A stretch of 64,000 nucleotides of DNA from contig NZ_JBBKTT010000001.1 of the NCBI RefSeq assembly GCF_037892425.1, forward strand, positions 3,100,001 through 3,164,000, in the 5' to 3' direction. The stretch's first letter is position 1, and every line of letters begins with the position of its first letter. The DNA comes from Lacibacter sp. H375 (GTDB taxonomy: Bacteria > Bacteroidota > Bacteroidia > Chitinophagales > Chitinophagaceae). A program made the position numbers and the translations under genes. Shown one piece after another: positions 1-64,000 of the stretch. The notes under the pieces were generated by a model that was not told the DNA's origin, did no database searches, and was given only the letters and a program-made list of their open reading frames with translations.

Positions 1-344
1 ACGCCACTTCAAAAATTGAAATAGGCCGGAAGGTGCTGATGGCGGATAAGGTTTATCTCAGTGATAATTTGCATGGTTATGAAAATGTAGAGTTGCCTGT
101 TATTGATCAGCAAATTCGTCAAACAAACCCTGTGATCATAAAAGATGGTGCATGGTTGGGCGAAAATGTTTGTGTGATTGGGGCAAGTGTTGGCAAGAAC
201 AGCGTGATTGGTTCTAATTCAGTTGTAACAAAAGACATTCCTGATTATTGTGTGGCGGTTGGCAGCCCTGCTGTTGTCATCAAGCGCTATAATTTTGATA
301 CGAAACAGTGGTGCAAAACAGATAAAGAAGGACAATTTATTTAA
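1..344 (+). CDS. Acyltransferase, left-handed beta-helix (hexapeptide) family, 5' end outside the window
   Basis: The reading frame is open from base 3 and ends in TAA at 342-344, so only the C-terminal part is seen. The visible protein carries hexapeptide-repeat turns (GAWLGENVCVIG, SVIGSNSVVTKDIP) and the closing GSPAVVIKRY, which is the usual end of serine/maltose-type O-acetyltransferases that decorate sugars with acetyl groups from acetyl-CoA. An internal GTG at 33 is not needed as a start because the repeat pattern continues upstream of it. The next gene starts at the base after the stop, so the two are probably co-transcribed in a polysaccharide cluster. The sugar substrate cannot be read from this part. 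Confidence 0.85.
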   Translation, partial: ATSKIEIGRKVLMADKVYLSDNLHGYENVELPVIDQQIRQTNPVIIKDGAWLGENVCVIGASVGKNSVIGSNSVVTKDIPDYCVAVGSPAVVIKRYNFDTKQWCKTDKEGQFI

Positions 345-1487
345 ATGAGTAAACGTAAAGTTTTAATTACCGGAGGCGCCGGTTTCATTGGGTCGAACCT
401 TGCATTGCAATTACTGCAGCATGGGTATGAAGTAACGGTGCTGGATAACCTCTCCGAACAGATACACGGTGCAGATGCTGAAACCACTTCTCCTTTATGC
501 CGGTCGATAAAAAATAAGGTTCACTTCATTAAAGGAACAGTTACCTCTGTTGATGATTGGAATAAAGCAATTGCTGATAATGAAGTAATAGTACACCTGG
601 CTGCTGAAACAGGTACCGGTCAATCGATGTACCAGGTAAGCAAGTATGTGGATGTAAATATTGGTGGCACAGCTATTATGCTCGATCTGCTGGCCAATAA
701 CAAAACCAACGTAAAGAAAGTAGTGATCGCTTCTTCACGTGCTATTTATGGTGAGGGAAAATATATCTCGAAAGAGCTGGGTGTTGTTTATCCTGAACAT
801 CGTACAGCTGCGTTGATGGATGCAGGTAATTTTGACGTAACCTATCCGGGGGCAACAAGCCCGTTACAATTAACAGCTACTGATGAAGAATCAAAAATTC
901 ACCCTTCATCAGTGTATGGAATTACAAAGTATAACCAGGAGCAAATGGTGATGACGGTTTGTTCATCTATTGGTATTGCAGCTGTTGCTTTCCGCTACCA
1001 GAATGTTTATGGTCCGGGGCAATCATTAAGCAATCCATACACAGGCATCCTTTCTATATTTTCTACTTTGATCAAGAATAACAAGCCCATCAATATTTTC
1101 GAAGACGGGAAAGAGAGTCGTGATTTCGTATTTATTGATGATGTAGTGAAAGCAACCTTTCTTGGTATTGAAAAAGACGAAGCAAACGGCCAGGTATTCA
1201 ATGTAGGAACAGGCGTTGCTACAACAGTTGAGGAAGTGGCTTCTTTGTTGGTTGAATATTACAATGTGCAGGTTCCGCTGCAGGTAAGTGGTAATTATCG
1301 TTTAGGCGATATTCGCCATAACTATGCTGACATCAGTAAGATCGAACGTTCACTTGGTTTTAAACCTTCCGTTGATTTTAAAACCGGCTTAAAGAAATTT
1401 ACTGACTGGGTGAATGGGCAAGAGGTACAAAGCAGCAAGTACGAAGAGTCGATACGTGAGATGAAATCAAAAGGATTAATGAAATGA
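345..1487 (+). CDS. NAD-dependent nucleotide-sugar epimerase/dehydratase
   Basis: This 380-residue extended short-chain dehydrogenase has the Rossmann NAD site GGAGFIGSN near residue 10, the LAAETGTGQS segment, an ASSRAIYG strand near residue 130 and the catalytic YGITK pair near residues 190-194. The ~40-residue stretch between the Ser strand and the Tyr is longer than in plain UDP-glucose epimerases and resembles dTDP-L-rhamnose 4-epimerase-type members. The family changes the stereochemistry of, or dehydrates, nucleotide-linked sugars in the cytoplasm. The gene starts right after the acyltransferase stop and is followed by a glycosyltransferase, so it likely supplies a sugar donor for a surface polysaccharide. 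The exact sugar is not determined. Confidence 0.9.
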   Translation: MSKRKVLITGGAGFIGSNLALQLLQHGYEVTVLDNLSEQIHGADAETTSPLCRSIKNKVHFIKGTVTSVDDWNKAIADNEVIVHLAAETGTGQSMYQVSKYVDVNIGGTAIMLDLLANNKTNVKKVVIASSRAIYGEGKYISKELGVVYPEHRTAALMDAGNFDVTYPGATSPLQLTATDEESKIHPSSVYGITKYNQEQMVMTVCSSIGIAAVAFRYQNVYGPGQSLSNPYTGILSIFSTLIKNNKPINIFEDGKESRDFVFIDDVVKATFLGIEKDEANGQVFNVGTGVATTVEEVASLLVEYYNVQVPLQVSGNYRLGDIRHNYADISKIERSLGFKPSVDFKTGLKKFTDWVNGQEVQSSKYEESIREMKSKGLMK

Positions 1488-1588
1488 GCCATAAAAATTA
1501 ACGAGCAAATTATATAAACCTGCGAAGTTCATTTTTATGGCGAATAACATGCGGCCAAAAAATAATTTTAAAAAAAACGCATGAAATA

Positions 1589-2470
1589 ATGGCTATGGCG
1601 AAGATTGGTTTAGTTACAGTGCTGTTCAAAAGTGATGAAGTGCTCGATGGATTTTTTAAAAGTGTTTCAAAGCAAACGCATAAAGATTACATCCTGTATC
1701 TCGTTGATAATTCTGTGAATGATCAATCGAACAAAGTTATTGCTGATTGTCTTGCGGCATATCCCATCTCTGCTTATAAGCACATTAAGAATACAGACAA
1801 TGTTGGTGTTGCCAAAGGAAATAATATTGGTATTGAAGCTGCATTAAAGGATGGCTGTACACATGTTCTCATCCTGAATAATGATATTGAAATAGAACAG
1901 GAAACAGCTTTTGCTTCACAATTGGAGATGATTGACAAAGGGGAGAAGATCATCGTTCCCAAAATATATTACCCCGACAGAACTATCTGGATGGCTGGAG
2001 GGGAAATGGTGAAATGGCGGGCTTTGGGTATTCATTATGGGTATAACAAAGCCGATAGCGAAGAGTATAATTTACCAAAATATATCACCTATGCACCCAC
2101 CTGTTATATGCTGGTCGATGCAACAGTTTTTAAAAAGGTTGGGATGATGGATGAAAAATATTTCGCTTATTATGATGATACCGATTTTGTGTATCGCTCA
2201 TGTGAAGCTGGCTACAAACTTTATTACGATCCATCGGTGACCATTATTCATAAAGTATCACATTCGTCAGGTGGCGATTCTTCGTTCTACATTTTTTACT
2301 CCAACAGAAATAAGCTTTATTTTATCCGTAAGAATTTCTCCGGCTTCCTGAAATACTTTGCAATTGGGTACACCTTCTTTACACGTATATTTTACTGGCT
2401 TCGCTTCAATAAAGATCAACGGAAGAAATTAGTGCAGGCGTTGAAAGAGGGCATGGTTTATCCCGTATAA
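1589..2470 (+). CDS. Family 2 glycosyltransferase (rhamnosyltransferase-like)
   Basis: The 293-residue protein has a GT-A fold pattern: an N-terminal nucleotide-binding strand, VDNS near residue 40, NVGVAKGNNIG near 68-78, the metal-binding LNND near residue 97 and a YDDTDFVYR acceptor-side motif near 190. It resembles COG1216-type enzymes that move a sugar from a nucleotide donor to a lipid-linked or polymer acceptor. No strong ribosome binding site is visible; the start ATG at 1589 overlaps the stop of a two-codon reading frame (ATG AAA TAA at 1581), and a second in-frame ATG lies at 1595. It converges on the next gene with only six bases between the two stops. Confidence 0.9.
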   Translation: MAMAKIGLVTVLFKSDEVLDGFFKSVSKQTHKDYILYLVDNSVNDQSNKVIADCLAAYPISAYKHIKNTDNVGVAKGNNIGIEAALKDGCTHVLILNNDIEIEQETAFASQLEMIDKGEKIIVPKIYYPDRTIWMAGGEMVKWRALGIHYGYNKADSEEYNLPKYITYAPTCYMLVDATVFKKVGMMDEKYFAYYDDTDFVYRSCEAGYKLYYDPSVTIIHKVSHSSGGDSSFYIFYSNRNKLYFIRKNFSGFLKYFAIGYTFFTRIFYWLRFNKDQRKKLVQALKEGMVYPV

Positions 2471-2476
2471 TTTCCG

Positions 2477-3583
2477 TCAGACGGAGCTTACTACCTGTTC
2501 GGCAATATGTTGCCAGTTGTAATACTGATAATAATCGGCAGGAGTATTACTTTGTTGTTGTGCGTGTTTCAGTATTTCTTTCGCAAAGCTATTCCAGTCA
2601 TTATCTGCAACGATGATCAATTTTTCTCCTGTTACAGAAGGTTCAATGCCAATCGCACCGGTTTTAGTTGAGATCACAGTTGTACCGCAGGCAATAGCTT
2701 CGATCATTTTTGTTTTTACACCACCACCACTTTGCACAGGATTCAAAAAAAGATCTGCTGCTTTAAAATAAAGATCAATATCATCAACGAATCCTGCGTA
2801 GTGAATGTGATGTTGATTCCATGCTTTCAGTTCGTTTAACTCAGCAGGCAAACGCTTGCCTGTAATAATAATGTTATACTGCAGATTTGTTTTCAGCAGA
2901 AGCGGATTGATTTGCTCAAGAATTGCAGTTAATGCATCAAGATTTGGTTTGTAGTCGAGCAGGCCATTGAAGAGAAACAATGCGTGCTTTGGATCGAAGT
3001 GATGCCTTTTTGCTAATGCATTTTTACAGTGCTGCTTATCATCAGGCATTTGTTTTTGTGTGATGCCATAAGGAACAACAATACACTTATCTGCTTGCAA
3101 CTTCATGTTGTTGATCATCCATTGCCGGTCATCTTCTGTAATGCAGAAAACTTTGTCGGCCATACGTAAGACGATACTTTCATAAGATTTCAACACCGGC
3201 CACCAGCTTTTCCCAAAATTGCGGAATCGTTCGTATTCGATGTTATGCGTATGAATAATCAGTTTGATCTTGCAGGTAATTTTCAAAAGCCACCCAAGCC
3301 AGCCAAGATAAGGATGCTCGATAATAACAGTATCTATCTGCTCTTTTTTAATCAACTTCTGTAATGGAAAAAAAGAACTGATATCCGCATACCGAAAACG
3401 CCCCTTCCTTAAAATTGGATGAAAGTTGTATGTGTTTGCAAGTGCTGCATTATTGTCTGCTGTGCCTGCAACATGTAAAACGCATTGCTCACCCAAATAA
3501 TGATTGAAATGAGCAATGAGTTTTTGTCCGCCGGAGAAATAAGGAAGATATGGGTAGGGGACAATATTCAATACCTTCTTCAT
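2477..3583 (-). CDS. Group 1 (GT4-like) glycosyltransferase
   Basis: From the ATG at 3583 the protein has 368 residues. That start, one base after the stop of the upstream YfhO gene, is preferred over an earlier alternative because it gives the normal MKKVLNIVPYP strand start of GT-B enzymes. The C-terminal domain carries the donor-binding motif EAIACGTTVISTKTGAIGIE and an upstream VKTKM segment. The family uses nucleotide sugars to build glycans or glycolipids at the inner membrane. The tight spacing suggests translational coupling with YfhO. No sequence feature identifies the sugar or the acceptor. Confidence 0.9.
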   Translation of the reverse strand: MKKVLNIVPYPYLPYFSGGQKLIAHFNHYLGEQCVLHVAGTADNNAALANTYNFHPILRKGRFRYADISSFFPLQKLIKKEQIDTVIIEHPYLGWLGWLLKITCKIKLIIHTHNIEYERFRNFGKSWWPVLKSYESIVLRMADKVFCITEDDRQWMINNMKLQADKCIVVPYGITQKQMPDDKQHCKNALAKRHHFDPKHALFLFNGLLDYKPNLDALTAILEQINPLLLKTNLQYNIIITGKRLPAELNELKAWNQHHIHYAGFVDDIDLYFKAADLFLNPVQSGGGVKTKMIEAIACGTTVISTKTGAIGIEPSVTGEKLIIVADNDWNSFAKEILKHAQQQSNTPADYYQYYNWQHIAEQVVSSV

Positions 3584-3584
3584 C

Positions 3585-6092
3585 TTATGCCTGCTTGCTT
3601 GTTTTCCAGGCCATGAATAAACCGCCAAGTACGATCAGGTAAACAAGCAGTGAAGAAATGAGTGCCAATGTATCGCCTATCGCATATGATTTTGGCTCAA
3701 AGCGGAATTCAATTTTATGTTTGCCTGCAGGAACAGCCAATCCACGTAGAGCATAGTTTGTTTTAACGATCTCTGCTTTCTTGCCATCAATGAATGCATT
3801 CCATCCTGCGGTATAATAAATTTCACTGAATACTGCAAACTGGTTTGTTGCAGCGTTTGATTCATAGTTAATGATATCGTTTTTATTTTCGATCAATTGA
3901 ATGCTTGCTGTTGAATCTGCAACAGGTTGGTTTGCGATCAATGATTTGAATTTTGTTTGCACAACAGCTGTATCACGCAGGTTGGTGCTGTCCAATGCTT
4001 TCATTTCTTCCTTACCATCAGCTACATATTTAATTCCTTTTACAAACCATGCTGGTCCAAATGCACCTGGGTTTTGTTGTGCAATTGGTTGTCCGTTCTG
4101 CGGATTCTGCACAATAAAATACTTTGTATTGAGCATGTTCAACACCTGCATATTGTTTTTACCGATCTGGTTTTCGATCAGATCCTGGTATATCTGCAAT
4201 TTAGCCGGGTGATAACCTCCAATAGAATTATGATGATAGGCTGTAATAGATTCGTTCGTGAAATCAACAGTTGTATTTAATACCCGGTAATAACCTTTGT
4301 CCTGTTTGATCATCTTATCCGCCTCGGTCATGGCAAATGCATTGTCAAAATCAGATGGATCAACAAAGGTGCTATCATTCAAATAGCGTTTACCAACTGT
4401 CAACAGATCAAACGAACTCAATACAAGCAATATGATCATAACTGGTAATGGCTGAAGTTTTTTTCTGCTCGCCAACCATAAAACAACTAAAGCAAGTGCC
4501 AATAAAACAACTGTACGTGTTAGGTCGCCTGCAAATAATCCTTTACGGTCGGTTTGAATGGCAGTTACAAACCCTTTTCCGAATTGTTCAGCCTGTTGTT
4601 GCATTTCAGCCGTTGGTTGTTGTCCCTGTTGAGTGGCTTGTTGCAACATGGCTGTACTCATGTTTTCTTTTAAACGTGCATCACCAGGTGATGAATAATC
4701 GAACGAGAAATACAGAACGCCAAGAATGGCTACAATGGCTGCAGTAGCAATAGCTGTTTGCTTAAATGCTTTCTTGATCTTTTCGGTGCTGTTATCACCA
4801 AACAATAAATTGTTCACTGCAACAACTGCAAGTATCACAAAACATAGCTGCGGCATCACAAGACCCATCGAAGGCGCACGGAATTTTTTATACAAAGGAA
4901 GATAGTCGAACAGGAAGTAATTGATGCCCTCTACATTTTTGCCCCATGCAAGAATGATCCCGAACATACCTGCTGCAAACAGACTCCATTTCAACCAACC
5001 CTTTTCAAAGAACATCGCAAATATGAACAGCAACATAATAACAGCTCCAAAATAGACAGGACCTGATGTTGGTTGCTGTTGTCCCCAATACGAAATGCCA
5101 TTTGCAAATTGCAGGGCCTGGTCTTCAGGATAACCTACTTTCTGCATTTCATCAGCAAACTGAGAAGTCTTGTATTCGTTACCACCATTACTGCCTCCAT
5201 ATATACCCGGCACAAGCAAGGTGAACGTCTCTGTTATCCCAACACTGTATTTAAATGCGTAGTCTTTATCCAATCCACCACTGGTGGTATTCTTATCTTT
5301 TGTTTCTTTCAATTCACTCACTCCCCCACGCATACTTTCTTTAGCATATTCCCATGTAGTAAGTGTGCCTATGGCATTTGTACCTAAAGTGATAATGCCA
5401 ATGATTGCAGCAAGAGCTGTTGCCTTTAATGCAGATACAATTTCTTTTTTCTTAAAGCTGTCAATGAAATAACCAACAGTAACAGCGCCTAAAATGAGTA
5501 ATGTGTAATAAACGATTTGTAAATGGTTCGTGCCAAGTTGCAATGCAAGCCCTGTTGCCAATGCTGCACTTCCCAGCCACCATTTTTTCTGAAACAGGAG
5601 TAACAAACCTGCAACTACCAGCGGTGCATAACCGATGGCCAGCATTTTTGTGTCATGCCCTGCACCAACGATAACTGGATCGTAGGTTGAATAAGCATAA
5701 GCCAATGCGCCCATAATACCGATCCATGGATTTATCCGCAGTACCAATGCCAGCAGGTAAAAACATAAGCAGGCAAGAAAAAAGAAATTGATCGGTTTCG
5801 GTAAGCCGAGTGTTAAGATATAACTCACGTAATGAAACGAAATGTTGTGTGTGCCTTCCAAAGCGATCTGGTAAGTAGGCATACCGCCAAACATGCTGTT
5901 CGTCCATTTGGGGAAATGGCCAAGCTGTTCCTTTTTTTCAAACGACTGTTGTGCCATTCCTTTCCAGCCAATATTATCATGTGCATTCAATACCTGTCCT
6001 TCGAGTGCAGGTTTGCAATAGGCAATTGCAACAATAACGAAAACGATCACTGCTATGGCGTGTGGAATCAGTTTTTTGAAATCAAAGTTCAT
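3585..6092 (-). CDS. YfhO family membrane protein
   Basis: This 835-residue protein starts with a single transmembrane helix, then the HDNIGWKG segment and many hydrophobic helices spread over the first ~530 residues, followed by a ~250-residue soluble part and a last helix before the C-terminus. This layout and the NSMFGGMPTYQI motif near residue 70 are typical of Bacteroidota YfhO proteins. In Firmicutes YfhO is linked to glycosylation of lipoteichoic acid; a role in moving or transferring lipid-linked sugars is inferred here. It leads a two-gene unit with the glycosyltransferase at 2477-3583. The soluble part contains a Gln-rich stretch near residues 480-500. Confidence 0.85.
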   Translation of the reverse strand: MNFDFKKLIPHAIAVIVFVIVAIAYCKPALEGQVLNAHDNIGWKGMAQQSFEKKEQLGHFPKWTNSMFGGMPTYQIALEGTHNISFHYVSYILTLGLPKPINFFFLACLCFYLLALVLRINPWIGIMGALAYAYSTYDPVIVGAGHDTKMLAIGYAPLVVAGLLLLFQKKWWLGSAALATGLALQLGTNHLQIVYYTLLILGAVTVGYFIDSFKKKEIVSALKATALAAIIGIITLGTNAIGTLTTWEYAKESMRGGVSELKETKDKNTTSGGLDKDYAFKYSVGITETFTLLVPGIYGGSNGGNEYKTSQFADEMQKVGYPEDQALQFANGISYWGQQQPTSGPVYFGAVIMLLFIFAMFFEKGWLKWSLFAAGMFGIILAWGKNVEGINYFLFDYLPLYKKFRAPSMGLVMPQLCFVILAVVAVNNLLFGDNSTEKIKKAFKQTAIATAAIVAILGVLYFSFDYSSPGDARLKENMSTAMLQQATQQGQQPTAEMQQQAEQFGKGFVTAIQTDRKGLFAGDLTRTVVLLALALVVLWLASRKKLQPLPVMIILLVLSSFDLLTVGKRYLNDSTFVDPSDFDNAFAMTEADKMIKQDKGYYRVLNTTVDFTNESITAYHHNSIGGYHPAKLQIYQDLIENQIGKNNMQVLNMLNTKYFIVQNPQNGQPIAQQNPGAFGPAWFVKGIKYVADGKEEMKALDSTNLRDTAVVQTKFKSLIANQPVADSTASIQLIENKNDIINYESNAATNQFAVFSEIYYTAGWNAFIDGKKAEIVKTNYALRGLAVPAGKHKIEFRFEPKSYAIGDTLALISSLLVYLIVLGGLFMAWKTSKQA

Positions 6093-6162
6093 GAGGAAAA
6101 TTTTTCAGTTTCAGTGAGGCAAAATAATGGTATTTTGGGGGATTGACAGCATTTTTAACGGT

Positions 6163-6438
6163 ATGAAAGGATTTTTGTTTTTCAGCAAGGTGGCGTTTAT
6201 TCTGAATGGGTTATTCTTTATTGCTTTAGGATTTCAATATGTGCGTGTTGACCTGCCACAATCAGCTGCGTCAATACTTGTTGTAGGCGGATTATTCCTT
6301 AGCTTGATCGTGAACCTTTTCATCAACAGTTGGTTTGTAGTTCTGTTGGTACGAAAGAGAATTGAACTGAAGATCAACAGTATTTTCTTTTTGAATCTAG
6401 TGGTACTCATTATTCAACTATTCATCTATCTTATATGA
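6163..6438 (+). CDS. Small hypothetical membrane protein, three predicted helices
   Basis: From the ATG at 6163 the product has 91 residues and consists almost entirely of three hydrophobic segments (about residues 3-24, 35-62 and 70-91) joined by short charged loops. A longer start at 6127 is possible but would add a non-hydrophobic 12-residue lead. Its stop overlaps the start of the next gene (ATGA at 6435-6438), so the two are very likely translated together. I recognise no family. The coupling to a queuosine-precursor transporter suggests a helper or accessory role, which is inference. Confidence 0.65.
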   Translation: MKGFLFFSKVAFILNGLFFIALGFQYVRVDLPQSAASILVVGGLFLSLIVNLFINSWFVVLLVRKRIELKINSIFFLNLVVLIIQLFIYLI

Positions 6439-7232
6439 TCAGACAGATACTTTCTGATAAGTCCACCAAATTGTTTCTTGTGTTGGGCGGTTTCTTTATC
6501 GCTAACGCCCTGATTGCGGAAATCATCGGTGTAAAAATATTCTCGTTGGAAAAAACATTGGGGTTTACGCCAATGGAGATCAATCTTTTTGGGAATGCTT
6601 TGTCGGTAAATCTTACAGCTGGTGTTTTATTATGGCCGGTTGTATTTATCATGACCGATATTATTAATGAGTATTATGGTATGAAAGGAGTACGTTTTCT
6701 TTCCTACCTCACAGCCGGCTTAATTACGTTTGCATTTATCATTTTCTTTTTTGCCATGAAATTAACTCCTGCAGATTTTTTTATTACCAGCAAGCAGGGG
6801 AGTGGCGTGCCGGATATGGAAAAAGCATATAACAGTGTGCTGGGGCAAGGTGGTTTTATTATCATTGGTTCATTAACTGCATTTATACTTGGTCAGTTGA
6901 TCGACGTGTTTGTTTTTCATCGTATTAAAAAAGCAACAGGTGAAAAAAGTATTTGGTTACGTGCAACAGGATCAACACTTGTATCGCAATTCATCGACAG
7001 TTTTGTTGTGCTGTTCATTGCATTTTACATTGGTACAAGGGTAAATCAGCAAGGCAATGATTTTGTGTGGCCGATGAGTTTATTCCTTGCGGTTGGCTTG
7101 GTGAACTATATCTACAAATTTGTTGTGGCAATTTGTTTAACTCCGGTGATCTATCTGATTCACTATTTAATTGAACGATACCTGGGAGTAGAAAAAGCAG
7201 CTGAAATGAAAAAAGCTGCAATGCTGGATTAG
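6435..7232 (+). CDS. Queuosine precursor transporter (YhhQ/VUT family)
   Basis: The 265-residue protein has about six to seven hydrophobic helices and the family hallmark TDIINEYYG near residue 77, followed by a second conserved region with SQFIDSFVVLFIAFY near residue 190. Members of this family (DUF165, YhhQ) import deazaguanine precursors such as preQ0/preQ1 for queuosine in tRNA. The gene overlaps the small membrane gene before it by four bases. It ends directly in a 7-base-period repeat tract. Substrate choice between preQ0 and preQ1 cannot be read here. Confidence 0.9.
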   Translation: MIRQILSDKSTKLFLVLGGFFIANALIAEIIGVKIFSLEKTLGFTPMEINLFGNALSVNLTAGVLLWPVVFIMTDIINEYYGMKGVRFLSYLTAGLITFAFIIFFFAMKLTPADFFITSKQGSGVPDMEKAYNSVLGQGGFIIIGSLTAFILGQLIDVFVFHRIKKATGEKSIWLRATGSTLVSQFIDSFVVLFIAFYIGTRVNQQGNDFVWPMSLFLAVGLVNYIYKFVVAICLTPVIYLIHYLIERYLGVEKAAEMKKAAMLD

Positions 7233-7267
7233 GAAAGGAGAATGGACGATAGACCACTGACGACAGA
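7233..7267. repeat. Heptad repeat tract A (7-base period)
   Basis: Directly after the transporter stop, five consecutive 7-base units all end in GA (gaaagga, gaatgga, cgataga, ccactga, cgacaga). The following 40 bases up to the NUDIX gene end are less regular. Confidence 0.65.
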
Positions 7268-7306
7268 AGGAGATATGGCTATTTACTTCTAATCACTCAC
7301 TTTTCT

Positions 7307-7762
7307 CTAATGCTTTTCTTTCAGCATTCGTGCAACCAACTTGTCAATAGGGAGTGTAACTGTTTCTTCGTTGAAATGTTCCCAATCAATTAACCGAATT
7401 ACTTCCGATTCACCTTTGGGGTCGCTCACCTGGTGCGGTTCAAAATCGAAAGCTGTTGTTTTGAAAGGCAGTAAGATAGGCTCAAGCGGTTTTACATAAT
7501 AGTAAATGGAGAGGATCTGGTGTGCTGTATTAAAAGCGCTTTGCTGGTAAAAATCGGTTGTATATAAATGGTCTCCAATTTCTGAATCGATGAACAGTTC
7601 TTCTTTTATTTCACGCCTTAAACAATCTCTTGTGCCTTCACCAATTTCCAAACCACCACCGGGGAATTTGGTGATGTAAGCTCCACGTATATATTCATCA
7701 CTTACCAATACTTTTTTATCGTCAGTTATAATAATGCCGTAAACACGAACCGTCAGTGTCAT
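7307..7762 (-). CDS. NUDIX hydrolase
   Basis: The 151-residue protein holds a complete Nudix box around residues 34-56: the GGGLEIGEG start, the REIKEEL helix with the metal-binding glutamates, then a hydrophobic residue pair. NUDIX enzymes cleave nucleoside diphosphates linked to another moiety with Mg2+. The protein is short and has no second domain, so it may act on oxidised nucleotides, nucleotide sugars or similar compounds. It lies 14 bases downstream of corA on the same strand and is probably carried on the same transcript. Confidence 0.9.
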   Translation of the reverse strand: MTLTVRVYGIIITDDKKVLVSDEYIRGAYITKFPGGGLEIGEGTRDCLRREIKEELFIDSEIGDHLYTTDFYQQSAFNTAHQILSIYYYVKPLEPILLPFKTTAFDFEPHQVSDPKGESEVIRLIDWEHFNEETVTLPIDKLVARMLKEKH

Positions 7763-7776
7763 AAATGTTCAGCTAT

Positions 7777-8715
7777 TTAAAATAATTTCTTTCGAAGAAA
7801 ATAGATGCCAAGTAAAAGTGATAACCCAAGCGATATCAGGATCGGGAAATAAAATGCAAAGGCAGAATGGGAACCAGGTATCGGCACATTCATTCCATAA
7901 ATACTTGCCACCAATGTTGGCAATTGCAGCATTACTGTCACCGAAGTTAAACGCTTCATCACTTGGTTCTGGTTATTGCTGATGATGCTGGCAAATGCAT
8001 CCATGGTTGAGCTGAGGATGTTGGTATAGATATTCGCCATCTCCAATGCCTGGCTGGTATCAACGATAAGATCCTGCAAAAATTCATCTTCCTCATCATT
8101 CAACGCAAGGAAGTTGGTGCGTTGCAGTTTCATCAACAGCATTTCATTACTGCGCAGGGCAGTAACAAAGTATACCAGACTTTTCTGGATACGCATCAGG
8201 TCCAGCAGCTCTTCATTCCTGTTAGCATCATATAACTTTTGCTCTAACAGGTTTCGACGGTGATTGATCTCTTTCAAAAATTCCATGTAAGCCTGCACCA
8301 CTTTTTCAAAGATCTTCAACACCATCATATTCCGTTTGTCGGGGTGACGGTTTTGAAATGTGTTCAGGAATTTTTTAATCGCACCATTATCGAACGAGTT
8401 TACCGTTACAATCTGGTTATGCGTAAGAATAATACAAATAGGAATGGTGATGTAAAAGGCATCACTATCATTGAACGAATTGTTCTCGGCAGGTGTTTTG
8501 ATGACGATGAGCTTTACATTATCTTCCAGCTCATAACGTGAACGCTCATCAATGTCCAACGAATCCGTTAAAAAGTCGAGTGGAATATCTAAGGCATCTG
8601 CAATCTCTGTAAACTCTTCCTGCTTCAGTGGGGGTACAATATTTACCCACGCACCTGATTCAGGTTTTTCGATGGCAAGTGTTTTGCCGTTCTCGTTTTT
8701 AAAAAATTGCAGCAT
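7777..8715 (-). CDS. CorA family magnesium/divalent cation transporter
   Basis: This 312-residue protein has a soluble N-terminal domain, a long helical stalk and two C-terminal helices. The first helix ends in the signature YGMNVPIPG near residue 275, which forms the ion-selecting mouth of CorA channels; a short basic KKLF tail ends the protein. The family forms pentameric Mg2+ (also Co2+/Ni2+) channels in the inner membrane. The start ATG lies only seven bases downstream of a good Bacteroidota -7 element (8723-8730), so its mRNA leader should be very short. The NUDIX gene follows closely. Confidence 0.93.
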   Translation of the reverse strand: MLQFFKNENGKTLAIEKPESGAWVNIVPPLKQEEFTEIADALDIPLDFLTDSLDIDERSRYELEDNVKLIVIKTPAENNSFNDSDAFYITIPICIILTHNQIVTVNSFDNGAIKKFLNTFQNRHPDKRNMMVLKIFEKVVQAYMEFLKEINHRRNLLEQKLYDANRNEELLDLMRIQKSLVYFVTALRSNEMLLMKLQRTNFLALNDEEDEFLQDLIVDTSQALEMANIYTNILSSTMDAFASIISNNQNQVMKRLTSVTVMLQLPTLVASIYGMNVPIPGSHSAFAFYFPILISLGLSLLLGIYFLRKKLF

Positions 8716-8722
8716 AGCGGCG

Positions 8723-8730
8723 CAAAGGTA
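8723..8730 (-). promoter_or_regulatory. -7 promoter element TACCTTTG for corA
   Basis: The minus strand reads TACCTTTG, a full match to the Bacteroidota -7 consensus TAnnTTTG. No clear -33 TTTG is seen at the expected distance. The element ends seven bases before the corA ATG, which implies a transcript with almost no leader. Confidence 0.55.
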
Positions 8731-8741
8731 AGTGCCCCTTG

Positions 8742-9314
8742 TTAATCTGCGGTTGAAAATTCGATGGCTTCGTTTTTCCTGTTGCGGATGGTTTTGTAAT
8801 GGTGAGTATTATGAAACAGGTTAAAATAAAGTAGCTCCCGAATGGTGATCAGTCCAAGTACTGGATGCTGCACCTGGTATTCATCCATGGAATCATCTTC
8901 CCAATAATATCTTATCTGGTCGAGGAATTTTGTACATATATGTTCAAACCTGAAAATGAGTTTTTCTTTGGCACCTTTTTCCTCTTTCACATTTGGGATG
9001 TAACGCTTATCCTGCTCATAACCTGCATCAAGCTTTTGATAATAGTCTTGTAACAGTTCTTCGTATGAACGTGATGCATGATCGGGTTTGCCGTATTTCC
9101 ATTTCAGAAAAAACTTAGGAGCAAACAAACCAAGCCAGCTTTTATGAAGACTTAAAGAAAGATGTTCAAGATTTTCTGCAATCGACCATTGCTCTGATTT
9201 ATAAAAAAACAGGGACTCATCCATTTGCCGGCACTGCTTGACGATGTCGTCAATTGTGTTCTCAGCATGGCTGATGATCTGAAATTTGTTTAAATGATAC
9301 CGTTTGGCAATCAT
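8742..9314 (-). CDS. DinB/YfiT-like four-helix protein
   Basis: From the ATG at 9314 the product has 190 residues; a longer reading frame to 9398 would run into the neighbouring dapF gene and has an atypical start. The protein shows the DinB_2 layout: an N-terminal helix, a conserved WSIAENLEHL segment with the first metal-ligand His near residue 50, and a C-terminal LFHNTHHYKTI motif supplying the other His ligands near residues 165-170. DinB-like proteins are metal-dependent and include bacillithiol/mycothiol transferases, but most have no known substrate. No neighbour indicates the partner thiol. Confidence 0.8.
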   Translation of the reverse strand: MIAKRYHLNKFQIISHAENTIDDIVKQCRQMDESLFFYKSEQWSIAENLEHLSLSLHKSWLGLFAPKFFLKWKYGKPDHASRSYEELLQDYYQKLDAGYEQDKRYIPNVKEEKGAKEKLIFRFEHICTKFLDQIRYYWEDDSMDEYQVQHPVLGLITIRELLYFNLFHNTHHYKTIRNRKNEAIEFSTAD

Positions 9315-9315
9315 C

Positions 9316-9350
9316 GGGTGTTGGGGGTTAGGGTTTAGGATTTGGATTAA
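9316..9350. repeat. Heptad repeat tract B (7-base period)
   Basis: Five adjacent 7-base units, gggtgtt, gggggtt, agggttt, aggattt, ggattaa, fill the gap between the DinB-like gene and the dapF stop. The last unit includes the dapF stop codon. Confidence 0.65.
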
Positions 9351-10126
9351 AGTTCGATCGTACCCGAGAAGACAAATGTGGCAGGGCCACAGAGCCATAT
9401 GTTTTCAAAGGACGAGTCGGATTTCTTTTCAAACTTCACTTTCAACTCTCCGCCCGGCGTCAGGATCTTTTTCTCCTGTTGCCCGATGGTGCTGCTGCTT
9501 GCAGCAATTGCTGCGGCTGTAACACCTGTACCACAACTCAGGGTTTCGGCTTCTACACCCCGTTCATAAGTACGTACACTGATAGCATCGTCATGAAGCT
9601 GAACAAAATTAACATTGATACCCACATCTGAAAAAGGGGGTGAGTAGCGAATGCGCTTGCCCTCTTCAAAAACTGCGGTTTTTGCTATATCCTTTTCCCA
9701 GCGGATATAATGGGGTGAACCGGTATTTAAAATGGCATGGTCTGCAAATTTCTCCACTTTATCAACGTCTTTCATCTTCAGTTCCACCCAGCCGTTTTCT
9801 TTTACCAAAGCCTCATGAAAACCGTCTGTAGCAAGGAATGCAGCGGTTTTGTCGATCACACCAAGGTCCCTCGCAAAGGCCACTAAACAGCGGCCACCGT
9901 TACCACACATACTGCCTTCATTCCCATCGGCATTATAGTAAACCATCTCAAAATCATAGCCTTCTTTTAGCTGCAACATCATCAAACCATCGGCACCGAT
10001 GCCGAATCTTCTATCACATAAATTGGCTATTTCTACGCTGGTTAATTGCGTAAAATTACCCGATCGATTATCCAGAATAACGAAATCGTTGCCAGTGCCT
10101 TGGTATTTATAAAAAGGAATGGTCAT
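9347..10126 (-). CDS. dapF: Diaminopimelate epimerase
   Basis: The 259-residue enzyme shows both catalytic cysteines: the first in MCGNGGRC near residue 73 and the second in LSCGTGVTAA near residue 200. The start MTIPFYKYQGTGNDFV is the normal dapF N-terminus. DapF interconverts LL- and meso-diaminopimelate without a cofactor, giving the precursor for lysine and for the peptidoglycan cross-link. No other lysine-pathway gene is adjacent. The stop codon lies inside heptad tract B. Confidence 0.97.
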   Translation of the reverse strand: MTIPFYKYQGTGNDFVILDNRSGNFTQLTSVEIANLCDRRFGIGADGLMMLQLKEGYDFEMVYYNADGNEGSMCGNGGRCLVAFARDLGVIDKTAAFLATDGFHEALVKENGWVELKMKDVDKVEKFADHAILNTGSPHYIRWEKDIAKTAVFEEGKRIRYSPPFSDVGINVNFVQLHDDAISVRTYERGVEAETLSCGTGVTAAAIAASSSTIGQQEKKILTPGGELKVKFEKKSDSSFENIWLCGPATFVFSGTIEL

Positions 10127-10133
10127 GAATTGG

Positions 10134-10247
10134 CTTAAAGTTGAAGGTCTGATGTTTCAAATTGAAGATTAAAATTACGACTTATTAAACTGATGCCCGT
10201 TCGTTGCAATGCGTAGGAACGTTAAACCTTAAACGTTCGACTTTGAG
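10134..10247. repeat. Heptad repeat tract C (7-base period, two blocks)
   Basis: Between dapF and the nucleoside phosphorylase two blocks keep a 7-base period: 10134-10189 (units such as cttaaag, ttgaagg, ttgaaga, ttaaaat) and 10221-10247 (gttaaac, cttaaac, gttcgac, tttgagc). The middle 30 bases are irregular. Confidence 0.6.
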
Positions 10248-11123
10248 CTAAATAGTGGCAATGATTTCCAAGGACTTTTTAATCAAATTCTCCACGGCCG
10301 CCCCGCCATCTTTACTGAATTCCTTCTTTACCCGGTTGGCAACAATGGCGCTGATGGAAAGGCATTGATGCCCCATCATTTTGCCCAAACCGTAAATGGC
10401 AGAGGTTTCCATTTCAAAATTGGTAATGCGGTGTTGACCGAATTGAAATTGCGTTAATTGATCAATAAGTGCCGGGTTGGAGAGACCCAAACGCAATACT
10501 CGTCCCTGTGGGCCATAAAACCCGGGACAGGTAACAGTAATACCATGATGATAGCCTTCTACAAAATGTTTCAGCAGTTGAGAACCGGCTCCTGTTATAT
10601 AGGGATGCGAATGGCTATCCTGCGCTTGTGTATGGGTGATGAATGCGTGTAGTAATTGTTTCTCTTCTTCATTATTATCATGACGATAGAAATGAAGCAA
10701 ATTGTCAATACCCAAACCATGCGTTGATACCACAAATCCATCTACTGGAATGTTGGCCTGCAAAGCACCGGAAGTACCCAGCCTGATGATATGAAGCGAA
10801 GTTAAATTGGGTTTGATAGTTCTTGTTTCAAAATCAATATTTACCAACGCATCAAGTTCGTTTATTACAATGTCAATATTGTCGGGACCGATGCCTGTTG
10901 ATACTACGGAGATGCGCTTATTGCCGATATAACCTGTATGCGTAATAAATTCACGGTGTTGTAGTGTGTGCTCAACCTTGTCAAAATGTTTTGAAACTTC
11001 CTTTACACGATCCGGGTCGCCCACGGTAACGATGGTGCTGGCTAATTCATCGGGTCTTACATTCAGGTGGTAAACTGCGCCTCTGTTATTGATGATCAGT
11101 TCACTTTCTGCAATTCTTTGCAT
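10248..11123 (-). CDS. Nucleoside phosphorylase (uridine phosphorylase-like)
   Basis: This 291-residue protein has the PNP/UDP-family N-terminal VTVGDPDRV motif near residue 34 that contacts phosphate, RLGTSGALQ near residue 113, and NFEMETSAIYG near residue 235, whose Glu-Met-Glu grips the ribose. The family splits nucleosides with phosphate to give the base and ribose 1-phosphate. It is a little longer than E. coli Udp, and the base preference (uridine or other) is not certain. It is transcribed away from the tRNA-Cys promoter. Confidence 0.88.
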   Translation of the reverse strand: MQRIAESELIINNRGAVYHLNVRPDELASTIVTVGDPDRVKEVSKHFDKVEHTLQHREFITHTGYIGNKRISVVSTGIGPDNIDIVINELDALVNIDFETRTIKPNLTSLHIIRLGTSGALQANIPVDGFVVSTHGLGIDNLLHFYRHDNNEEEKQLLHAFITHTQAQDSHSHPYITGAGSQLLKHFVEGYHHGITVTCPGFYGPQGRVLRLGLSNPALIDQLTQFQFGQHRITNFEMETSAIYGLGKMMGHQCLSISAIVANRVKKEFSKDGGAAVENLIKKSLEIIATI

Positions 11124-11128
11124 AGTTC

Positions 11129-11161
11129 TTTGGGAGTATTTACCCGAATATACTACATTTG
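11129..11161 (+). promoter_or_regulatory. Promoter of tRNA-Cys
   Basis: TTTG at 11129-11132 and TACATTTG at 11154-11161 match the Bacteroidota -33 and -7 elements with 21 bases between them. The tRNA begins 13 bases after the -7 element. Confidence 0.7.
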
Positions 11162-11174
11162 CACCTCACAAATT

Positions 11175-11245
11175 GGTCCTGTGGCCGAGTGGCTAGGCAG
11201 AGCTCTGCAAAAGCTCGTACAGCGGTTCGAATCCGCTCGGGACCT
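11175..11245 (+). tRNA. tRNA-Cys (anticodon GCA)
   Basis: The 71-base sequence folds into a full cloverleaf: acceptor GGTCCTG paired with CGGGACC (one G-T pair), D-arm GCC..GGC, anticodon stem GAGCT/AGCTC with loop CTGCAAA giving anticodon GCA, and T-arm AGCGG-TTCGAAT-CCGCT. The discriminator base is T, as expected for tRNA-Cys. CCA is not encoded. Confidence 0.97.
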
Positions 11246-11256
11246 CAAAAAAAATG

Positions 11257-11286
11257 AAAAGCGTTGGAAACCATCCTGCGCTTTTT
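11257..11286 (+). terminator. Likely intrinsic terminator after tRNA-Cys
   Basis: AAAAGCG (11257-11263) pairs with CGCTTTT (11279-11285) and is followed by more T residues. The stem is short and its loop is 15 bases, so strength is uncertain. Confidence 0.5.
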
Positions 11287-11299
11287 CTGTTTGTAAACT

Positions 11300-11695
11300 A
11301 TGCGTAATTCAAACTATATAGGAATTTTTGCTGGATTGCTTATGATCATAGCAGCCATATTTCCCTGGATATCTATCACCTCAATTGATGCTGTAGTCAC
11401 AGGTTTCGGTTCTGAAAAAGTAACAAGATTTGGAATGCCGGTTTTAATGAATCTGTTCATGATTGGGTTATCAACGATTTTTTTTCTTGTACCGAAATTA
11501 TGGGCCAAGCGGGCAAACCCTTTTGCTGCCGCAATCAACTTTGCCTGGGCATTACGTAATCTATTACTACTTTCTACCTGCCGAAACGGCGAATGCCCGC
11601 AAACCACTGTTTGGCTGTATGTTTATTTCGCTGCTTCCTTGATTTTATTGGTAATGTCGGTGTTACCCGATATGAAAGTGATTGAAAAGAAATAA
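11300..11695 (+). CDS. Hypothetical membrane protein, four predicted helices
   Basis: The 131-residue product has hydrophobic segments at about residues 6-26, 48-66, 73-92 and 100-122. A CRNGECP segment between helices three and four holds two cysteines. I recognise no family; the general pattern is that of small four-helix inner-membrane proteins common in Bacteroidota. It starts just after the tRNA-Cys terminator hairpin and could be partly expressed by readthrough. Its stop runs directly into the longest heptad repeat tract in the window. Confidence 0.65.
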   Translation: MRNSNYIGIFAGLLMIIAAIFPWISITSIDAVVTGFGSEKVTRFGMPVLMNLFMIGLSTIFFLVPKLWAKRANPFAAAINFAWALRNLLLLSTCRNGECPQTTVWLYVYFAASLILLVMSVLPDMKVIEKK

Positions 11696-11799
11696 GGTAC
11701 AATGAGCAAGGTTCAAGAAGAAAAATCCAAAATCCAGAAAACAAAATCCAATGTCGAGTGTCCAACCTAGAACTTAAGAACTCAGAACTAGCAACGCTT
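11695..11799. repeat. Heptad repeat tract D (15 units, 7-base period)
   Basis: Fifteen back-to-back 7-base units run without a phase slip from the last base of the membrane-protein stop to just before the ABC-domain gene end. Units drift from aggttca and aaatcca (three times) to gtgtcca, acttaag, aactcag and aactagc. Neighbouring units share four to seven of seven positions. Confidence 0.8.
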
Positions 11800-11806
11800 A
11801 ACTGTT

Positions 11807-12712
11807 TTATGCTGCGTTAATAACAAGAGGCTCAGGTTCATACTCACGACCAACTTCATCTTCTGTATTCAATTCCACACGATGCAGAATATCTTTCAAT
11901 GTTGCAAAACGTTGGATCATGTACGGCACCGTATCTAACCCGCTTACAAATTTCAGAATATAAGTATAGATGCCGATCATATCACCCGCCTGTAATGTTT
12001 TTCCATTTACAGACGAAACAGTTAATAGCGACGCAGTGATGATCAACATCACCAGTAATTCCATAACACCAAAATTCCATGCTTCCTGATCGCTGATCTT
12101 GATCTGCCATTTACGTAGTTTGTTATAATGTTCGTTGATGCGTAAGGGATTTCTTGTTGCAAGTACATTGATCTGTTGCTCCAGTTCATCGTTCTTTAAT
12201 TTATTCAAACGACGCATGCGTTTGCCATAGATATAACTGGTAATGGTAACGGGCACCAACATCAATAAACAAAGCAACACTACTTGTGTATCATAAAAGA
12301 ATAAGAGTATCATGGATCCTGCAATATTGTAGACTGCTTCAATAATATAGTTGAGATCAAACTCAAGGAAATCAATAAACTCTCTTGACAATGTTGAGTG
12401 AGCACTGAGTTTTGACAGATCTTTTTGTTTGTGTTTGCTCATCAGCTTTACCACAAGTGACGTATAGATCTCAGAATAGGTGCGTGAATCGTAACGGTGG
12501 CGGATAGTGCCTGTCATCACCCATAACAAATGAGCGCCGGCTAAGTAAAATAAACCAAAGTATGAGCCTTTGACGAGGTCGTTCACGGCTTCTCCTAAAA
12601 AGTAAGGACGCATCAATAAACCAAGCATCTCTACTGCAAAAAGCGAATAGGTAAGCAGCAGCTTATACTTATACTGTTTTACAATTGTTTGGATAACCCA
12701 TTTACCAGGCAT
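11807..12712 (-). CDS. ABC-exporter-type membrane domain without ATPase
   Basis: The protein has about six hydrophobic helices and the order of a type I ABC exporter membrane domain, including the long cytoplasmic loop region and the YILKFVSGLDTVPYMIQRF segment before the final linker. It ends, after about 300 residues, where an exporter would continue into its nucleotide-binding domain; no Walker A, LSGGQ or Walker B is present here or next to it. It resembles the stand-alone six-helix ABC_membrane_3 type. ATG 12712 is chosen; a TTG at 12739 would add nine residues. It is the last gene of the SET/ATP-grasp unit, 125 bases after the fusion gene. An export role is inference. Confidence 0.75.
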   Translation of the reverse strand: MPGKWVIQTIVKQYKYKLLLTYSLFAVEMLGLLMRPYFLGEAVNDLVKGSYFGLFYLAGAHLLWVMTGTIRHRYDSRTYSEIYTSLVVKLMSKHKQKDLSKLSAHSTLSREFIDFLEFDLNYIIEAVYNIAGSMILLFFYDTQVVLLCLLMLVPVTITSYIYGKRMRRLNKLKNDELEQQINVLATRNPLRINEHYNKLRKWQIKISDQEAWNFGVMELLVMLIITASLLTVSSVNGKTLQAGDMIGIYTYILKFVSGLDTVPYMIQRFATLKDILHRVELNTEDEVGREYEPEPLVINAA

Positions 12713-12837
12713 ACTTTCCTTCCTTTTAAAAATCCTCAAAATAGACTGTGCAGAATTGCCGGAGTTTAGTGAAAGAAAAGATTTCTTTTTCCCGGCATTT
12801 GGATTAGTAGAGAAGGCAAAGTTAGGTTGATGGGCTG

Positions 12838-14271
12838 TCAGTGAGGTCTGCTAATTTGCTCCTTTTGTGTGACAGAATTGCCTTGTGCGCCTGAAATAAT
12901 TTTCCGGCAGTCGGGTGTACCGCACTGGCATTCAAATGTTTCGGCGCTTTCATTGAGCAGATCGGCATAGTCTAATGTGAGCTCCTGCCCGGGTAAAATG
13001 GGGTGAAGCGCCACCAGGTTAAGGCCTTTATAAGCAGTGTTCGGTCGGCATGAATGATTCTGCGGTGCCCATTCCGATGGGTTGTTGTCCCATAATATAT
13101 ATACCTCGGTGCTCAAAGGCACAGCATAATGCCTGAACAAAAGCTTCTCTTCGGGCAGCCAGTTCTCTTCCACATATCGTTTGGTTACGATCCGTTGCGG
13201 ACGTTCTTCGCCTTTAAAGATCACTTCGCCTTCGGTAATATGTGTGGTGGCATAAATTCCAAAGCCGGCAATCGAATTGCCTTTCATCATGTACTTTTTC
13301 TGCTTGCGTTTGTGGCGTGCAATGCCTTCTTCAATAATGTGCTGCAGAAAACCGGCCTGGCCAATACCATCGGCTTTAATAATATAATCGGCGCTGCCTT
13401 CATACCCATCAGTATAAAAAACAGAACATGTAAAATTGACTTCAAGGAAAAATATCTTACCGGCATCATTCATACGAAAATCCATACGGGCATAACCAAC
13501 ACCCCCAAAACTTCTGAAAATGCGTTGGGCCGCTTCCGTTAGTTGTTGCCTGATGCCTGCATCGGTAACAGGTATATTGCTTTCAGGATGAAGCTCTGAT
13601 GTTTTAAGTGCGTATGTTTTAAAAGTTCTTCCTTCAGGAAAAATAAATTCAATGGGTTGAAACACTTTGCACTTCTTTTCATCTTTTGCATCAGCTGCAA
13701 CAAGCACAGTAAACTCTCTGCCGGCAATGTATTCTTCAACCAGCAGTTGAGGATATTCCTTTAATACAGTTGCAGCTTTTTGTTTTAACTCTTCAATAGT
13801 GTTACAAACAGAATGTTCATCAATACCTAAACTATCACCCGCTTTCGATGGTTTTACAAACAGTGGAAAGTTGAGATGATTCACATGCTGTTCCAATTGA
13901 TCAACAGTATCGATCAATGCATAATTTGCTGTAGCCACACCTTCGGTATATGCTACATACTTCATCAATTCTTTTGGCGGATCGTAGAGTAATGTGTTTG
14001 GCCCGGTGAACGGAAGATTGAGTAATTCCAAAGTATAGATCACATCAATGGAAGGTACTTCCCATTCGAGATAGCCTTCGCATAGATTTACAAAACAATC
14101 ATAACCTTTCTTGCTTAACTCAAGCAATTGCTTGTAAGTAGTGAGTTTGTTGAGCAATACATGATCGAACTGAATATGCGGCAACAAATGCGATAAATTC
14201 CTTGCAGGATCGTAATATTGGTAATCAACAGCAGATGTAGAATAGTCGGGTTGCAGTACACAGATCTTCAT
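12838..14271 (-). CDS. ATP-grasp ligase fused to a C-terminal SET domain
   Basis: Residues 1 to about 320 form a D-Ala-D-Ala-ligase-like ATP-grasp enzyme: PLFVKPSKAGDSLGI (Lys and Gly loop, near 135), LLVEEYIAGREFTV (near 182) and GYARMDFR...FLEVN (near 260-280) give the ATP and Mg2+ ligands. Residues about 325-460 are a SET methyltransferase: GFGIYATTHITEGE at the start, NHSCRPN near 410, ELTLDY near 437 with the catalytic Tyr, and a post-SET zinc-type CQCGTPDC near 450. ATP-grasp enzymes form amide bonds; SET domains methylate amines with S-adenosylmethionine. The gene starts 14 bases after a stand-alone paralogue of its first half. In the substrate loop the usual Pro of NTSPG is Cys (NFTC). 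Substrate unknown. Confidence 0.9.
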   Translation of the reverse strand: MKICVLQPDYSTSAVDYQYYDPARNLSHLLPHIQFDHVLLNKLTTYKQLLELSKKGYDCFVNLCEGYLEWEVPSIDVIYTLELLNLPFTGPNTLLYDPPKELMKYVAYTEGVATANYALIDTVDQLEQHVNHLNFPLFVKPSKAGDSLGIDEHSVCNTIEELKQKAATVLKEYPQLLVEEYIAGREFTVLVAADAKDEKKCKVFQPIEFIFPEGRTFKTYALKTSELHPESNIPVTDAGIRQQLTEAAQRIFRSFGGVGYARMDFRMNDAGKIFFLEVNFTCSVFYTDGYEGSADYIIKADGIGQAGFLQHIIEEGIARHKRKQKKYMMKGNSIAGFGIYATTHITEGEVIFKGEERPQRIVTKRYVEENWLPEEKLLFRHYAVPLSTEVYILWDNNPSEWAPQNHSCRPNTAYKGLNLVALHPILPGQELTLDYADLLNESAETFECQCGTPDCRKIISGAQGNSVTQKEQISRPH

Positions 14272-14285
14272 AAACCATCATGCTG

Positions 14286-15422
14286 TTAACGCACAGCCAC
14301 TGCCTTTTTTGTTTTTTTGTGATGACGTTGCATAGCGTCTTGTAAAATATGCAGAACTAAACCGGAGTAAGATTGATTGCTTAAACGAACAATAGCACCA
14401 ATGGAAGTATAGTTTTCGTCTTCACTTAATCCGCATTGTGCATTTACTTCCAGTACATACAATTTGCCGGTGGCCTTATCCATACGTATATCGATGCGGC
14501 CGTAACCCGTTCCCCCAACTGCACAATAAGCTTTCCAGCTCAGGTCCATGATCTTTTTCTGTAAGCCGATAGGAGGTAAGTTGTATTGATAAAAATCTTC
14601 AAACTCGCCAATGGGTTTTTCCTGTTCATAGGTTTCCCATAAACGATCGAAGGAGAGAAATTTTTCTGTATCGGGTAAGTCTTTATGAAAAATGCGCTCA
14701 ACCGGTGGATATACTCTTCTGCTTCTTGGCGATTGATGGGAGCCCGAAAGAAAAACGGTGTATTCTGGACCATTGATAAATTCTTCAGCTACCAATCCGC
14801 CAAACGAAAAATCCCAGCCACGGTAACCATCAAACAATTCTTTTACCAATGCTTTCAACTCTTCATCAGTATGCACTACATTCTTTACACCAAGGCCCAT
14901 GCTGCCACCGCTAACCGCAGGCTTTACGATCATGGGTGTGCCCACATAATTGCAAATACCGTTTAGCTTTTGTTTAGCATGATGAATAGGAACCCATTTC
15001 GCATGTGCAATACCTGCTTTATCAAACAACTCCTTCATAACGATCTTTGAAGTAGTGTTATCATAAAACGGGGCATCAGCTCCTGTATAAATCAGTTGTT
15101 TCTCTTTTAAATAATGAATCACTGAAACGCCGGGTGTGCCATTAACTTCATCACCATCACACAAATTAAGAACAACAGGTGTTTGAAAAGAAGTGGTAGC
15201 AGCTATATCGTCAATGATGGACTTAAAGTTACCCTGCGTAACAGGTTGCCATTTCCAATTAAGATTTAATTCAGTAAACACCTTTGTGTATTCATCAATG
15301 CTCTGGCTAAAATCATAATAGTAATCGAGATTTGCATCGTTGGTTTGGAGATGCGGTGCCAGTACCCAAATGAAGAGCGGATGTTCGGTGGAAGGAAGAG
15401 AATGAAATGGGTTTGAAAGCAT
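14286..15422 (-). CDS. ATP-grasp ligase, D-Ala-D-Ala ligase-like, non-canonical
   Basis: This 378-residue protein keeps the ATP-grasp core: PMIVKPAVSGGSMGLG near residue 165, VAEEFINGPEYTVFL near 210, and GYGRIDIR followed by LYVLEVN near 310-330, matching the Arg, Asp, Glu and Asn that bind ATP-Mg2+ in Ddl. It differs from true Ddl in a longer, different N-terminal domain and in NAQCG replacing NTSPG, so it is unlikely to be the cell-wall Ddl. It ends exactly where the SET domain begins in the fusion protein encoded next. It starts 15 bases after the SET gene. It probably couples a carboxylate to an amine via acyl phosphate; substrates are not known. Confidence 0.88.
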   Translation of the reverse strand: MLSNPFHSLPSTEHPLFIWVLAPHLQTNDANLDYYYDFSQSIDEYTKVFTELNLNWKWQPVTQGNFKSIIDDIAATTSFQTPVVLNLCDGDEVNGTPGVSVIHYLKEKQLIYTGADAPFYDNTTSKIVMKELFDKAGIAHAKWVPIHHAKQKLNGICNYVGTPMIVKPAVSGGSMGLGVKNVVHTDEELKALVKELFDGYRGWDFSFGGLVAEEFINGPEYTVFLSGSHQSPRSRRVYPPVERIFHKDLPDTEKFLSFDRLWETYEQEKPIGEFEDFYQYNLPPIGLQKKIMDLSWKAYCAVGGTGYGRIDIRMDKATGKLYVLEVNAQCGLSEDENYTSIGAIVRLSNQSYSGLVLHILQDAMQRHHKKTKKAVAVR

Positions 15423-15437
15423 AAGTAAATGTATAGA

Positions 15438-15932
15438 TTAATCGTTTATTTCATTCACTTTACCTTCAATAAATGCTGTTAACCGATAATGTTTCAATAA
15501 GTCTTTTGATAGTTCTTTTGCTCCTTTTATAACACCAATACAATTTACTTCACCGCAATGGCATGCAAAAGGATCGGCCATGAACCATTCGGTTGATGGA
15601 TAAAAGAAGGTAAACTCATCGCCTGCAGCAATAGGTTGCAATGCTTCCAGTTCCATTGTACTTGTATTAAAGAATGCATTGGGGTTACAACTGTGGTTAA
15701 TGTATTGCAGAAATTCAGGATGAAGAATAATATGTTCCTGTTCGTTTACCTGAACGGTGTAACGAGATGGAACTTCATGCACTTCACTTGCGCCGAATTT
15801 GCTGATCAAATCGCCGGGTTGAAATGCTTTGGTTGCAAGTAAGAGTTTGTGATTCGTGTCGGGATGCAGGTGAACATCTGCAAATCCGTAATGGCCGGTT
15901 ACAATGCTTGGGGTGAGGGTTTCTGTACTCAT
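15438..15932 (-). CDS. SET-domain methyltransferase-like protein (stand-alone)
   Basis: The 164-residue protein is almost only a SET domain. It has a LLATKAFQPGDLI strand, INHSCNPN near residue 80, GDEFTFFYPS near residue 104 with the likely catalytic Tyr, and a post-SET CHCGEVNC near residue 124. The GxG motif that normally opens a SET domain is degenerate, unlike in the fusion gene of the same operon. SET enzymes methylate lysine-type amines with S-adenosylmethionine. It is the first gene of the cluster and is followed after 15 bases by the ATP-grasp ligase. Whether it methylates a protein, a peptide or a small product of the ligases is unknown. Confidence 0.88.
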   Translation of the reverse strand: MSTETLTPSIVTGHYGFADVHLHPDTNHKLLLATKAFQPGDLISKFGASEVHEVPSRYTVQVNEQEHIILHPEFLQYINHSCNPNAFFNTSTMELEALQPIAAGDEFTFFYPSTEWFMADPFACHCGEVNCIGVIKGAKELSKDLLKHYRLTAFIEGKVNEIND

Positions 15933-16136
15933 GGGAGCGTTTTAAGTGTTAGATGAGTCGACTGCTTACTTTAAAACAAAGTATTGTCGGTATTAATGCT
16001 TTGAAATTAATTAATTGATCTTATAAACTGCAGTTGGTTTAATGAATGTTGAATGAATGTGAATAAAGAACTATGTTGAAGTATTGAAACAAGCAGTTTA
16101 AGTTGTCAAACATTCACTGATCATGCAATAAAAACA

Positions 16137-16164
16137 AAACCCGTTTCAAAACTGAAACGGGTTT
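16137..16164 (-). terminator. Intrinsic terminator after trxA
   Basis: AAACCCGTTTC (16137-16147) pairs perfectly with GAAACGGGTTT (16154-16164), loop six bases. On the minus strand it is followed by TTGTTTTTATT, the right polarity for trxA. Confidence 0.85.
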
Positions 16165-16186
16165 CTATAATCGTTGTACTAAAATC

Positions 16187-16504
16187 TTACATGTGTTGCT
16201 CGATCTTTTTAACGAAGTTGCCTTTTGGCTGTGCGCCTACTAATTTGTCAACTACCTGACCATTCTTCACGAAGAGGATAGCAGGAATAGAGGTAATACC
16301 GTAGTTCATACTAACCTGTGGGTTTTCGTCAACGTTTACTTTACCCACTTTTACTTTACCATCGTATTCTTTGCTCAATTCTTCAATAACCGGCCCGATT
16401 GCACGACATGGTCCGCACCATTCTGCCCAAAAATCGATTACGCTGAGTTTATCTGAACTGATCACTTCACTCTGGAAGTTTGCATCTGTAAATTGGAGTG
16501 CCAT
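16187..16504 (-). CDS. trxA: Thioredoxin
   Basis: This is a plain 105-residue thioredoxin with the active site WCGPC near residue 30 in [15 protein letters not shown], the cis-proline in TSIPAILFV near 74 and the C-terminal helix NFVKKIEQH. It has no signal peptide, so it works in the cytoplasm as the general disulfide reductase with thioredoxin reductase. It is a single-gene unit: a TAAATTTG -7 element lies 36 bases upstream and a strong terminator follows. Confidence 0.96.
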
Positions 16505-16540
16505 AATTTATATCCTTTTAATTTTTTTTGAATGAAGGGA

Positions 16541-16548
16541 CAAATTTA
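16541..16548 (-). promoter_or_regulatory. -7 promoter element TAAATTTG for trxA
   Basis: The minus strand reads TAAATTTG, matching TAnnTTTG, about 36 bases before the trxA start. No convincing -33 element is seen. Confidence 0.5.
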
Positions 16549-16722
16549 AGCCCATTCCTGTTAATCTGATGTTATGTCATTATCCACAGCTGTTCACAAA
16601 TAAAAAACGACAGGATGTACTACAAGAATGACAGTTAAAGGGCCGTTAACGGTTGATTTTTAATTATTCATCCGGAGGATTTTGGTGGAACGATCAGTGA
16701 AAACTAACAATGAATAGGTTAA

Positions 16723-16759
16723 ACAAACCTCCGGGGGTTCTAAAACCGCGGAGGTTTGT
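16723..16759 (-). terminator. Terminator hairpin at the end of the metal island
   Basis: ACAAACCTCCG (16723-16733) pairs perfectly with CGGAGGTTTGT (16749-16759), eleven base pairs with a 15-base loop. It lies right after the stop of the last island gene. The T-run that follows on the minus strand is weak. Confidence 0.7.
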
Positions 16760-16760
16760 G

Positions 16761-17966
16761 TTATAAATTCAAACTTGCCAGCTTAATAGTTTTTGCTTTA
16801 TTATCTGCCCATGCAAAGAACAATTTATCACCTGCTTTGGTCATTTGCGGGAAGCCGCTTGATCTTGCATCGGATGATTCAGCAACAACAATAGCCTGTC
16901 CTTTTGAACCATCAGCATTTACTTTAATTGCTTTAATGGTTGATCCTTCCATCCAGCTCAGCATGGCGGTTTTGTTATCCAGCATCACTACATCAACACG
17001 GCCAATTGCTTTGCCTTCATCAACCTGGATGGGTGTTTTAAATGTAGCGCCACCATCTTCAGAAAAAATGATTTTTACCTGCGCTTTATTTTCTTTCATA
17101 GAAAACCATGCAATGGCTAAGTTATTTCCAACAGCATCGGCTCTTGGTCCGTTAACCGGACAACCTGCAATTTTCCATTCATCGGGGAAGATGGTTTTGG
17201 GTTGCGTCCATTCGCCATTTACAAAACGTACGATGGACATGTCCCTGATCTCTTCATCTGAACGATCTCTGTAAACAACGATTGGTCCGTTATCAGTAAT
17301 GGCAATCGTTGTTTGGCAGCAATCACATATTCTTCCGTCGAGTTCCCATTCTTTTGTTTTTGTTCCTTTCTTATCAAGCAGCGCTCCTCTTAATGTCATT
17401 TCACCATGATGACCTTCATGGCTGCTGTGATCTCCTTCCATTGCAGTTTTTCTTCCATCGAGCCAGGCTGCAATAAACTGATCATTATAAGGTGTGATAG
17501 AAACAAAGCCATGTTCAGCTTTTTTGCCATCATCATGCAAGGTGGTTGGCGTTTCCCATGTTTTACCGGCATCTGCAGATGCAACCAACTTAATATCGTA
17601 AGTAAATTTTGCTGTATCGCTTTTCTCTAAAAAATGCGCAAGCATATTGCCGGCAGCATCAGAAGATACAACTGGATAATCAGCCCAGTTTACAAACCAA
17701 TTATTACCGGAGCTGATTGTGACGGGTGCGGTCCATTGATCATTTACAAGTGCAGAAAAATGCAGTGATGATTCTTTTCCTTTTTTCTGTACCCATGAAA
17801 GATGAACGATTCCTTTCGCATCGGTAAATAAATAGGGTTCAGCAGTTGAATCAGCGGCAGGAGAGGGTAGTGATACCAGTTCTCCAATTGCTTTTTTTTC
17901 GTTTGTTTTGTCGGCACATGATGCAAATACAGCAATCAGTGAAAGGACGGCTATTAGTTTGTTCAT
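16761..17966 (-). CDS. BNR/sialidase-like beta-propeller lipoprotein of the metal island
   Basis: From ATG 17966, two bases after the TlpA stop region, the product has 401 residues. It starts with a lipoprotein signal (LIAVFASC), then repeated Asp-box-like units such as SADAGKTWETP and SEDGGATFKTP that mark a BNR/sialidase-type propeller. No sialidase catalytic set was identified, and the context is metal export, so it is unlikely to be a true sialidase. A DGRICDCCQTT segment near residue 210 brings three cysteines together and a HSSHEGHH stretch lies near 180; both could bind copper, which is inference. It is the last gene of the island. Confidence 0.75.
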   Translation of the reverse strand: MNKLIAVLSLIAVFASCADKTNEKKAIGELVSLPSPAADSTAEPYLFTDAKGIVHLSWVQKKGKESSLHFSALVNDQWTAPVTISSGNNWFVNWADYPVVSSDAAGNMLAHFLEKSDTAKFTYDIKLVASADAGKTWETPTTLHDDGKKAEHGFVSITPYNDQFIAAWLDGRKTAMEGDHSSHEGHHGEMTLRGALLDKKGTKTKEWELDGRICDCCQTTIAITDNGPIVVYRDRSDEEIRDMSIVRFVNGEWTQPKTIFPDEWKIAGCPVNGPRADAVGNNLAIAWFSMKENKAQVKIIFSEDGGATFKTPIQVDEGKAIGRVDVVMLDNKTAMLSWMEGSTIKAIKVNADGSKGQAIVVAESSDARSSGFPQMTKAGDKLFFAWADNKAKTIKLASLNL

Positions 17967-17967
17967 T

Positions 17968-18480
17968 TTATTTTCCGGCATTAAGAATTAAATCAATATT
18001 GTTTTTGCTATCCCATTTTCTGTATCCCATTTCTGAGAAAACAAGTTTTTTGTTTGGGTTGAATATATAAGTTGTTGGCAGGGCCATAATGTTTAATTGC
18101 TCCAGGTTTTCTACCCGTACATAATGAAAATCGTACGGTTGCTTTTTCTTGAACGTTTCAATTGCTTCCACTTCTTCATTTGATGCAAACAGGAAAACAA
18201 TATCCTCATCTTTTAAACTGCTCTTTGCTTTTTGAATGGAAGGCATTTCCTGTATGCAGGGGCCGCACCATGTTGCCCAAAAATTAATAAAGATGGTTTT
18301 GCCTTCGTATTGATGAAGGTCAATTGCTTTGCCATCAAGTTCAGTGAGTTTTATTTTATCAAACTCAGATAAAACCTCGGTTTTAACCTCAGGTTTGTTT
18401 TTGTTGTTGGCTGAATCTTTTTCCTTGCAACCTATAACTGCAATTAAAAAGATGATGGATAACTTATACATTACTTTCAT
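17968..18480 (-). CDS. TlpA-like thioredoxin lipoprotein
   Basis: From ATG 18480 the protein has 170 residues; a TTG four codons earlier is possible. A lipoprotein signal ends in AVIGC near residue 17. The mature part is a TlpA/ResA-type thioredoxin with FWATWCGPCIQEMP near residue 70 and the cis-proline in ALPTTYIF near 135. Such proteins reduce disulfides on the periplasmic side. Its place between the CopB ATPase and the BNR-like lipoprotein suggests it keeps cysteines of metal-binding partners reduced, which is inference. The next gene starts one base after its stop. Confidence 0.88.
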   Translation of the reverse strand: MKVMYKLSIIFLIAVIGCKEKDSANNKNKPEVKTEVLSEFDKIKLTELDGKAIDLHQYEGKTIFINFWATWCGPCIQEMPSIQKAKSSLKDEDIVFLFASNEEVEAIETFKKKQPYDFHYVRVENLEQLNIMALPTTYIFNPNKKLVFSEMGYRKWDSKNNIDLILNAGK

Positions 18481-18494
18481 TTGCTTCTTCAATA

Positions 18495-20534
18495 TTATTT
18501 TACTTTCAATAAACTTGCGTTGATCGCCACTACAATTGTACTCACACTCATTAATACGGCTCCAGCAGCCGGACTTAATAAAACCCCGGCTTTATATAAC
18601 ACACCTGCAGCCAGCGGCAAGGCTATTACATTATATCCTGTTGCCCAAATTAAATTCTGAATCATCTTACGATAGGTAGCTTTTCCGAATAAAATTAAAC
18701 TTACAACGTCTTTCGGATTGCTGTTGACCAAAACAATACCGGCTGTTTCTGCTGCAATATCACTACCGCTGCCTATTGCAATGCCGATATCGGCCTGTGC
18801 CAATGCCGGTGCATCGTTCACACCATCACCGGTCATTGCAACAAACTCGCCTTTTTCTTGCAAATCTTTTATTTTTTCTAATTTCTGATGAGGCAAAACT
18901 TCCGCAAAAAAATCATCCATCCGCAAGGTTTTACTTACGCTTGCTGCAACTTTTTTATTGTCGCCGGTGAGTAAAATTGATTTAATGTTGTTTGATCTTA
19001 AGGTGTTGATTGCTTCCGCTGATTCAGGTCTTATTTCATCTGATAAAGCGATATAGCCAGCCAATATTTGATTGATGATGATAAATACAACTGTCTCTGT
19101 GTCGTTGGCAGCAAAACCATCAGGCAACTGAATGTTCTTTTCTGCTAAAAAGCCCGGGCTCACTACCAAAACACTTTTACCTTCAACCGTTGCTTCAACT
19201 CCCTTTCCGGTAATGGCTTTAAAATCTTCTGCTGTTGGAGTAGTGATTCCTGCTTCTTTTGCTTTTTGTATGATGCCGGTTGCAATCGGATGTTCAGAAT
19301 TTTGTTCCAATGCGGATGCAAATCGTAAGATATCTTTTTCTGAAAAATTATCCTGTAATGAAACGGTTTTTGAAACTTCGAATTTCCCAACAGTCAGCGT
19401 TCCTGTTTTATCAAAAACGATCGTTGTAATTTTCCGTGCATTTTCAAAAGCGGTTCTGTTTTTGATCAGCAATCCATGTTTGGCTGATAATGCTGTTGAT
19501 TTTGCAACCACCAACGGCACGGCTAATCCCAATGCATGCGGGCAACAAATAACGATCACTGTCACCATTCTTTCGATGGCAAAAGCCAATTCTTTACCAG
19601 ACATATACCAAATTGAAAAAGTGGCAATGCCCGCAACAATCGCAATAATCGTAAGCCACCTTGCGGCTTTATTCGCCAGTAGCTGTGTTTTTGATTTTGA
19701 GTTTTGTGCATCCTGCACCAGTTTGATGACCTGCGATAAGTAAGAATCTTTTGCTCCATGCAATACTGAAACTTTAATAGCACCATTGCCATTAATGGAA
19801 CCAGCAATTACTTTATCGTTTTTTATTTTTCGAACAGGTTTTGATTCACCGGTTAACATTGATTCGTTCAAATAACTTCCTCCATCGGCAATGATGCCAT
19901 CGGCAGCCACTTTCTCGCCGGGCTTGATGAGTATGATATCATTTTCTTTTAGTGTTTCGGTTTTCACATCCATGATATGATCTCCATGAATGAGGTGTGC
20001 ATCATCCGGCATGAGCTGTACAAGCAATTCCAGTTCTTTTGATGCGCCGGCGATTGATTTCATTTCGATCCAATGCCCCAGCAGCATAATGAGTATCAAT
20101 GTTGCCAATTCCCAAAAGAAATCCATTCCTTTTAACCCGAATACTGTTGCTACACTGTAGATGTATGCAACTGAAATGGCAAAACCAACCAGCGTCATCA
20201 TACCGGGATTCTTTGCTTTCATCTCATCAAACCAGCCTTTTAAAAAAGGCCAGCCGCCATAAAAGAAAACAACTGAGGCCAACGCAAATAATACATAATC
20301 TGAACCGGCAAAGCTGAAATGAATATTGAGCCAATGCTGAATCATTTCTGATAACAGCATGATTGGAACTGTGAGGATTAAAACAATATAAAACCGTTTT
20401 TTGAAATCTTGAATCATCATGGCGTGATGATCATGACCTGCATGCCCCATTGGAGGATTCTTTTCAACATGATGGGAATGTTCATGTTGAACGGGAGCTT
20501 TTGCCTTTTCATGTTGATGATGCGAATGATCCAT
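18495..20534 (-). CDS. copB: CopB-type heavy-metal P-type ATPase
   Basis: The start MDHSHHQHEK at 20534 gives 679 residues and a His-rich N-terminus in place of CxxC domains. Core motifs are in order: TGES near residue 245, the transmembrane metal motif CCPHALGLAVPLV near 360, DKTGTLTVG near 405 with the phosphorylated Asp, and GDGVNDAPALAQADIGIA near 600. CPH instead of CPC marks the group usually assigned to Cu(II)/Cu(I) or Ag(I) export from the cytoplasm. A longer reading frame to 20618 overlaps the adaptor gene and is not preferred. The start lies ten bases after the adaptor stop. Confidence 0.93.
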   Translation of the reverse strand: MDHSHHQHEKAKAPVQHEHSHHVEKNPPMGHAGHDHHAMMIQDFKKRFYIVLILTVPIMLLSEMIQHWLNIHFSFAGSDYVLFALASVVFFYGGWPFLKGWFDEMKAKNPGMMTLVGFAISVAYIYSVATVFGLKGMDFFWELATLILIMLLGHWIEMKSIAGASKELELLVQLMPDDAHLIHGDHIMDVKTETLKENDIILIKPGEKVAADGIIADGGSYLNESMLTGESKPVRKIKNDKVIAGSINGNGAIKVSVLHGAKDSYLSQVIKLVQDAQNSKSKTQLLANKAARWLTIIAIVAGIATFSIWYMSGKELAFAIERMVTVIVICCPHALGLAVPLVVAKSTALSAKHGLLIKNRTAFENARKITTIVFDKTGTLTVGKFEVSKTVSLQDNFSEKDILRFASALEQNSEHPIATGIIQKAKEAGITTPTAEDFKAITGKGVEATVEGKSVLVVSPGFLAEKNIQLPDGFAANDTETVVFIIINQILAGYIALSDEIRPESAEAINTLRSNNIKSILLTGDNKKVAASVSKTLRMDDFFAEVLPHQKLEKIKDLQEKGEFVAMTGDGVNDAPALAQADIGIAIGSGSDIAAETAGIVLVNSNPKDVVSLILFGKATYRKMIQNLIWATGYNVIALPLAAGVLYKAGVLLSPAAGAVLMSVSTIVVAINASLLKVK

Positions 20535-20544
20535 AAAAAAATAT

Positions 20545-21810
20545 TTAATGGTTATGACCCGCCATCGGGTCAGCACCTTTTTTAAATACATATTCACTGT
20601 GCAACAGGTAAGCGCCACTCATTACCACAACATCACCGGCTATTAATCCTGATTTTATTTCAATACGATCATTGCTTTCCAAACCCACTTGCACCATTTT
20701 GCTTTTGAATGAATGTTCACCGGTTCTTATCCATACTGTCGCACCTTTACCATCCCGTATCACTGCATCAATGGGCAAGGTGAGTGATTTACGTTGTGTG
20801 CTTTTCAATACTACATAAGCCGGCATGCCGGGTTTTAACTGGTTGCCACTATTGGGAATGGAAACACGGATAAGATTGATTCTTGTATCGGGATTGATTT
20901 CCGGATTTACAAATTCAATTCGTCCTTTGATTTCTTTATCGTCCATATCGGGCAATTGAACAGTTGCTGTTCCGTTAAGATCAATTTCTGAAAGCTGCGA
21001 TGTATACACCTGTGCTTCTGCCCACAGTGTTGAGAGATCGGCCAGCTTTACAATTGTTCCACCTTCCATGACATAATCGCCTTCACGAATATCCATTGTG
21101 GTAATATAACCGGCAGCTGTGCTGTAAAACGTAGTAAGCGGTGTCGACTTTTTTGTCTTCGCCAGTTCATTGATCTGCGCTTCACTCAATCCCCACAGCA
21201 GTAATTTGTTTTTGGCGCTTTGTAATAATTGTTCAAAATCGATGACTGTTTCCGTAGCAAATGTTTTTTTCTGTTCCAGTGCAAGAAGGTATTCCTGTTT
21301 GGCATTGTTGAGGTCTTCGCTATATACTGCATATAACGCTGCACCCTTGCTGACATAATCACCAATGTTTTTGAAATACAGTTTTTCAATTCTGCCCATC
21401 ACTCTTGAACTCACAGAAGATGTCTTCAACTGATCGAAGTTGAGACTGGCAGTTAATACCAGGCGATCGCCGATTGTTCCTGTGCGGATGGTATCGGTTT
21501 GGATGTTCCCCAACTGAATCTGTTGATCACTCAATTGTATTTCATCTTTCTTTTCACCATTTCGTTTTTTCACTGGTGTAAGATCCATTTTGCAGATGGG
21601 ACATTTACCCGGCTTATATTCTACCACCTGTGGATCCATTGAACAGGTGTAGTATACATCACTTTCTGCTTGATCATTTTTTTTCTCTTTGCAAGATGCA
21701 AGTAAGAATAGGCAAAAGGCAATTGACAATAGGCAAACAGAGCCCAACTTTCGTAGATTGCCTATTGCATATTGCTTATTGCCCATTGATATATTTTGTT
21801 GTTTCATCAT
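20545..21810 (-). CDS. RND efflux periplasmic adaptor with one metal-binding repeat (CusB-like)
   Basis: The 421-residue lipoprotein has, after a LFLLASC lipobox, one heavy-metal-binding repeat (YTCSMDPQV...CPICKMDL near residues 53-80), then the barrel-sandwich and beta-barrel layout of membrane-fusion proteins. CusB-type adaptors link the RND pump to the outer-membrane channel and accept metal in the periplasm. Its ATG overlaps the stop of the adaptor before it (TAATG). The stretch from about residue 7 to 40, including the hydrophobic signal core, is encoded inside a 7-base-period repeat tract, which is unusual. It is the second of two adaptors in the island. Confidence 0.9.
   Translation of the reverse strand: MMKQQNISMGNKQYAIGNLRKLGSVCLLSIAFCLFLLASCKEKKNDQAESDVYYTCSMDPQVVEYKPGKCPICKMDLTPVKKRNGEKKDEIQLSDQQIQLGNIQTDTIRTGTIGDRLVLTASLNFDQLKTSSVSSRVMGRIEKLYFKNIGDYVSKGAALYAVYSEDLNNAKQEYLLALEQKKTFATETVIDFEQLLQSAKNKLLLWGLSEAQINELAKTKKSTPLTTFYSTAAGYITTMDIREGDYVMEGGTIVKLADLSTLWAEAQVYTSQLSEIDLNGTATVQLPDMDDKEIKGRIEFVNPEINPDTRINLIRVSIPNSGNQLKPGMPAYVVLKSTQRKSLTLPIDAVIRDGKGATVWIRTGEHSFKSKMVQVGLESNDRIEIKSGLIAGDVVVMSGAYLLHSEYVFKKGADPMAGHNH
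21691..21795. repeat. Heptad repeat tract E inside the adaptor's signal peptide codons
   Basis: Fifteen 7-base units without phase slip run across 105 bases (gcaaaag, gcaattg, acaatag, gcaaaca on one arm; tagattg, cctattg, catattg, cttattg, cccattg on the other). The arms are roughly inverted copies, so the tract can fold back. It lies within the 5' coding part of the adaptor gene. Confidence 0.8.
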
Positions 21811-23309
21811 TATTGTTGTTTTACTTTAATGAAGCTCTCGCTATCCATTAAATATTGCGCATTCACCGCAACTGAATCTGTTGCAGTTAATCCGCTGATG
21901 ATTTGAATATGTTGTTCGTGTAAAATGCCGGTATTCACTTTGTGTGCTTTAAAGCCGCCATCCACTTTATGAAACACCACTTTATCTAACCCAAGCGATA
22001 ACACAGCTTCTTTCGGCAACCAATAAGCATCTTTTGAATTGCCATTGATGACTGCTCTTACCTGGCTGCCGATCGGAATTTTTAAACTGCTGTTGTTAAA
22101 GTAGACTCTTGCTGTCAAGGTTTTACTTTCCTTACGATAAAAGGGTTCAATAAAATCAATGCTTGCCCTGAAGCCTTTGTTCGGTGCAGTTTCGGGTATA
22201 ACATGCACACTGTTTCCTTTTTTAACCAACCCCTGGTTGTCGCTAAAAATATTCAGCAGTGCCCATGCCTGCGTTGGATTATAGACAATGAAAACTGATT
22301 GTCCTTTGTTGATGTACATACCTTCTTTCAATGAAAGTTCTTCTGTTAATTGCGAAATGTCTTTCATTTTTTCAGGTGCAGTATTCATGGAAGCGCGGGC
22401 TGATTCATGAATATGTCCGCTGTAATTGCTGTAAACGGAAATGGTAAATGAAGATTTTTTTGTTTGAATCACCTGTTGTAATTGCTGACTGCTCATGCCA
22501 AGCAGTAAAAGTTTTTGCTTTGCTGCTTCAATAAAGCTTTTATTTTCCGGATCGTTCTTTAACAGGAATAATAAATTCTGCTGTGCAGTTAAAATTTCCG
22601 GACTGTAAATATCCATGATTCGTTGCCCTTTACTTATCTTCTGGTAACGGTGACGCACATAGAGTTTTTCGATCCGTCCGCTTACTCTTGCTGAAATCGT
22701 TCCAACTTCTCTTGTGTCGTAGGCAATGGTTCCCAACGCTTCTATGTTAATATGCTCTTCTTTCTTTTCAATAGTTGTAACAGGAATGGATGACACCACA
22801 AACTCATTGGTTGGTTTGAGCAATGCATCCAATCCAATTTCAGTTGATGCACTGCCGCCGGTTTCTTTTTTTACTAAATCCATTCCACAAATGGGGCAGG
22901 AGCCGGGTTTATCTTTGATCACATCAGGATGCATGGGACAGGTATATTCTGCTGCTGCATTTTCATGATCATGCTGTTCAGGTTGTTCCATCTTCACCAA
23001 TTCCATTCCGCATTTCGGACAAGTGCCCGGCTTATCACTAAACACTGAATCCTGTGGCATCGGGCAGGTATATGTTGCTGCATGATCTTGCTGATGATTT
23101 GATGCAGGTTGTTGCATCTTAACCAGGTCCATTCCACATTTTGGGCAAGTGCCGGGCTTATCGCTGAACACCGAATCCTGTGGCATTGGGCAGGTGTACA
23201 TGTCTTTTACAACTTCCTGCTTGTGGTTTGCATGCGGATCATTGTTGTTACAGGCTATTGCCAGCATCAACAGAAATGATGAGATTATATAAAATAGTTT
23301 ATGCTTCAT
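21810..23309 (-). CDS. RND efflux periplasmic adaptor with three metal-binding repeats
   Basis: From ATG 23309 (MKHKLFY) the protein has 499 residues; the longer reading frame upstream is heptad repeat and not a plausible signal. A lipoprotein signal ends in LAIAC. Three heavy-metal-binding repeats follow at about residues 36-65, 78-107 and 118-147, each with a CPM...CPxCGMDL pattern; the first two are near-identical copies at a 126-base spacing. The rest is a membrane-fusion protein with a long hairpin. It sits between the TolC-like gene and the second adaptor. Extra metal repeats may raise periplasmic copper capture, which is inference. Confidence 0.9.
22981..23210. repeat. 126-base in-frame tandem duplication of a metal-binding repeat
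   Basis: Two copies starting near 22981 and 23107 share most bases and encode the same [20 protein letters not shown] segment. The 126-base period equals 42 codons. Confidence 0.8.
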
Positions 23310-23344
23310 CTGTTTTACTTTATTGTGCCTTTTCTTTTTGGCTT

Positions 23345-23407
23345 TTGTTTTTTGGACATTGGATTTTCTTCTTGTGCCTTGCTCCTTGAACCTTGTACCT
23401 TCCCTCT
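23345..23407. repeat. Heptad repeat tract F (7-base period)
   Basis: Units ttggaca, ttggatt, ttcttct, tgtgcct, tgctcct, tgaacct, tgtacct, tccctct follow each other in one phase. The tract separates the TolC-like gene from the adaptor and ends at the TolC-like stop. Confidence 0.8.
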
Positions 23408-24672
23408 TACTTTTTTTCAATCAACCGTTCAATCGTCACCTGCAGTTTCAATGCCTGGTTGAGCAACTCTGTATATTCCAGTTGAGTCATGTATAATGTT
23501 TCCCAAGCATCATATAGCATGAAGAGTTCTTCTGTATTCTGTTCATAACCCAGCTGCATGGTTTTGTAATTATTCTTTAAGGCAGGAATAATATTTTCAT
23601 CATACAGTTTCAGTTGTTTTCGTTTTAACTCAAACTCATTGCGCATGCCATAAGCCATGCCGCTGTATTCATTCAGCATCATTTCTTTTTGCGATTGAAG
23701 TGCACTTGCTTTCCATTTCAAGCTCTCAACATTTGCCTTGCTCATTTTCGACGACCATTTGGTAAGCGGAAGCTTCATCATGCCCATCAATGAAAACTGC
23801 ATGGGCAATCCGCCAAAACCAAACATGTGCTCATAACGGATGCCGAACTGCGGTTTCAGACTTTGTCTTTCTGTTTCTTGTTTCAGCCAGGTAAGTGTAA
23901 TGTCTTTATCAATTGCTCTCAGGTCACTGCGGTTGTTGTAAATGAGTGTGCTGTCGAATACCATTGATGAATAATCATTCAGTTGATAAGTGGTGTCAAT
24001 ATCAAAATTGATCATTGCGTTGCGACCCATCAGTGAGTTGATGCGGATGCGTTTTTCTTTGATGTCGCTTTCAAACATCAAACGCATATTCTGCACATTG
24101 CCCAATGCAGCTTTGGCTTTGTAATACGCACTGATCTTCTCCAATCCATTCTTATAACGGATCTCCGCATTTTTGATCATGAATTCGAGCAGCTTCTCGT
24201 TCTGATCAAGGATCGCCAGCTTCTTTTTCAAGATCATCCATTCATAGTAGAACTGCTTGGCATCATTGATCAATTCATTCAGCGTAGCATTCTTTTTTTC
24301 TTTTTCAACAGAAGACATGGCTTCCATATACTTTGCATCTGCATTTTGCTTTTGTTTATTGGGAAACATCTGTTGCCCACCGATCATGTATTGACCCATA
24401 CCTTCTTTAAGGCCACCCATGCCATCATCCATTTTTTTCCAAAGAGACGGATTGTAGGGCGTCATCCATAAACCGCTGCTGAATTCCGGAGGCATCCAGC
24501 TTTTCGCACCCTTGGCAGCTTCATCCATTGAACGGATCTCGTTGTTGTACATTCTTACAACAGGATGCGATAAAGTGATGCTGTCAATGATGGCATCGAG
24601 TCTCATTGTTTGTGCGTTGCTGCAAAGTGCGGCAAGGACAAACAGTACCAGGAGTAGTTTATTCTTTAACAT
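23407..24672 (-). CDS. TolC-family outer-membrane efflux channel (CusC-like)
   Basis: The 421-residue protein begins with a signal peptide ending in LCSNAQT and then shows the long alpha-helical coiled-coil arrangement of TolC proteins, with two related halves. Such channels form trimers across the outer membrane and periplasm. It overlaps the second pump ORF before it by 14 bases and is followed by the adaptors, so it is the outer part of this copper/silver-type RND system. A Met-rich loop ([19 protein letters not shown], near residues 78-96) may reflect metal contact, but that is speculative. Confidence 0.87.
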
Positions 24673-26581
24673 CGATCAATTCAATTTTACCGTTACGTTT
24701 TAATTCACGTTCTTTTATCATTTCAAAAATCACCGGAGTGATCAGTAGTACATAGATGGTGGATGAAATGGTTCCGCCAATCAATGGAATGGTAATTGGC
24801 CGCATGATATCACTCCCCACACCTGTTGCCCATAAAATGGGAATCAAACCAAACAATCCAACTGAGACTGTCATCAACTTGGGACGTAATCTTTTTGCAG
24901 CCCCTTCTATTACAAATTCACGGATGATGGCAGGTGTAAGTGTTGTTTTGCTGTTGCCATGTTTGGCCACCATGTTCTGCATGGCTTCATTGAGATAGAT
25001 GGTCATCAGCATTGCTGTTTCAATCGCCATTCCAAACAATGCAATAAAACCAACAGCAACAGCTACTGACAAATTAATGCCATAGAAATAAACCATGAAC
25101 ACACCGCCGATCAATGCAAACGGAACGGTGAGCATGGTTACTGCTGCTTCTTTAAAGGAATGATACGTGAAGTACAGCACCATGAAGATGATAATGAGTA
25201 CAATGGGCAAAATGGTTTTTAATGTTTGGTTTGCACGTATCTGATTTTCCCATTGGCCACTCCATTCAAGGAAGTATCCTTTGGGTAATTTGGTGATCAT
25301 CTGGTTCAATCGTTCTTGTGCTTCTTTTACAGTGCTTCCTAAATCACGCTCACGCACATTGAACAAAACTGTTCCCCTCAACATTGCATTTTCTGAATTG
25401 ATCATCGGCGGGCCATCACTCAATTTTATATCGGCTACTGCTTCTAAAGGAATGGGGCCGAAGTCCATCGTTTGCACCTGCAAACGTTTTAATGCTTCGA
25501 GGTTGTTACGGAAATCCTGTCCGTATCGTGCGTTCACCGAAAAACGTTGACGACCTTCAACGGTAGTCGTAAGTTTCATGCCGCCCAACGCACTTTCAAT
25601 TACAAGATTTACATCATCCACACTTAAACCATATCGTCCGATCTCTTCACGCTTCACTACAATGTCAATGTATTTACCACCGGTGATTGGTTCTACATAC
25701 AGATCTTTCACGCCATCAATTCCTTCCAGTTGTCGCTTGATGGTTTGTGCAAATGCATAAATGCTGTCGAGATTTTGTCCATAAACTTTCAAACCAACAT
25801 CGGTACGTATTCCTGTTGAAAGCATATTGATGCGGTTGATGATCGGTTGTGTCCATCCATTGGTAACACCCGGTATCTGCATCTTTGCATTCAGTTCATT
25901 AATGATTGCATCCTTAGTCATGTTATCCCGCCATTCACTTTTTGGTTTCAAGAGAATAATGGTTTCGATCATACTGATAGGAGAGTTGTCTGTTGCGGTA
26001 TTTGCACGGCCCGCCTTGCCCAACACATGTGCCACTTCAGGAACAGTGCGGATCAATTTATCCTGCACCTGCAATAAACGTTTGGCTTCCGAATTAGAAA
26101 CATCGGGTAATGTAACCGGCATGAATAATAACGAACCCTCATCTAACGGTGGCATAAATTCAGAACCCAGTCTGGTCATCATAATAATGCCAACAGCTAA
26201 TGCAATGACATTAACAACAATGGTGGTTTTACGCCAGTTTAAACACCATTTTAAAATGGGTGTATAGATTTTTTCTAACGTTCTGGTAATTGGATTGGAG
26301 CTCTCAGGTTTTAATTTGCCTTTCAGAAAAAACGAAATTAATACGGGCATTAAGGTGATGGCCAGCACCGCATCAATTAACAGGATAAATGTTTTTGTCC
26401 ATGCCAATGGATGAAAGAGTTTTCCTTCCATACCCGTTAATAAAAACACGGGAAGAAAAGAAGTAACTACAATAATGGTTGAATAAAAAACACCCGGCCC
26501 AACCTGTTTCGACGAACGCTCGATGATCTCCAACTTTTCAGCCGCTGTTAATGGATCTTTATGTTTCTTGAATAGTTTCAT
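24659..26581 (-). CDS. cusA: CusA/CzcA-type RND pump, C-terminal half (second ORF of a split gene)
   Basis: The 640-residue ORF starts with MKLFKKHKDP and continues at the point equivalent to the cytoplasmic loop after helix 4 of CusA: EIIERSSKQVGPGVFYS is helix 5. It contains helices 5-12 and the second periplasmic porter domain. It lacks the N-terminal helix, the first porter domain and the helix-4 acidic residues, all of which lie in the ORF just upstream. The start lies eight bases after that ORF's stop in another frame. All pump parts exist across the two ORFs, so a two-piece pump by coupled translation is possible; a decayed pump is the alternative. Confidence 0.85.
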   Translation of the reverse strand: MKLFKKHKDPLTAAEKLEIIERSSKQVGPGVFYSTIIVVTSFLPVFLLTGMEGKLFHPLAWTKTFILLIDAVLAITLMPVLISFFLKGKLKPESSNPITRTLEKIYTPILKWCLNWRKTTIVVNVIALAVGIIMMTRLGSEFMPPLDEGSLLFMPVTLPDVSNSEAKRLLQVQDKLIRTVPEVAHVLGKAGRANTATDNSPISMIETIILLKPKSEWRDNMTKDAIINELNAKMQIPGVTNGWTQPIINRINMLSTGIRTDVGLKVYGQNLDSIYAFAQTIKRQLEGIDGVKDLYVEPITGGKYIDIVVKREEIGRYGLSVDDVNLVIESALGGMKLTTTVEGRQRFSVNARYGQDFRNNLEALKRLQVQTMDFGPIPLEAVADIKLSDGPPMINSENAMLRGTVLFNVRERDLGSTVKEAQERLNQMITKLPKGYFLEWSGQWENQIRANQTLKTILPIVLIIIFMVLYFTYHSFKEAAVTMLTVPFALIGGVFMVYFYGINLSVAVAVGFIALFGMAIETAMLMTIYLNEAMQNMVAKHGNSKTTLTPAIIREFVIEGAAKRLRPKLMTVSVGLFGLIPILWATGVGSDIMRPITIPLIGGTISSTIYVLLITPVIFEMIKERELKRNGKIELIDVKE

Positions 26582-26589
26582 ACTAAATA

Positions 26590-27882
26590 TTATTGCTTGT
26601 TGCCGATTGCCTGTTCTTTTTCCAACTGTGCTTCGCTGATATGCCGGTAGGCATTTTCTACCATCACAATACCATCATCCACCACTACGCCGATTGCCAA
26701 TGCAATACCTGTGAGTGACATGATGTTTGATGAGATGCCAAACATTTCCAGGAAAATAAAACCTGCTGCTACAGAAATAGGTAATTGGATAAGTATAATG
26801 AGAGCACTTCGCCAATGAAACAAAAAGAGAAGTACAACAATTGATACGGCGATCATCTCTTCGATCAAGGTTCCTTTTACTGATTCAACTGCTTCCTGTA
26901 TCAATGTACTTCTGTCGTAGGATGTTTTAAAAGTGACACCCTCAGGCAATCCCTTTTCTACTTCCTTCATCTTCTCTTTTACTGCGGCAATTACTTTATT
27001 AGCATTTTCATTGTAACGCATCACTACTATGCCACCTACCACTTCACCTTTCCCATCCATATCAAAAATGCCGAGACGTAAGTCACCACCCATTTGCACC
27101 GAGCCAATATCTTTTACACGAACGGGAATGCCGTTATAATTTGTGAGTGCAATATTTTCTACATCTGAAATGTTTTTGATGTAACCCAATCCACGAATGA
27201 TGTAAGCCATGTCTGCCATTTCAAACTTTCGTCCGCCCACATCATTGTTATTGCTTTTCACTTTGTTCATTACATCCATCAGGGAAATGTTGTAATACTG
27301 CAGCTTCACCGGATCAATAACGAGCTGATATTGTTTTTCAAACCCGCCAAACGATGCTACTTCCGCAACACCGGGTACTGTTTGCAAGGCGAATTTGATG
27401 TACCAATCCTGCAATGCACGTTGTTCGCCTAAGTCCATTTTTGGTGCATCCAGATGATACCAATAGATATGACCAACGCCTGTTCCATCCGGACCAAGTG
27501 AAGGCGTTACGCCTTGTGGTAATAAACGTTGTGCAAAATTCAAGCGTTCCAATACTCTTGTTCTCGCCCAATAGATATCAACGTTGTCTTCAAAAATTAC
27601 ATACACAAAACTCATCCCGAACATAGAAGAGCCACGGATGTTTTTAATTTTCGGAATGCCTTGCAGGTTACTCACCAATGGATAGGTTACCTGGTCTTCG
27701 ATCACTTGCGGACTACGGCCCATCCATTCCGTAAAAACGATCACTTGGTTTTCACTCAAATCAGGAATGGCATCGATGGGGTTTTTGTTGATCGAATAAA
27801 TGCCATAAGCAAAGAGGCCCGCTGCCACCAGCAATACAACAAGCCTGTTTCGTAGGGCGACTTCAATTAGTTTTCGAACCAT
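26590..27882 (-). CDS. cusA: CusA/CzcA-type RND pump, N-terminal half (first ORF of a split gene)
   Basis: From ATG 27882 (MVRKLIEVALRN) the ORF gives 430 residues: helix 1, the first porter domain and helices 2-4, ending after the conserved GVVVDDGIVMVENAYRHI, which carries the proton-relay acidic residues of heavy-metal RND pumps. A full CusA has about 1040 residues; this ORF plus the next gives a similar total. The last ten residues (EQAIGNKQ end) come from a heptad repeat tract and have no counterpart in CusA, then a TAA stops it. Upstream, tract H with a strong hairpin separates it from the DUF3347 gene. Confidence 0.88.
   Translation of the reverse strand: MVRKLIEVALRNRLVVLLVAAGLFAYGIYSINKNPIDAIPDLSENQVIVFTEWMGRSPQVIEDQVTYPLVSNLQGIPKIKNIRGSSMFGMSFVYVIFEDNVDIYWARTRVLERLNFAQRLLPQGVTPSLGPDGTGVGHIYWYHLDAPKMDLGEQRALQDWYIKFALQTVPGVAEVASFGGFEKQYQLVIDPVKLQYYNISLMDVMNKVKSNNNDVGGRKFEMADMAYIIRGLGYIKNISDVENIALTNYNGIPVRVKDIGSVQMGGDLRLGIFDMDGKGEVVGGIVVMRYNENANKVIAAVKEKMKEVEKGLPEGVTFKTSYDRSTLIQEAVESVKGTLIEEMIAVSIVVLLFLFHWRSALIILIQLPISVAAGFIFLEMFGISSNIMSLTGIALAIGVVVDDGIVMVENAYRHISEAQLEKEQAIGNKQ
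26592..26619. repeat. Heptad repeat tract G at the cusA break
   Basis: Units attgctt, gttgccg, attgcct, gttcttt (plus strand) cover the last codons of the first cusA ORF. The plus-strand period and unit type match tracts E and H. Confidence 0.6.
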
Positions 27883-27891
27883 AAACTTTAA

Positions 27892-27961
27892 TTTGCAATA
27901 AGCAATGGTCAATTGGCAACCAGTATTTTTTGTTGATTGCCAGTTGCCAATTGACTGTTGA
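27892..27961. repeat. Heptad repeat tract H with inverted arms (hairpin)
   Basis: Ten units of 7 bases (tttgcaa, taagcaa, tggtcaa, ttggcaa, ... tgattgc, cagttgc, caattga, ctgttga). The arms contain a perfect 12-base inverted pair, TCAATTGGCAAC at 27909-27920 and GTTGCCAATTGA at 27943-27954, around a T-rich loop. It lies between the DUF3347 and cusA genes. Confidence 0.8.
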
Positions 27962-28594
27962 TTATTTAATTACTTCTTCTACTGAACCACATGTGAGCAT
28001 TTTTGCTCCGAAATATGGATTCTTCACTTCCTTTATCTCACTGATCCACATAGCACCTTTATTATCGTTTGCCATCGGGCAATGATCGTGATATACAGGC
28101 CGGCCGGCACCAAATGTTTTCACCAACGAATACATATCCTCACTCATGAGTATAAAATGAGAGCGTTGGTGTTTTATGTCGGAAGCATTCTTCGCAACGT
28201 GTTCGCCATGATCCTGCAGTTCTGATGTAATTTCATCGTATGCCTTTTTCTGATCTGTTGTAAATAAAGATTTGTCAACCTTTTTTATAGCATCGATCAT
28301 TGCTTCTCCTCCATTGGCAGCTTCATCTCCGTTATCATTTACCAGTGCGTTTTTTATATGCAGGTAATGATCAACGATCAGTTTAATGGATGCAGCAGCA
28401 GTTGCATTGAGATCAGTGTAAACAACCGCTGCTGTTTTTAGATCTGTATCATCCACTACTACCGATTGCGGTGTGCTGTCTTTCATGTTGTGGCCTTCGT
28501 GTTCGTTTTTTGGCTCATTGCTGTTACATGCCATCAGCATCACGAAACTTATCATTGCAGTTGAAACGACTTGTTTGCTCATTATTTTTTTCAT
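27962..28594 (-). CDS. DUF3347 lipoprotein of the metal island
   Basis: The 210-residue lipoprotein has a signal ending in LMAC (starts at 28594 or, four codons later, at 28582 both fit), a His-rich HEGHN segment and a helical domain. Near the C-terminus lies the family motif HDHCPMAN...GAMWISEIKEVKNPYFG and a last cysteine in TCGS. DUF3347 proteins are common beside copper efflux genes in Bacteroidota and the conserved His, Cys and Met suggest metal binding. Here it is the third gene of the island, upstream of cusA. Confidence 0.85.
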   Translation of the reverse strand: MKKIMSKQVVSTAMISFVMLMACNSNEPKNEHEGHNMKDSTPQSVVVDDTDLKTAAVVYTDLNATAAASIKLIVDHYLHIKNALVNDNGDEAANGGEAMIDAIKKVDKSLFTTDQKKAYDEITSELQDHGEHVAKNASDIKHQRSHFILMSEDMYSLVKTFGAGRPVYHDHCPMANDNKGAMWISEIKEVKNPYFGAKMLTCGSVEEVIK

Positions 28595-28622
28595 TTAGTT
28601 ATTATTCATTATGTTTTGAGTG

Positions 28623-29168
28623 TTAATCTTTTTTTGCTTTTAAATCCATTCTGCATTTGCTGCATTTGCCGGGTTTGTTACTGGTAACATCGGCATGCAT
28701 GGGGCATACATACGTTTTTGCAACTTCAGTTTTTGTTTTCTCTTTTGATTTTACAAGGTCCATTCCGCATTTGCTGCACTTACCGGGTTTGTCACTGGTA
28801 ACATCAGGATGCATGGGGCATGTATAAGTTTTCATCACCTCCATTTTCATTTGTTCTTTTTTCGACTTATTCAGATCCATGCCGCATTTAGGACACTTAC
28901 CGGGTTTGTCGCTGGTAACATCTGCATGCATGGGACAGCTGTAACTTTTTGTTACATCTTTCTTCATTTGTTCTTTTTTAGAAAGCTCGAGTTTCATGCC
29001 GCAAACAGGGCAGTTGCCAGGTTTTTTTGCAGCAACCGAATCATGCATAGGGCAGGTATATAATGTAGCGTGAGGCCCTTTATCTTTTTTGCCTGCTTTT
29101 TCCTGTGCAAATATGTTTACAGAAACGATGGTGAATACTGCCATCAACAGTAATTGTAACGTTTTCAT
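28623..29168 (-). CDS. Periplasmic protein with four heavy-metal-binding repeats
   Basis: After a signal peptide (VNIFAQEK) the 181-residue protein is four repeats of about 34 residues, each with a CPMH...PGxCxxCGM core (the last has CRM in place of CGM), joined by Lys-rich linkers. These are the same heavy-metal-binding repeats found in front of the two adaptors. No other domain is present. It may act as a periplasmic metal sponge or feed metal to the pump, which is inference. The near-identical repeats suggest recent expansion. Confidence 0.88.
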   Translation of the reverse strand: MKTLQLLLMAVFTIVSVNIFAQEKAGKKDKGPHATLYTCPMHDSVAAKKPGNCPVCGMKLELSKKEQMKKDVTKSYSCPMHADVTSDKPGKCPKCGMDLNKSKKEQMKMEVMKTYTCPMHPDVTSDKPGKCSKCGMDLVKSKEKTKTEVAKTYVCPMHADVTSNKPGKCSKCRMDLKAKKD

Positions 29169-29220
29169 CTTTTTTCATTTTAATGTGAAGAATAAGAAAT
29201 GGGTATATGTAAATACCAAT

Positions 29221-29245
29221 AGCCCGGCAACAGGATTGCCCGGCT
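29221..29245 (-). terminator. Possible terminator after the HYC_CC_PP gene
   Basis: AGCCCGGCAA (29221-29230) pairs with TTGCCCGGCT (29236-29245), one mismatch, five-base loop. The minus-strand T-run is modest, so this may be an attenuator within the island. Confidence 0.45.
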
Positions 29246-29263
29246 TATACAAACGAAAAGAAT

Positions 29264-29662
29264 TTAAATACGGAAACTGCAGTTACGGATATAAACAGCC
29301 AACTGCGGACTTCGTGGAGGTGCATTGCTGATAGGAAATTCTTCTGTTACAGAAGTAATGCCGGCAAAGTTGTATACAGGATACGATACTGGTAAAGCTG
29401 AAGCAAAAGAAAGTGTCAATTGAAATGCTGCTGCGGCCTTCTGATCTTTTTCAATTTTCAATTGCTTCTGTTCGTCTTTGCAGCAGGCGTTCTTGCCTTT
29501 GCCATCTTTTTCCATCCCGCAATTATTGCAGGTGTTCTTTCCATCGTTATGGCCAATGCTCCAGTCAACCAGTTTGTCCATGCAATAATGCATTTGCAAC
29601 GTTGCTCCACTGGAGGTGCTGATGTAGAGAAAAGATAATATGGCTACTACAAGCTTTTTCAT
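29264..29662 (-). CDS. HYC_CC_PP family protein, first gene of the metal island
   Basis: The 132-residue protein carries the three motifs that name the family: HYCMDKLVDW near residue 26, NACCKDE near residue 58 and APPRSPQLAVYIRNCSFRI at the end. A signal peptide precedes (LYISTSSGA). Such small secreted proteins occur next to copper genes in Bacteroidota, and the Cys pattern suggests metal binding, but no activity is proven. It heads the island; 95 bases with a hairpin separate it from the four-repeat protein. Confidence 0.82.
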   Translation of the reverse strand: MKKLVVAILSFLYISTSSGATLQMHYCMDKLVDWSIGHNDGKNTCNNCGMEKDGKGKNACCKDEQKQLKIEKDQKAAAAFQLTLSFASALPVSYPVYNFAGITSVTEEFPISNAPPRSPQLAVYIRNCSFRI

Positions 29663-29769
29663 CTGAAATGCTAAATTAGCAACATTTCCTGCTAATCAAT
29701 ATTAAAATCTACTGACAATTATCAGTTGATATGAATTTTAAATATTGGCGGTGCCTGTTTTCAACATTA

Positions 29770-32700
29770 TCAGGCCGTTACCACCGTAACATTCAACTCC
29801 GGTTTGTCCAGCAGAAACACTGCCATCTCATCATTCATTTCAAACCCTTTCTCAACAGTGTACATACCTACTTTCCAGTTATCCTTGGGTTCGTATAAGT
29901 TGAATTTGAGATTACTCTTGCCGGGGTTTTTCTTCACGTTCACCTCTATAAAGCTTACCATTTCTTCGGTAAGGAAACGTGGTTCAATATCAACGATCAG
30001 CTGTTTGGTCATGGTGCGTTTCACTGTTTCCAGCAATAACACCTGGTTGATCTTGAATTCAAAATCATCGTCTTTGTTCCAGCGAGTTTTGAATACACCC
30101 GTCACAAACACAACTGCACCTGGAGTGAAATGATCTTTGAATTTTACAAAGTCTTCACCAAACAAAGCAAATTCCGTATTGCCGGTATAATCTTCGATCA
30201 TACAAATACCAAACTGCTTTCCTGTTTTAGTTACACGTTGGTTATGTGCAGTAACCAAACCGGCTAAACGAAATGTTTGAAACGGATTTGCATGCAACAG
30301 GATTGCTTCTTTAAATTCGTTGAAGTCACTAAGTGGTGTGATCTTGTAATGTTGCATTTCAAATTTAAAATGATCCAACGGATGACCGCTGATGAAGATG
30401 CCTGTGATCTCTTTTTCATGATCGAGTTTTTCTGTCAAGGTCCACTCTTCGCAATTCACAATCTTTGGCGTTGGTATTTCCATCATCATGCTTTCACCAA
30501 ACAAGGTATTGGTATTGCTTTGCACATTTGCCTGGAATCGGTTACCGAAGTTGATGATACGTTCGAGTGTATTCACAGTGTCACCCGGCATTACATGAAA
30601 GTATTGTGCACGGTGATATTCTTTAAAACAATCGAAAGCACCACCATACACCAAACTCTCCAATGATTTTTTATTAACAGTACGTTGGTTCACACGTTTG
30701 ATAAAATCAAACACATCTTTATAAGGACCTTTCTTTTCACGTTCTTCAATGATACTATCGATGGCCGCTTCACCCACACCTTTCAATCCACCTAAACCAA
30801 AACGGATTTCGCCTGCTTTGTTTACTGCAAAACCATTTTGTGATTCATTAATATCAGGGCCAAGTACTTTAATGCCCATGCGTTTACACTCTTCCATAAA
30901 GAAGGTGATCTTTTCAATAGCACCTGCGTTGTTCAACACGGCACTCATATACTCACCGGGATAGTGTGCTTTTAAATAAGCTGTTTGATAAGCAACGAAT
31001 GCATAGCAGGTAGAATGCGATTTGTTGAAAGCGTATTGAGCAAACGCTTCCCAATCGGTCCATATTTTTTCCAGTTTATCTGCAGGATGCCCTTTTGCAG
31101 AGGCACCATCAATAAACTGCTTTTTCATTTTATCGAGTACGGCTTTTTGCTTTTTACCCATTGCTTTACGCAATACGTCCGCATCACCTTTACTAAAGCC
31201 GCCCAGTTTTTGTGCAAGCAACATTACCTGTTCCTGGTAAACCGTGATACCATAAGTTTCATCAAGGTATTCTTCCATTTCAGGAAGATCATAGCTGATC
31301 GCTTCCTTACCATGTTTGCGATCAATGAAGTTGGGGATATACGCAATAGGACCGGGACGATACAAAGCGTTCATCGCAATCAAATCACCAAACTGATCGG
31401 GCTTTAATTCACGCAGGTATTTTTGCATACCCACACTTTCAAACTGGAACGTGCCAATGGTAGAACCGTGTTGATAGAGTTCAAATGTTTTTGCATCATC
31501 TAACGGAATGGTGTCAATATCAATTTCAACACCGTGATTTTGTTTAATGAGCTGCAATGCATTCTTTAAGATGCTGAGTGTTTTTAAACCAAGAAAGTCC
31601 ATCTTGATTACACCTGCATCTTCAATAACGCTTCCTTCAATTTGTGTTAGCCACAGTTCAGATTCTTTCGATGTACAAACAGGGATGAGGTCTGTCAAAT
31701 CTCTTGGTGCAATGATGATACCTGCCGCATGAATGCCCGTGTTACGAACCGAACCTTCCAGAATTTCTGCTTCGTGCAAAATTCTTGATGGCAGATCATC
31801 GCCTGCGTACACCTGGCGGATTTTTTTCACCATTTCCATTTCATCAGGACCAAATGCTTCTTTTTCTGCTAAACTTTTTTCGCCTGTAAATGGTGCATGC
31901 AATACACGCTTTAGTGAAACACCGGGACGTTCAGGAACCAATTTTGATAAAGCACGACTTTCTGCTAATGGCAGATCCATCACACGGGCCACATCGGCAA
32001 TACTACTTTTAGCAGCCATGGTACCATAAGTGATGATCTGTGCTACTTGTGCTTTACCATATTTATCAACAACGTAGTCAATTACTTTTTGTCGTCCTTC
32101 ATCATCAAAGTCCGTATCAATATCCGGCATTGATTTACGATCAGGATTTAAGAAACGCTCAAACAGTAAATTGTATTTAATAGGATCGATGTTGGTGATG
32201 CCGATGCAATACGCCACTACACTACCTGCAGCCGATCCACGACCCGGCCCAACAAACACGCCCATATCACGACCTGCCTTAATAAAATCACTTACAATTA
32301 AGAAGTAACCGGCAAAGCCCATTGTTTTAATGGTGAACAATTCAAAGTCGATTCGTTCTCTTGTGGTTTCTTCTATTTCGTGGTAACGTTCTTTGGCACC
32401 GATGTAAGTAAGATGTTTTAAGAATTCCCACTGATTCAGATTTGCATCGTCGTGCACCTGGAATTCTTTCGGTATAGGAAAGGCGGGGAGCAAAATATCT
32501 TTCTTGAGATTCAGGACCTCGATCTTGTCTACAATTTCATTGGTATTATCGATGGCTTCCGGCACATCGTCAAATACCTTTTTCATTTCTGCTGTTGTCT
32601 TGAAATAGAATTGATCATTTGGGAATGCAAAGCGTTTGTTCTTTACGTTCACATCATCATCACTAAATTCACGCAGGGCAGGAGTGCTTTGTTTTTCGCC

Positions 32701-33402
32701 AGTGTTGATGCACAACAAAATATCATGTGCATTAAAATCGGTTTGATCAACATAGTGCGAATCGTTACTGGCAATAACTTTTACATCATACTTTTTTGCA
32801 AACTTCAACAGCACTGCATTTACTTTATCCTGCTCAACCATGCCATGCCTCTGTATCTCTACATAATAATCTTTCTGAAAAATATTTAACCACCACTTGA
32901 ATTCATTTTCTGCATCTTCTTCACTCTTATTCAGGATCATCTGCGGTACCATGGCGCCGAGACAACAGGTAGTAGCAATTAATCCCTCATGATATTTATG
33001 AATAAGTTCTTTATCAATACGTGGGTACTTGCTATACATGCCTTCAATAAAACCAAGCGATGTAAGTTTTACCAGATTTTTATATCCCTGCTCATTCTTT
33101 GCCAGCAATACCTGGTGATAACGATGATCACGCTGTTCTTTGCTGAAGGTTTTTATATGCCTGTTCTCAGTTAAATAAAATTCGCAACCAACAACGGGCT
33201 TCACTTTTAGTGAGCCATCTTCATTTTTATGTTTGTAGGCCTCGGCCACAAACTGGAAGGCACCAAACATGTTCCCATGGTCGGTAATGGCCAACGCAGG
33301 CATGCCGTCAGTAATGGCTTTATTGTATAATGAACCGATGGAGGCGGCTCCATCGAGCAGAGAATATTGAGTGTGAACGTGTAAATGGGAAAATTTGCTC
33401 AT
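29770..33402 (-). CDS. dnaE: DNA polymerase III subunit alpha
   Basis: The 1210-residue protein has the N-terminal PHP domain (HLHVHTQYSLLDGAASIG), the polymerase core with the catalytic acidic motif PDIDTDFDDEGR near residue 428, finger and tau-binding regions and a C-terminal OB fold. This is the main replicative polymerase of the bacterial chromosome. The length is normal for DnaE (about 1160 in E. coli, longer in Bacteroidota). It stands alone, with a gene-free gap on the 3' side towards the metal island. Confidence 0.98.
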   Translation of the reverse strand: MSKFSHLHVHTQYSLLDGAASIGSLYNKAITDGMPALAITDHGNMFGAFQFVAEAYKHKNEDGSLKVKPVVGCEFYLTENRHIKTFSKEQRDHRYHQVLLAKNEQGYKNLVKLTSLGFIEGMYSKYPRIDKELIHKYHEGLIATTCCLGAMVPQMILNKSEEDAENEFKWWLNIFQKDYYVEIQRHGMVEQDKVNAVLLKFAKKYDVKVIASNDSHYVDQTDFNAHDILLCINTGEKQSTPALREFSDDDVNVKNKRFAFPNDQFYFKTTAEMKKVFDDVPEAIDNTNEIVDKIEVLNLKKDILLPAFPIPKEFQVHDDANLNQWEFLKHLTYIGAKERYHEIEETTRERIDFELFTIKTMGFAGYFLIVSDFIKAGRDMGVFVGPGRGSAAGSVVAYCIGITNIDPIKYNLLFERFLNPDRKSMPDIDTDFDDEGRQKVIDYVVDKYGKAQVAQIITYGTMAAKSSIADVARVMDLPLAESRALSKLVPERPGVSLKRVLHAPFTGEKSLAEKEAFGPDEMEMVKKIRQVYAGDDLPSRILHEAEILEGSVRNTGIHAAGIIIAPRDLTDLIPVCTSKESELWLTQIEGSVIEDAGVIKMDFLGLKTLSILKNALQLIKQNHGVEIDIDTIPLDDAKTFELYQHGSTIGTFQFESVGMQKYLRELKPDQFGDLIAMNALYRPGPIAYIPNFIDRKHGKEAISYDLPEMEEYLDETYGITVYQEQVMLLAQKLGGFSKGDADVLRKAMGKKQKAVLDKMKKQFIDGASAKGHPADKLEKIWTDWEAFAQYAFNKSHSTCYAFVAYQTAYLKAHYPGEYMSAVLNNAGAIEKITFFMEECKRMGIKVLGPDINESQNGFAVNKAGEIRFGLGGLKGVGEAAIDSIIEEREKKGPYKDVFDFIKRVNQRTVNKKSLESLVYGGAFDCFKEYHRAQYFHVMPGDTVNTLERIINFGNRFQANVQSNTNTLFGESMMMEIPTPKIVNCEEWTLTEKLDHEKEITGIFISGHPLDHFKFEMQHYKITPLSDFNEFKEAILLHANPFQTFRLAGLVTAHNQRVTKTGKQFGICMIEDYTGNTEFALFGEDFVKFKDHFTPGAVVFVTGVFKTRWNKDDDFEFKINQVLLLETVKRTMTKQLIVDIEPRFLTEEMVSFIEVNVKKNPGKSNLKFNLYEPKDNWKVGMYTVEKGFEMNDEMAVFLLDKPELNVTVVTA

Positions 33403-33548
33403 AGTCAGGCGTCAAATTTCGTTGTTCTCAATCGAAAAAAAGCGAATAAGAAATCCACAAAAAGAGCGTTTTAGATAAAACAACGGGTGAAAATTTGTCA
33501 GCAGTCCCTCAATAACTATCTTTAACGGATAGACGATTTGGCTCGTTT

Positions 33549-33580
33549 CTTGCTAAAAAGGGGCTGCGTCGCTATTTTTG
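33549..33580 (+). promoter_or_regulatory. Promoter of the NlpC/P60 gene
   Basis: TATTTTTG at 33573-33580 fully matches the -7 consensus, and CTTG ends at 33552, a 20-base spacing for the -33 position. The ATG lies 26 bases downstream. Confidence 0.6.
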
Positions 33581-33606
33581 CGCCGTTGAAAAATTCCAAT
33601 ACCACC

Positions 33607-34284
33607 ATGACTAGACATTTGCTTACATATCTGTCTGCCATACTACTGCTCACCAGTTGCAGTGCGGTAAAGAATGCGTTTCAGCCAAAACAATCTACAA
33701 CCGCCTCAACAACAGTTGAAGAAAAAAATGAAGTGCGGCCTGAATATAAACGTGTAGGCAGCACAGGTTCTTCATCTTCAACACGGCAATCAAGTATTTT
33801 TCAAACAAAAGATGTTGCTTCTTACAGCTCATCACTCGAATTATTTTCCCTCTCACAATTTAAATATGCCATCCGTTTAGATGTGCCTGTTGAAACTATT
33901 CAGAATAAATCTTTATACGAGTTGATCGATAACTGGTGGGGTACACCTTACCGTTTGGGAGGCACTACGCAAAAAGGGATTGACTGCTCTGCTTTTGTAC
34001 AAACATTAATGATGGGAGTCTTTGCAATGCAGTTACCACGCACAGCCCGTGAGCAGAAAGAAGTAGCTTCATGGATACCAATGGACGATTTGAAAGAAGG
34101 TGATCTTATATTTTTTAATACACGTGGGGGAGTATCGCATGTAGGTGTGTACCTGCATAACAATAAGTTTGTGCATGCGTCCACATCGGGAGGGGTTATG
34201 ATCAGTGATCTGAACGAAACCTACTGGAGCCGGAAACTGCTGGGAGCAGGGCGGGTATTACAAAATAGTTCACCCAAACCATAA
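33607..34284 (+). CDS. NlpC/P60 (C40) peptidase lipoprotein
   Basis: From ATG 33607 the protein has 225 residues with a lipoprotein signal (LLLTSC). The C-terminal domain is an NlpC/P60 cell-wall peptidase with catalytic Cys in KGIDCSAFVQT near residue 143, His in SHVGVYLHNNKF near 195 and a further His nearby. The family cleaves D-Glu-diaminopimelate or similar bonds in peptidoglycan. The ~90 residues between the signal and the domain are low-complexity (Ser/Thr-rich), likely a linker. A terminator follows and then hisF starts. Confidence 0.92.
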   Translation: MTRHLLTYLSAILLLTSCSAVKNAFQPKQSTTASTTVEEKNEVRPEYKRVGSTGSSSSTRQSSIFQTKDVASYSSSLELFSLSQFKYAIRLDVPVETIQNKSLYELIDNWWGTPYRLGGTTQKGIDCSAFVQTLMMGVFAMQLPRTAREQKEVASWIPMDDLKEGDLIFFNTRGGVSHVGVYLHNNKFVHASTSGGVMISDLNETYWSRKLLGAGRVLQNSSPKP

Positions 34285-34306
34285 GCATTATCTTTGCAAA
34301 GAGCTT

Positions 34307-34334
34307 GGCTTCAACTTAACTTGAAGCCTTTTTT
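34307..34334 (+). terminator. Intrinsic terminator after the NlpC/P60 gene
   Basis: GGCTTCAA (34307-34314) pairs with TTGAAGCC (34321-34328) and is followed by TTTTTT. Position and T-run fit the upstream gene. Confidence 0.8.
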
Positions 34335-34339
34335 ATTTT

Positions 34340-35098
34340 ATGTTGACGAAACGAATTATCCCCTGTTTAGATATAAAAGATGGCCGCACGGTGAAGGGCA
34401 CCAACTTTGTTGACCTGCGTGATGCAGGTGATCCTGTTGAACTGGGTGCTTTGTATGCCCAGCAAGGCGCCGATGAGCTGGTATTTCTCGATATCACCGC
34501 TACGGTTGAGAAGCGCAAAACACTAAGCGAACTCGTAAAGCGTATTGCCCGACATGTCAATATTCCTTTTACGGTTGGTGGTGGCATCAGCACGGTGGAA
34601 GATATGAGTGTGTTGCTTAACTCAGGTGCCGATAAAGTGAGCGTAAATACGGCTGCTTTTAAAAATCCTCAACTCATCAATGATATTGCGTTGGCTGCAG
34701 GCAGTCAATGTTGTGTATTGGCAATCGATACCAAGAAAGAGGAAGACGGCGAATGGTATGTGTACCTGAATGGTGGACGTACCAAAACCGATATGAAATG
34801 TGTGGACTGGGCACGGCAAGGAGTTGATCTGGGAGCAGGTGAGATTCTGCTCACCAGTATGAATAACGATGGCACCAAACAAGGGTTCGCATTGGATATT
34901 ACCAAGAAACTGTCGGTTGAGTTACCAATTCCGGTAATTGCCAGTGGTGGTGCCGGAACAATGCAGCATTTTGCAGATGTTTTTGAATTGGCTTATGCCG
35001 ATGCAGGACTGGCAGCCAGTATTTTTCATTTCAAAGAAATTGAAATTGCTGATTTGAAAGCATATTTGAAGGAGAGAAATGTTGCGGTAAGGATTTAG
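34340..35098 (+). CDS. hisF: Imidazole glycerol phosphate synthase subunit HisF
   Basis: The 252-residue (beta/alpha)8 barrel begins with [16 protein letters not shown], whose Asp is the catalytic acid/base, followed by GGGIS near residue 80 and the second catalytic Asp in [14 protein letters not shown] near residue 177, and ASGGAGT near 200. HisF makes imidazole glycerol phosphate and AICAR using ammonia from HisH. The rest of the his operon is not in the window except hisIE, which follows after 64 bases of repeat-like spacer. Confidence 0.97.
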
Positions 35099-35162
35099 CT
35101 TTGCGGAGAAAGACAATAGAGTCATAGATAACACGGATAGTGAAGATGAAACAGATTTAATT
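35099..35162. repeat. Weak heptad-like tract I between hisF and hisIE
   Basis: Units such as atagata, acacgga, tagtgaa, gatgaaa can be laid out with a 7-base step, but the match between units is weaker than in the other tracts. Confidence 0.35.
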
Positions 35163-35234
35163 TTGATCGGTTGTATCTTTTTAAATCAGCGTCATCAGTG
35201 TTTCTATCAAATAAAAATTAAAAAATCAACTACG

Positions 35235-35837
35235 TTGAAACCAGACTTTTCGAAATACCACGACGGACTGTTACCAGCCATTATCCAGGATTATAAAACC
35301 AGTAAAGTATTGATGCTTGGTTTTATGAATAACGATGCATTTATTAAAACGGAAGAAACAGGCAAGGTGACGTTTTACAGCCGCAGCAAACAACGGTTAT
35401 GGACAAAGGGTGAAGAAAGCGGCAACTTTTTATCAGTAAAACAGGTGTTACTCGATTGTGACCAGGATACATTGCTGATAAAAGCTGAGCCTGCGGGACC
35501 AACCTGTCATACCGGTGCAGATACTTGCTGGAGCGAAAAAAATCACAGCGACGACTTTTTATCGTATTTAGAAGAGATCATCGAATTGCGCAGGAAAAGT
35601 ACCGATGGCAAAAGCTATGTAAAAAGCTTATTCGATAAAGGGATCAATAAAATTGCACAGAAGGTGGGAGAGGAAGCAACCGAAATTATTATTGAAGCAA
35701 AAGATAATAACGAGGAGCTTTTCCTAAACGAAGGAGCAGATCTGCTCTTCCATTTTATCGTTTTATTAAGGGCGAAAAATGTTTCTTTGCAGGATGTGAT
35801 TTACGTACTGAAACAGCGTCATTCGCATGCAGATTAA
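35235..35837 (+). CDS. hisIE: Bifunctional phosphoribosyl-AMP cyclohydrolase / phosphoribosyl-ATP pyrophosphatase
   Basis: The product has HisI (about 110 residues) fused to HisE. HisI shows CDQDTLLI and the zinc cysteines in CHTGADTCW; HisE shows KSLFDKGINKIAQKVGEEA with the acidic metal ligands. The enzyme performs the second and third steps of histidine synthesis. The best start is a TTG at 35235, which gives LKPDFSKYHDG, the usual N-terminus; the only upstream ATG (35163) would add a repeat-derived tail. It ends one base before the next gene's ATG. Confidence 0.93.
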   Translation: MKPDFSKYHDGLLPAIIQDYKTSKVLMLGFMNNDAFIKTEETGKVTFYSRSKQRLWTKGEESGNFLSVKQVLLDCDQDTLLIKAEPAGPTCHTGADTCWSEKNHSDDFLSYLEEIIELRRKSTDGKSYVKSLFDKGINKIAQKVGEEATEIIIEAKDNNEELFLNEGADLLFHFIVLLRAKNVSLQDVIYVLKQRHSHAD

Positions 35838-35838
35838 T

Positions 35839-36924
35839 ATGAAGTTTATTGTAACGATATGTTTGTTGATGAGTGCCGCCCTGCAACTGCAGGCACAGCA
35901 GGCTTTCCAGATTAAAGGAACGATCAGGGGTGCAAAGGAAAACGCAAAAGTAAGTCTGCGTATGGATGGACAGGATAGTGAAGCAATTGCTGAATCAACC
36001 GTTAAGAAAGGAAAGTTTGAACTGAAAGGCAATATTACTGAAACAGCGCTTTATGTGTTAAGCGTTGAAGGTGGTAAGCAGAACCTTGGCATTTTTCTCG
36101 ATCCATCTGTAGTAACAGTTAATGCGCATGTTGATTCATTGCAGAAAGCTGTAGTGAACGGATCGAAAACAAACTATGAGTTTGTACGTTTCCGTCAGCA
36201 GTTCGATCCTTATTTCATGAAGCTCGATGGGTTTGGTAAACAATTGCAGAACCCCGCACTGCAGAGCAAACAGGATTCTATTTATAATCTTGTTCGCAAT
36301 CTTGTAGCAGAGATCAACACTACTGCTGATACTTATATTCAGAAAAATAATCAATCGCCGGTAACACCTTTGTTACTGTATGTGATCTATAGTGTATTTC
36401 AACAGGCTGACGTGTTAGACTCTAATTATGCAAAGCTTTCTGAAGTTGCGCAAAAGAGTTTTTATGGTCGCATGGTGGGTGGTATCGTAAAAGATAATAA
36501 GATCGGTGCGGTAGGAACAGAAGCGATCGATTTTACGCAAGCCGATACATCAGGTAATCCAATATCACTGCAATCGTTTCGTGGCAAATATGTATTGGTC
36601 GATTTTTGGGCGAGCTGGTGTGGCCCTTGCCGCATGGAGAATCCAAATCTTGTTGCTGCATATAATAAATTCAAAGAAAAGAATTTCACAGTGCTTGGCG
36701 TGTCCCTCGATCGAGACCGTACTAAGTGGTTAGAAGCGATTTCACAAGATGGTTTAGCATGGACACATGTTAGTGATCTCAAATTCTGGAGCAACGAAGC
36801 AGCACGCATCTATAAGATCACATCTATTCCACAAAATCTGTTGATCGGTCCTGACGGGAAGATCATCGGTAAAAATCTACGTGGAGAAGAACTGCAGGTA
36901 CGTTTGGAAGAATTGTTCAAATAA
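35839..36924 (+). CDS. TlpA-type thioredoxin with N-terminal DUF4369-like domain (paralogue 1)
   Basis: From ATG 35839, one base after hisIE, the 361-residue protein has a signal peptide (LQLQAQQ), a DUF4369-like N-terminal beta domain and a C-terminal TlpA thioredoxin with FWASWCGPCRMENP near residue 258. These proteins work in the periplasm of Bacteroidota as thiol-disulfide reductants. It is a close paralogue of the next gene, seven bases on. Attachment to a histidine operon is by position only. Confidence 0.9.
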   Translation: MKFIVTICLLMSAALQLQAQQAFQIKGTIRGAKENAKVSLRMDGQDSEAIAESTVKKGKFELKGNITETALYVLSVEGGKQNLGIFLDPSVVTVNAHVDSLQKAVVNGSKTNYEFVRFRQQFDPYFMKLDGFGKQLQNPALQSKQDSIYNLVRNLVAEINTTADTYIQKNNQSPVTPLLLYVIYSVFQQADVLDSNYAKLSEVAQKSFYGRMVGGIVKDNKIGAVGTEAIDFTQADTSGNPISLQSFRGKYVLVDFWASWCGPCRMENPNLVAAYNKFKEKNFTVLGVSLDRDRTKWLEAISQDGLAWTHVSDLKFWSNEAARIYKITSIPQNLLIGPDGKIIGKNLRGEELQVRLEELFK

Positions 36925-36931
36925 AAATAGT

Positions 36932-38059
36932 ATGAATAAATTGTTGTCGATTGTGCTTGTGTTTGCTTTTGTAAATGCAACAGCACAGGAAAAGAAATTT
37001 ACTGTAAGCGGTACGTTGCCGCCTGCAACGAAAAAGTATAATGTATTGCTGAGCTGGAATAACGGAAATGGTGCAGAAGAAGCGAAAGTTGAAAATGGCA
37101 AGTTTACCATAAATGGTGAGATCGATGAGCCGGTGATGGCCACCCTGATGTTACAGGAAGCAAACCCACCTGCAGGTAAAGTATTTGATATGACAGAGTA
37201 TCGCCGCAACAACCTTACTTTTTTTCTTGATGCAGGAACCATTACGATCGTTTCGAAAACGTGGTTGAGCGAAGCGGAAGTGAAAGGTTCAGCAATTGTA
37301 AATGATTATTACAAATACCAGCAGCAAACAAAGTCGTTAAAAGAACTGGAAGATAAGATCGGTGATGTGTATTACAGTTACGGGCAGGCGAAGAACAGAG
37401 AAGCTACCAATCAGCTGATGGAGATGTTTAATGTATCGCAGAAACTGTTTGCTGCTGAGCAACTGAAATTTGTTAAGAATAATCCTGCTTCTCCGGTATC
37501 GCTGTATATGGTTGAGCAATCATTGGGCATGGATATGGATGCAGCAACTGCAGAGCCAATGTTTGTATTGCTGAGTGAAGGATTGCGTAGTTCTGAAAAG
37601 GGAAAACAAATTGCTGAAATGATCAACGTTGGAAAGAAATCCATGGTGGGTGTAGTGGCTGCTGATTTCACACAACCAACTGCTGATGGAAAAAATATTT
37701 CACTTTCGTCGCTTCGTGGTAAGTATGTATTGGTTGATTTTTGGGCAAGCTGGTGTGGTCCTTGCCGGGCAGAAAGTCCTAATCTGGTAAAGGCATACGA
37801 AAAGTTTAAGCCGAAGAACTTTGAAATTTTTGGTGTATCGCTGGATCAATCGAAAGACAAATGGTTGAAAGCAATTAAAGATGATAAATATACCTGGCCA
37901 CAGGTTGGCGATATGAAGGGCTGGGAAAATGCAGCATCTCAGCAGTTTGGAATATTAGGTATTCCGTTTAATATGTTGCTTGATCCAAACGGAGTTGTAA
38001 TAGCAAGGAATTTAAGAGGAGAAGCGTTGGAGAAGAAGCTGGAGGAGATTTTGAAGTAA
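36932..38059 (+). CDS. TlpA-type thioredoxin with N-terminal DUF4369-like domain (paralogue 2)
   Basis: The 375-residue protein has a signal peptide (FVNATAQ), the same DUF4369-like domain and FWASWCGPCRAESP near residue 272. The thioredoxin part is clearly a duplicate of that in the gene before it (both begin GKYVLVDFWASWCGPC and end in LRGE), while the N-terminal parts are less alike. It closes the unit before a strong bidirectional terminator flanked by heptad tracts. Confidence 0.9.
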   Translation: MNKLLSIVLVFAFVNATAQEKKFTVSGTLPPATKKYNVLLSWNNGNGAEEAKVENGKFTINGEIDEPVMATLMLQEANPPAGKVFDMTEYRRNNLTFFLDAGTITIVSKTWLSEAEVKGSAIVNDYYKYQQQTKSLKELEDKIGDVYYSYGQAKNREATNQLMEMFNVSQKLFAAEQLKFVKNNPASPVSLYMVEQSLGMDMDAATAEPMFVLLSEGLRSSEKGKQIAEMINVGKKSMVGVVAADFTQPTADGKNISLSSLRGKYVLVDFWASWCGPCRAESPNLVKAYEKFKPKNFEIFGVSLDQSKDKWLKAIKDDKYTWPQVGDMKGWENAASQQFGILGIPFNMLLDPNGVVIARNLRGEALEKKLEEILK

Positions 38060-38063
38060 ATTT

Positions 38064-38105
38064 AGAAGGCACAAGAAAGAAGTCAAGATACAAGGCTCAA
38101 ACATA
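38064..38105. repeat. Heptad repeat tract J, left arm
   Basis: Units agaaggc, acaagaa, agaagtc, aagatac, aaggctc, aaacata run from just after the TlpA stop to the terminator hairpin. Confidence 0.7.
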
Positions 38106-38107
38106 AG

Positions 38108-38144
38108 AAAAGCCGATGTTCGTTTTACGAGCATCGGCTTTTTT
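38108..38144 (+). terminator. Bidirectional intrinsic terminator between converging genes
   Basis: AAAAGCCGATG (38108-38118) pairs with CATCGGCTTTT (38132-38142), extending to about 15 pairs, followed by TTTTT. It also fits the GH20 gene on the minus strand. Confidence 0.9.
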
Positions 38145-38193
38145 GCGCCTTGGTTCTTCTTGAACCTTGTGCCTTGTATCTTACTTCTTCGCT
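38145..38193. repeat. Heptad repeat tract J, right arm
   Basis: Units gcgcctt, ggttctt, cttgaac, cttgtgc, cttgtat, cttactt, cttcgct mirror the left arm in inverted orientation and continue into the last codons of the GH20 gene. Confidence 0.75.
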
Positions 38194-39857
38194 TCTACAG
38201 TTGATTTAGGATCAAAGAAGGCTTTACTATAATTCGCTCCCCACATGTCATAGCGTTTGAACTGAACAAGCAAACGTTTTTCAAAGTCAGCTGCATTTCT
38301 TTTTTCTTTTGCTGTCCATAATACTTCACTCAATGCAGCCATACGGGGGAAGATCATGTATTCAATTTTGCTGCTGTTGTTCATGTATTCAGTCCACACA
38401 TTGGCTTGGGCACCACGTACAAATTTTGCTTGTGATTCCGGTAATTCTTTCGGAACGGGTTCGTAGGTATAAACTTTTTGCACTGTTGTAAAACCACCAA
38501 TTGTTACTGAATCTTCATTCGCTGTTTGCTTATGATCGAAATATACATGACTGCCGGGCGTCATGATCACGTAATGATTTTCTTTTGCGGCAGCAATACC
38601 ACCTGCTTCACCACGCCAGCTCATTACCTGTGCGTTTGGTGCAAGACCGCCTTCAAGAATTTCATCCCAACCAATAATTGTTTTGCCCTTGGCGTTGAGA
38701 TATTTTTCTATACGCTGAATAAAATAACTCTGCAGTTCGTGCTCATCTTTCAACTTCAGTTCTTTCATGCGCTTCTGGCAATTGGGACATTGCTTCCAAT
38801 GAGTTTTTGGACACTCATCGCCACCAATATGCACATATTTCGATGGGAACATAGTGATCACTTCATCCAACACATTTTCAAGAAACTTGAATGTTTCATC
38901 TTTACCCGCACAGAACACATCATCAAATACGCCCCATGTTTCCTGTACAAATTTCACACGGCCTTTCTGTGCTTCCTGAACCGTTTTCAACGATACCATA
39001 TTTAATGGAATCTCTGTTGTACGGTTAGGAAAACAGCTCAACGAAGGATACGCCGCAATAGCCGCACTGCTATGACCGGGTAATTCTATTTCAGGAACAA
39101 CTTCTACAAAACGGCTTTTTGCATAAGCTACTACTTCTTTTATTTCTTCCTGTGTGTAATAACCGTCATGAGGTTTGTTGTCGTTGCCTTTTCCGGGGTA
39201 ACGGCCAATGATTGTACCATTACGTTTGCTGCCAATCGTAGTAAGCTCAGGATATTTTTTGATCTCAATGCGCCATCCCTGGTCTTCGGTTAAATGCCAA
39301 TGAAAAACATTGATCTTATGTAAGGCGAGGTAGTCGATATATTTCTTAATAAAAGAAACCGGCTCGAAGTGACGACCTACATCGAGATGCATACCACGAT
39401 AATCGAAACGGGCCTTATCGTATATCTGTACGTAAGGAATTGTAGCCGTGCCGTTTTGTAGAACAGGCAATAATTGAATCAATGATTGTACTGCATGAAA
39501 TGCAGACTCATCAAAATTAGCTTCAATGCGGATTCCGTTCTTGCTTACATTCAAACGATAAGCCAACGCACCACCTGTAGGCATGCGGGTGGAAGAGAAA
39601 ACAATATCCGCTTTGCCGCCTTTTGCTTTTACTGCTTCAATGTTGTAATACTTTTTTAAGTATTCTGCGAGATAGTTTGTTACAGCATTTGTTCCTTCAC
39701 CATCCGGAAAATTGCTGCTCCAAGTGATCTTCTGTTTCAAGGTGTACGTTCCTTTCTCAGGTTGTTTCACTTCAAATGGCTGCGGAATAATGTTGATCTC
39801 CTGTGCCGAAGCGACTAGCGTACAACACACAAACATGATCGATAAAAACCTTTTCAT
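38181..39857 (-). CDS. Beta-N-acetylhexosaminidase (GH20)
   Basis: The 558-residue protein has a signal peptide, an N-terminal GH20b-like domain and a TIM barrel with the catalytic Asp-Glu pair in HIGGDECPKTHW near residue 345 and WGTKV-like aromatic contacts later. GH20 enzymes release terminal GlcNAc/GalNAc from chitin fragments, glycans or cell-wall sugars, with the substrate acetamido group as nucleophile. The C-terminal codons lie in tract J. It is a stand-alone minus-strand gene in a chitin-degrader-like genome, but no chitinase is in view. Confidence 0.95.
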   Translation of the reverse strand: MKRFLSIMFVCCTLVASAQEINIIPQPFEVKQPEKGTYTLKQKITWSSNFPDGEGTNAVTNYLAEYLKKYYNIEAVKAKGGKADIVFSSTRMPTGGALAYRLNVSKNGIRIEANFDESAFHAVQSLIQLLPVLQNGTATIPYVQIYDKARFDYRGMHLDVGRHFEPVSFIKKYIDYLALHKINVFHWHLTEDQGWRIEIKKYPELTTIGSKRNGTIIGRYPGKGNDNKPHDGYYTQEEIKEVVAYAKSRFVEVVPEIELPGHSSAAIAAYPSLSCFPNRTTEIPLNMVSLKTVQEAQKGRVKFVQETWGVFDDVFCAGKDETFKFLENVLDEVITMFPSKYVHIGGDECPKTHWKQCPNCQKRMKELKLKDEHELQSYFIQRIEKYLNAKGKTIIGWDEILEGGLAPNAQVMSWRGEAGGIAAAKENHYVIMTPGSHVYFDHKQTANEDSVTIGGFTTVQKVYTYEPVPKELPESQAKFVRGAQANVWTEYMNNSSKIEYMIFPRMAALSEVLWTAKEKRNAADFEKRLLVQFKRYDMWGANYSKAFFDPKSTVEAKK

Positions 39858-39900
39858 CTGCTGGTTTGATTTTGTTAAGAGTTATGATAAATGTTTGACT

Positions 39901-41793
39901 TTATTTTAATACAGGCAACACAATGTTCGACCCGTTCTTTGCATCATGCCAGATTTTTATGGTACTCTTGATGTAATCTTTTGCATTTGCTTCGTAAATA
40001 TTTACAAATTGTTGCGGGTTACGATCAACTAAAGGGAACCAACTGCTTTGGATCTGTATCATAATACGATGCCCTTTTTTAAATGTGTGTGCCACATCAG
40101 GCAATTCAAATTTTACTTTCTCTACTTTGTTAGGAGTAAATGCAGATGGTGTTTCAAAACTGTTCCGGAAACGGCCACGCATTACTTCACCTCGAACCAA
40201 CATCTGGTAATCGCCCATTGGATAACTGCCACCACCTAATCGACCGGCTGCCGATGTATTGCCCGGATAAGAAAAGTCACTCGGAAATACGTCAATGAGC
40301 TTCACAACAAAATCCGCATCAGTTGTTGAGATACTTGTGAGCAGATCAGCAACTACTGTTCCTGCAAGTGTAATATCTTCTGATAAGATTTCTGTTTGAA
40401 AAGAAAGCACATCTGTTCTGCGGTTGGCAAAACGCTGATCATCGGTCATGTAAGCAATGGTTCTGCTGAAGTGTACATCTTCTGTGTACGGAACAGGTTT
40501 TGCAGGATCACTCACATATTCTGAAGAACTATTGGATGATGTTGGTTTGTTCCAGCTCAAGCCGCCATTTGATTGTAAGAACATAGGCGTCATCTTGACA
40601 TTAGCTGCGGGCCATTGTGTAAACTTGCGCCATTGATTTTCGCCGGTAAAGAAAATAGTTGCTTCAGCAAGTTGATCAATATTCGCTTTGCCCTCAAGAT
40701 GATGCATGAAGAATGGCAATTCAATTTCGTTTTGATAATAGGTAGAAGTGTTGCTGCCGAATTTTACGTTACCTAAACTGGTGCCATCGCCTCTGCTCCA
40801 TTGACCATGATACCATGGACCCATTACAATGCGATTGTTATTCTTTGCTTTGTTTTCAATGGCTTCATATGTGCGCCACGCACCAAAGCAATCTTCAGCA
40901 TCAAACAATCCACCTACAACAAGTGTTGCTGTATGCGTTGGAACATTATTGACGAAGTTGCGGATGTTGCGTGCTTTCCACCAATCATCATAGTTAGGAT
41001 GTTTATACATCTCATGCCAGAAAGCAATGCTGTCGCCGATAAGTGTTGCGAGATTTTTTGTTGAGCCTGCTTCTAAATAAAATTTATATGCATCCCTTGT
41101 CGGGAATTGAAAACCCGGCGAACCAACCGTTGTTGGTTTTGGACGTGGCTTACCAAAGGATGAATAAAATGAAAATCCATCCATTTGAAAGAAAGCACCG
41201 TTATGATGAAAATCATCACCCATGAACCAATCGGTAACGGGCGCCTGCGGACTAACTGCCACCAGCGAAGGATGATTACTCAATGCAGCAATAGTTGAAT
41301 AAAAGCCCGGATAGGAAATTCCAAAAATGCCCACCTTCTTATTGTTGTTGGGAATATTTTTTGTTAACCAATCAATAGCATCGTAAGTATCACTTGCTTC
41401 ATCAAACTCAGTGCCTTTTTTGTTGGGATTGAAAGGACGTACATCCATGAATTCTCCTTCACTCATCCAGCGGCCACGCACATCCTGTATTACAATGATG
41501 TAATTCCTGCGCATATAATAACGCCACTGGTTATCCCAGAATGCACGAAAATTATTTTCACCATAAGGTGCGCAGGAATAAGGTGTGCGATTCATAAGAA
41601 TCGGATGTGCCTCACTGTTATTCTTTGGCGTGTAAACAGCAGTGAACAGTTTAATACCATCCCGCATGGGAATCATGATCTCTCTCTTTGTATAGTTATC
41701 ACGTATCCATGCAGAATCCTGCTGGTTTAATGTTTGTGAACTGAGTGATAAAAAAAGGAACAGCGATAATACTGTGAATGCTAGTTTTCTCAT
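39901..41793 (-). CDS. CocE/NonD family hydrolase (X-Pro dipeptidyl-peptidase-like)
   Basis: The 630-residue protein has a signal peptide (FLSLSSQT), an alpha/beta-hydrolase domain with nucleophile Ser in FGISYPGFYS near residue 160 and a C-terminal jelly-roll domain (PDVAHTFKKGHRIMIQI segment). Family members include cocaine esterase, glutaryl-7-ACA acylase and S15 peptidases. The aromatic-rich DDFHHNGAFFQ region is typical of alpha-amino-acid-ester-like hydrolases. Periplasmic or exported; substrate not known. Confidence 0.88.
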   Translation of the reverse strand: MRKLAFTVLSLFLFLSLSSQTLNQQDSAWIRDNYTKREIMIPMRDGIKLFTAVYTPKNNSEAHPILMNRTPYSCAPYGENNFRAFWDNQWRYYMRRNYIIVIQDVRGRWMSEGEFMDVRPFNPNKKGTEFDEASDTYDAIDWLTKNIPNNNKKVGIFGISYPGFYSTIAALSNHPSLVAVSPQAPVTDWFMGDDFHHNGAFFQMDGFSFYSSFGKPRPKPTTVGSPGFQFPTRDAYKFYLEAGSTKNLATLIGDSIAFWHEMYKHPNYDDWWKARNIRNFVNNVPTHTATLVVGGLFDAEDCFGAWRTYEAIENKAKNNNRIVMGPWYHGQWSRGDGTSLGNVKFGSNTSTYYQNEIELPFFMHHLEGKANIDQLAEATIFFTGENQWRKFTQWPAANVKMTPMFLQSNGGLSWNKPTSSNSSSEYVSDPAKPVPYTEDVHFSRTIAYMTDDQRFANRRTDVLSFQTEILSEDITLAGTVVADLLTSISTTDADFVVKLIDVFPSDFSYPGNTSAAGRLGGGSYPMGDYQMLVRGEVMRGRFRNSFETPSAFTPNKVEKVKFELPDVAHTFKKGHRIMIQIQSSWFPLVDRNPQQFVNIYEANAKDYIKSTIKIWHDAKNGSNIVLPVLK

Positions 41794-41896
41794 GCCTTAC
41801 GATTTAGGCTTGAAAGTTATTGAATTTGAGTGACACCTATTCGCCGGTTATGTATTCAGTACAAACGGTTGCACATGGTAAGTTGCACGCCTGTTC

Positions 41897-42466
41897 TTAC
41901 GGACGTTCACCCCCGTTGAAAAATCTGTTGGCTATTATATTCCATTTTCCGGGGCTCAATTTGAGCAGCGAAATTGCAGATGCTTCAAACTGCTCATCAA
42001 AAGTCTGGCGTTTAAAATAGTCCCACGCTTTGATAAAGTCGCCGGGTTTAATATCCCTGTTGGCAATGGTAACATGCGGATGAAAGGGACGATCATCGGG
42101 TTTTATTTCATCGTGGAATGGTTTCATAAAATGATCTTCCACAGCTTTTCGTAAACTACCCAACTGATGATTTTCTTCAACAGCTGCGAAAATAACCCGG
42201 TTGCTGAAATGAGAGAACTGTTGCAGACGAATGTTGAAAGGCGGGAGAGTTGTTTTAAAAGTATGTGTTGTGTCGATCAGTAATTGTTCTTTTTCATTTT
42301 GCAACCAGAATGGAGGAATAATTGTGATGTGTGCTGACGATTTTAATGCAACTGTACAGCCAAAGCGATCACGCATCCATAATTTGTATGCCTGTATCTT
42401 TTTATCGATCTCAGGTGAACAAAGTAAAGCGATGTAAAACATGCTATGTGTCGCAGAGTTGTTCAT
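41897..42466 (-). CDS. 2'-5' RNA ligase/LigT-like phosphoesterase
   Basis: From ATG 42466 the protein has 189 residues; a GTG at 42484 would add six. It carries both HxTx motifs of the 2H phosphoesterase family: HITIIPPF near residue 52 and HPHVTIANR near residue 135. Such enzymes act on cyclic phosphates of RNA ends or nucleotides. It is the last gene of the minus-strand pxp unit, 27 bases after the transporter gene. A link to 5-oxoproline is not evident. Confidence 0.82.
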   Translation of the reverse strand: MNNSATHSMFYIALLCSPEIDKKIQAYKLWMRDRFGCTVALKSSAHITIIPPFWLQNEKEQLLIDTTHTFKTTLPPFNIRLQQFSHFSNRVIFAAVEENHQLGSLRKAVEDHFMKPFHDEIKPDDRPFHPHVTIANRDIKPGDFIKAWDYFKRQTFDEQFEASAISLLKLSPGKWNIIANRFFNGGERP

Positions 42467-42493
42467 TAATAAATCAATGGCCACGAAGGCTGT

Positions 42494-43690
42494 TTAAAAT
42501 AACTTTGGAATTTCATTGATAAATGTTACTACGCTCATCCATAGCATCACTGCAACAACTATCCATCCGGTCCACAGCAACCATGCAGGATGTTGGTAAT
42601 GCGCTAGTTTTCGTTTCATCATTATCCACAACATCAATCCCAACGAAAAAGGAAGAATAAAACCATTGAGTGTTCCTACTAGAATAAGAATAAACACCGG
42701 CTTACCCCACAATAGAAAAATTCCTGTTGATATAAGAATGAATAAAATGGTCGCAAGCCTTTGCTGTCTATCGAAAACGGGATGCAATGTTTTTAAGAAG
42801 GTGATAGAAGTAAAAGCAGAACCAACAACGGAGGTAATGGCTGCACACCATAAGACTACACCAAATATTTTATAGCCTAACGTGCCTGCTGCTGCCTGGA
42901 AAACAGATGCTGTTGGATTTTCAGCATTGAGCTGGAAGCCTTGATTCAAAATGCCGTATACAGCAAGAAATAATAAAATCCGCATGCAGGCGGTTAATAC
43001 AATACCATTCACAGCGCTTCGTTTCACTTGCTGCATACTGATGGTAGATGATTTATCTTCCAGCAAACGATGGGCGCCAGCAAATGTGATATAACCACCA
43101 ACAGTGCCGCCAACTAATGTCACAATAGAAGTAAAGTTGATCACGGAAGGCGCAAATGTGCGATGAACAACAGGTGCCAGCGGTGGTGCTGCATAAAATA
43201 CAACATAGATCATGAGACCCAACATTACAATGCCGAGGATCTTTACAAACAGGTCCATAGATTTTGCAATGTCTTTCGATAGAAAAATAACAATACCGAT
43301 CAAAGAACTTATAATGCTGCCCGTTTCAACACTTACCGGAAATAAAATATTTAATCCAAGACCTGCTCCGGAAATATTACCGATGTTAAAAGCAAGTCCA
43401 CCAATACAAATCAATACGGTGAGTACATGACCGCTGTTTGGAACAACTTCATTCGCCAGCTCCGAACCACGTTTATTATTAGCTGTGAGTATTTGCCATA
43501 TGTTGAGTTGAGCAATAATATCAATGATCACCGACACAAGAATCACAAATCCCATGCTTGCCATTAACTGTTGTGTAAACACAGTGGTTTGTGTAAGAAA
43601 GCCGGGACCGATTGCTGATGTTGCCATTAGAAAAGCAGCGCCAGCACCTTTGCCACCAAGTAGTTTCCAGTTAGTTTGCTTTGATACCAA
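42494..43690 (-). CDS. NRAMP-like transporter of the 5-oxoprolinase operon
   Basis: The 398-residue protein has about eleven hydrophobic helices and the GPGFLTQTTVFTQQ start of the YcsG/NRAMP branch. A homologue (YcsG) sits beside pxpA in Bacillus subtilis, so it may import 5-oxoproline or a related substrate, or Mg2+/Mn2+ as in NRAMP proteins; the DPGN metal motif of true NRAMP is not obvious. The start is a TTG at 43690 that overlaps the end of pxpA by 20 bases, and translational coupling is likely. Confidence 0.8.
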   Translation of the reverse strand: MVSKQTNWKLLGGKGAGAAFLMATSAIGPGFLTQTTVFTQQLMASMGFVILVSVIIDIIAQLNIWQILTANNKRGSELANEVVPNSGHVLTVLICIGGLAFNIGNISGAGLGLNILFPVSVETGSIISSLIGIVIFLSKDIAKSMDLFVKILGIVMLGLMIYVVFYAAPPLAPVVHRTFAPSVINFTSIVTLVGGTVGGYITFAGAHRLLEDKSSTISMQQVKRSAVNGIVLTACMRILLFLAVYGILNQGFQLNAENPTASVFQAAAGTLGYKIFGVVLWCAAITSVVGSAFTSITFLKTLHPVFDRQQRLATILFILISTGIFLLWGKPVFILILVGTLNGFILPFSLGLMLWIMMKRKLAHYQHPAWLLWTGWIVVAVMLWMSVVTFINEIPKLF

Positions 43691-44420
43691 TGTGAGCCTG
43701 TTTTAATGCGTAAGAGATTGTTTTGGCAAAATCAACAGCATTGCTGCCGTCGCCATGTATGCAGATGGTATCAGCTTTTAAGTTAATGATCTTACCTGTT
43801 ACACTCGTGACTGTATTACTGTTGATCATTTGTAATACCTGTTGCAGCGATGTTTGTTCATCAGTAATTAATGCATTGGGTTGAGTGCGGGGAGTTAAGC
43901 TGCCATCATCCTGGTATGTACGGTCTGCAAATACTTCATGTGCAGTTTGTAAACCCAGTGCTTCTGCTTCCGTTAATGAAATGCTTCCGCTTAAACCAAA
44001 CAAAATAAGGGAAGAATCAAAATCATAAACTGCTTTTGCAATAGCTGCTGCAATCGTTCTGTCTTTCGCTGACTGATTGTACAATGCGCCATGTGGTTTT
44101 ACATGATGCAGTTTTACACCTTGTTCTTTTGCGACTTGAGCGATAAGCGAAAGTTGAGCGGTTATAATTTCATAAATCTCTTCTGCTGTCTTATGTAGTT
44201 CTATGCGACCAAAATTGTCTTTATCTGGCCACGAAGGATGTGCGCCAATTGTCACGTTGTATTGCAGACATAATTCAATGGTGCGTTTCATTGTATCAAC
44301 ATCACCTGCATGATAGCCACAGGCGATGTTTGCACTGCTGATAAGCGGTATGATCTGTTCATCAGTAGTTAATCCTTCGCCAAGATCACAATTAAGATCA
44401 ATTGATTTCATGTTGCACAT
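43671..44420 (-). CDS. pxpA: 5-oxoprolinase subunit A
   Basis: The 249-residue LamB/YcsF protein starts with DLNCDLGEG and shows NIACGYHAGD, IGAHPSWPD and KPHGALYNQ. With PxpB and PxpC it makes the ATP-dependent bacterial 5-oxoprolinase that converts 5-oxo-L-proline (pyroglutamate) to L-glutamate. Two ATG starts (44420, 44411) are possible, with the second better matching the family. It lies 53 bases downstream of pxpC, with tract N in the gap. Confidence 0.95.
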   Translation of the reverse strand: MCNMKSIDLNCDLGEGLTTDEQIIPLISSANIACGYHAGDVDTMKRTIELCLQYNVTIGAHPSWPDKDNFGRIELHKTAEEIYEIITAQLSLIAQVAKEQGVKLHHVKPHGALYNQSAKDRTIAAAIAKAVYDFDSSLILFGLSGSISLTEAEALGLQTAHEVFADRTYQDDGSLTPRTQPNALITDEQTSLQQVLQMINSNTVTSVTGKIINLKADTICIHGDGSNAVDFAKTISYALKQAHIGIKAN

Positions 44421-44421
44421 T

Positions 44422-44449
44422 GGTCGGTACGGTCGCAGACCGTCAGACC
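44422..44449. repeat. Short palindromic heptad tract N between pxpC and pxpA
   Basis: Four units ggtcggt, acggtcg, cagaccg, tcagacc form an interrupted inverted repeat: GGTC/GACC and ACGGTC/GACCGT around GCA. It can fold in RNA between the two genes. Confidence 0.55.
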
Positions 44450-44473
44450 ATTTATAAAATGATGAATTATTCT

Positions 44474-45460
44474 TTATTTAATAACAGATTGTAATACCTC
44501 TTTCACCCGCTTCAAATCATTCACACATTTCATGTACAACTGTTCTGCTTCCTGTAAACTTACCATTTGAAATTGAATTTTATCTCCCGGTTTCTTTTGT
44601 GCAAGTAAAGAAAGATCAGCAGAACATACCTGTGCAATGCGTGGGTAGCCTCCCACAGTTTGTGCATCAGCCATCAGTATGATCAATTCTCCTGATGGCG
44701 TTAACTGAACTGTTCCTTGAGTTACTGGCGAAGAGATGATCTCACAATTTCTGTTGGTCTTTAATGTTTTTTCATTTAGCCGATAGCCCATCCGACTGCT
44801 TTGCGGGCCAATCGTAAAAGCAGCTTGTGAAAATAGTTGTGCTGTTGTATCATCAAGATAATCCCATTCAACTCCCGGCAATACACGAATAACATTTTTG
44901 GGAGTTGTTGAAAGTTCATGATTGATCTCCACTGTTGCACCAGCTTTTAAAACGTTCAACAGTCGTTGTTGTAAAACAGATAGCTCTTTATGTTGTTTCA
45001 GTATGTCGTCTTTTTGTAAGGGCCTGCCTTCGTAACCACCGGCTTTCACCAACAGATCAGTAGAGTAACTGCTGAGAAAAGTATCAGCTTGAAATCCACC
45101 TGCCTCGGCCATGTATAAACGAAAACCATTTAATTGTTGTTTACATTCAACTGTTGCACCTGCCGGAATAAATAGTGGCTGATTGATCGTTAATAATGTT
45201 TCCTGTAATTGTGGTTGTAACCCTCCACCTGTAAATGCAACGATAGAATCTTTTTTAAAACGAAAACGATGTGGCGATTGGGTGATCTCTAAAACAGCTG
45301 CAGTTGTTTCATTGCCAATGAGTGTGTTGGCAAGTTGTGCAGCATGCACATCCATTGCTCCGCCTTTGCTCACGCCAAACTGCAGGTAGTGTGTTCTACC
45401 GGTATCCTGCAGCGTGGTTAAGAATCCGCATTGTTCAATATGGATGATTGGTTTATTCAT
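44474..45460 (-). CDS. pxpC: 5-oxoprolinase subunit C
   Basis: From ATG 45460 the protein has 328 residues; it belongs to the KipA/biotin-dependent carboxyltransferase-like family (QDTGRTHYLQFGVSKGGAMD, then ALNGFRLY-type and VGPQSSRMGYRL-type segments, seen here as TIGPQSSRMGYRL). In the pxp operon it is subunit C of 5-oxoprolinase. It overlaps the last eight bases of pxpB. A longer reading frame upstream would run through the repeat-derived end of pxpB. Confidence 0.93.
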   Translation of the reverse strand: MNKPIIHIEQCGFLTTLQDTGRTHYLQFGVSKGGAMDVHAAQLANTLIGNETTAAVLEITQSPHRFRFKKDSIVAFTGGGLQPQLQETLLTINQPLFIPAGATVECKQQLNGFRLYMAEAGGFQADTFLSSYSTDLLVKAGGYEGRPLQKDDILKQHKELSVLQQRLLNVLKAGATVEINHELSTTPKNVIRVLPGVEWDYLDDTTAQLFSQAAFTIGPQSSRMGYRLNEKTLKTNRNCEIISSPVTQGTVQLTPSGELIILMADAQTVGGYPRIAQVCSADLSLLAQKKPGDKIQFQMVSLQEAEQLYMKCVNDLKRVKEVLQSVIK

Positions 45461-46187
45461 TATTACTTCGACTCTGCTCAGTATGAACCATCGACAGGGT
45501 TTCAAATTCTTCTTTACTGATCTGTTTAAATTTCACTTCATCACCTGCTTTTAATAAAAATGGATTTGATCGATTACGATCGAATAAGAGCAGGGGCGTG
45601 CGACCAATAATATTCCAGCCGCCCGGCGTAGCAAATGGATAAATACCTGTTTGGTTGCCTGCAATGGCAACAGAACCCGGTTCTACTTTTAAGCGTGGTT
45701 GTGTTTTACGTTGTGTGAAAATGCGTTCATCAACAGTGCCCATATAAGGGAAACCGGGGGTAAACCCGATCATAAATACCTTGTATATTTTTCCTGCATG
45801 AATATTGATCAATTCTTCTACTGATAATTTTAATGCTTCAGCGGTTGCAGTAAGATCTGGTGCAAATAGAGGATCGTAACAAACAGGCAATTCAATTTGT
45901 GCTCCATTGGTAAATAGATGATCTGTATTATTTATTTCTAATAACTGTTGTAAAATTTGAAGAACAGTCGTTGAAGCTGAATCATTCTTTTTCTCTACTT
46001 CAACCGGATTGTAATAAACAGCAAGAGAAGTGTAAGCGGGTACAGTTTCTACAAATCCGGGAAACGGGTTTGCTTCAATCGAAGCTTTAGCCTGCGTTAC
46101 ACGTGCATGCACATCTTCATGAATCACTTCGCCAAAGCAAATCAGCAGAGATGATTCATTAACTGGTATGATGCGGGGATTCTGCAT
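45453..46187 (-). CDS. pxpB: 5-oxoprolinase subunit B
   Basis: The 244-residue KipI-like protein carries GFTPGFPYMGTVDE and GSVAIAGNQTGIYP, signatures of allophanate-hydrolase-subunit-1-type proteins. It begins the pxpB-pxpC-pxpA unit. Its last ~15 residues (LSMVHTEQSRSNNE) come from a heptad tract and are not typical of the family, which suggests that the repeat has extended the gene's end. A promoter was not recognised in the 77 bases upstream. Confidence 0.93.
   Translation of the reverse strand: MQNPRIIPVNESSLLICFGEVIHEDVHARVTQAKASIEANPFPGFVETVPAYTSLAVYYNPVEVEKKNDSASTTVLQILQQLLEINNTDHLFTNGAQIELPVCYDPLFAPDLTATAEALKLSVEELINIHAGKIYKVFMIGFTPGFPYMGTVDERIFTQRKTQPRLKVEPGSVAIAGNQTGIYPFATPGGWNIIGRTPLLLFDRNRSNPFLLKAGDEVKFKQISKEEFETLSMVHTEQSRSNNE
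45462..45500. repeat. Heptad tract K in the 3' end of pxpB
   Basis: Units cgactct, gctcagt, atgaacc, atcgaca follow in phase. The segment resembles a dispersed Bacteroidota element with a cttcgactctgctcag core and encodes the C-terminus of PxpB. Confidence 0.5.
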
Positions 46188-46211
46188 TGAGTATGAAAAT
46201 ACGAACTAAAC

Positions 46212-46240
46212 AAAAACGCCCCTTATAAAAGGAGCGTTTC
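46212..46240 (-). terminator. Intrinsic terminator after pyk
   Basis: On the minus strand AAACGCTCCTT pairs with AAGGGGCGTTT across one mismatch, loop TTAT, followed by TTGTTT. It lies between pyk and pxpB on the same strand. Confidence 0.8.
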
Positions 46241-46264
46241 AGTTTATATAAGTTGTTGAAGCGA

Positions 46265-47761
46265 TTAATCAACAACGGTAAGCTTGATAAGATTGGTTGG
46301 CAGATGAAGATGAACTGGTGTGCTGCCGGTATTCACCACAATATCACCCGGGTTTACAAATCCTCTTTCTTTCAAAATATTGATCTGGTCGTTGATGATA
46401 TCGTCCACACTGATCTCTTCTGAATAATAAAATGCACGAACGCCCCAGCTAAGACTTAGCTGATTCACCAATGTGCGTTCTTTTGTAAAGATGAACAAAG
46501 GCGCTTTCGGACGGAAGCTGCTCAACATAAAACCGGTGTAACCACTTTGTGTCATACCAATTAAAGCTTTTGCATTTACGTCTTTTGCAATTTCGCAGGC
46601 ATTATAACAGATGGCATCACTCAGGAAAGAAGGAGAGTGCGGTTGCGGTTTCAGATCTTCTTCACGATCGTAACGGTAATAAGAACTGCTTTCGACTTCT
46701 TCAATAATTTTCACCATCGTTTCAACTACCAAAGAAGGATGGTTACCTGTGGCAGTTTCGCCACTCAACATCACTGCATCAGCACCTTCAAGTACGGCGT
46801 TGGCCACGTCGGTAATTTCACTACGGTTTGGTTTTACACGATCGATCATGCTTTCCATCATCTGCGTTGCAACAATTACCGGTTTTGCACGGTGAATACA
46901 TTTGCGGATGATATCTTTCTGGATCAACGGCACCTGTTCAACAGGAAGTTCAACTCCAAGATCACCACGTGCAATCATAATGCCATCACTTTCAATAATG
47001 ATATCACGGATGTTGGCAACAGCTTCAGGCTTTTCAATTTTAGCTATGATCTTGCTCTTGCTTTTACGCTCATCAAGTTTATTGCGAAGAATGATGATGT
47101 CTTTTACATTACGTACAAATGAGAGTGCTACCCAATCCAATTCCTGGTCAATGATAAATTCAAGATCAGCAAGATCTTTATCAGTTAATGCAGGTAAAGA
47201 GATTTTTGTATCGGGTAAGTTGATTCCTTTTTTTGAAGAGAGCTTACCGCCCAGAGTAACCTGCACCTGTACATCTTTTTCACGGGTGATGCCTACAACT
47301 CTAACTTCCAGTTTGCCATCATCAATTAAAATGATATTACCTGGTTTTACATCTTTATGCAGATCAGGATAAGAAACGTAAATGCGTTCTTTGGTGCCAA
47401 TGAGTTTTTCGTTCGTAAAAGTTAGGATATCGCCTTCGGCCACGTCAATACCACCATTCTCCATTTCACCTACACGGAGCTTTGGCCCTTGTAAATCGCC
47501 GAGTATGGCAATATTATAAGGTTCGGTTTTATTAATAGTACGAATAAGCTCAATTATTTTTGCTTTGTCTTCATGAGCGCCATGCGAAAAGTTTAAACGA
47601 AAAACGTTTACACCTGCCTTAACAAGATCAAGTAGTTTGTCGTATGTGTCACAAGCAGGTCCAACTGTGGCAACAATTTTTGTGCGGTGGCTGCTCATGT
47701 GTCTTTTGCCTGCTTCTTTATCCATTTCTGTATGTAAATATTTTGCAACGTTCTTCGACAT
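46265..47761 (-). CDS. pyk: Pyruvate kinase
   Basis: The 498-residue enzyme has HRTKIVATVGPA near residue 25, FRLNFSHGAHEDK near 55, the metal and phosphate site around IAKIEKPEAV near 240, ARGDLGVELP near 265 and MVATQMMESM-type loop (VIVATQMMESMI) near 300, and a C-terminal regulatory domain. It makes ATP and pyruvate from phosphoenolpyruvate. The N-terminal ~20 residues before HRTK are longer than in E. coli. It lies downstream of pfkA with 83 bases between; both control glycolysis. Confidence 0.97.
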   Translation of the reverse strand: MSKNVAKYLHTEMDKEAGKRHMSSHRTKIVATVGPACDTYDKLLDLVKAGVNVFRLNFSHGAHEDKAKIIELIRTINKTEPYNIAILGDLQGPKLRVGEMENGGIDVAEGDILTFTNEKLIGTKERIYVSYPDLHKDVKPGNIILIDDGKLEVRVVGITREKDVQVQVTLGGKLSSKKGINLPDTKISLPALTDKDLADLEFIIDQELDWVALSFVRNVKDIIILRNKLDERKSKSKIIAKIEKPEAVANIRDIIIESDGIMIARGDLGVELPVEQVPLIQKDIIRKCIHRAKPVIVATQMMESMIDRVKPNRSEITDVANAVLEGADAVMLSGETATGNHPSLVVETMVKIIEEVESSSYYRYDREEDLKPQPHSPSFLSDAICYNACEIAKDVNAKALIGMTQSGYTGFMLSSFRPKAPLFIFTKERTLVNQLSLSWGVRAFYYSEEISVDDIINDQINILKERGFVNPGDIVVNTGSTPVHLHLPTNLIKLTVVD

Positions 47762-47844
47762 AGTCTGAAAGTTTGTATGGTTTATTTAATCGTTATGAAT
47801 TTGGCTAAACAGCTCTTTCTAATCATGAAGATTGAGATTTGCTT

Positions 47845-48828
47845 TTAGCTGGCAAGAATCTTCACGATTTTCATCCACTCATCACTGATGCGCTGTTTTG
47901 CTTTTACAGCTTTATCAAGTGGAGTGTAATGAAGTTTATTATTCATGATGCCGATCATGGTATTATGTTTCCCTTCTATTAACGAATCAACTGCTGCATA
48001 ACCAAGACGACTTGCAATTAAACGGTCGAGACAGGTTGGCGAACCACCACGTTGAATGTGGCCAAGAATACAAACTCTTGTATCAAGATGAGGGAGACGC
48101 TTTTTAATAACAGCAGCAACTTCGTTACCGCCACCTGTTTCATCGCCTTCAGCCACCACGATCATATTCACCAGTTTTTTACGACGCTCTTTTTCTTCAA
48201 GCGAATCAACAACCAACTCAAGATCTGTTTTTGTTTCGGGGATCAGAATATGCTCAGCGCCTGTAGCAATACCACTGTGCAACGCAATATAACCTGCATC
48301 ACGACCCATCACTTCAATAATGAAAAGACGATCATGTGCATCGGCTGTATCACGTATCTTATCAATTGCTTCAATAGCAGTGTTTACTGCCGTATCAAAA
48401 CCAATGGTAAAATCGCTGCCGGCAATATCTTTATCAATTGTGCCGGGTAAGCCGATACAGGGGATGTCGAATTCGTTAGAGAATTTTTGTGCACCACGAA
48501 AACTACCATCGCCACCAATGATCACTAAACCATCGATGCCGTGTTTCTTTAAGTTTTCGTAAGCTTTTTTGCGTCCTTCCGGTTCGTAAAACTCAACACA
48601 TCGGGCGGTTTTGAGAATGGTTCCGCCACGTTGGATAATATTTGCAACACTGCGGCTGTGCATTGGGACAATATCGTCGTCGATCATACCCTGGTATCCA
48701 CGCATGATACCAAACACTTCCATATTATGATAGAGACCGGTACGTACAACTGCTCTGATGGCTGCGTTCATGCCCGGAGCATCGCCACCTGAGGTTAAAA
48801 CGCCAATCTTTGTAACTTTTTTGCTCAT
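47845..48828 (-). CDS. pfkA: ATP-dependent 6-phosphofructokinase
   Basis: The 327-residue enzyme has GGDAPGMNAAIRA near residue 14, IIGGDGSFRGA near 105 and GLPGTIDKDIAGSDFTIGFD near 125; GGDG (not GGDD) and PGTID indicate ATP rather than pyrophosphate as the donor. It phosphorylates fructose 6-phosphate. The Lys in TIDKD, where E. coli has Asn, is known in Bacteroidota homologues. It is 340 bases from the divergent SDR gene. Confidence 0.96.
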   Translation of the reverse strand: MSKKVTKIGVLTSGGDAPGMNAAIRAVVRTGLYHNMEVFGIMRGYQGMIDDDIVPMHSRSVANIIQRGGTILKTARCVEFYEPEGRKKAYENLKKHGIDGLVIIGGDGSFRGAQKFSNEFDIPCIGLPGTIDKDIAGSDFTIGFDTAVNTAIEAIDKIRDTADAHDRLFIIEVMGRDAGYIALHSGIATGAEHILIPETKTDLELVVDSLEEKERRKKLVNMIVVAEGDETGGGNEVAAVIKKRLPHLDTRVCILGHIQRGGSPTCLDRLIASRLGYAAVDSLIEGKHNTMIGIMNNKLHYTPLDKAVKAKQRISDEWMKIVKILAS

Positions 48829-49168
48829 TATAAATCAAATTAGTAGAATGCAGGTATTGATCAATGGTTGTATCGGTTTATAGATGGTTCCGATTTTATG
48901 AAGAGCCAAAAATAAGGAAATGCAATGATAACGCTTGTTCGCTGCTTGTTTTCAAACGTTTGCAGCACAGTTCATTAATGCACAAAGTCAAAAGCAGTAA
49001 GGGTTTGCGTGATTTTTTGTGAAAACAGGATTTTTTCAAAATAACTGTTCTTTAAAAGCATTTCATATATTCAATCAGCGAATGCCCAAATTCCAAACTT
49101 CTTTTATAAAACCGAAAATGACTTTCCGGGGCATTAAAGCGGCTGATGAAACAACTAATCCATAAAGC
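48829..49168. other. Gene-free divergent region between pfkA and the RmlD-like gene
   Basis: This 340-base A/T-rich gap must hold the promoters of two divergent genes. I see no full TAnnTTTG on either strand. A 10-base palindrome CAAACGTTTG lies at 48954-48963 inside a GCTGC...GCAGC frame (48942-48967) and could be an operator. No gene is supported. Confidence 0.4.
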
Positions 49169-50065
49169 ATGAAAGTGTTTGTAACAGGAGCCAACGGACT
49201 TTTGGGTCAGCATCTTATTCGTCAATTGGTCGACGAAGGAAAGTTTGTGATCCATGCCACAGGGAAAGGCCCAAGCCGTTTATCGTATGGCGAAAAAAAC
49301 GGAGTTACGTATCATCAACTCGATATTACTGATCATAAAAGAACACAGTCGCTTGTAGAAAAAGTTTCGCCGCATATTTTAATTCATGCCGCAGCTCTTA
49401 CGCAACCCAACGATTGCCATGCTGATAAAACTGCATGCTGGAAAATAAATGTAGCTGCTACCAGAACATTGTTGCGTGCAGCCAAAAAAGCACGTTCCTA
49501 TTTTATTTATGTGAGTACTGATTTTGTGTTTGATGGAAAAGATGGTCCATATGATGAAGGAGCAACACCTAACCCTATTAATGATTATGGTGAGAGTAAG
49601 TTATTAGCCGAGGAAATGGTAGCGATGAGTGGTTTGCATTGGGCAATTGTGAGAACTGTTTTGTTGTATGGTGGAAAAATTCCCGGCGGAAGACCAAATT
49701 TTATTCAATGGGTGAAGGATAAACTTAGTGCAGGTGAAAAAATAAAAGTGGTGGATGATCAGTTTCGTACACCCACTTATGTGGAAGACCTGGCGAAGGG
49801 AATTATTTTGGTGTTGATGAAACATGCGAAAGGTGTATATCATATTTCAGGAAAAGAGATGTGTACGCCTTATCAATTAGCAAATAGTGTTGCCAATCTC
49901 TTACAACTCGATGAAAGTTTGATCGAGAAAGTAACAGCGGCATCTTTTGCTGAACCGGCGAAGCGACCACCAAAGACTGGCTTCATTATTACAAAGGCAG
50001 TAAAAGAATTAGGTTATGTGCCTGTTAAGCTGGAAGAAGGTTTGAAGCGTGTGTTTGGACTTTAG
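49169..50065 (+). CDS. RmlD-like SDR oxidoreductase
   Basis: The 298-residue protein shows GANGLLGQHL at the NAD(P) site near residue 8, STDFVFDG near residue 112 and the catalytic YGESK near residue 135, the order of dTDP-4-dehydrorhamnose reductases (RmlD). It might complete dTDP-rhamnose or a related sugar. No other rml gene is near, so a different nucleotide sugar or a non-sugar role is open. Confidence 0.85.
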   Translation: MKVFVTGANGLLGQHLIRQLVDEGKFVIHATGKGPSRLSYGEKNGVTYHQLDITDHKRTQSLVEKVSPHILIHAAALTQPNDCHADKTACWKINVAATRTLLRAAKKARSYFIYVSTDFVFDGKDGPYDEGATPNPINDYGESKLLAEEMVAMSGLHWAIVRTVLLYGGKIPGGRPNFIQWVKDKLSAGEKIKVVDDQFRTPTYVEDLAKGIILVLMKHAKGVYHISGKEMCTPYQLANSVANLLQLDESLIEKVTAASFAEPAKRPPKTGFIITKAVKELGYVPVKLEEGLKRVFGL

Positions 50066-50114
50066 CAGAACTTTGCAGAGTAGATGAATTGAGTGGTTAT
50101 AAAAAGAATAGGTC

Positions 50115-50912
50115 ATGAGTGAGATAAGAGGATATGCCGAAAAGCAGATGCATGCTGCTCTCCATTTGCTGGAACAATATAGCGCTGCCTCTGATGAAGA
50201 AGTGTTGCATCAGTTAAGAGTGAGCCTTAAAAAATTAAAAGCTGTTCTTGATTATCTGCGAACTCTCCATCCAAAGAAAATAAAAGCACTTCGAAAAAAA
50301 CTTCAATTTGTTTTTCATGCTGCAGGATCGTTACGTGAAGCGCAACTTCGTTTGAAATGGCTTACTGAGAAAAGACTCTCGCTATTAATTCGGCACTCTT
50401 CTCTTGATCAGAAAATAAAAGAGGAAGCGGAATTATTTATTACTCAAAAACACGATCATCTTAAAAAACTAAAATCTGTCAGCGAAGAACTTGATAAGTA
50501 CTTAAAAAAAGTTGATGAAGTGGATTTGCTCCGGTATGCGTTAGAGCTGAAAGCAAAACTTCAAGACAAATTACCAATTGTTTCAAAGGACAATTGGCAT
50601 GCGTTGCGCAAGTTGGTCAAACAATTACTATATGCTTATCACTGGCTTGGTGAACAGGATAAATTAAAAGTGTTGACCGTTACAGACTATAAAAAGCTGG
50701 ATTTGTTGCAGGAGAATATTGGAATATGGCATGATGCGGTTGATTTATATCAATGGCTAACGGATGGACAATTCTTTCTCAGTAAAGAGAAATCTGTAAA
50801 GCAACAATTCAACAAGGCATTTGCTGTGGTGCAAAAAGATATTGAATTGAAAGAAAAAGCAGTGTTGAAGCAGTTGCAAGCAATGAAAAAGCCGGTCAAT
50901 AAAAATGATTGA
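50115..50912 (+). CDS. CHAD domain protein
   Basis: The 265-residue protein is a helical CHAD domain with the His-rich/basic motif LHQLRVSLKKLKAVL near residue 36 and further conserved His and Arg/Lys positions. CHAD domains bind inorganic polyphosphate and often occur beside CYTH triphosphatases or in polyphosphate granules. No CYTH partner is encoded nearby. The gene follows the SDR gene after 49 bases and its last codons form the left stem of a terminator. Confidence 0.85.
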   Translation: MSEIRGYAEKQMHAALHLLEQYSAASDEEVLHQLRVSLKKLKAVLDYLRTLHPKKIKALRKKLQFVFHAAGSLREAQLRLKWLTEKRLSLLIRHSSLDQKIKEEAELFITQKHDHLKKLKSVSEELDKYLKKVDEVDLLRYALELKAKLQDKLPIVSKDNWHALRKLVKQLLYAYHWLGEQDKLKVLTVTDYKKLDLLQENIGIWHDAVDLYQWLTDGQFFLSKEKSVKQQFNKAFAVVQKDIELKEKAVLKQLQAMKKPVNKND

Positions 50913-50924
50913 CCGGCTCTTTAT
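50890..50924 (+). terminator. Bidirectional terminator after the CHAD gene
   Basis: AGCCGGTCAAT (50890-50900) pairs with ATTGACCGGCT (50908-50918), then CTTTATT on the plus strand and TTTTTCATT on the minus strand. It serves the convergent CHAD and CtlX-like genes and overlaps the CHAD stop. Confidence 0.88.
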
Positions 50925-50934
50925 TAATTGCTGA

Positions 50935-51849
50935 TTACTTTTTTAGTGGAAGAAAAACTTCTGCCATCATACATCTTGCACTTCCGCCGCCATTTGTCTC
51001 AATGGTAGTAAGGTCAGAATGAATGATTGGGTTGTAACTTTCCAATTCCTCTATTTGACGATGAGTTAATGCATTGTAAGCCTGGCTGCTCATAACCAAA
51101 TAACGTTGACCGGTCTTGTTTTCAACCTGCAACATGTTCCCTGCAAATTGATTCATCTGTTTGTAAGAAATTTCGATGATTGTTTTGCCACTATCAGTGA
51201 TTGTGTCAAAAACGTTATCCCGCTCTGTTGCATCACGAATGCTGTCTAAACAGATCACTACGTATTGATCGGCTACGCACATCATGACGTTGGTGTGATA
51301 AATTTCGCCACCCATTTCATCAACGCTGTAAAAACTGCAAGGCGTGTAATTCATCTTGCTGCACCATTCTTCAAATACAGTTTTATCTGTACGTGGTGAA
51401 AGACAAGCGTATGCAATTCTGTTATCCCTGTCTAATACCATACTGCCCGTACCTTCTAAAAAAAGATCTTCCTTCTCTTTTGTCGTAAAGTCGATTTGCT
51501 TCTTCACATCAAACTTTGCAGCAATGGTATCGAGTACGTGTTGCTTGCGCTCGGCTCTTCTGTTTGTTGCATACATGGGATAAAGCACAATGCTGCCATC
51601 ATGGTGAAAACTGATCCAGTTATTGGGGAAGATGCTGTCGGGTGTATGCGGTACCGGTGTGTCCTGCACTACTGTAACATCCACGCCAGCTGCAGTAAGT
51701 TTTTGTACAAAGCCATCAAACTCAGCTTCGGCTTTTTGCTGGGCATTTTCATTGCTGCCTTCCTGCTGAAACGCATTATTCACTGCTGTTTCTGCATTGA
51801 AATCAAAAGCAACGGGTTTGATCATTAATAAATGCGATGTTGTTTGCAT
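50935..51849 (-). CDS. ctlX: CtlX-like citrulline/arginine-deiminase superfamily hydrolase
   Basis: From ATG 51849 the 304-residue protein belongs to the guanidine-modifying superfamily: PDSIFPNNWISFH near residue 72, EGTGSMVLDRD near 130, a catalytic His in YHTNVMMCVAD near 195 and catalytic Cys in GGGSARCMMAE near 295. CtlX-type enzymes are linked to citrulline use. It lies next to a larger arginine deiminase-like gene on the same strand, so both may treat arginine/citrulline. Exact reaction is not proven here. Confidence 0.85.
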   Translation of the reverse strand: MQTTSHLLMIKPVAFDFNAETAVNNAFQQEGSNENAQQKAEAEFDGFVQKLTAAGVDVTVVQDTPVPHTPDSIFPNNWISFHHDGSIVLYPMYATNRRAERKQHVLDTIAAKFDVKKQIDFTTKEKEDLFLEGTGSMVLDRDNRIAYACLSPRTDKTVFEEWCSKMNYTPCSFYSVDEMGGEIYHTNVMMCVADQYVVICLDSIRDATERDNVFDTITDSGKTIIEISYKQMNQFAGNMLQVENKTGQRYLVMSSQAYNALTHRQIEELESYNPIIHSDLTTIETNGGGSARCMMAEVFLPLKK

Positions 51850-51856
51850 CAAAAAT

Positions 51857-51933
51857 CAATTTGAAAATTAGATAATTTGAAAATGAATAATGATTGTATT
51901 CGGATTACTCATCACTCATTACTCATAATTTGT
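51857..51933. repeat. Heptad repeat tract L (7-base period)
   Basis: Eleven units in one phase (caatttg, aaaatta, gataatt, ... tactcat, cactcat, tactcat, aatttgt) span the gap and pass over the stop of the arginine deiminase-like gene. Confidence 0.75.
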
Positions 51934-53437
51934 CTCTCAGCAACGGCATACTCATACAATGGCTGCCGCCTCTTGCTCTTGATAATTCAGCACTTGGTAA
52001 TAAGATCAATGTGTTTTCGATCGTTTCAGGATCTACACCATTTTCAAATTGCTCAAATGCTTCTGTGGTGGTGAGTACATTGAAACCTGCTTCTTTAAAA
52101 GCATCTGCAGTTTTATCATTGCGATCATAACCAATCACCACGCCTTCTTTCACGGCAACTACGTTACAACTGTCCGTCCACTGTTCCCGCTCATCATGTG
52201 GAAACAGGTTGCCGCCGCTGTAAATAATTTTTACATCTTCCGGGTTGGCGCCGAAATCTTCTACGCTTATTTGTCTTAATAATGATTCAATACCGGGAAG
52301 TCGTTTGTGAATACTGTAATCTTTTGTTTTAATGTACGGCTCGTTCGTCGGTTTCTGGAATTGCAGAATTTCCACCTGTTCCATTTCCAATTGGCGTGGG
52401 TTGTGCGACAGCTTATTTACATAACTGTGCCTGCTGATATGTTCTGCACGTAAAATACGTTCGCTGAAACGCCCGTACAACACCCACACATTTCGTTTTA
52501 CTTGTGTAAAGATGGTATCGATGTGCATTTGTGCACGGTTCTTTGGAATTTTTACAACCGAAACTTTTTCAATGCCCAGTTCAGGTTTGCTGAACAACGT
52601 GTGCACCATTTCATTTACAGCACTGCTGCTGGTACGTATACTGCAGCCGATCACAAAATGTTTGGGATGGATCATCATCACGTCACCACCTTCAATGGTA
52701 ATGATGCGATGTTTGCGTTCTTCTTCTTCATACAAAAAGAAGTCGCTTTCTTCAATGATTTCCATTACTTTTTGCGGCTCATCTTTAAAGAAATAATAGA
52801 GCGATAAGAATTTGGTGAGTAACGATTCTCTTCTCCGTGCAACAGTAGCCATACGGCTCAGCAGAATATGATCTTTCACCATTATGCCGATGTCACGTGT
52901 AAAAATGAAGTTGGGAATAGGAGGGAAGATGTATTGATCTTCCTGTGTGACCATTGCTTCTGCAGGTAAAATTCCGGTGATGAAAATTTTTGCAAGCAGT
53001 GGAGCATCATTAATATTTTCCAATACCTGCTGAATGGCATAACTCGATTCTTCATAAGAGCATATCGCTGATATCAACCGGAGCTTTACTTTTTCATCTT
53101 TGATAATTTCAGCCAGCAATTGTTGTGTGTCAAGTACTTTTTCGCTGTTGAAATATTCATCTTTGCCGGGGATATAACACCACGACTTTTTTTCTTCGTC
53201 AGCAGTTTGTTGGTATTGGTTGATGTAGTTTACTTTTTCCTTGTCGAGGAAATACAATAAGAGTTTTACATAATGATTGTATTCTTTCTGCATTTTGTTG
53301 AGGTGCACAATATCGTCGTACAGGTTATCAGCAAACGTACCCGGGATGATTTTTCCGATACCGCCATCGGGACTATGAATGACTAATTTCCGCAATCGTC
53401 CTAATTCGTTTTCAACGTAATAATTATGTTGAGCCAT
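51923..53437 (-). CDS. Arginine deiminase-like protein, long form
   Basis: The 504-residue protein has arginine deiminase hallmarks: NFIFTRDIGIMV near residue 178, IEGGDVMMIHPKHF near 250, a catalytic-type His region (MHIDTIFTQ near 311) and C-terminal RGGSHCMSMPL with the catalytic Cys. It is about 90 residues longer than ArcA (~410), due to an N-terminal helical region with many Lys/Glu residues. It could deiminate arginine or act on another guanidine. Its last codons lie in tract L. No arcB or arcC follows. Confidence 0.85.
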   Translation of the reverse strand: MAQHNYYVENELGRLRKLVIHSPDGGIGKIIPGTFADNLYDDIVHLNKMQKEYNHYVKLLLYFLDKEKVNYINQYQQTADEEKKSWCYIPGKDEYFNSEKVLDTQQLLAEIIKDEKVKLRLISAICSYEESSYAIQQVLENINDAPLLAKIFITGILPAEAMVTQEDQYIFPPIPNFIFTRDIGIMVKDHILLSRMATVARRRESLLTKFLSLYYFFKDEPQKVMEIIEESDFFLYEEEERKHRIITIEGGDVMMIHPKHFVIGCSIRTSSSAVNEMVHTLFSKPELGIEKVSVVKIPKNRAQMHIDTIFTQVKRNVWVLYGRFSERILRAEHISRHSYVNKLSHNPRQLEMEQVEILQFQKPTNEPYIKTKDYSIHKRLPGIESLLRQISVEDFGANPEDVKIIYSGGNLFPHDEREQWTDSCNVVAVKEGVVIGYDRNDKTADAFKEAGFNVLTTTEAFEQFENGVDPETIENTLILLPSAELSRARGGSHCMSMPLLRDKL

Positions 53438-53700
53438 AAAAGAAATATTTAAATGATAAGTGTTTCGTTCTTGAATATAGTGAAAACAGGGAGTTGTTCA
53501 GCCTGTATCGCTCAATCGTGCATTAAATAAAAATGAAAACGAATGTTTACGCACAGTATACTGAAAACAAGTTGGAATAAAACGAATTAGTAATCGGGCA
53601 AACTGCCTTCACCTGCAGCGATCAGGTTGAGGAAATATGGCAGCAAATTATTTGTAGTGATATGTTTCTGTAAAAACATACTGCAAGATAAGGAAAAGAG

Positions 53701-53749
53701 CTGTGAATAGTGAATAGTCAATGGTGAATGCCGGGCTGCAAATCTGTAA
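53701..53749. repeat. Heptad repeat tract M (7-base period)
   Basis: Units ctgtgaa, tagtgaa, tagtcaa, tggtgaa, then tgccggg and ctgcaaa follow in one phase. The first four share five or six of seven bases. Confidence 0.7.
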
Positions 53750-53807
53750 TCGTTTGCAGTTTGTTGTTTATCGGCTATGTACCTGATAGAGCGGAAAGAT
53801 TATTTAT

Positions 53808-53870
53808 CCCCTCTCGGGAGGGGAAGTTAGTTTGTTACACAGAAAGCCGTTAAAAGGGGTGGGTGCCGAA
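53808..53870. repeat. Dispersed G/C-rich hairpin element O
   Basis: CCCCTCTCGGGAGGGG at 53808-53823 is a perfect 6-base-pair stem with a TCGG loop, and a further TTAAAAGGGGTGGGTG follows 27 bases later. This resembles a G-rich dispersed element seen in Bacteroidota intergenic DNA; only one copy is in this window. Confidence 0.4.
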
Positions 53871-53886
53871 AGCTGCTGATAATTAC

Positions 53887-54495
53887 TTACACCGCATATT
53901 CAATCCCGATCAACTCAAAAAACTCATCTTCATCCATTTCTTTTACATCACCCGGTTTCAAATCACCGAGTTTTAAGTTGCCTATGGAAACACGGATCAA
54001 ACGCAAGCAACGACGATGAATCGCCAAACACATTTTCCGCACCTGGTGAAATTTGCCTTCTGTTAACGTCATCAGCATCCATGTATGTGGATATTGCTGC
54101 CGCACATCATCCATGTGCATGTAATGATCTTTTACATTGTCAACGATTTCTATGGAAGTAGGTACAGCGATATAGTCTTCACCGGTTGTAACAGGAATGG
54201 AAACACCCGTTCTTAATTGTTCCAGCAATTCAGGTGTAACAATATTCTTTACCATGATGAGGTAACTACGTTCATGTTTTTTCTTCGGATCAAACAGCAG
54301 TCGTGTTACTTTTTTATTGGTCGTAAGAAGCAGTAATCCTTCTGAATGATTATCTAATCGCCCAATGGCATGTGTGCCTTCCGGAAATTCAAAATCAAGA
54401 TCGCCCAGCAACCGCACATCATGCGAACTGACGAATTGCGAAACCATATCGTATGGTTTGTTGATGATGAAATAGCGGTGAGGGGCTGTTGACAT
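53887..54495 (-). CDS. Pseudouridine synthase (RluE/RsuA type)
   Basis: From ATG 54495 (STAPHRYFIINKPYD) the protein has 202 residues; upstream starts at 54540 or 54561 would add a tail. The catalytic Asp lies in GRLDNHSEGLLLLT near residue 45, and KFHQVRKMCLAIHR near 150 is the conserved RNA-contact motif. No S4 domain is present, as in the RluE branch, which modifies 23S rRNA position 2457 in E. coli. The exact target here is inferred. Confidence 0.88.
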   Translation of the reverse strand: MSTAPHRYFIINKPYDMVSQFVSSHDVRLLGDLDFEFPEGTHAIGRLDNHSEGLLLLTTNKKVTRLLFDPKKKHERSYLIMVKNIVTPELLEQLRTGVSIPVTTGEDYIAVPTSIEIVDNVKDHYMHMDDVRQQYPHTWMLMTLTEGKFHQVRKMCLAIHRRCLRLIRVSIGNLKLGDLKPGDVKEMDEDEFFELIGIEYAV

Positions 54496-54595
54496 GTAAT
54501 TGGCTGCAAGATTACGGATTTTGGGCTTTAGGTATGACATGCCTAATTCTATGTTATACAAAAAAACATATAAATATGCCAGACTGGCTATCTAT

Positions 54596-54603
54596 TAAAT
54601 TTG
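54596..54603 (+). promoter_or_regulatory. -7 element TAAATTTG before the unknown gene at 54621
   Basis: TAAATTTG matches TAnnTTTG and lies 17 bases before the ATG at 54621. No -33 match is visible. Confidence 0.45.
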
Positions 54604-54620
54604 ACCCATAACTTTAAGTA

Positions 54621-55007
54621 ATGACTGAAATAGCTCTCGATACCATGCTTTCTCAACTTGGATATTCAAGGAAATGGATTGATAACGGTATTTTAACCGA
54701 AACACTTTTGAAGCAACAATTCCAAGAGTTTAACTTAGGAGAGGATGATAATACAGAGCATTATCGCTTTAGAACGCTAGCTGCTTTTCTTCAAGCAAGC
54801 ACTTTTAAAAAAGAGAGAATTTTAGAAGGGATTCTTGAAATTCTTGAAAATGATTCCGATCAAAGTATGGCGTCTTCAGTATTTATTTCGCTATTAGAAA
54901 ATGAGATGTTGACAAGCAAACAATTTGAGATGGTTGCTGACTCATTTAAGAAATTTGGAGAGTGGACGCAAAAGTATATTAATGAGGAAAAAATAAAGCG
55001 GATGTGA
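54621..55007 (+). CDS. Unknown 128-residue helical protein
   Basis: I do not recognise this protein. It has no signal peptide or hydrophobic helix, is acidic and Phe/Leu/Lys-rich, and appears to be mostly helical with short repeat-like turns. It has its own -7 element and faces the CrtA-like gene (stops 17 bases apart). A/T-rich codon use and lack of known relatives suggest a recent or lineage-specific gene. It could be an immunity or regulatory protein, but nothing in the sequence shows this. Confidence 0.6.
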   Translation: MTEIALDTMLSQLGYSRKWIDNGILTETLLKQQFQEFNLGEDDNTEHYRFRTLAAFLQASTFKKERILEGILEILENDSDQSMASSVFISLLENEMLTSKQFEMVADSFKKFGEWTQKYINEEKIKRM

Positions 55008-55024
55008 AGTTAATTGTACTATTT

Positions 55025-55735
55025 CTACAACGGTTCACCTCCTTTTATAGTTCCCCAACTATTCAGCACTTTAAACCGCACAAACATATCCTCACTATAC
55101 CATTTTTCTTGTCTTGTTTTTTGTATCACGTCTGCATGCTTCGGCATTTTGTAAGCAAACTGTTTCATCTGTTCCTTGCTGTCCCAAATGGAGAAGGTGG
55201 CTTGTCGTAACCACGGCGATTCACCAATGCCCACCGAAAACCGGAAGCCATTAGCTTTCCGCATATCGTTCGAAACGGCTTCTACATGTTCCCAAAAACG
55301 GGAGCGTTTGCTTGGGCGGATAGTTGCCCGGGTAAGCACGGCGATCCGACCTTCATAATCCGATTTGGCGGGCAAAGCCCCAAACGCCTGCTTGCCATCC
55401 CAGCTTCCATGTGCTTCGATGGGCTGCAGTAGCACCGTCCAGGTTTCGCAGCCAAAGAATTTCCACCAGCCACGGATAAAACTGCCGTAGGCTTTTTGCT
55501 GTAATGTTGGTTGATCGGAGATGGCAGTTAATGATTCGTCATTCATCACCACTAATAATCCCCACTGTTGCCAGTCGGGTGTTTTGCTGAAAGTGCCGCC
55601 TTTGCCGCATCCCAGTGTTTTTGAAAAATGTACGTCTTTTCGAAACAGGAATGGCAGCCGATGGATGGCCATGGCCAGCAAAGCGAAATAGATAAAGCGT
55701 TTTTTATAGCGAATGATGGTTAAAACTGCATACAT
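55025..55735 (-). CDS. Spheroidene monooxygenase (CrtA)-like protein
   Basis: From ATG 55735 (MYAVLTIIRYKKRF) the 236-residue protein ends with the family signature ESPWLRQATFSIWDS...HADVIQKTR...WYSEDMFVRF seen in CrtA-type proteins. CrtA inserts oxygen into carotenoids in phototrophs; many non-phototrophs carry homologues of unknown role. No carotenoid gene lies nearby. A longer reading frame to 55843 adds a Cys-rich lead without family support. Placed as a stand-alone gene. Confidence 0.78.
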   Translation of the reverse strand: MYAVLTIIRYKKRFIYFALLAMAIHRLPFLFRKDVHFSKTLGCGKGGTFSKTPDWQQWGLLVVMNDESLTAISDQPTLQQKAYGSFIRGWWKFFGCETWTVLLQPIEAHGSWDGKQAFGALPAKSDYEGRIAVLTRATIRPSKRSRFWEHVEAVSNDMRKANGFRFSVGIGESPWLRQATFSIWDSKEQMKQFAYKMPKHADVIQKTRQEKWYSEDMFVRFKVLNSWGTIKGGEPL

Positions 55736-56053
55736 ATGTTCAATAACCGTTGTGCTGCAAAATAGTTCTTTCTGGTTTGGGTTGAAATTGCAGTGTGGGT
55801 TTTGACGCAAAGTGCACTTGTTGCATAAAGCGATACAGTACAAGCGAGCGTGGCAACGAAGATGCTATAAAAACCTGCAGCTCACACCCAAAAAATGCCC
55901 CGATATTCTCAGTTAAGACAAAGCAGCCATAGTACAAACAAAAGCTTTCACTTGTTGAAAACCTATGGAAAACTGTTGATAAGAAGCAAAAAGGGTAAAA
56001 TTTTATTACAATCTTAATCTCCTATATTTGTCGCCTTCCTAAATTGAAAAATA
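55736..56053. other. Gap before smc with its promoter, no gene
   Basis: About 318 bases with no supported gene. The right end carries the smc -7 element; the left part is the 5' side of the CrtA-like gene. No heptad tract is evident. Confidence 0.5.
56023..56030 (+). promoter_or_regulatory. -7 element TATATTTG for smc
   Basis: TATATTTG is a full match to TAnnTTTG and lies 23 bases before the GTG start. No clear -33 element was found at the expected place. Confidence 0.6.
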
Positions 56054-59000
56054 GTGCGTTTAAAGAGCTTAGAAATCAAGGGTTTTAAAAGTTTTGCCGA
56101 TAAAACTGTGGTTAGTTTTGATGAGGGTGTAACCGGCATCATTGGCCCCAATGGCTGCGGCAAGAGTAATATTATTGATAGTATCCGCTGGGTAATTGGT
56201 GAGCAAAAGATCAGTCATCTCCGTAGTGAAAACCTCGAGAGCCTGGTATTTAATGGTTCCAAAACAAGAAGTGCTTCGGGTTTAGCCGAGGTGAGTCTGA
56301 CGTTTGAGAACACCCGTAACCTGCTGCCCACCGAATTCAGTACCGTAACTGTTACCCGTAAGTTTTATAAGAGTGGTGAAAGTGAATACCGTCTCAACGA
56401 TGTACAATGTCGTTTGAAGGATATCCAGAACCTTTTCCTCGATACCGGTGTAAGTACCGATAGCTATGCCATCATTGAATTGGGTATGGTGGATGATATC
56501 ATCAAGGATAAAGAAAACAGCCGTCGCCGCATGTTGGAACAGGCTGCCGGTATCACCATCTACAAAACAAGAAAGAAAGAGGCGAAGAATAAACTGGATG
56601 CAACCGAACAGGATCTGGCACGTATTGAAGATCTGTTGTTCGAGATCAACAACCAGTTAAAAACATTAGAGAACCAGGCCAAGAAAGCAGAGAAGTATTA
56701 CGAAATCAAAAAAGATTATCGTGAAGTGAGTATTGAGTTGGCGAAGGCGGCATTGGAAGGATTTAACCTTACATGGAAAGACCTGAATGAGCAGCACGAT
56801 GCTGAAGTAAATAAAAAAGTGGAACTGGAAGCAAAGATCGCAACTGAAGAAGCGGCGATTGAGCAGGAGAAAGTTGGGTTTATTGAAAAGGAAAAAGAAT
56901 TGCAAACGATGCAGCATGCGTTCAACGATATGCTTCAAACTTTGCGTTCGAAAGAAAACGAAAAGAATCTTGCGCAGCAGCGTTTGCATTATCTGAAAGA
57001 AAAAGAAACAAGTCTCAACGACTTTTTACAGAAAGCAGGCGGACAGTTAAAAGGTATTGAAGAAAGCATTGAGTTTACGCAGCTGCAGATCACAGAAGAA
57101 GATGCGAAGTTGAATGATCTCGGTTCGCAATTAGATAGTTTACGTAGTGCCGTTGAAAGTACACGTAAAGTGTTTGATGAAAAGCGTAGCGGTATTGATG
57201 AGATCCGTAAAGAAAATCAAGCGATTCAACGTAGCCAGTTTGAAGCGGAAAAGAATGTGGCTGTTGGTGAAACTTCAGTTCAAAACTTACAACGTACTAT
57301 CTTCCAGTTAAAAGAAGAGCAAACAAACCGTAAGCAACAATTACATCAACTCGAAGAAGAAAAACAGCAGAAAGAATATGAGCTGAATAACTGTCGTGAA
57401 GAATTGCAACAGTTACAGGAGCAACATGCGTTTACCAAAGATCAGATCCTGCAAACACAGGAAGCGCTCGAAGGTTTACGTAATCAATTGGCTGATGAAA
57501 ATAGAAAGCTTGATTCAAAAAAGAACGAGCATGATCTTTTGAAGAGTCTGGTTGATTCAATGGAAGGTTATCCCGACAGTGTGAAATTCTTGCACAACAA
57601 TCCTGAGTGGAATGTTGAATCGCCTTTGTTGAGTGATGTAATCTATTGTAAAGAAGAATACAGAACAGCCGTTGAAAATTTGCTGGAGCAATACCTCAAC
57701 TATTATGTGGTTGGGAATATGAGTGATGCATTGAAAGCCGTTCACTTATTACATGCCAACCAGAAAGGAAAGGCCAATTTCTTTATGCTTGATCAATTTA
57801 ATGGTCAGGCCGTATTGAACAATGTTCCTGCAGGAACTATTTCTGCATTGAGTGTTGTTGAAGTGGAAGCAAAATATCAATCGCTCATCAATTACCTGTT
57901 AGGTCAGGTAGTGATTGCAGATGATGAAAATAATTTACCAACCGATTTTGATGGTGTTGTACTGGAGAAGAGCGGTAAGTTCTTCAAAGGGAAATATGCA
58001 TTGAGCGGCGGTAGTGTTGGTTTGTTTGAAGGAAAGAAACTCGGTCGTGCAAAAAATCTTGAACGTTTACACGAAGAAATTTTAGCACAGGAAACGGTGG
58101 TGCTGGATCTGAAGCATGCCATTCAAATGCGTCACAACGAAGTGATCGGGTTTAATGAGCAGCTGAAAGAAAATGCAATCAAACAAACAGAAGCAGCCAT
58201 CAATCAATTGGTGAACCAGGTATATGGTATTGACAACCGTATGGAAAACCTGCGAGGCATGGAAACCAATGCTGTAAAGCGTTTGGAAGACCTTGAACTG
58301 CAACAGGAAGAGGTGCTGGAAAATCAACAGGTGTACCGTGATGAACTGGAGAAATACAATTCACAGTTAGAAGAACTCGCAGGCAAGCTGGAAGTTATTG
58401 AGCAAGAGTTTACTGCTGCTGAACAACAATATAACGAAGCCAATCAATCGTACAACGATTATAACCTGAATGTTACCCGTCAGCAAAGCCGTGTAACTGC
58501 ATTGAAACAGGAATTTGAATTCAAACAAAATCAATTCCAGGATCTGCAATTACAGATCACCACCAATTCTGCAGCGTTGGAAGAAGCCGCTAATCAGATC
58601 AACGAAAGCGAAGTGATGTTGCTGGAAGCGCAGGATGGTTTGGTAACATTGTTACAGAACAAAGAAACAGAAGAACGCAAACTCAACGAAGCAGATCAGT
58701 ACTATTACAATCTGCGGAATGTGTTGGGTGAAAAAGAAAGCGAGCTGCGTCACAAACAAAAAGAGAAAGAGCAGGTTGATCATTTGCTCAACGAAATAAA
58801 AGATAAACTCACTGAACTGAAATTGCAGTTAAGCGGAACCAAAGAACGTTTACTGGTTGAGTTTAAAGTAAATCTTGAAGAAGTAATTGAAGAAGAACGC
58901 ACAGGCGAAGAACCATTGGAAGAATTACAAGCCAAGGTTGATCGTATGAAGAAGCGTTTGGAAAATCTTGGTGAAGTAAATCCGACAGCGATCGAAGCGT

Positions 59001-59572
59001 TTGAAGAAATGCGCAAGCGTTATGAGTTTATTCTTGAACAGAAGAATGATCTGGTAACTGCAAAAGAATCGTTGCTGCAAACCATCCAGGAAGTGGAAGC
59101 AACAGCCAATCAACGTTTTCTTGAAACCTTTAACCAGGTGCGGGAGAATTTCCAGAAAGTATTTAAGGCCTTGTTTACAGAAGAAGATACTGCTGATATG
59201 GTGCTTGAAAATCCGGAGAACCTTGCAGATACCGGTATCGACATCATCGCCAAACCAAAAGGTAAACGCCCAAGCAGTATCTCTCAGTTGAGTGGTGGTG
59301 AGAAAACATTAACGGCAACAGCGATGTTGTTTGCGATCTATCTTATTAAACCTGCTCCGTTCTGTATTCTGGATGAGGTTGATGCACCATTGGATGATGC
59401 CAACGTAGGTAAGTTCACCAACATGATCCGTCAGTTCAGCAACAATTCACAGTTCATCATTGTAACGCATAATAAGCAAACAATGGGAGCCGTGGATGTG
59501 ATCTATGGTGTAACCATGCAGGAGGCCGGTGTAAGTAAACTGGTGCCGGTGGATTTCAGGAACCTGAATTAA
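56054..59572 (+). CDS. smc: Chromosome segregation SMC protein
   Basis: The start is a GTG that gives MRLKSLEIKGFKSFADKTVV, the normal SMC N-terminus. The 1172-residue protein has Walker A GPNGCGKSNIID near residue 32, two long coiled coils around a hinge near residues 500-680, signature LSGGEKTLTATAMLF near 1078 and Walker B CILDEVDAPLDD near 1106. SMC dimers with ScpA/ScpB hold and fold chromosome arms. The length is normal. A strong terminator follows. Confidence 0.98.
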   Translation: MRLKSLEIKGFKSFADKTVVSFDEGVTGIIGPNGCGKSNIIDSIRWVIGEQKISHLRSENLESLVFNGSKTRSASGLAEVSLTFENTRNLLPTEFSTVTVTRKFYKSGESEYRLNDVQCRLKDIQNLFLDTGVSTDSYAIIELGMVDDIIKDKENSRRRMLEQAAGITIYKTRKKEAKNKLDATEQDLARIEDLLFEINNQLKTLENQAKKAEKYYEIKKDYREVSIELAKAALEGFNLTWKDLNEQHDAEVNKKVELEAKIATEEAAIEQEKVGFIEKEKELQTMQHAFNDMLQTLRSKENEKNLAQQRLHYLKEKETSLNDFLQKAGGQLKGIEESIEFTQLQITEEDAKLNDLGSQLDSLRSAVESTRKVFDEKRSGIDEIRKENQAIQRSQFEAEKNVAVGETSVQNLQRTIFQLKEEQTNRKQQLHQLEEEKQQKEYELNNCREELQQLQEQHAFTKDQILQTQEALEGLRNQLADENRKLDSKKNEHDLLKSLVDSMEGYPDSVKFLHNNPEWNVESPLLSDVIYCKEEYRTAVENLLEQYLNYYVVGNMSDALKAVHLLHANQKGKANFFMLDQFNGQAVLNNVPAGTISALSVVEVEAKYQSLINYLLGQVVIADDENNLPTDFDGVVLEKSGKFFKGKYALSGGSVGLFEGKKLGRAKNLERLHEEILAQETVVLDLKHAIQMRHNEVIGFNEQLKENAIKQTEAAINQLVNQVYGIDNRMENLRGMETNAVKRLEDLELQQEEVLENQQVYRDELEKYNSQLEELAGKLEVIEQEFTAAEQQYNEANQSYNDYNLNVTRQQSRVTALKQEFEFKQNQFQDLQLQITTNSAALEEAANQINESEVMLLEAQDGLVTLLQNKETEERKLNEADQYYYNLRNVLGEKESELRHKQKEKEQVDHLLNEIKDKLTELKLQLSGTKERLLVEFKVNLEEVIEEERTGEEPLEELQAKVDRMKKRLENLGEVNPTAIEAFEEMRKRYEFILEQKNDLVTAKESLLQTIQEVEATANQRFLETFNQVRENFQKVFKALFTEEDTADMVLENPENLADTGIDIIAKPKGKRPSSISQLSGGEKTLTATAMLFAIYLIKPAPFCILDEVDAPLDDANVGKFTNMIRQFSNNSQFIIVTHNKQTMGAVDVIYGVTMQEAGVSKLVPVDFRNLN

Positions 59573-59592
59573 TTTTCCTTAAAAATTATTTG

Positions 59593-59632
59593 ATAAATGA
59601 CATCAGGAAACTTGCTTCCTGATGTCATTTAT
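59593..59632 (+). terminator. Intrinsic terminator after smc
   Basis: A 17-base-pair stem with AAATGACATCAGGAA (59595-59609) paired to TTCCTGATGTCATTT (59616-59630) and a six-base loop. The T-run after it is short. Confidence 0.85.
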
Positions 59633-59678
59633 TAAATTAGAATTAAACCAAATCTAACAGTAACTATAAAAACTAAAA

Positions 59679-60254
59679 ATGAAAAAAAACAGTTTTATCC
59701 TTGCTCTATCAGTTCTCTTATTTTCATGTTCTAAAGAAAAATCACCTGAACCACAACAGGTTGACAATGGCCCAATTGGTGGAACCTATACTTTTAGTGG
59801 CTATGTATCTTCCACGTACGATACTATTCCAGGTAGTGGTATATTAACAAGTACAAATTATAACACAGCTTGTTCAAACTTTAAGGGTACAATTACGCTG
59901 ACTTCTAATCAATTTAGCAGCAAAGGTCTGATGTTTGATTTTGTTACTACAGGTGTACGGAAGGAAACAAATACAACAACAGGGGCCACAAATTCTACAA
60001 TTACAACGCCAATTACAGGTACTTCCGGCGCCGCAACAACCAGCTATAGCAGTACCTACACCATTTCAACATCTGCAGGTACGTTGAATATTCCAACTGC
60101 TGATAATTTGTTTTCTCCGGTGTTTATTATGCTTCCTTTTAATAAAACATACAATTATGTTGTTACAGGAAACACGTTGAAAATAAAATCAGAATATTAC
60201 AGCGCCTTAAATAAAAGTCGCCAGGTTGTTGAGGCGTCATTTACAAAGCAATAA
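59679..60254 (+). CDS. Hypothetical lipoprotein
   Basis: The 191-residue protein has a lipoprotein signal (VLLFSCSKEK) followed by a Thr/Ser/Gly-rich, likely all-beta domain (GGTYTFSGYVSST near residue 35; TTGATNSTITTP near 105). No catalytic motif or known family is recognised; such proteins are common outer-membrane lipoproteins in Bacteroidota. It stands alone with terminators on both sides. Confidence 0.7.
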   Translation: MKKNSFILALSVLLFSCSKEKSPEPQQVDNGPIGGTYTFSGYVSSTYDTIPGSGILTSTNYNTACSNFKGTITLTSNQFSSKGLMFDFVTTGVRKETNTTTGATNSTITTPITGTSGAATTSYSSTYTISTSAGTLNIPTADNLFSPVFIMLPFNKTYNYVVTGNTLKIKSEYYSALNKSRQVVEASFTKQ

Positions 60255-60352
60255 GCGTGAGTGTGCCTGGCTGCTTAATAATGAATGGTCAAAAGTAAAT
60301 AAATGCTTTGGGAATCACTTAAAGGAGATTTTAACCATAGCACTGATTGATA

Positions 60353-60396
60353 AGAAGAGGCTGTTTCGAATTTTTGAAACAGTCTCTTCTCGTTTA
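60353..60396 (+). terminator. Terminator between the lipoprotein and the patatin gene
   Basis: AGAAGAGGCTGTTTC (60353-60367) pairs with GAAACAGTCTCTTCT (60376-60390), one G-T pair, eight-base loop. It may serve both convergent genes. Confidence 0.75.
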
Positions 60397-60450
60397 TATA
60401 AGAATGATATCATCCTCGCTGTAGGTACGCCTGGTTTTTCTTCACGAATA

Positions 60451-61530
60451 TCAGTTATACAACAACATTTTATCTACGATCTCATTCAGCGTTTCTGTGT
60501 TTTCAAATACATAACTCTCGCCGGCTTCTTTCAAGAGCTTCAGATTCCTTTTCGATACATTATCCATTTCAGGTGATGCAGTTTTTAAATCAGGTTCAAT
60601 GCGATAGTAATCGTCTTTGTCTGCTTCATCCAATGTATCCCACATGCGTGTGAGATGATAATGCACTGTTTCACTATTGCCGCTCATCATGATGTCGATC
60701 AACACCGGCAACCATTTGATCAAACCCGCATTACGCAATTGTTCAAATTCATACTTACGTTTACTGCTGCCTGTGCCAATACTGATCAGCAACATATCTT
60801 TTGCTCCCGGTTTATTTGGTTTCGGTAATTGAAATTTTCCTGTAAGTACACGTTCTTCATTGAAATTCAAACCTCTTGCTTCACTGTATGCACACAATGC
60901 CGGATTGTTTACAAACACGCCGCCATCAATTAAATATTGTGGTGCTTCACTTAAACTATAGATCATAGCCGGTTCAAAATATGTAGGTGCTGCACTTGTT
61001 GCTCTTGCTACATTTCTGATTTTAAAATCACGTACTTCACCACCAATACGTCTTGAGTTAGCACTGTTAAAGAAAGCTGCTCTTCGTTCATAGAAATTAT
61101 AAGCGGTGATCACACAAGGTTTGATCATCTGGCTCAATGTAGTATCACCCAGATAATCCTGTAACAGGTGTTCGAGATTGTCAGCAGGAAAACTTTCATT
61201 CCAGAAACTGAAATTCTTAAACTGTTGCCAGAAGTTTTTATTAAAAATTTTATTTCCATGCTGCATATACAACTGCACAGCATCGGTAGCAGAAAATTTT
61301 GCTCTGCCCGGATCTTTATCATCGGGCATCAGGTAAATGCTTGTAAGGATACCGCCTGTGCTTGTGCCTGCGATCATGTCGAAATACTCGCCGATCTTTG
61401 CATTTTTATTTCCCGTAACAGCACGTATGCGTGCTTCAAGATATTCAACGATGGTGCCGGGAATAATTCCCCTGATACCACCACCGTCGATACTCAGGAT
61501 TCGTACCTTAGAAATACTGCGGTTGCTCAT
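60451..61530 (-). CDS. Patatin-like phospholipase
   Basis: The 359-residue protein has the patatin motifs: DGGGIRGIIPG near residue 15 (oxyanion hole), GTSTGG near residue 56 with the catalytic Ser, and DGGVFVNNPAL near residue 215 with the catalytic Asp. Such enzymes release fatty acids from phospholipids. There is no signal peptide. It resembles the general patatin fold of CapV-type defence effectors, but no nucleotide cyclase or other defence gene lies near it, so a metabolic role is more likely. Confidence 0.9.
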   Translation of the reverse strand: MSNRSISKVRILSIDGGGIRGIIPGTIVEYLEARIRAVTGNKNAKIGEYFDMIAGTSTGGILTSIYLMPDDKDPGRAKFSATDAVQLYMQHGNKIFNKNFWQQFKNFSFWNESFPADNLEHLLQDYLGDTTLSQMIKPCVITAYNFYERRAAFFNSANSRRIGGEVRDFKIRNVARATSAAPTYFEPAMIYSLSEAPQYLIDGGVFVNNPALCAYSEARGLNFNEERVLTGKFQLPKPNKPGAKDMLLISIGTGSSKRKYEFEQLRNAGLIKWLPVLIDIMMSGNSETVHYHLTRMWDTLDEADKDDYYRIEPDLKTASPEMDNVSKRNLKLLKEAGESYVFENTETLNEIVDKMLLYN

Positions 61531-61680
61531 GGTTAGTTTTGTTTAGAGAAAAATACAAACATCAGATTACAAATAAAATACCTCTTTACGGGGTGTTTGT
61601 ACAGCGTTTGTTTGCGGGAATTACGGTTTGCTTTGTTTATTTGGGTTATTCGTTCGATATTCGGTTTCTAAATTAACTGC

Positions 61681-62157
61681 ATGCAACGTATCTGCTTGTT
61701 CCCCGGAACGTTTGATCCTATCACCGTCGGTCATCTCGATATTATTTATCGTTCCCTTGATTTGTTCGATAAAGTGTATATCGGTATTGGCCGTAATGCA
61801 GCAAAAGTGCCCATGTTCAGTGAAGATCAGCGGATCAGCTGGATCAATGAAATTTTCAAAGACGAACCAAGGGTGAAAGCAGTTTTTTATGAAGGTCTTA
61901 CGGTTGATTGCTGTAAAAAAGTAAAGGCAAAATTTATTCTTCGTGGTATCCGTTATGTAAATGATTTTGAATACGAGAAAGCAATCGCTGATATGAACCG
62001 CAGTCTCGATCATGATATTGAAACGATCTTTCTTACATGTCTGCCACAATATACTTCAGTGGCCTCTACACTCGTACGTGATGTAATACGTAATGGGGGA
62101 GATGCATCGCCATTTTTACCGGATGTGGTTAATAAAGCTGTCTCTAATCAAAAATAG
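61681..62157 (+). CDS. coaD: Phosphopantetheine adenylyltransferase
   Basis: The 158-residue enzyme shows GTFDPITVGHLDII (the nucleotidyltransferase TxGH) near residue 8 and TSVASTLVRDVI near residue 125. CoaD makes dephospho-CoA from 4'-phosphopantetheine and ATP. Normal length. The thioesterase gene follows eight bases after its stop and is likely in the same unit. Confidence 0.97.
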   Translation: MQRICLFPGTFDPITVGHLDIIYRSLDLFDKVYIGIGRNAAKVPMFSEDQRISWINEIFKDEPRVKAVFYEGLTVDCCKKVKAKFILRGIRYVNDFEYEKAIADMNRSLDHDIETIFLTCLPQYTSVASTLVRDVIRNGGDASPFLPDVVNKAVSNQK

Positions 62158-62165
62158 TTCTGACC

Positions 62166-62597
62166 ATGGATGCTATCTGGTTTAATAAGGTGTTTTCTGT
62201 TGAGGAGTTATCATCATTAGGTGAACGAACAATGGCTGAAACACTTGACATCAGATTTATTGAAACCGGTAAGGATTTCATTAAAGCAACCATGCCTGTT
62301 GATCATCGTACACACCAACCTTATGGTTTGCTGCATGGCGGTGCCAGTTGCGTATTAGCTGAAACATTGGGTAGCATTGCAAGTGCCCACGTAATTGATC
62401 CTGAAAAATTTATCTGCGTTGGTATTGAGATCAACGCAAATCATATCCGTTCTGTACGCAGTGGATTGGTAACGGGCATCACTACACCAATTCACATTGG
62501 TGCCAGCACTCATGTGTGGGATATTAAAATTTATGATGAACGTGAAAAACTGGTTTGTGTGAGCCGGTTAACTGTAGCTATTCTCAAAAAAGTGTAA
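62166..62597 (+). CDS. Hotdog-fold acyl-CoA thioesterase
   Basis: The 143-residue protein has HGGASCVLAETLGS near residue 58 with the catalytic Glu, and the hotdog end ...HVWDIKIYDEREKLVCVSRLTVAIL. It belongs to the PaaI/MenI/YbgC-like family; MenI (1,4-dihydroxy-2-naphthoyl-CoA hydrolysis in menaquinone synthesis) is a good candidate but is not proven. It follows coaD closely. Confidence 0.87.
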   Translation: MDAIWFNKVFSVEELSSLGERTMAETLDIRFIETGKDFIKATMPVDHRTHQPYGLLHGGASCVLAETLGSIASAHVIDPEKFICVGIEINANHIRSVRSGLVTGITTPIHIGASTHVWDIKIYDEREKLVCVSRLTVAILKKV

Positions 62598-62695
62598 CAA
62601 CTTGTTTCAAGATTCACACTTATTGCATTTGTATTTTTTCTGCTGCGTGTTTGTTTTGTAACTTACTGTACTTTCTTCAGAAAAACATAACCAAT

Positions 62696-64000
62696 ATGAA
62701 CTGGCATCACCTTCCGGCAGATGAAGTGATTGAACTTACAGGCTCATCAACCAATGGCCTCGATTCAGATAGTGCAGCATTGAAGTTGGCTGAGTATGGT
62801 CCCAACGAATTACAGGAAAAGAAAAAGAAACCAGCCTGGGTTTTATTTCTGCAGCAGTTCAAAGATTTTATGATTTTGGTATTGATAGCGGCTGCTGTTA
62901 TTGCGGGCATTGCCGGCGATGTTACTGATACCATTATCATTATGGTGATCGTTGTACTCAATGCTGTTGTTGGCTTCATCCAGGAATACCGTGCAGAGAA
63001 GGCAATGGAAGCATTGAAAAAGATTGCTGCCCTGCAGGCACAGGTAATGCGCAACGGCAAACCGCTTAACCTTGCTTCATCAGAACTGGTACCCGGAGAT
63101 CTTGTGTTGCTTGAAGCAGGCAATGTTGTACCTGCAGATTTACGGTTTATTGAAACCTTCAGTTTAAAAATAGATGAGTCGGCTTTAACAGGTGAATCAG
63201 TTCCTGCAGAAAAAACGGAAAAGAGAATGGAGGAAGTAGATCTTTCTATTGGTGATCGGTTGAACATGGGTTTTAAAAGTACATTGGTCACCAATGGACG
63301 TGCAAAAGGAATTGTGATTGCCACGGGCATGCAAACAGAGATCGGTTTAATTGCACGCATGTTACAGCAAGATGAAGTGGCTACACCTTTGCAAAAACGT
63401 ATGGCTGATTTTGGGCGCAAACTTTCTTACATCATATTGTTTATCTGTTTGCTGCTATTTGTAATTGGTTTATTGCGTGGTGAAAAGCCATTGAACATGT
63501 TGCTCATTTCTATTTCATTGGCGGTTGCGGCTATTCCCGAAGCATTACCTGCGCTTATTACTATTGCGCTGGCAAGGGGAGCAAAGCGATTAGTGAAGAA
63601 GAATGCACTCATCCGTAAACTTCCTGCCGTTGAAACACTTGGTTCTGTAACGTATATCTGTTCAGATAAAACAGGAACGCTTACGCAGAATAAAATGAAA
63701 GTGGTGCAAGTGAAAGCAGATGAAGCTAACCAGTTGATGATTGAAGAGATGTCGTTGCTTGATGTGGCTATGGCATTGAATCATGATGTGAAGGAAGCTG
63801 ATAACAAAGCATTGATTGGCGACCCAACAGAACTTGCATTAGTTGAATATTTTAATGAGCAACACCCGGAGAAGCCATTCACTTCAATACAAACTACATT
63901 GCCCCGTATAGCAGAACTTCCGTTTGATTCAGACAGGAAGTGTATGACAACGGTGCATAAGTATAAAGAACAATTCCTGGTGATTTCAAAAGGTGCTGTT
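62696..64000 (+). CDS. Cation-transporting P-type ATPase (Ca2+-type), 3' end outside the window
   Basis: The frame is open from ATG 62696 ([11 protein letters not shown]) to the window end, 435 codons. It carries the cation-ATPase N-terminal [15 protein letters not shown] segment, TGESVPAEK near residue 165, [15 protein letters not shown] near 280 and the phosphorylation motif [14 protein letters not shown] near 325. PEALP in the ion-binding helix is that of Ca2+-type (SERCA/PMR1-like) pumps. The A/P/N domains after about residue 435 are missing. The ion is likely Ca2+ but could be another divalent cation. Confidence 0.93.

Follow-up and report, generated by a model that had tools for sequence, protein, structure and literature searches.

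SET domains are best known for histone marking in human cells. Amino-acid ligases of the ATP-grasp type include the D-alanine-D-alanine and Van ligases (Ddl family). BacD-type ligases couple free amino acids, and we know of no SET partner for these L-amino-acid ligases. Graspetide clusters contain an ATP-grasp ligase and often exporters.

The SET-domain methionine S-methyltransferases (BurB/MSMT) participate in the synthesis of DMSP and malleicyprol. BurB S-methylates free methionine, not MTHB or MMPA (PMC12542666), and holds methionine through main-chain contacts only. It belongs to a sulfonium pathway (PMC7496086). In the eukaryotic protein TTLL12, an amino-acid ligase domain of TTL type is joined to a SET-like domain; the protein is reported without histone methyltransferase activity (PMC3520985).

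A locus in Lacibacter sp. H375 combines features of these systems. It was studied in a window of 64,000 nucleotides, the whole stretch of DNA analysed (contig NZ_JBBKTT010000001.1, positions 3,100,001 to 3,164,000). Like TTLL12, it encodes a protein with both a SET and a ligase domain. It shares an ATP-grasp ligase with graspetide biosynthesis; here, however, the ligases are of Ddl type and no precursor was found near the cluster. The DMSP part of the BurB pathway shows no Ddl-type ligase in the available texts, unlike the cluster (PMC12542666, PMC7496086). No bacterial system of SET and ATP-grasp proteins was described among the open literature matches listed, with most subscription journals outside this scope. 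Within it, the statement of the initial annotation that no described pathway has this set of genes was borne out.

Gene content and conservation of the locus

All four genes are located on the minus strand. The first encodes a stand-alone SET protein of 164 aa (SET, 15438..15932), assigned by Pfam SET, PDB profile and fold match. A gap of 15 bases separates it from a Ddl-type ATP-grasp ligase without SET domain (GRASP, 14286..15422, 378 aa; Pfam Dala_Dala_lig_C and alignment). After another 14 bases follows a fusion protein of 477 aa (FUS, 12838..14271; Pfam, AlphaFold2 and fold match). It consists of a Ddl-type ATP-grasp domain (residues ~1-325) and a C-terminal SET domain (residues ~330-465; 12838..13290, start approximate), recognized by Pfam and by the NHSC, TLDY and CxC...C post-SET motifs. 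The last gene encodes an exporter-type transmembrane protein without ATPase domain (ABC, 11807..12712), 125 bases downstream of FUS. Its start at ATG 12712 was preferred because the nearest ABC relatives start there; the upstream TTG 12739 would reduce the gap to 98 bases.

Pfam SET matched SET (E 1.1e-8) and FUS (1.5e-9), both above the cut-off. Dala_Dala_lig_C matched GRASP (4.1e-17) and FUS (2.5e-23), and each catalytic domain is present twice. The ABC gene product matched ABC_membrane_3 (6.6e-41), while ABC_tran was absent from all four proteins in the Pfam search. Strand, gaps, doubled domains and the ABC protein without ATPase agree with the initial annotation.

FUS was detected in 46 of 147 sampled family genomes (E 1e-100). 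All three of SET, GRASP and FUS were present in 45 of the 48 genomes positive for any of them. ABC occurred in 21 of the 147 genomes; it accompanied the three enzymes in 20 of the 45 genomes and was absent from 25. These are raw genome counts irrespective of kinship, obtained at strict cut-offs (1e-100, 1e-60, 1e-30 and 1e-40, with 1e-100 for FUS). SET lay more than 4 kb from GRASP or on another contig in four genomes, yet was still present. Gene order was followed in the best 80 of 305 FUS relatives, picked by similarity to FUS, many of them cut by contig ends. Direct succession was found for SET and GRASP in 61, for GRASP and FUS in 73, and for FUS and ABC in 54 of these 80 loci. Linkage of SET, GRASP and FUS exceeds chance and is no accident of one assembly. 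The core comprises these three genes, and ABC is an accessory gene. Occurrence of the linkage and of the fusion beyond this assembly had been named in advance as a check, and both were found, with the order kept and co-occurrence across genera. Small and tightly conserved, the cluster is carried by a group of aquatic and soil-dwelling bacteria.

The flanking genes differ between the 80 loci, while the operon order stays. They were rejected as pathway members, being housekeeping-like (helicase, SSB, MnmG, NadD, RecQ and others, as judged by reading the sequences without a family search) and variable by locus. At the two related loci L046 and L102, the neighbors of GRASP-FUS are kynureninase and an OMP-decarboxylase-type gene; these loci are syntenic and not independent.

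Relatives of the SET proteins and of the ligases

Among solved structures, BurB comes closest to the stand-alone SET protein, both by sequence and by predicted fold. In a PDB profile search, BurB was matched at 7.5e-19 and the next entry at 1.9e-8. The AlphaFold2 model (pLDDT 93.4) matched BurB structures with Z 15.6 and 14.5, compared with 11.5 for the best other protein among the matches listed. A control SET protein from the same genome was closest to KMT2A, and BurB was not among the best 60 of its 101 matches. The cluster SET protein and BurB have the motifs TxQ, HSC, Y.STE, CxC...C and GA in common. SET domains were said in the initial annotation to methylate amine groups, which is too narrow, since this nearest solved relative methylates the sulphur of methionine.

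The SAM site of the stand-alone SET protein deviates from that of BurB. Its SAM loop is missing the glycine motif found in BurB and FUS. From the SAM-contact set of BurB (R42/A44 loop, H93, R133 and H138, numbered as in PMC12542666), stand-alone SET proteins keep throughout only H93. Because the loop glycines and R133/H138 are not kept, the protein may be inactive or a partner subunit. The SET domain of FUS, which retains the glycine loop, matched BurB at 2e-11 and KMT2D at 2e-9 in the profile search, with KMT2A nearly as good.

Both ligases are, as judged from their sequences, of Ddl type, a type joining free amino acids. In the profile search, Ddl-type structures ranked top for the ligase domains of FUS and GRASP, and other ATP-grasp enzymes lower. 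FUS shares the whole Ddl fold (AlphaFold2 pLDDT 86.9; DdlA, Z 27.5 over 293 residues), while the assignment of GRASP rests on its profile match to Ddl. Its match to BacD was weak (1.1e-6) and covered part of the fold only. The Mg-binding residues of the Ddl family are shared by both ligases. Residues R309, D311, E325 and N327 of GRASP are invariant in 50 aligned sequences, as are the Mg-binding D, E and N and the catalytic R of FUS in its aligned sequences. FUS and GRASP differ from the Ddl family in their acceptor loop, which is longer and unlike that of Ddl, and in the SET domain fused in FUS. Scores against the D-Ala-D-Ala ligase model NCBIfam TIGR01205 (91.6 for FUS, 69.3 for GRASP) are far under the curated cut-off of 245.65, and Ddl proper was rejected. 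Another Ddl-type ORF of 333 aa was found elsewhere in the same genome by a search over 59 sampled genomes, its own included. It is probably the housekeeping Ddl.

Occurrence in other lineages

A Chlorobium-like genus harbors an operon of SET, FUS, a full ABC exporter and a second SET gene, with GRASP absent. Its ABC protein contains a fused ABC_tran domain, and the ABC profile of this genus shows no similarity to the Chitinophagaceae ABC protein. In a tree, the cluster SET proteins and the first SET protein of the Chlorobium-like genus formed one clade (support 93/96, under the strict mark of the tool). This clade stood apart from plasmid SET proteins (Eleftheria, Rhizobium, Sphingomonas) used as BurB-type stand-ins, in a tree that did not contain BurB itself and whose deep branches are unsupported.

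Plasmid SET relatives are annotated as protein-lysine methyltransferases. Only 8 records show their contexts, including 4 from Streptomyces. Some adjoin amino-acid enzymes, namely an aminotransferase and an aldehyde dehydrogenase in a PKS/thioester-reductase cluster, a diaminopimelate-decarboxylase-type gene or a SAM decarboxylase, which was counted in favor of a small-molecule pathway. Genes adjoining the Streptomyces plasmid SET give no pointer to an amino-acid enzyme. No plasmid site covered 80 percent of FUS. On viral contigs, 68 stretches matched a search pattern, none coding for a relative. Near rhizobial and Thioflavicoccus ATP-grasp relatives, no SET gene was annotated in the gene table, which is incomplete.

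In one genome (G266), FUS is located between a gamma-glutamyltranspeptidase and a run of FGase, MATCAP and glutathione-synthetase-like genes; in another (G392), it lies near a peptidase C26. A gamma-glutamyl role was not adopted because the neighbors scanned in three further genomes (G492, G529 and G517) do not repeat these arrangements.

Proposed pathway and alternative readings

From gene content, domains, ATP/Mg residues, SET motifs, co-occurrence and nearest relatives, all seen directly, we infer activity, step order, substrates, product and transport. The best reading, with about an even chance, is that the locus encodes a pathway to a small methylated amino-acid amide or peptide. The stand-alone SET protein would methylate a free amino acid or a small amine or thioether unit in a SAM-dependent, BurB-like reaction. 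The paralogous Ddl-type ligases GRASP and FUS would activate amino-acid units as acyl phosphates at the expense of ATP and link them through one or two amide bonds. The SET domain on FUS may methylate the unit or the fresh product on the same enzyme. Membrane handling of the product may fall to the ABC transmembrane protein, encoded in somewhat less than half of the genomes, and to the full ABC exporter of the Chlorobium-like genus. This pairing with a different ABC protein was counted in favor of a small molecule.

The initial annotation had offered a peptide- or amide-linked compound or a tagged protein as target of methylation. Gene order and co-occurrence speak for a linked amide-ligase/SET pathway, while the tagged protein became less likely. 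In such a bacterial analogue of tubulin or histone modification, one protein would receive amino acids from the ligases and have its lysines methylated by the SET domains. Protein-lysine methylation is the activity for which SET domains are mostly known, and the FUS SET domain scored nearly equally against KMT2D/KMT2A and BurB. Protein tagging is nevertheless unlikely, because the closest characterized relatives of the stand-alone SET protein and of the ligases use free amino acids. The ligases are Ddl-type, and a TTL domain was not matched in Pfam at E 0.1, which speaks against the TTL/TTLL family. TTLL12 provides a precedent for the union of both domains, but is itself reported without histone methyltransferase activity (PMC3520985).

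Alternatively, the SET protein could make S-methylmethionine or a similar sulfonium unit, which would then be capped by the ligases or kept in dipeptide-like form as an osmolyte or reserve of methyl groups. The relation to BurB and the place of BurB in a sulfonium pathway (PMC7496086) point in this direction. This reading is as improbable as protein tagging. BurB binds methionine by its main chain only, therefore residues give no readout of SET specificity, and the SAM-contact residues differ from BurB. Furthermore, the cluster SET proteins form a separate clade, and the four genes include no decarboxylase or transaminase.

Sets for RiPP synthesis typically consist of an ATP-grasp enzyme, a methyltransferase and an ABC protein, all of which are present here. 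In a graspetide-like route, the ligases would cross-link and the SET domains methylate a gene-encoded peptide for export by ABC. This is very unlikely given the Ddl type of the ligases and the lack of a conserved separate precursor ORF near the cluster. None was conserved in 60 stretches of 450 bases upstream of SET, in 55 FUS-ABC gaps or in 55 stretches of 300 bases beyond ABC; the window contributed to all three sets. Recurrent ORFs upstream of SET, each in at most 6 loci, were pieces of or antisense to neighbors, e.g. thioredoxin. A 26-aa ORF upstream in locus L106, recurring in 5 other loci, was rejected as a peptide, as it and its matches are antisense to a neighboring gene.

Least probable is a cell-envelope variant, for which the Ddl fold and motifs speak and in which the ligases would supply peptidoglycan with an altered D-Ala-type dipeptide carried by ABC, since the 333-aa ORF is probably the housekeeping enzyme, the TIGR01205 scores are too low and the lengthened acceptor loop is unlike Ddl. 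A defence system was rejected, as none of the four proteins matched anti-phage defence profiles of PADLOC (E 0.01).

The small-molecule reading leads to a tentative wider proposal, rated slightly short of an even chance. It comprises a new natural-product or metabolite pathway in the Chitinophagaceae, the Chlorobium-like genus and scattered lineages of the same phylum. Small-molecule SET proteins, one fused to a Ddl-type ligase, would yield a methylated, possibly sulfonium, amino-acid amide. Bacterial SET proteins are commonly labelled protein-lysine methyltransferases. If the proposal is true, a branch of them would act on small molecules, as suggested by the fusion and the co-inheritance with ligases, and a second SET-based metabolite route would stand beside BurB. 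The compact three-gene system occurs in culturable bacteria, and its product would be open to a metabolomics search.

Gene order and the three-enzyme core

The four-gene cluster described in the initial annotation is present in coordinates, strand and Pfam domains on the minus strand of the 5.08-Mb genome. It comprises a stand-alone SET-domain gene (SET, 15438-15932, Pfam SET), a Ddl-like ATP-grasp ligase gene (GRASP, 14286-15422, Dala_Dala_lig_C), an ATP-grasp-SET fusion (FUS, 12838-14271, Dala_Dala_lig_C and SET) and an ABC-exporter-type transmembrane protein gene (ABC, ORF 11807-12739, ABC_membrane_3, without ATPase domain). The ABC start is most likely the ATG at 12712, because the nearest relative starts there. 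At a separate site, the two genes flanking a P-type ATPase gene (18495-20618) adjoin directly in some congeners, with only 58 bases between them in locus L036, so that the ATPase gene would have been inserted here or lost there.

A full-length FUS occurred in 16 of 59 genomes of the first sample, the window's own genome counted; one more was a contig-end fragment. The four genes, whose conserved order was posed as a question at the outset, were found side by side in several genera, among flanks that differ (loci L045, L047, L048, L050), with SET shifted to behind ABC in L048. L046 and L049 have no adjoining ABC gene, and L046 is also without a neighbouring SET. In 80 named loci, the best 80 of 305 picked by similarity to FUS and many of them stopping at contig edges, GRASP comes next after SET in 61, FUS after GRASP in 73 and ABC after FUS in 54, with median gaps of 6, 17 and 101 bases, respectively.

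At strict thresholds, FUS was detected in 46, GRASP in 47, SET in 47 and ABC in 21 of 147 sampled Chitinophagaceae genomes. All three enzymes are present in 45 of the 48 genomes holding any one of them. The exceptions are G648 (no FUS, GRASP reaching the contig end), G654 (without SET) and G650 (SET alone). GRASP and FUS lie less than 4 kb apart in all 46 genomes having both, and the same holds for SET and GRASP in 42 of 46. Of the other four, G034 has SET far off on the contig that carries GRASP, and G633, G608 and G571 have it on another contig, possibly owing to contig breaks. Fisher tests of the enzyme pairs, which ignore relatedness, gave 3e-34 and below. ABC accompanies the enzymes in 20 of the 45 three-enzyme genomes and occurs once more in G648; therefore, SET, GRASP and FUS form the core and ABC is accessory. 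The four-gene linkage thus holds for the enzymes, but not for the membrane protein as a constant member.

Distribution and a Chlorobium-like operon

At E 1e-40, FUS was found in 17 of 395 genomes across the Bacteroidota. Five belong to the family and nine to one genus; the rest are G267, G266 and G392. The FMO protein was present in all six tested genomes of that genus, which is therefore presumably Chlorobium or near; it was present in none of three other genomes tested. The order here is SET-FUS-ABC-SET, complete in six of nine loci (L162, L163, L165, L167, L169, L170); L161, L164 and L166 are interrupted by contig ends or ORF picking. GRASP was not found in this genus, its profile matching FUS itself best in all seven genomes tested. 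The ABC protein carries transmembrane and ATPase domains (Pfam, L165 alone), and five further sequences share 85-95 percent identity with that of L165. In a profile comparison, this protein showed no similarity to its Chitinophagaceae counterpart, so that ABC proteins may have joined the enzymes on two occasions.

The first Chlorobium-like SET is closely related to the cluster SET (1.9e-52 in a profile comparison), while BurB, a SET-domain methionine S-methyltransferase, and yeast Set1 are about equally near to the second. This second gene (L165:12756-13112, 118 aa) ends the operon and has the glycine loop, which the first does not.

In G267, SET-GRASP and FUS are on different contigs. In G266 (L160:5041-13099), FUS lies between a gamma-glutamyltranspeptidase gene and a run of FGase, MATCAP and glutathione-synthetase-like ATP-grasp genes. 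FUS-type matches occurred in 5 of 195 sampled genomes of the class of G266. One of the five, G517, has the ligase domain without SET, so the fusion would have been gained or lost.

Ligases and SET proteins

The two ligases, GRASP and FUS, are paralogous, with 28 percent identity and a profile match at 2.8e-34. Sequence searches with the ligases placed Ddl-type chains at the top and other ATP-grasp enzymes lower, and FUS 1-325 matched Ddl structures with Z up to 27.5. D, E, N and R positions are invariant in the aligned sequences; from Ddl studies, we take D, E and N to bind Mg and R to be catalytic. In Ddl, the second D-Ala is held by the loop that follows the last N; here this loop is longer and different. 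The genome encodes a further Ddl-type ORF. On a Thioflavicoccus plasmid (L198:2485-6831), diaminobutyrate transaminase, SbnA-like, ornithine-cyclodeaminase-like and Ddl-type ligase genes are consecutive, possibly for a diaminopropionate or diaminobutyrate peptide.

Among solved sequences, the stand-alone SET matched BurB best (7.5e-19 over 126 positions), followed by a histone methyltransferase (1.9e-8 over 67 positions). Its predicted model (pLDDT 93.4) aligned to BurB with Z 15.6 (129 residues, 3.2 A) and 14.5, against Z 11.5 for the entry ranked next. Another SET of the same genome, used as control, matched KMT2A (3.4e-19), and BurB was absent among the matches listed (60 of 101). Against the BurB reading, the stand-alone SET lacks the SAM glycine loop and two of BurB's SAM-contact residues, BurB is only slightly nearer than histone enzymes to the FUS SET, and the tree does not resolve the branching between clades. 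Cluster SETs and the first Chlorobium-like SET form one clade (93/96), FUS SETs another (96/99). Free methionine is S-methylated by BurB, MTHB and MMPA are not (PMC12542666), and S-methylmethionine was undetected in B. thailandensis lacking the gene for BurB (PMC7496086).

Plasmid relatives and a candidate product

SET relatives on plasmids gave eight matching records; six regions were inspected, one of them unannotated. The Eleftheria terrae cluster (L201:978-18462) encodes a PKS, SET, dioxygenase, aminotransferase, aldehyde dehydrogenase and thioester reductase, and is reminiscent of the bur genes. In Sphingomonas, SET is followed by a diaminopimelate-decarboxylase-type gene. Rhizobium plasmid p7 (L203:5871-7783) carries an asparagine-synthase-like gene, the SET relative (annotated hypothetical) and a SAM decarboxylase consecutively; RuvC, ribonucleotide reductase and ParB-domain genes are also borne on it. 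In two Streptomyces, SET precedes the gene for a SulP transporter, and an aminotransferase gene lies several genes away. Three of five contexts, a small sample, point to amino-acid metabolism.

The initial annotation knew of no described pathway with this gene set, and no bacterial SET/ATP-grasp system appeared among the open-access literature matches listed, most subscription literature lying outside the search. No conserved separate small ORF adjoining the cluster genes was found. Recurrent small upstream ORFs were discarded as peptide genes, being fragments of, or antisense to, neighbouring genes. The order of steps, the methylated atom and any transport of the product we can only infer. 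Given that the ligases are of the Ddl type and SET is related to BurB, the simplest interpretation is that the enzymes would make a small molecule from free amino acids, with methylation by one SET or by both.
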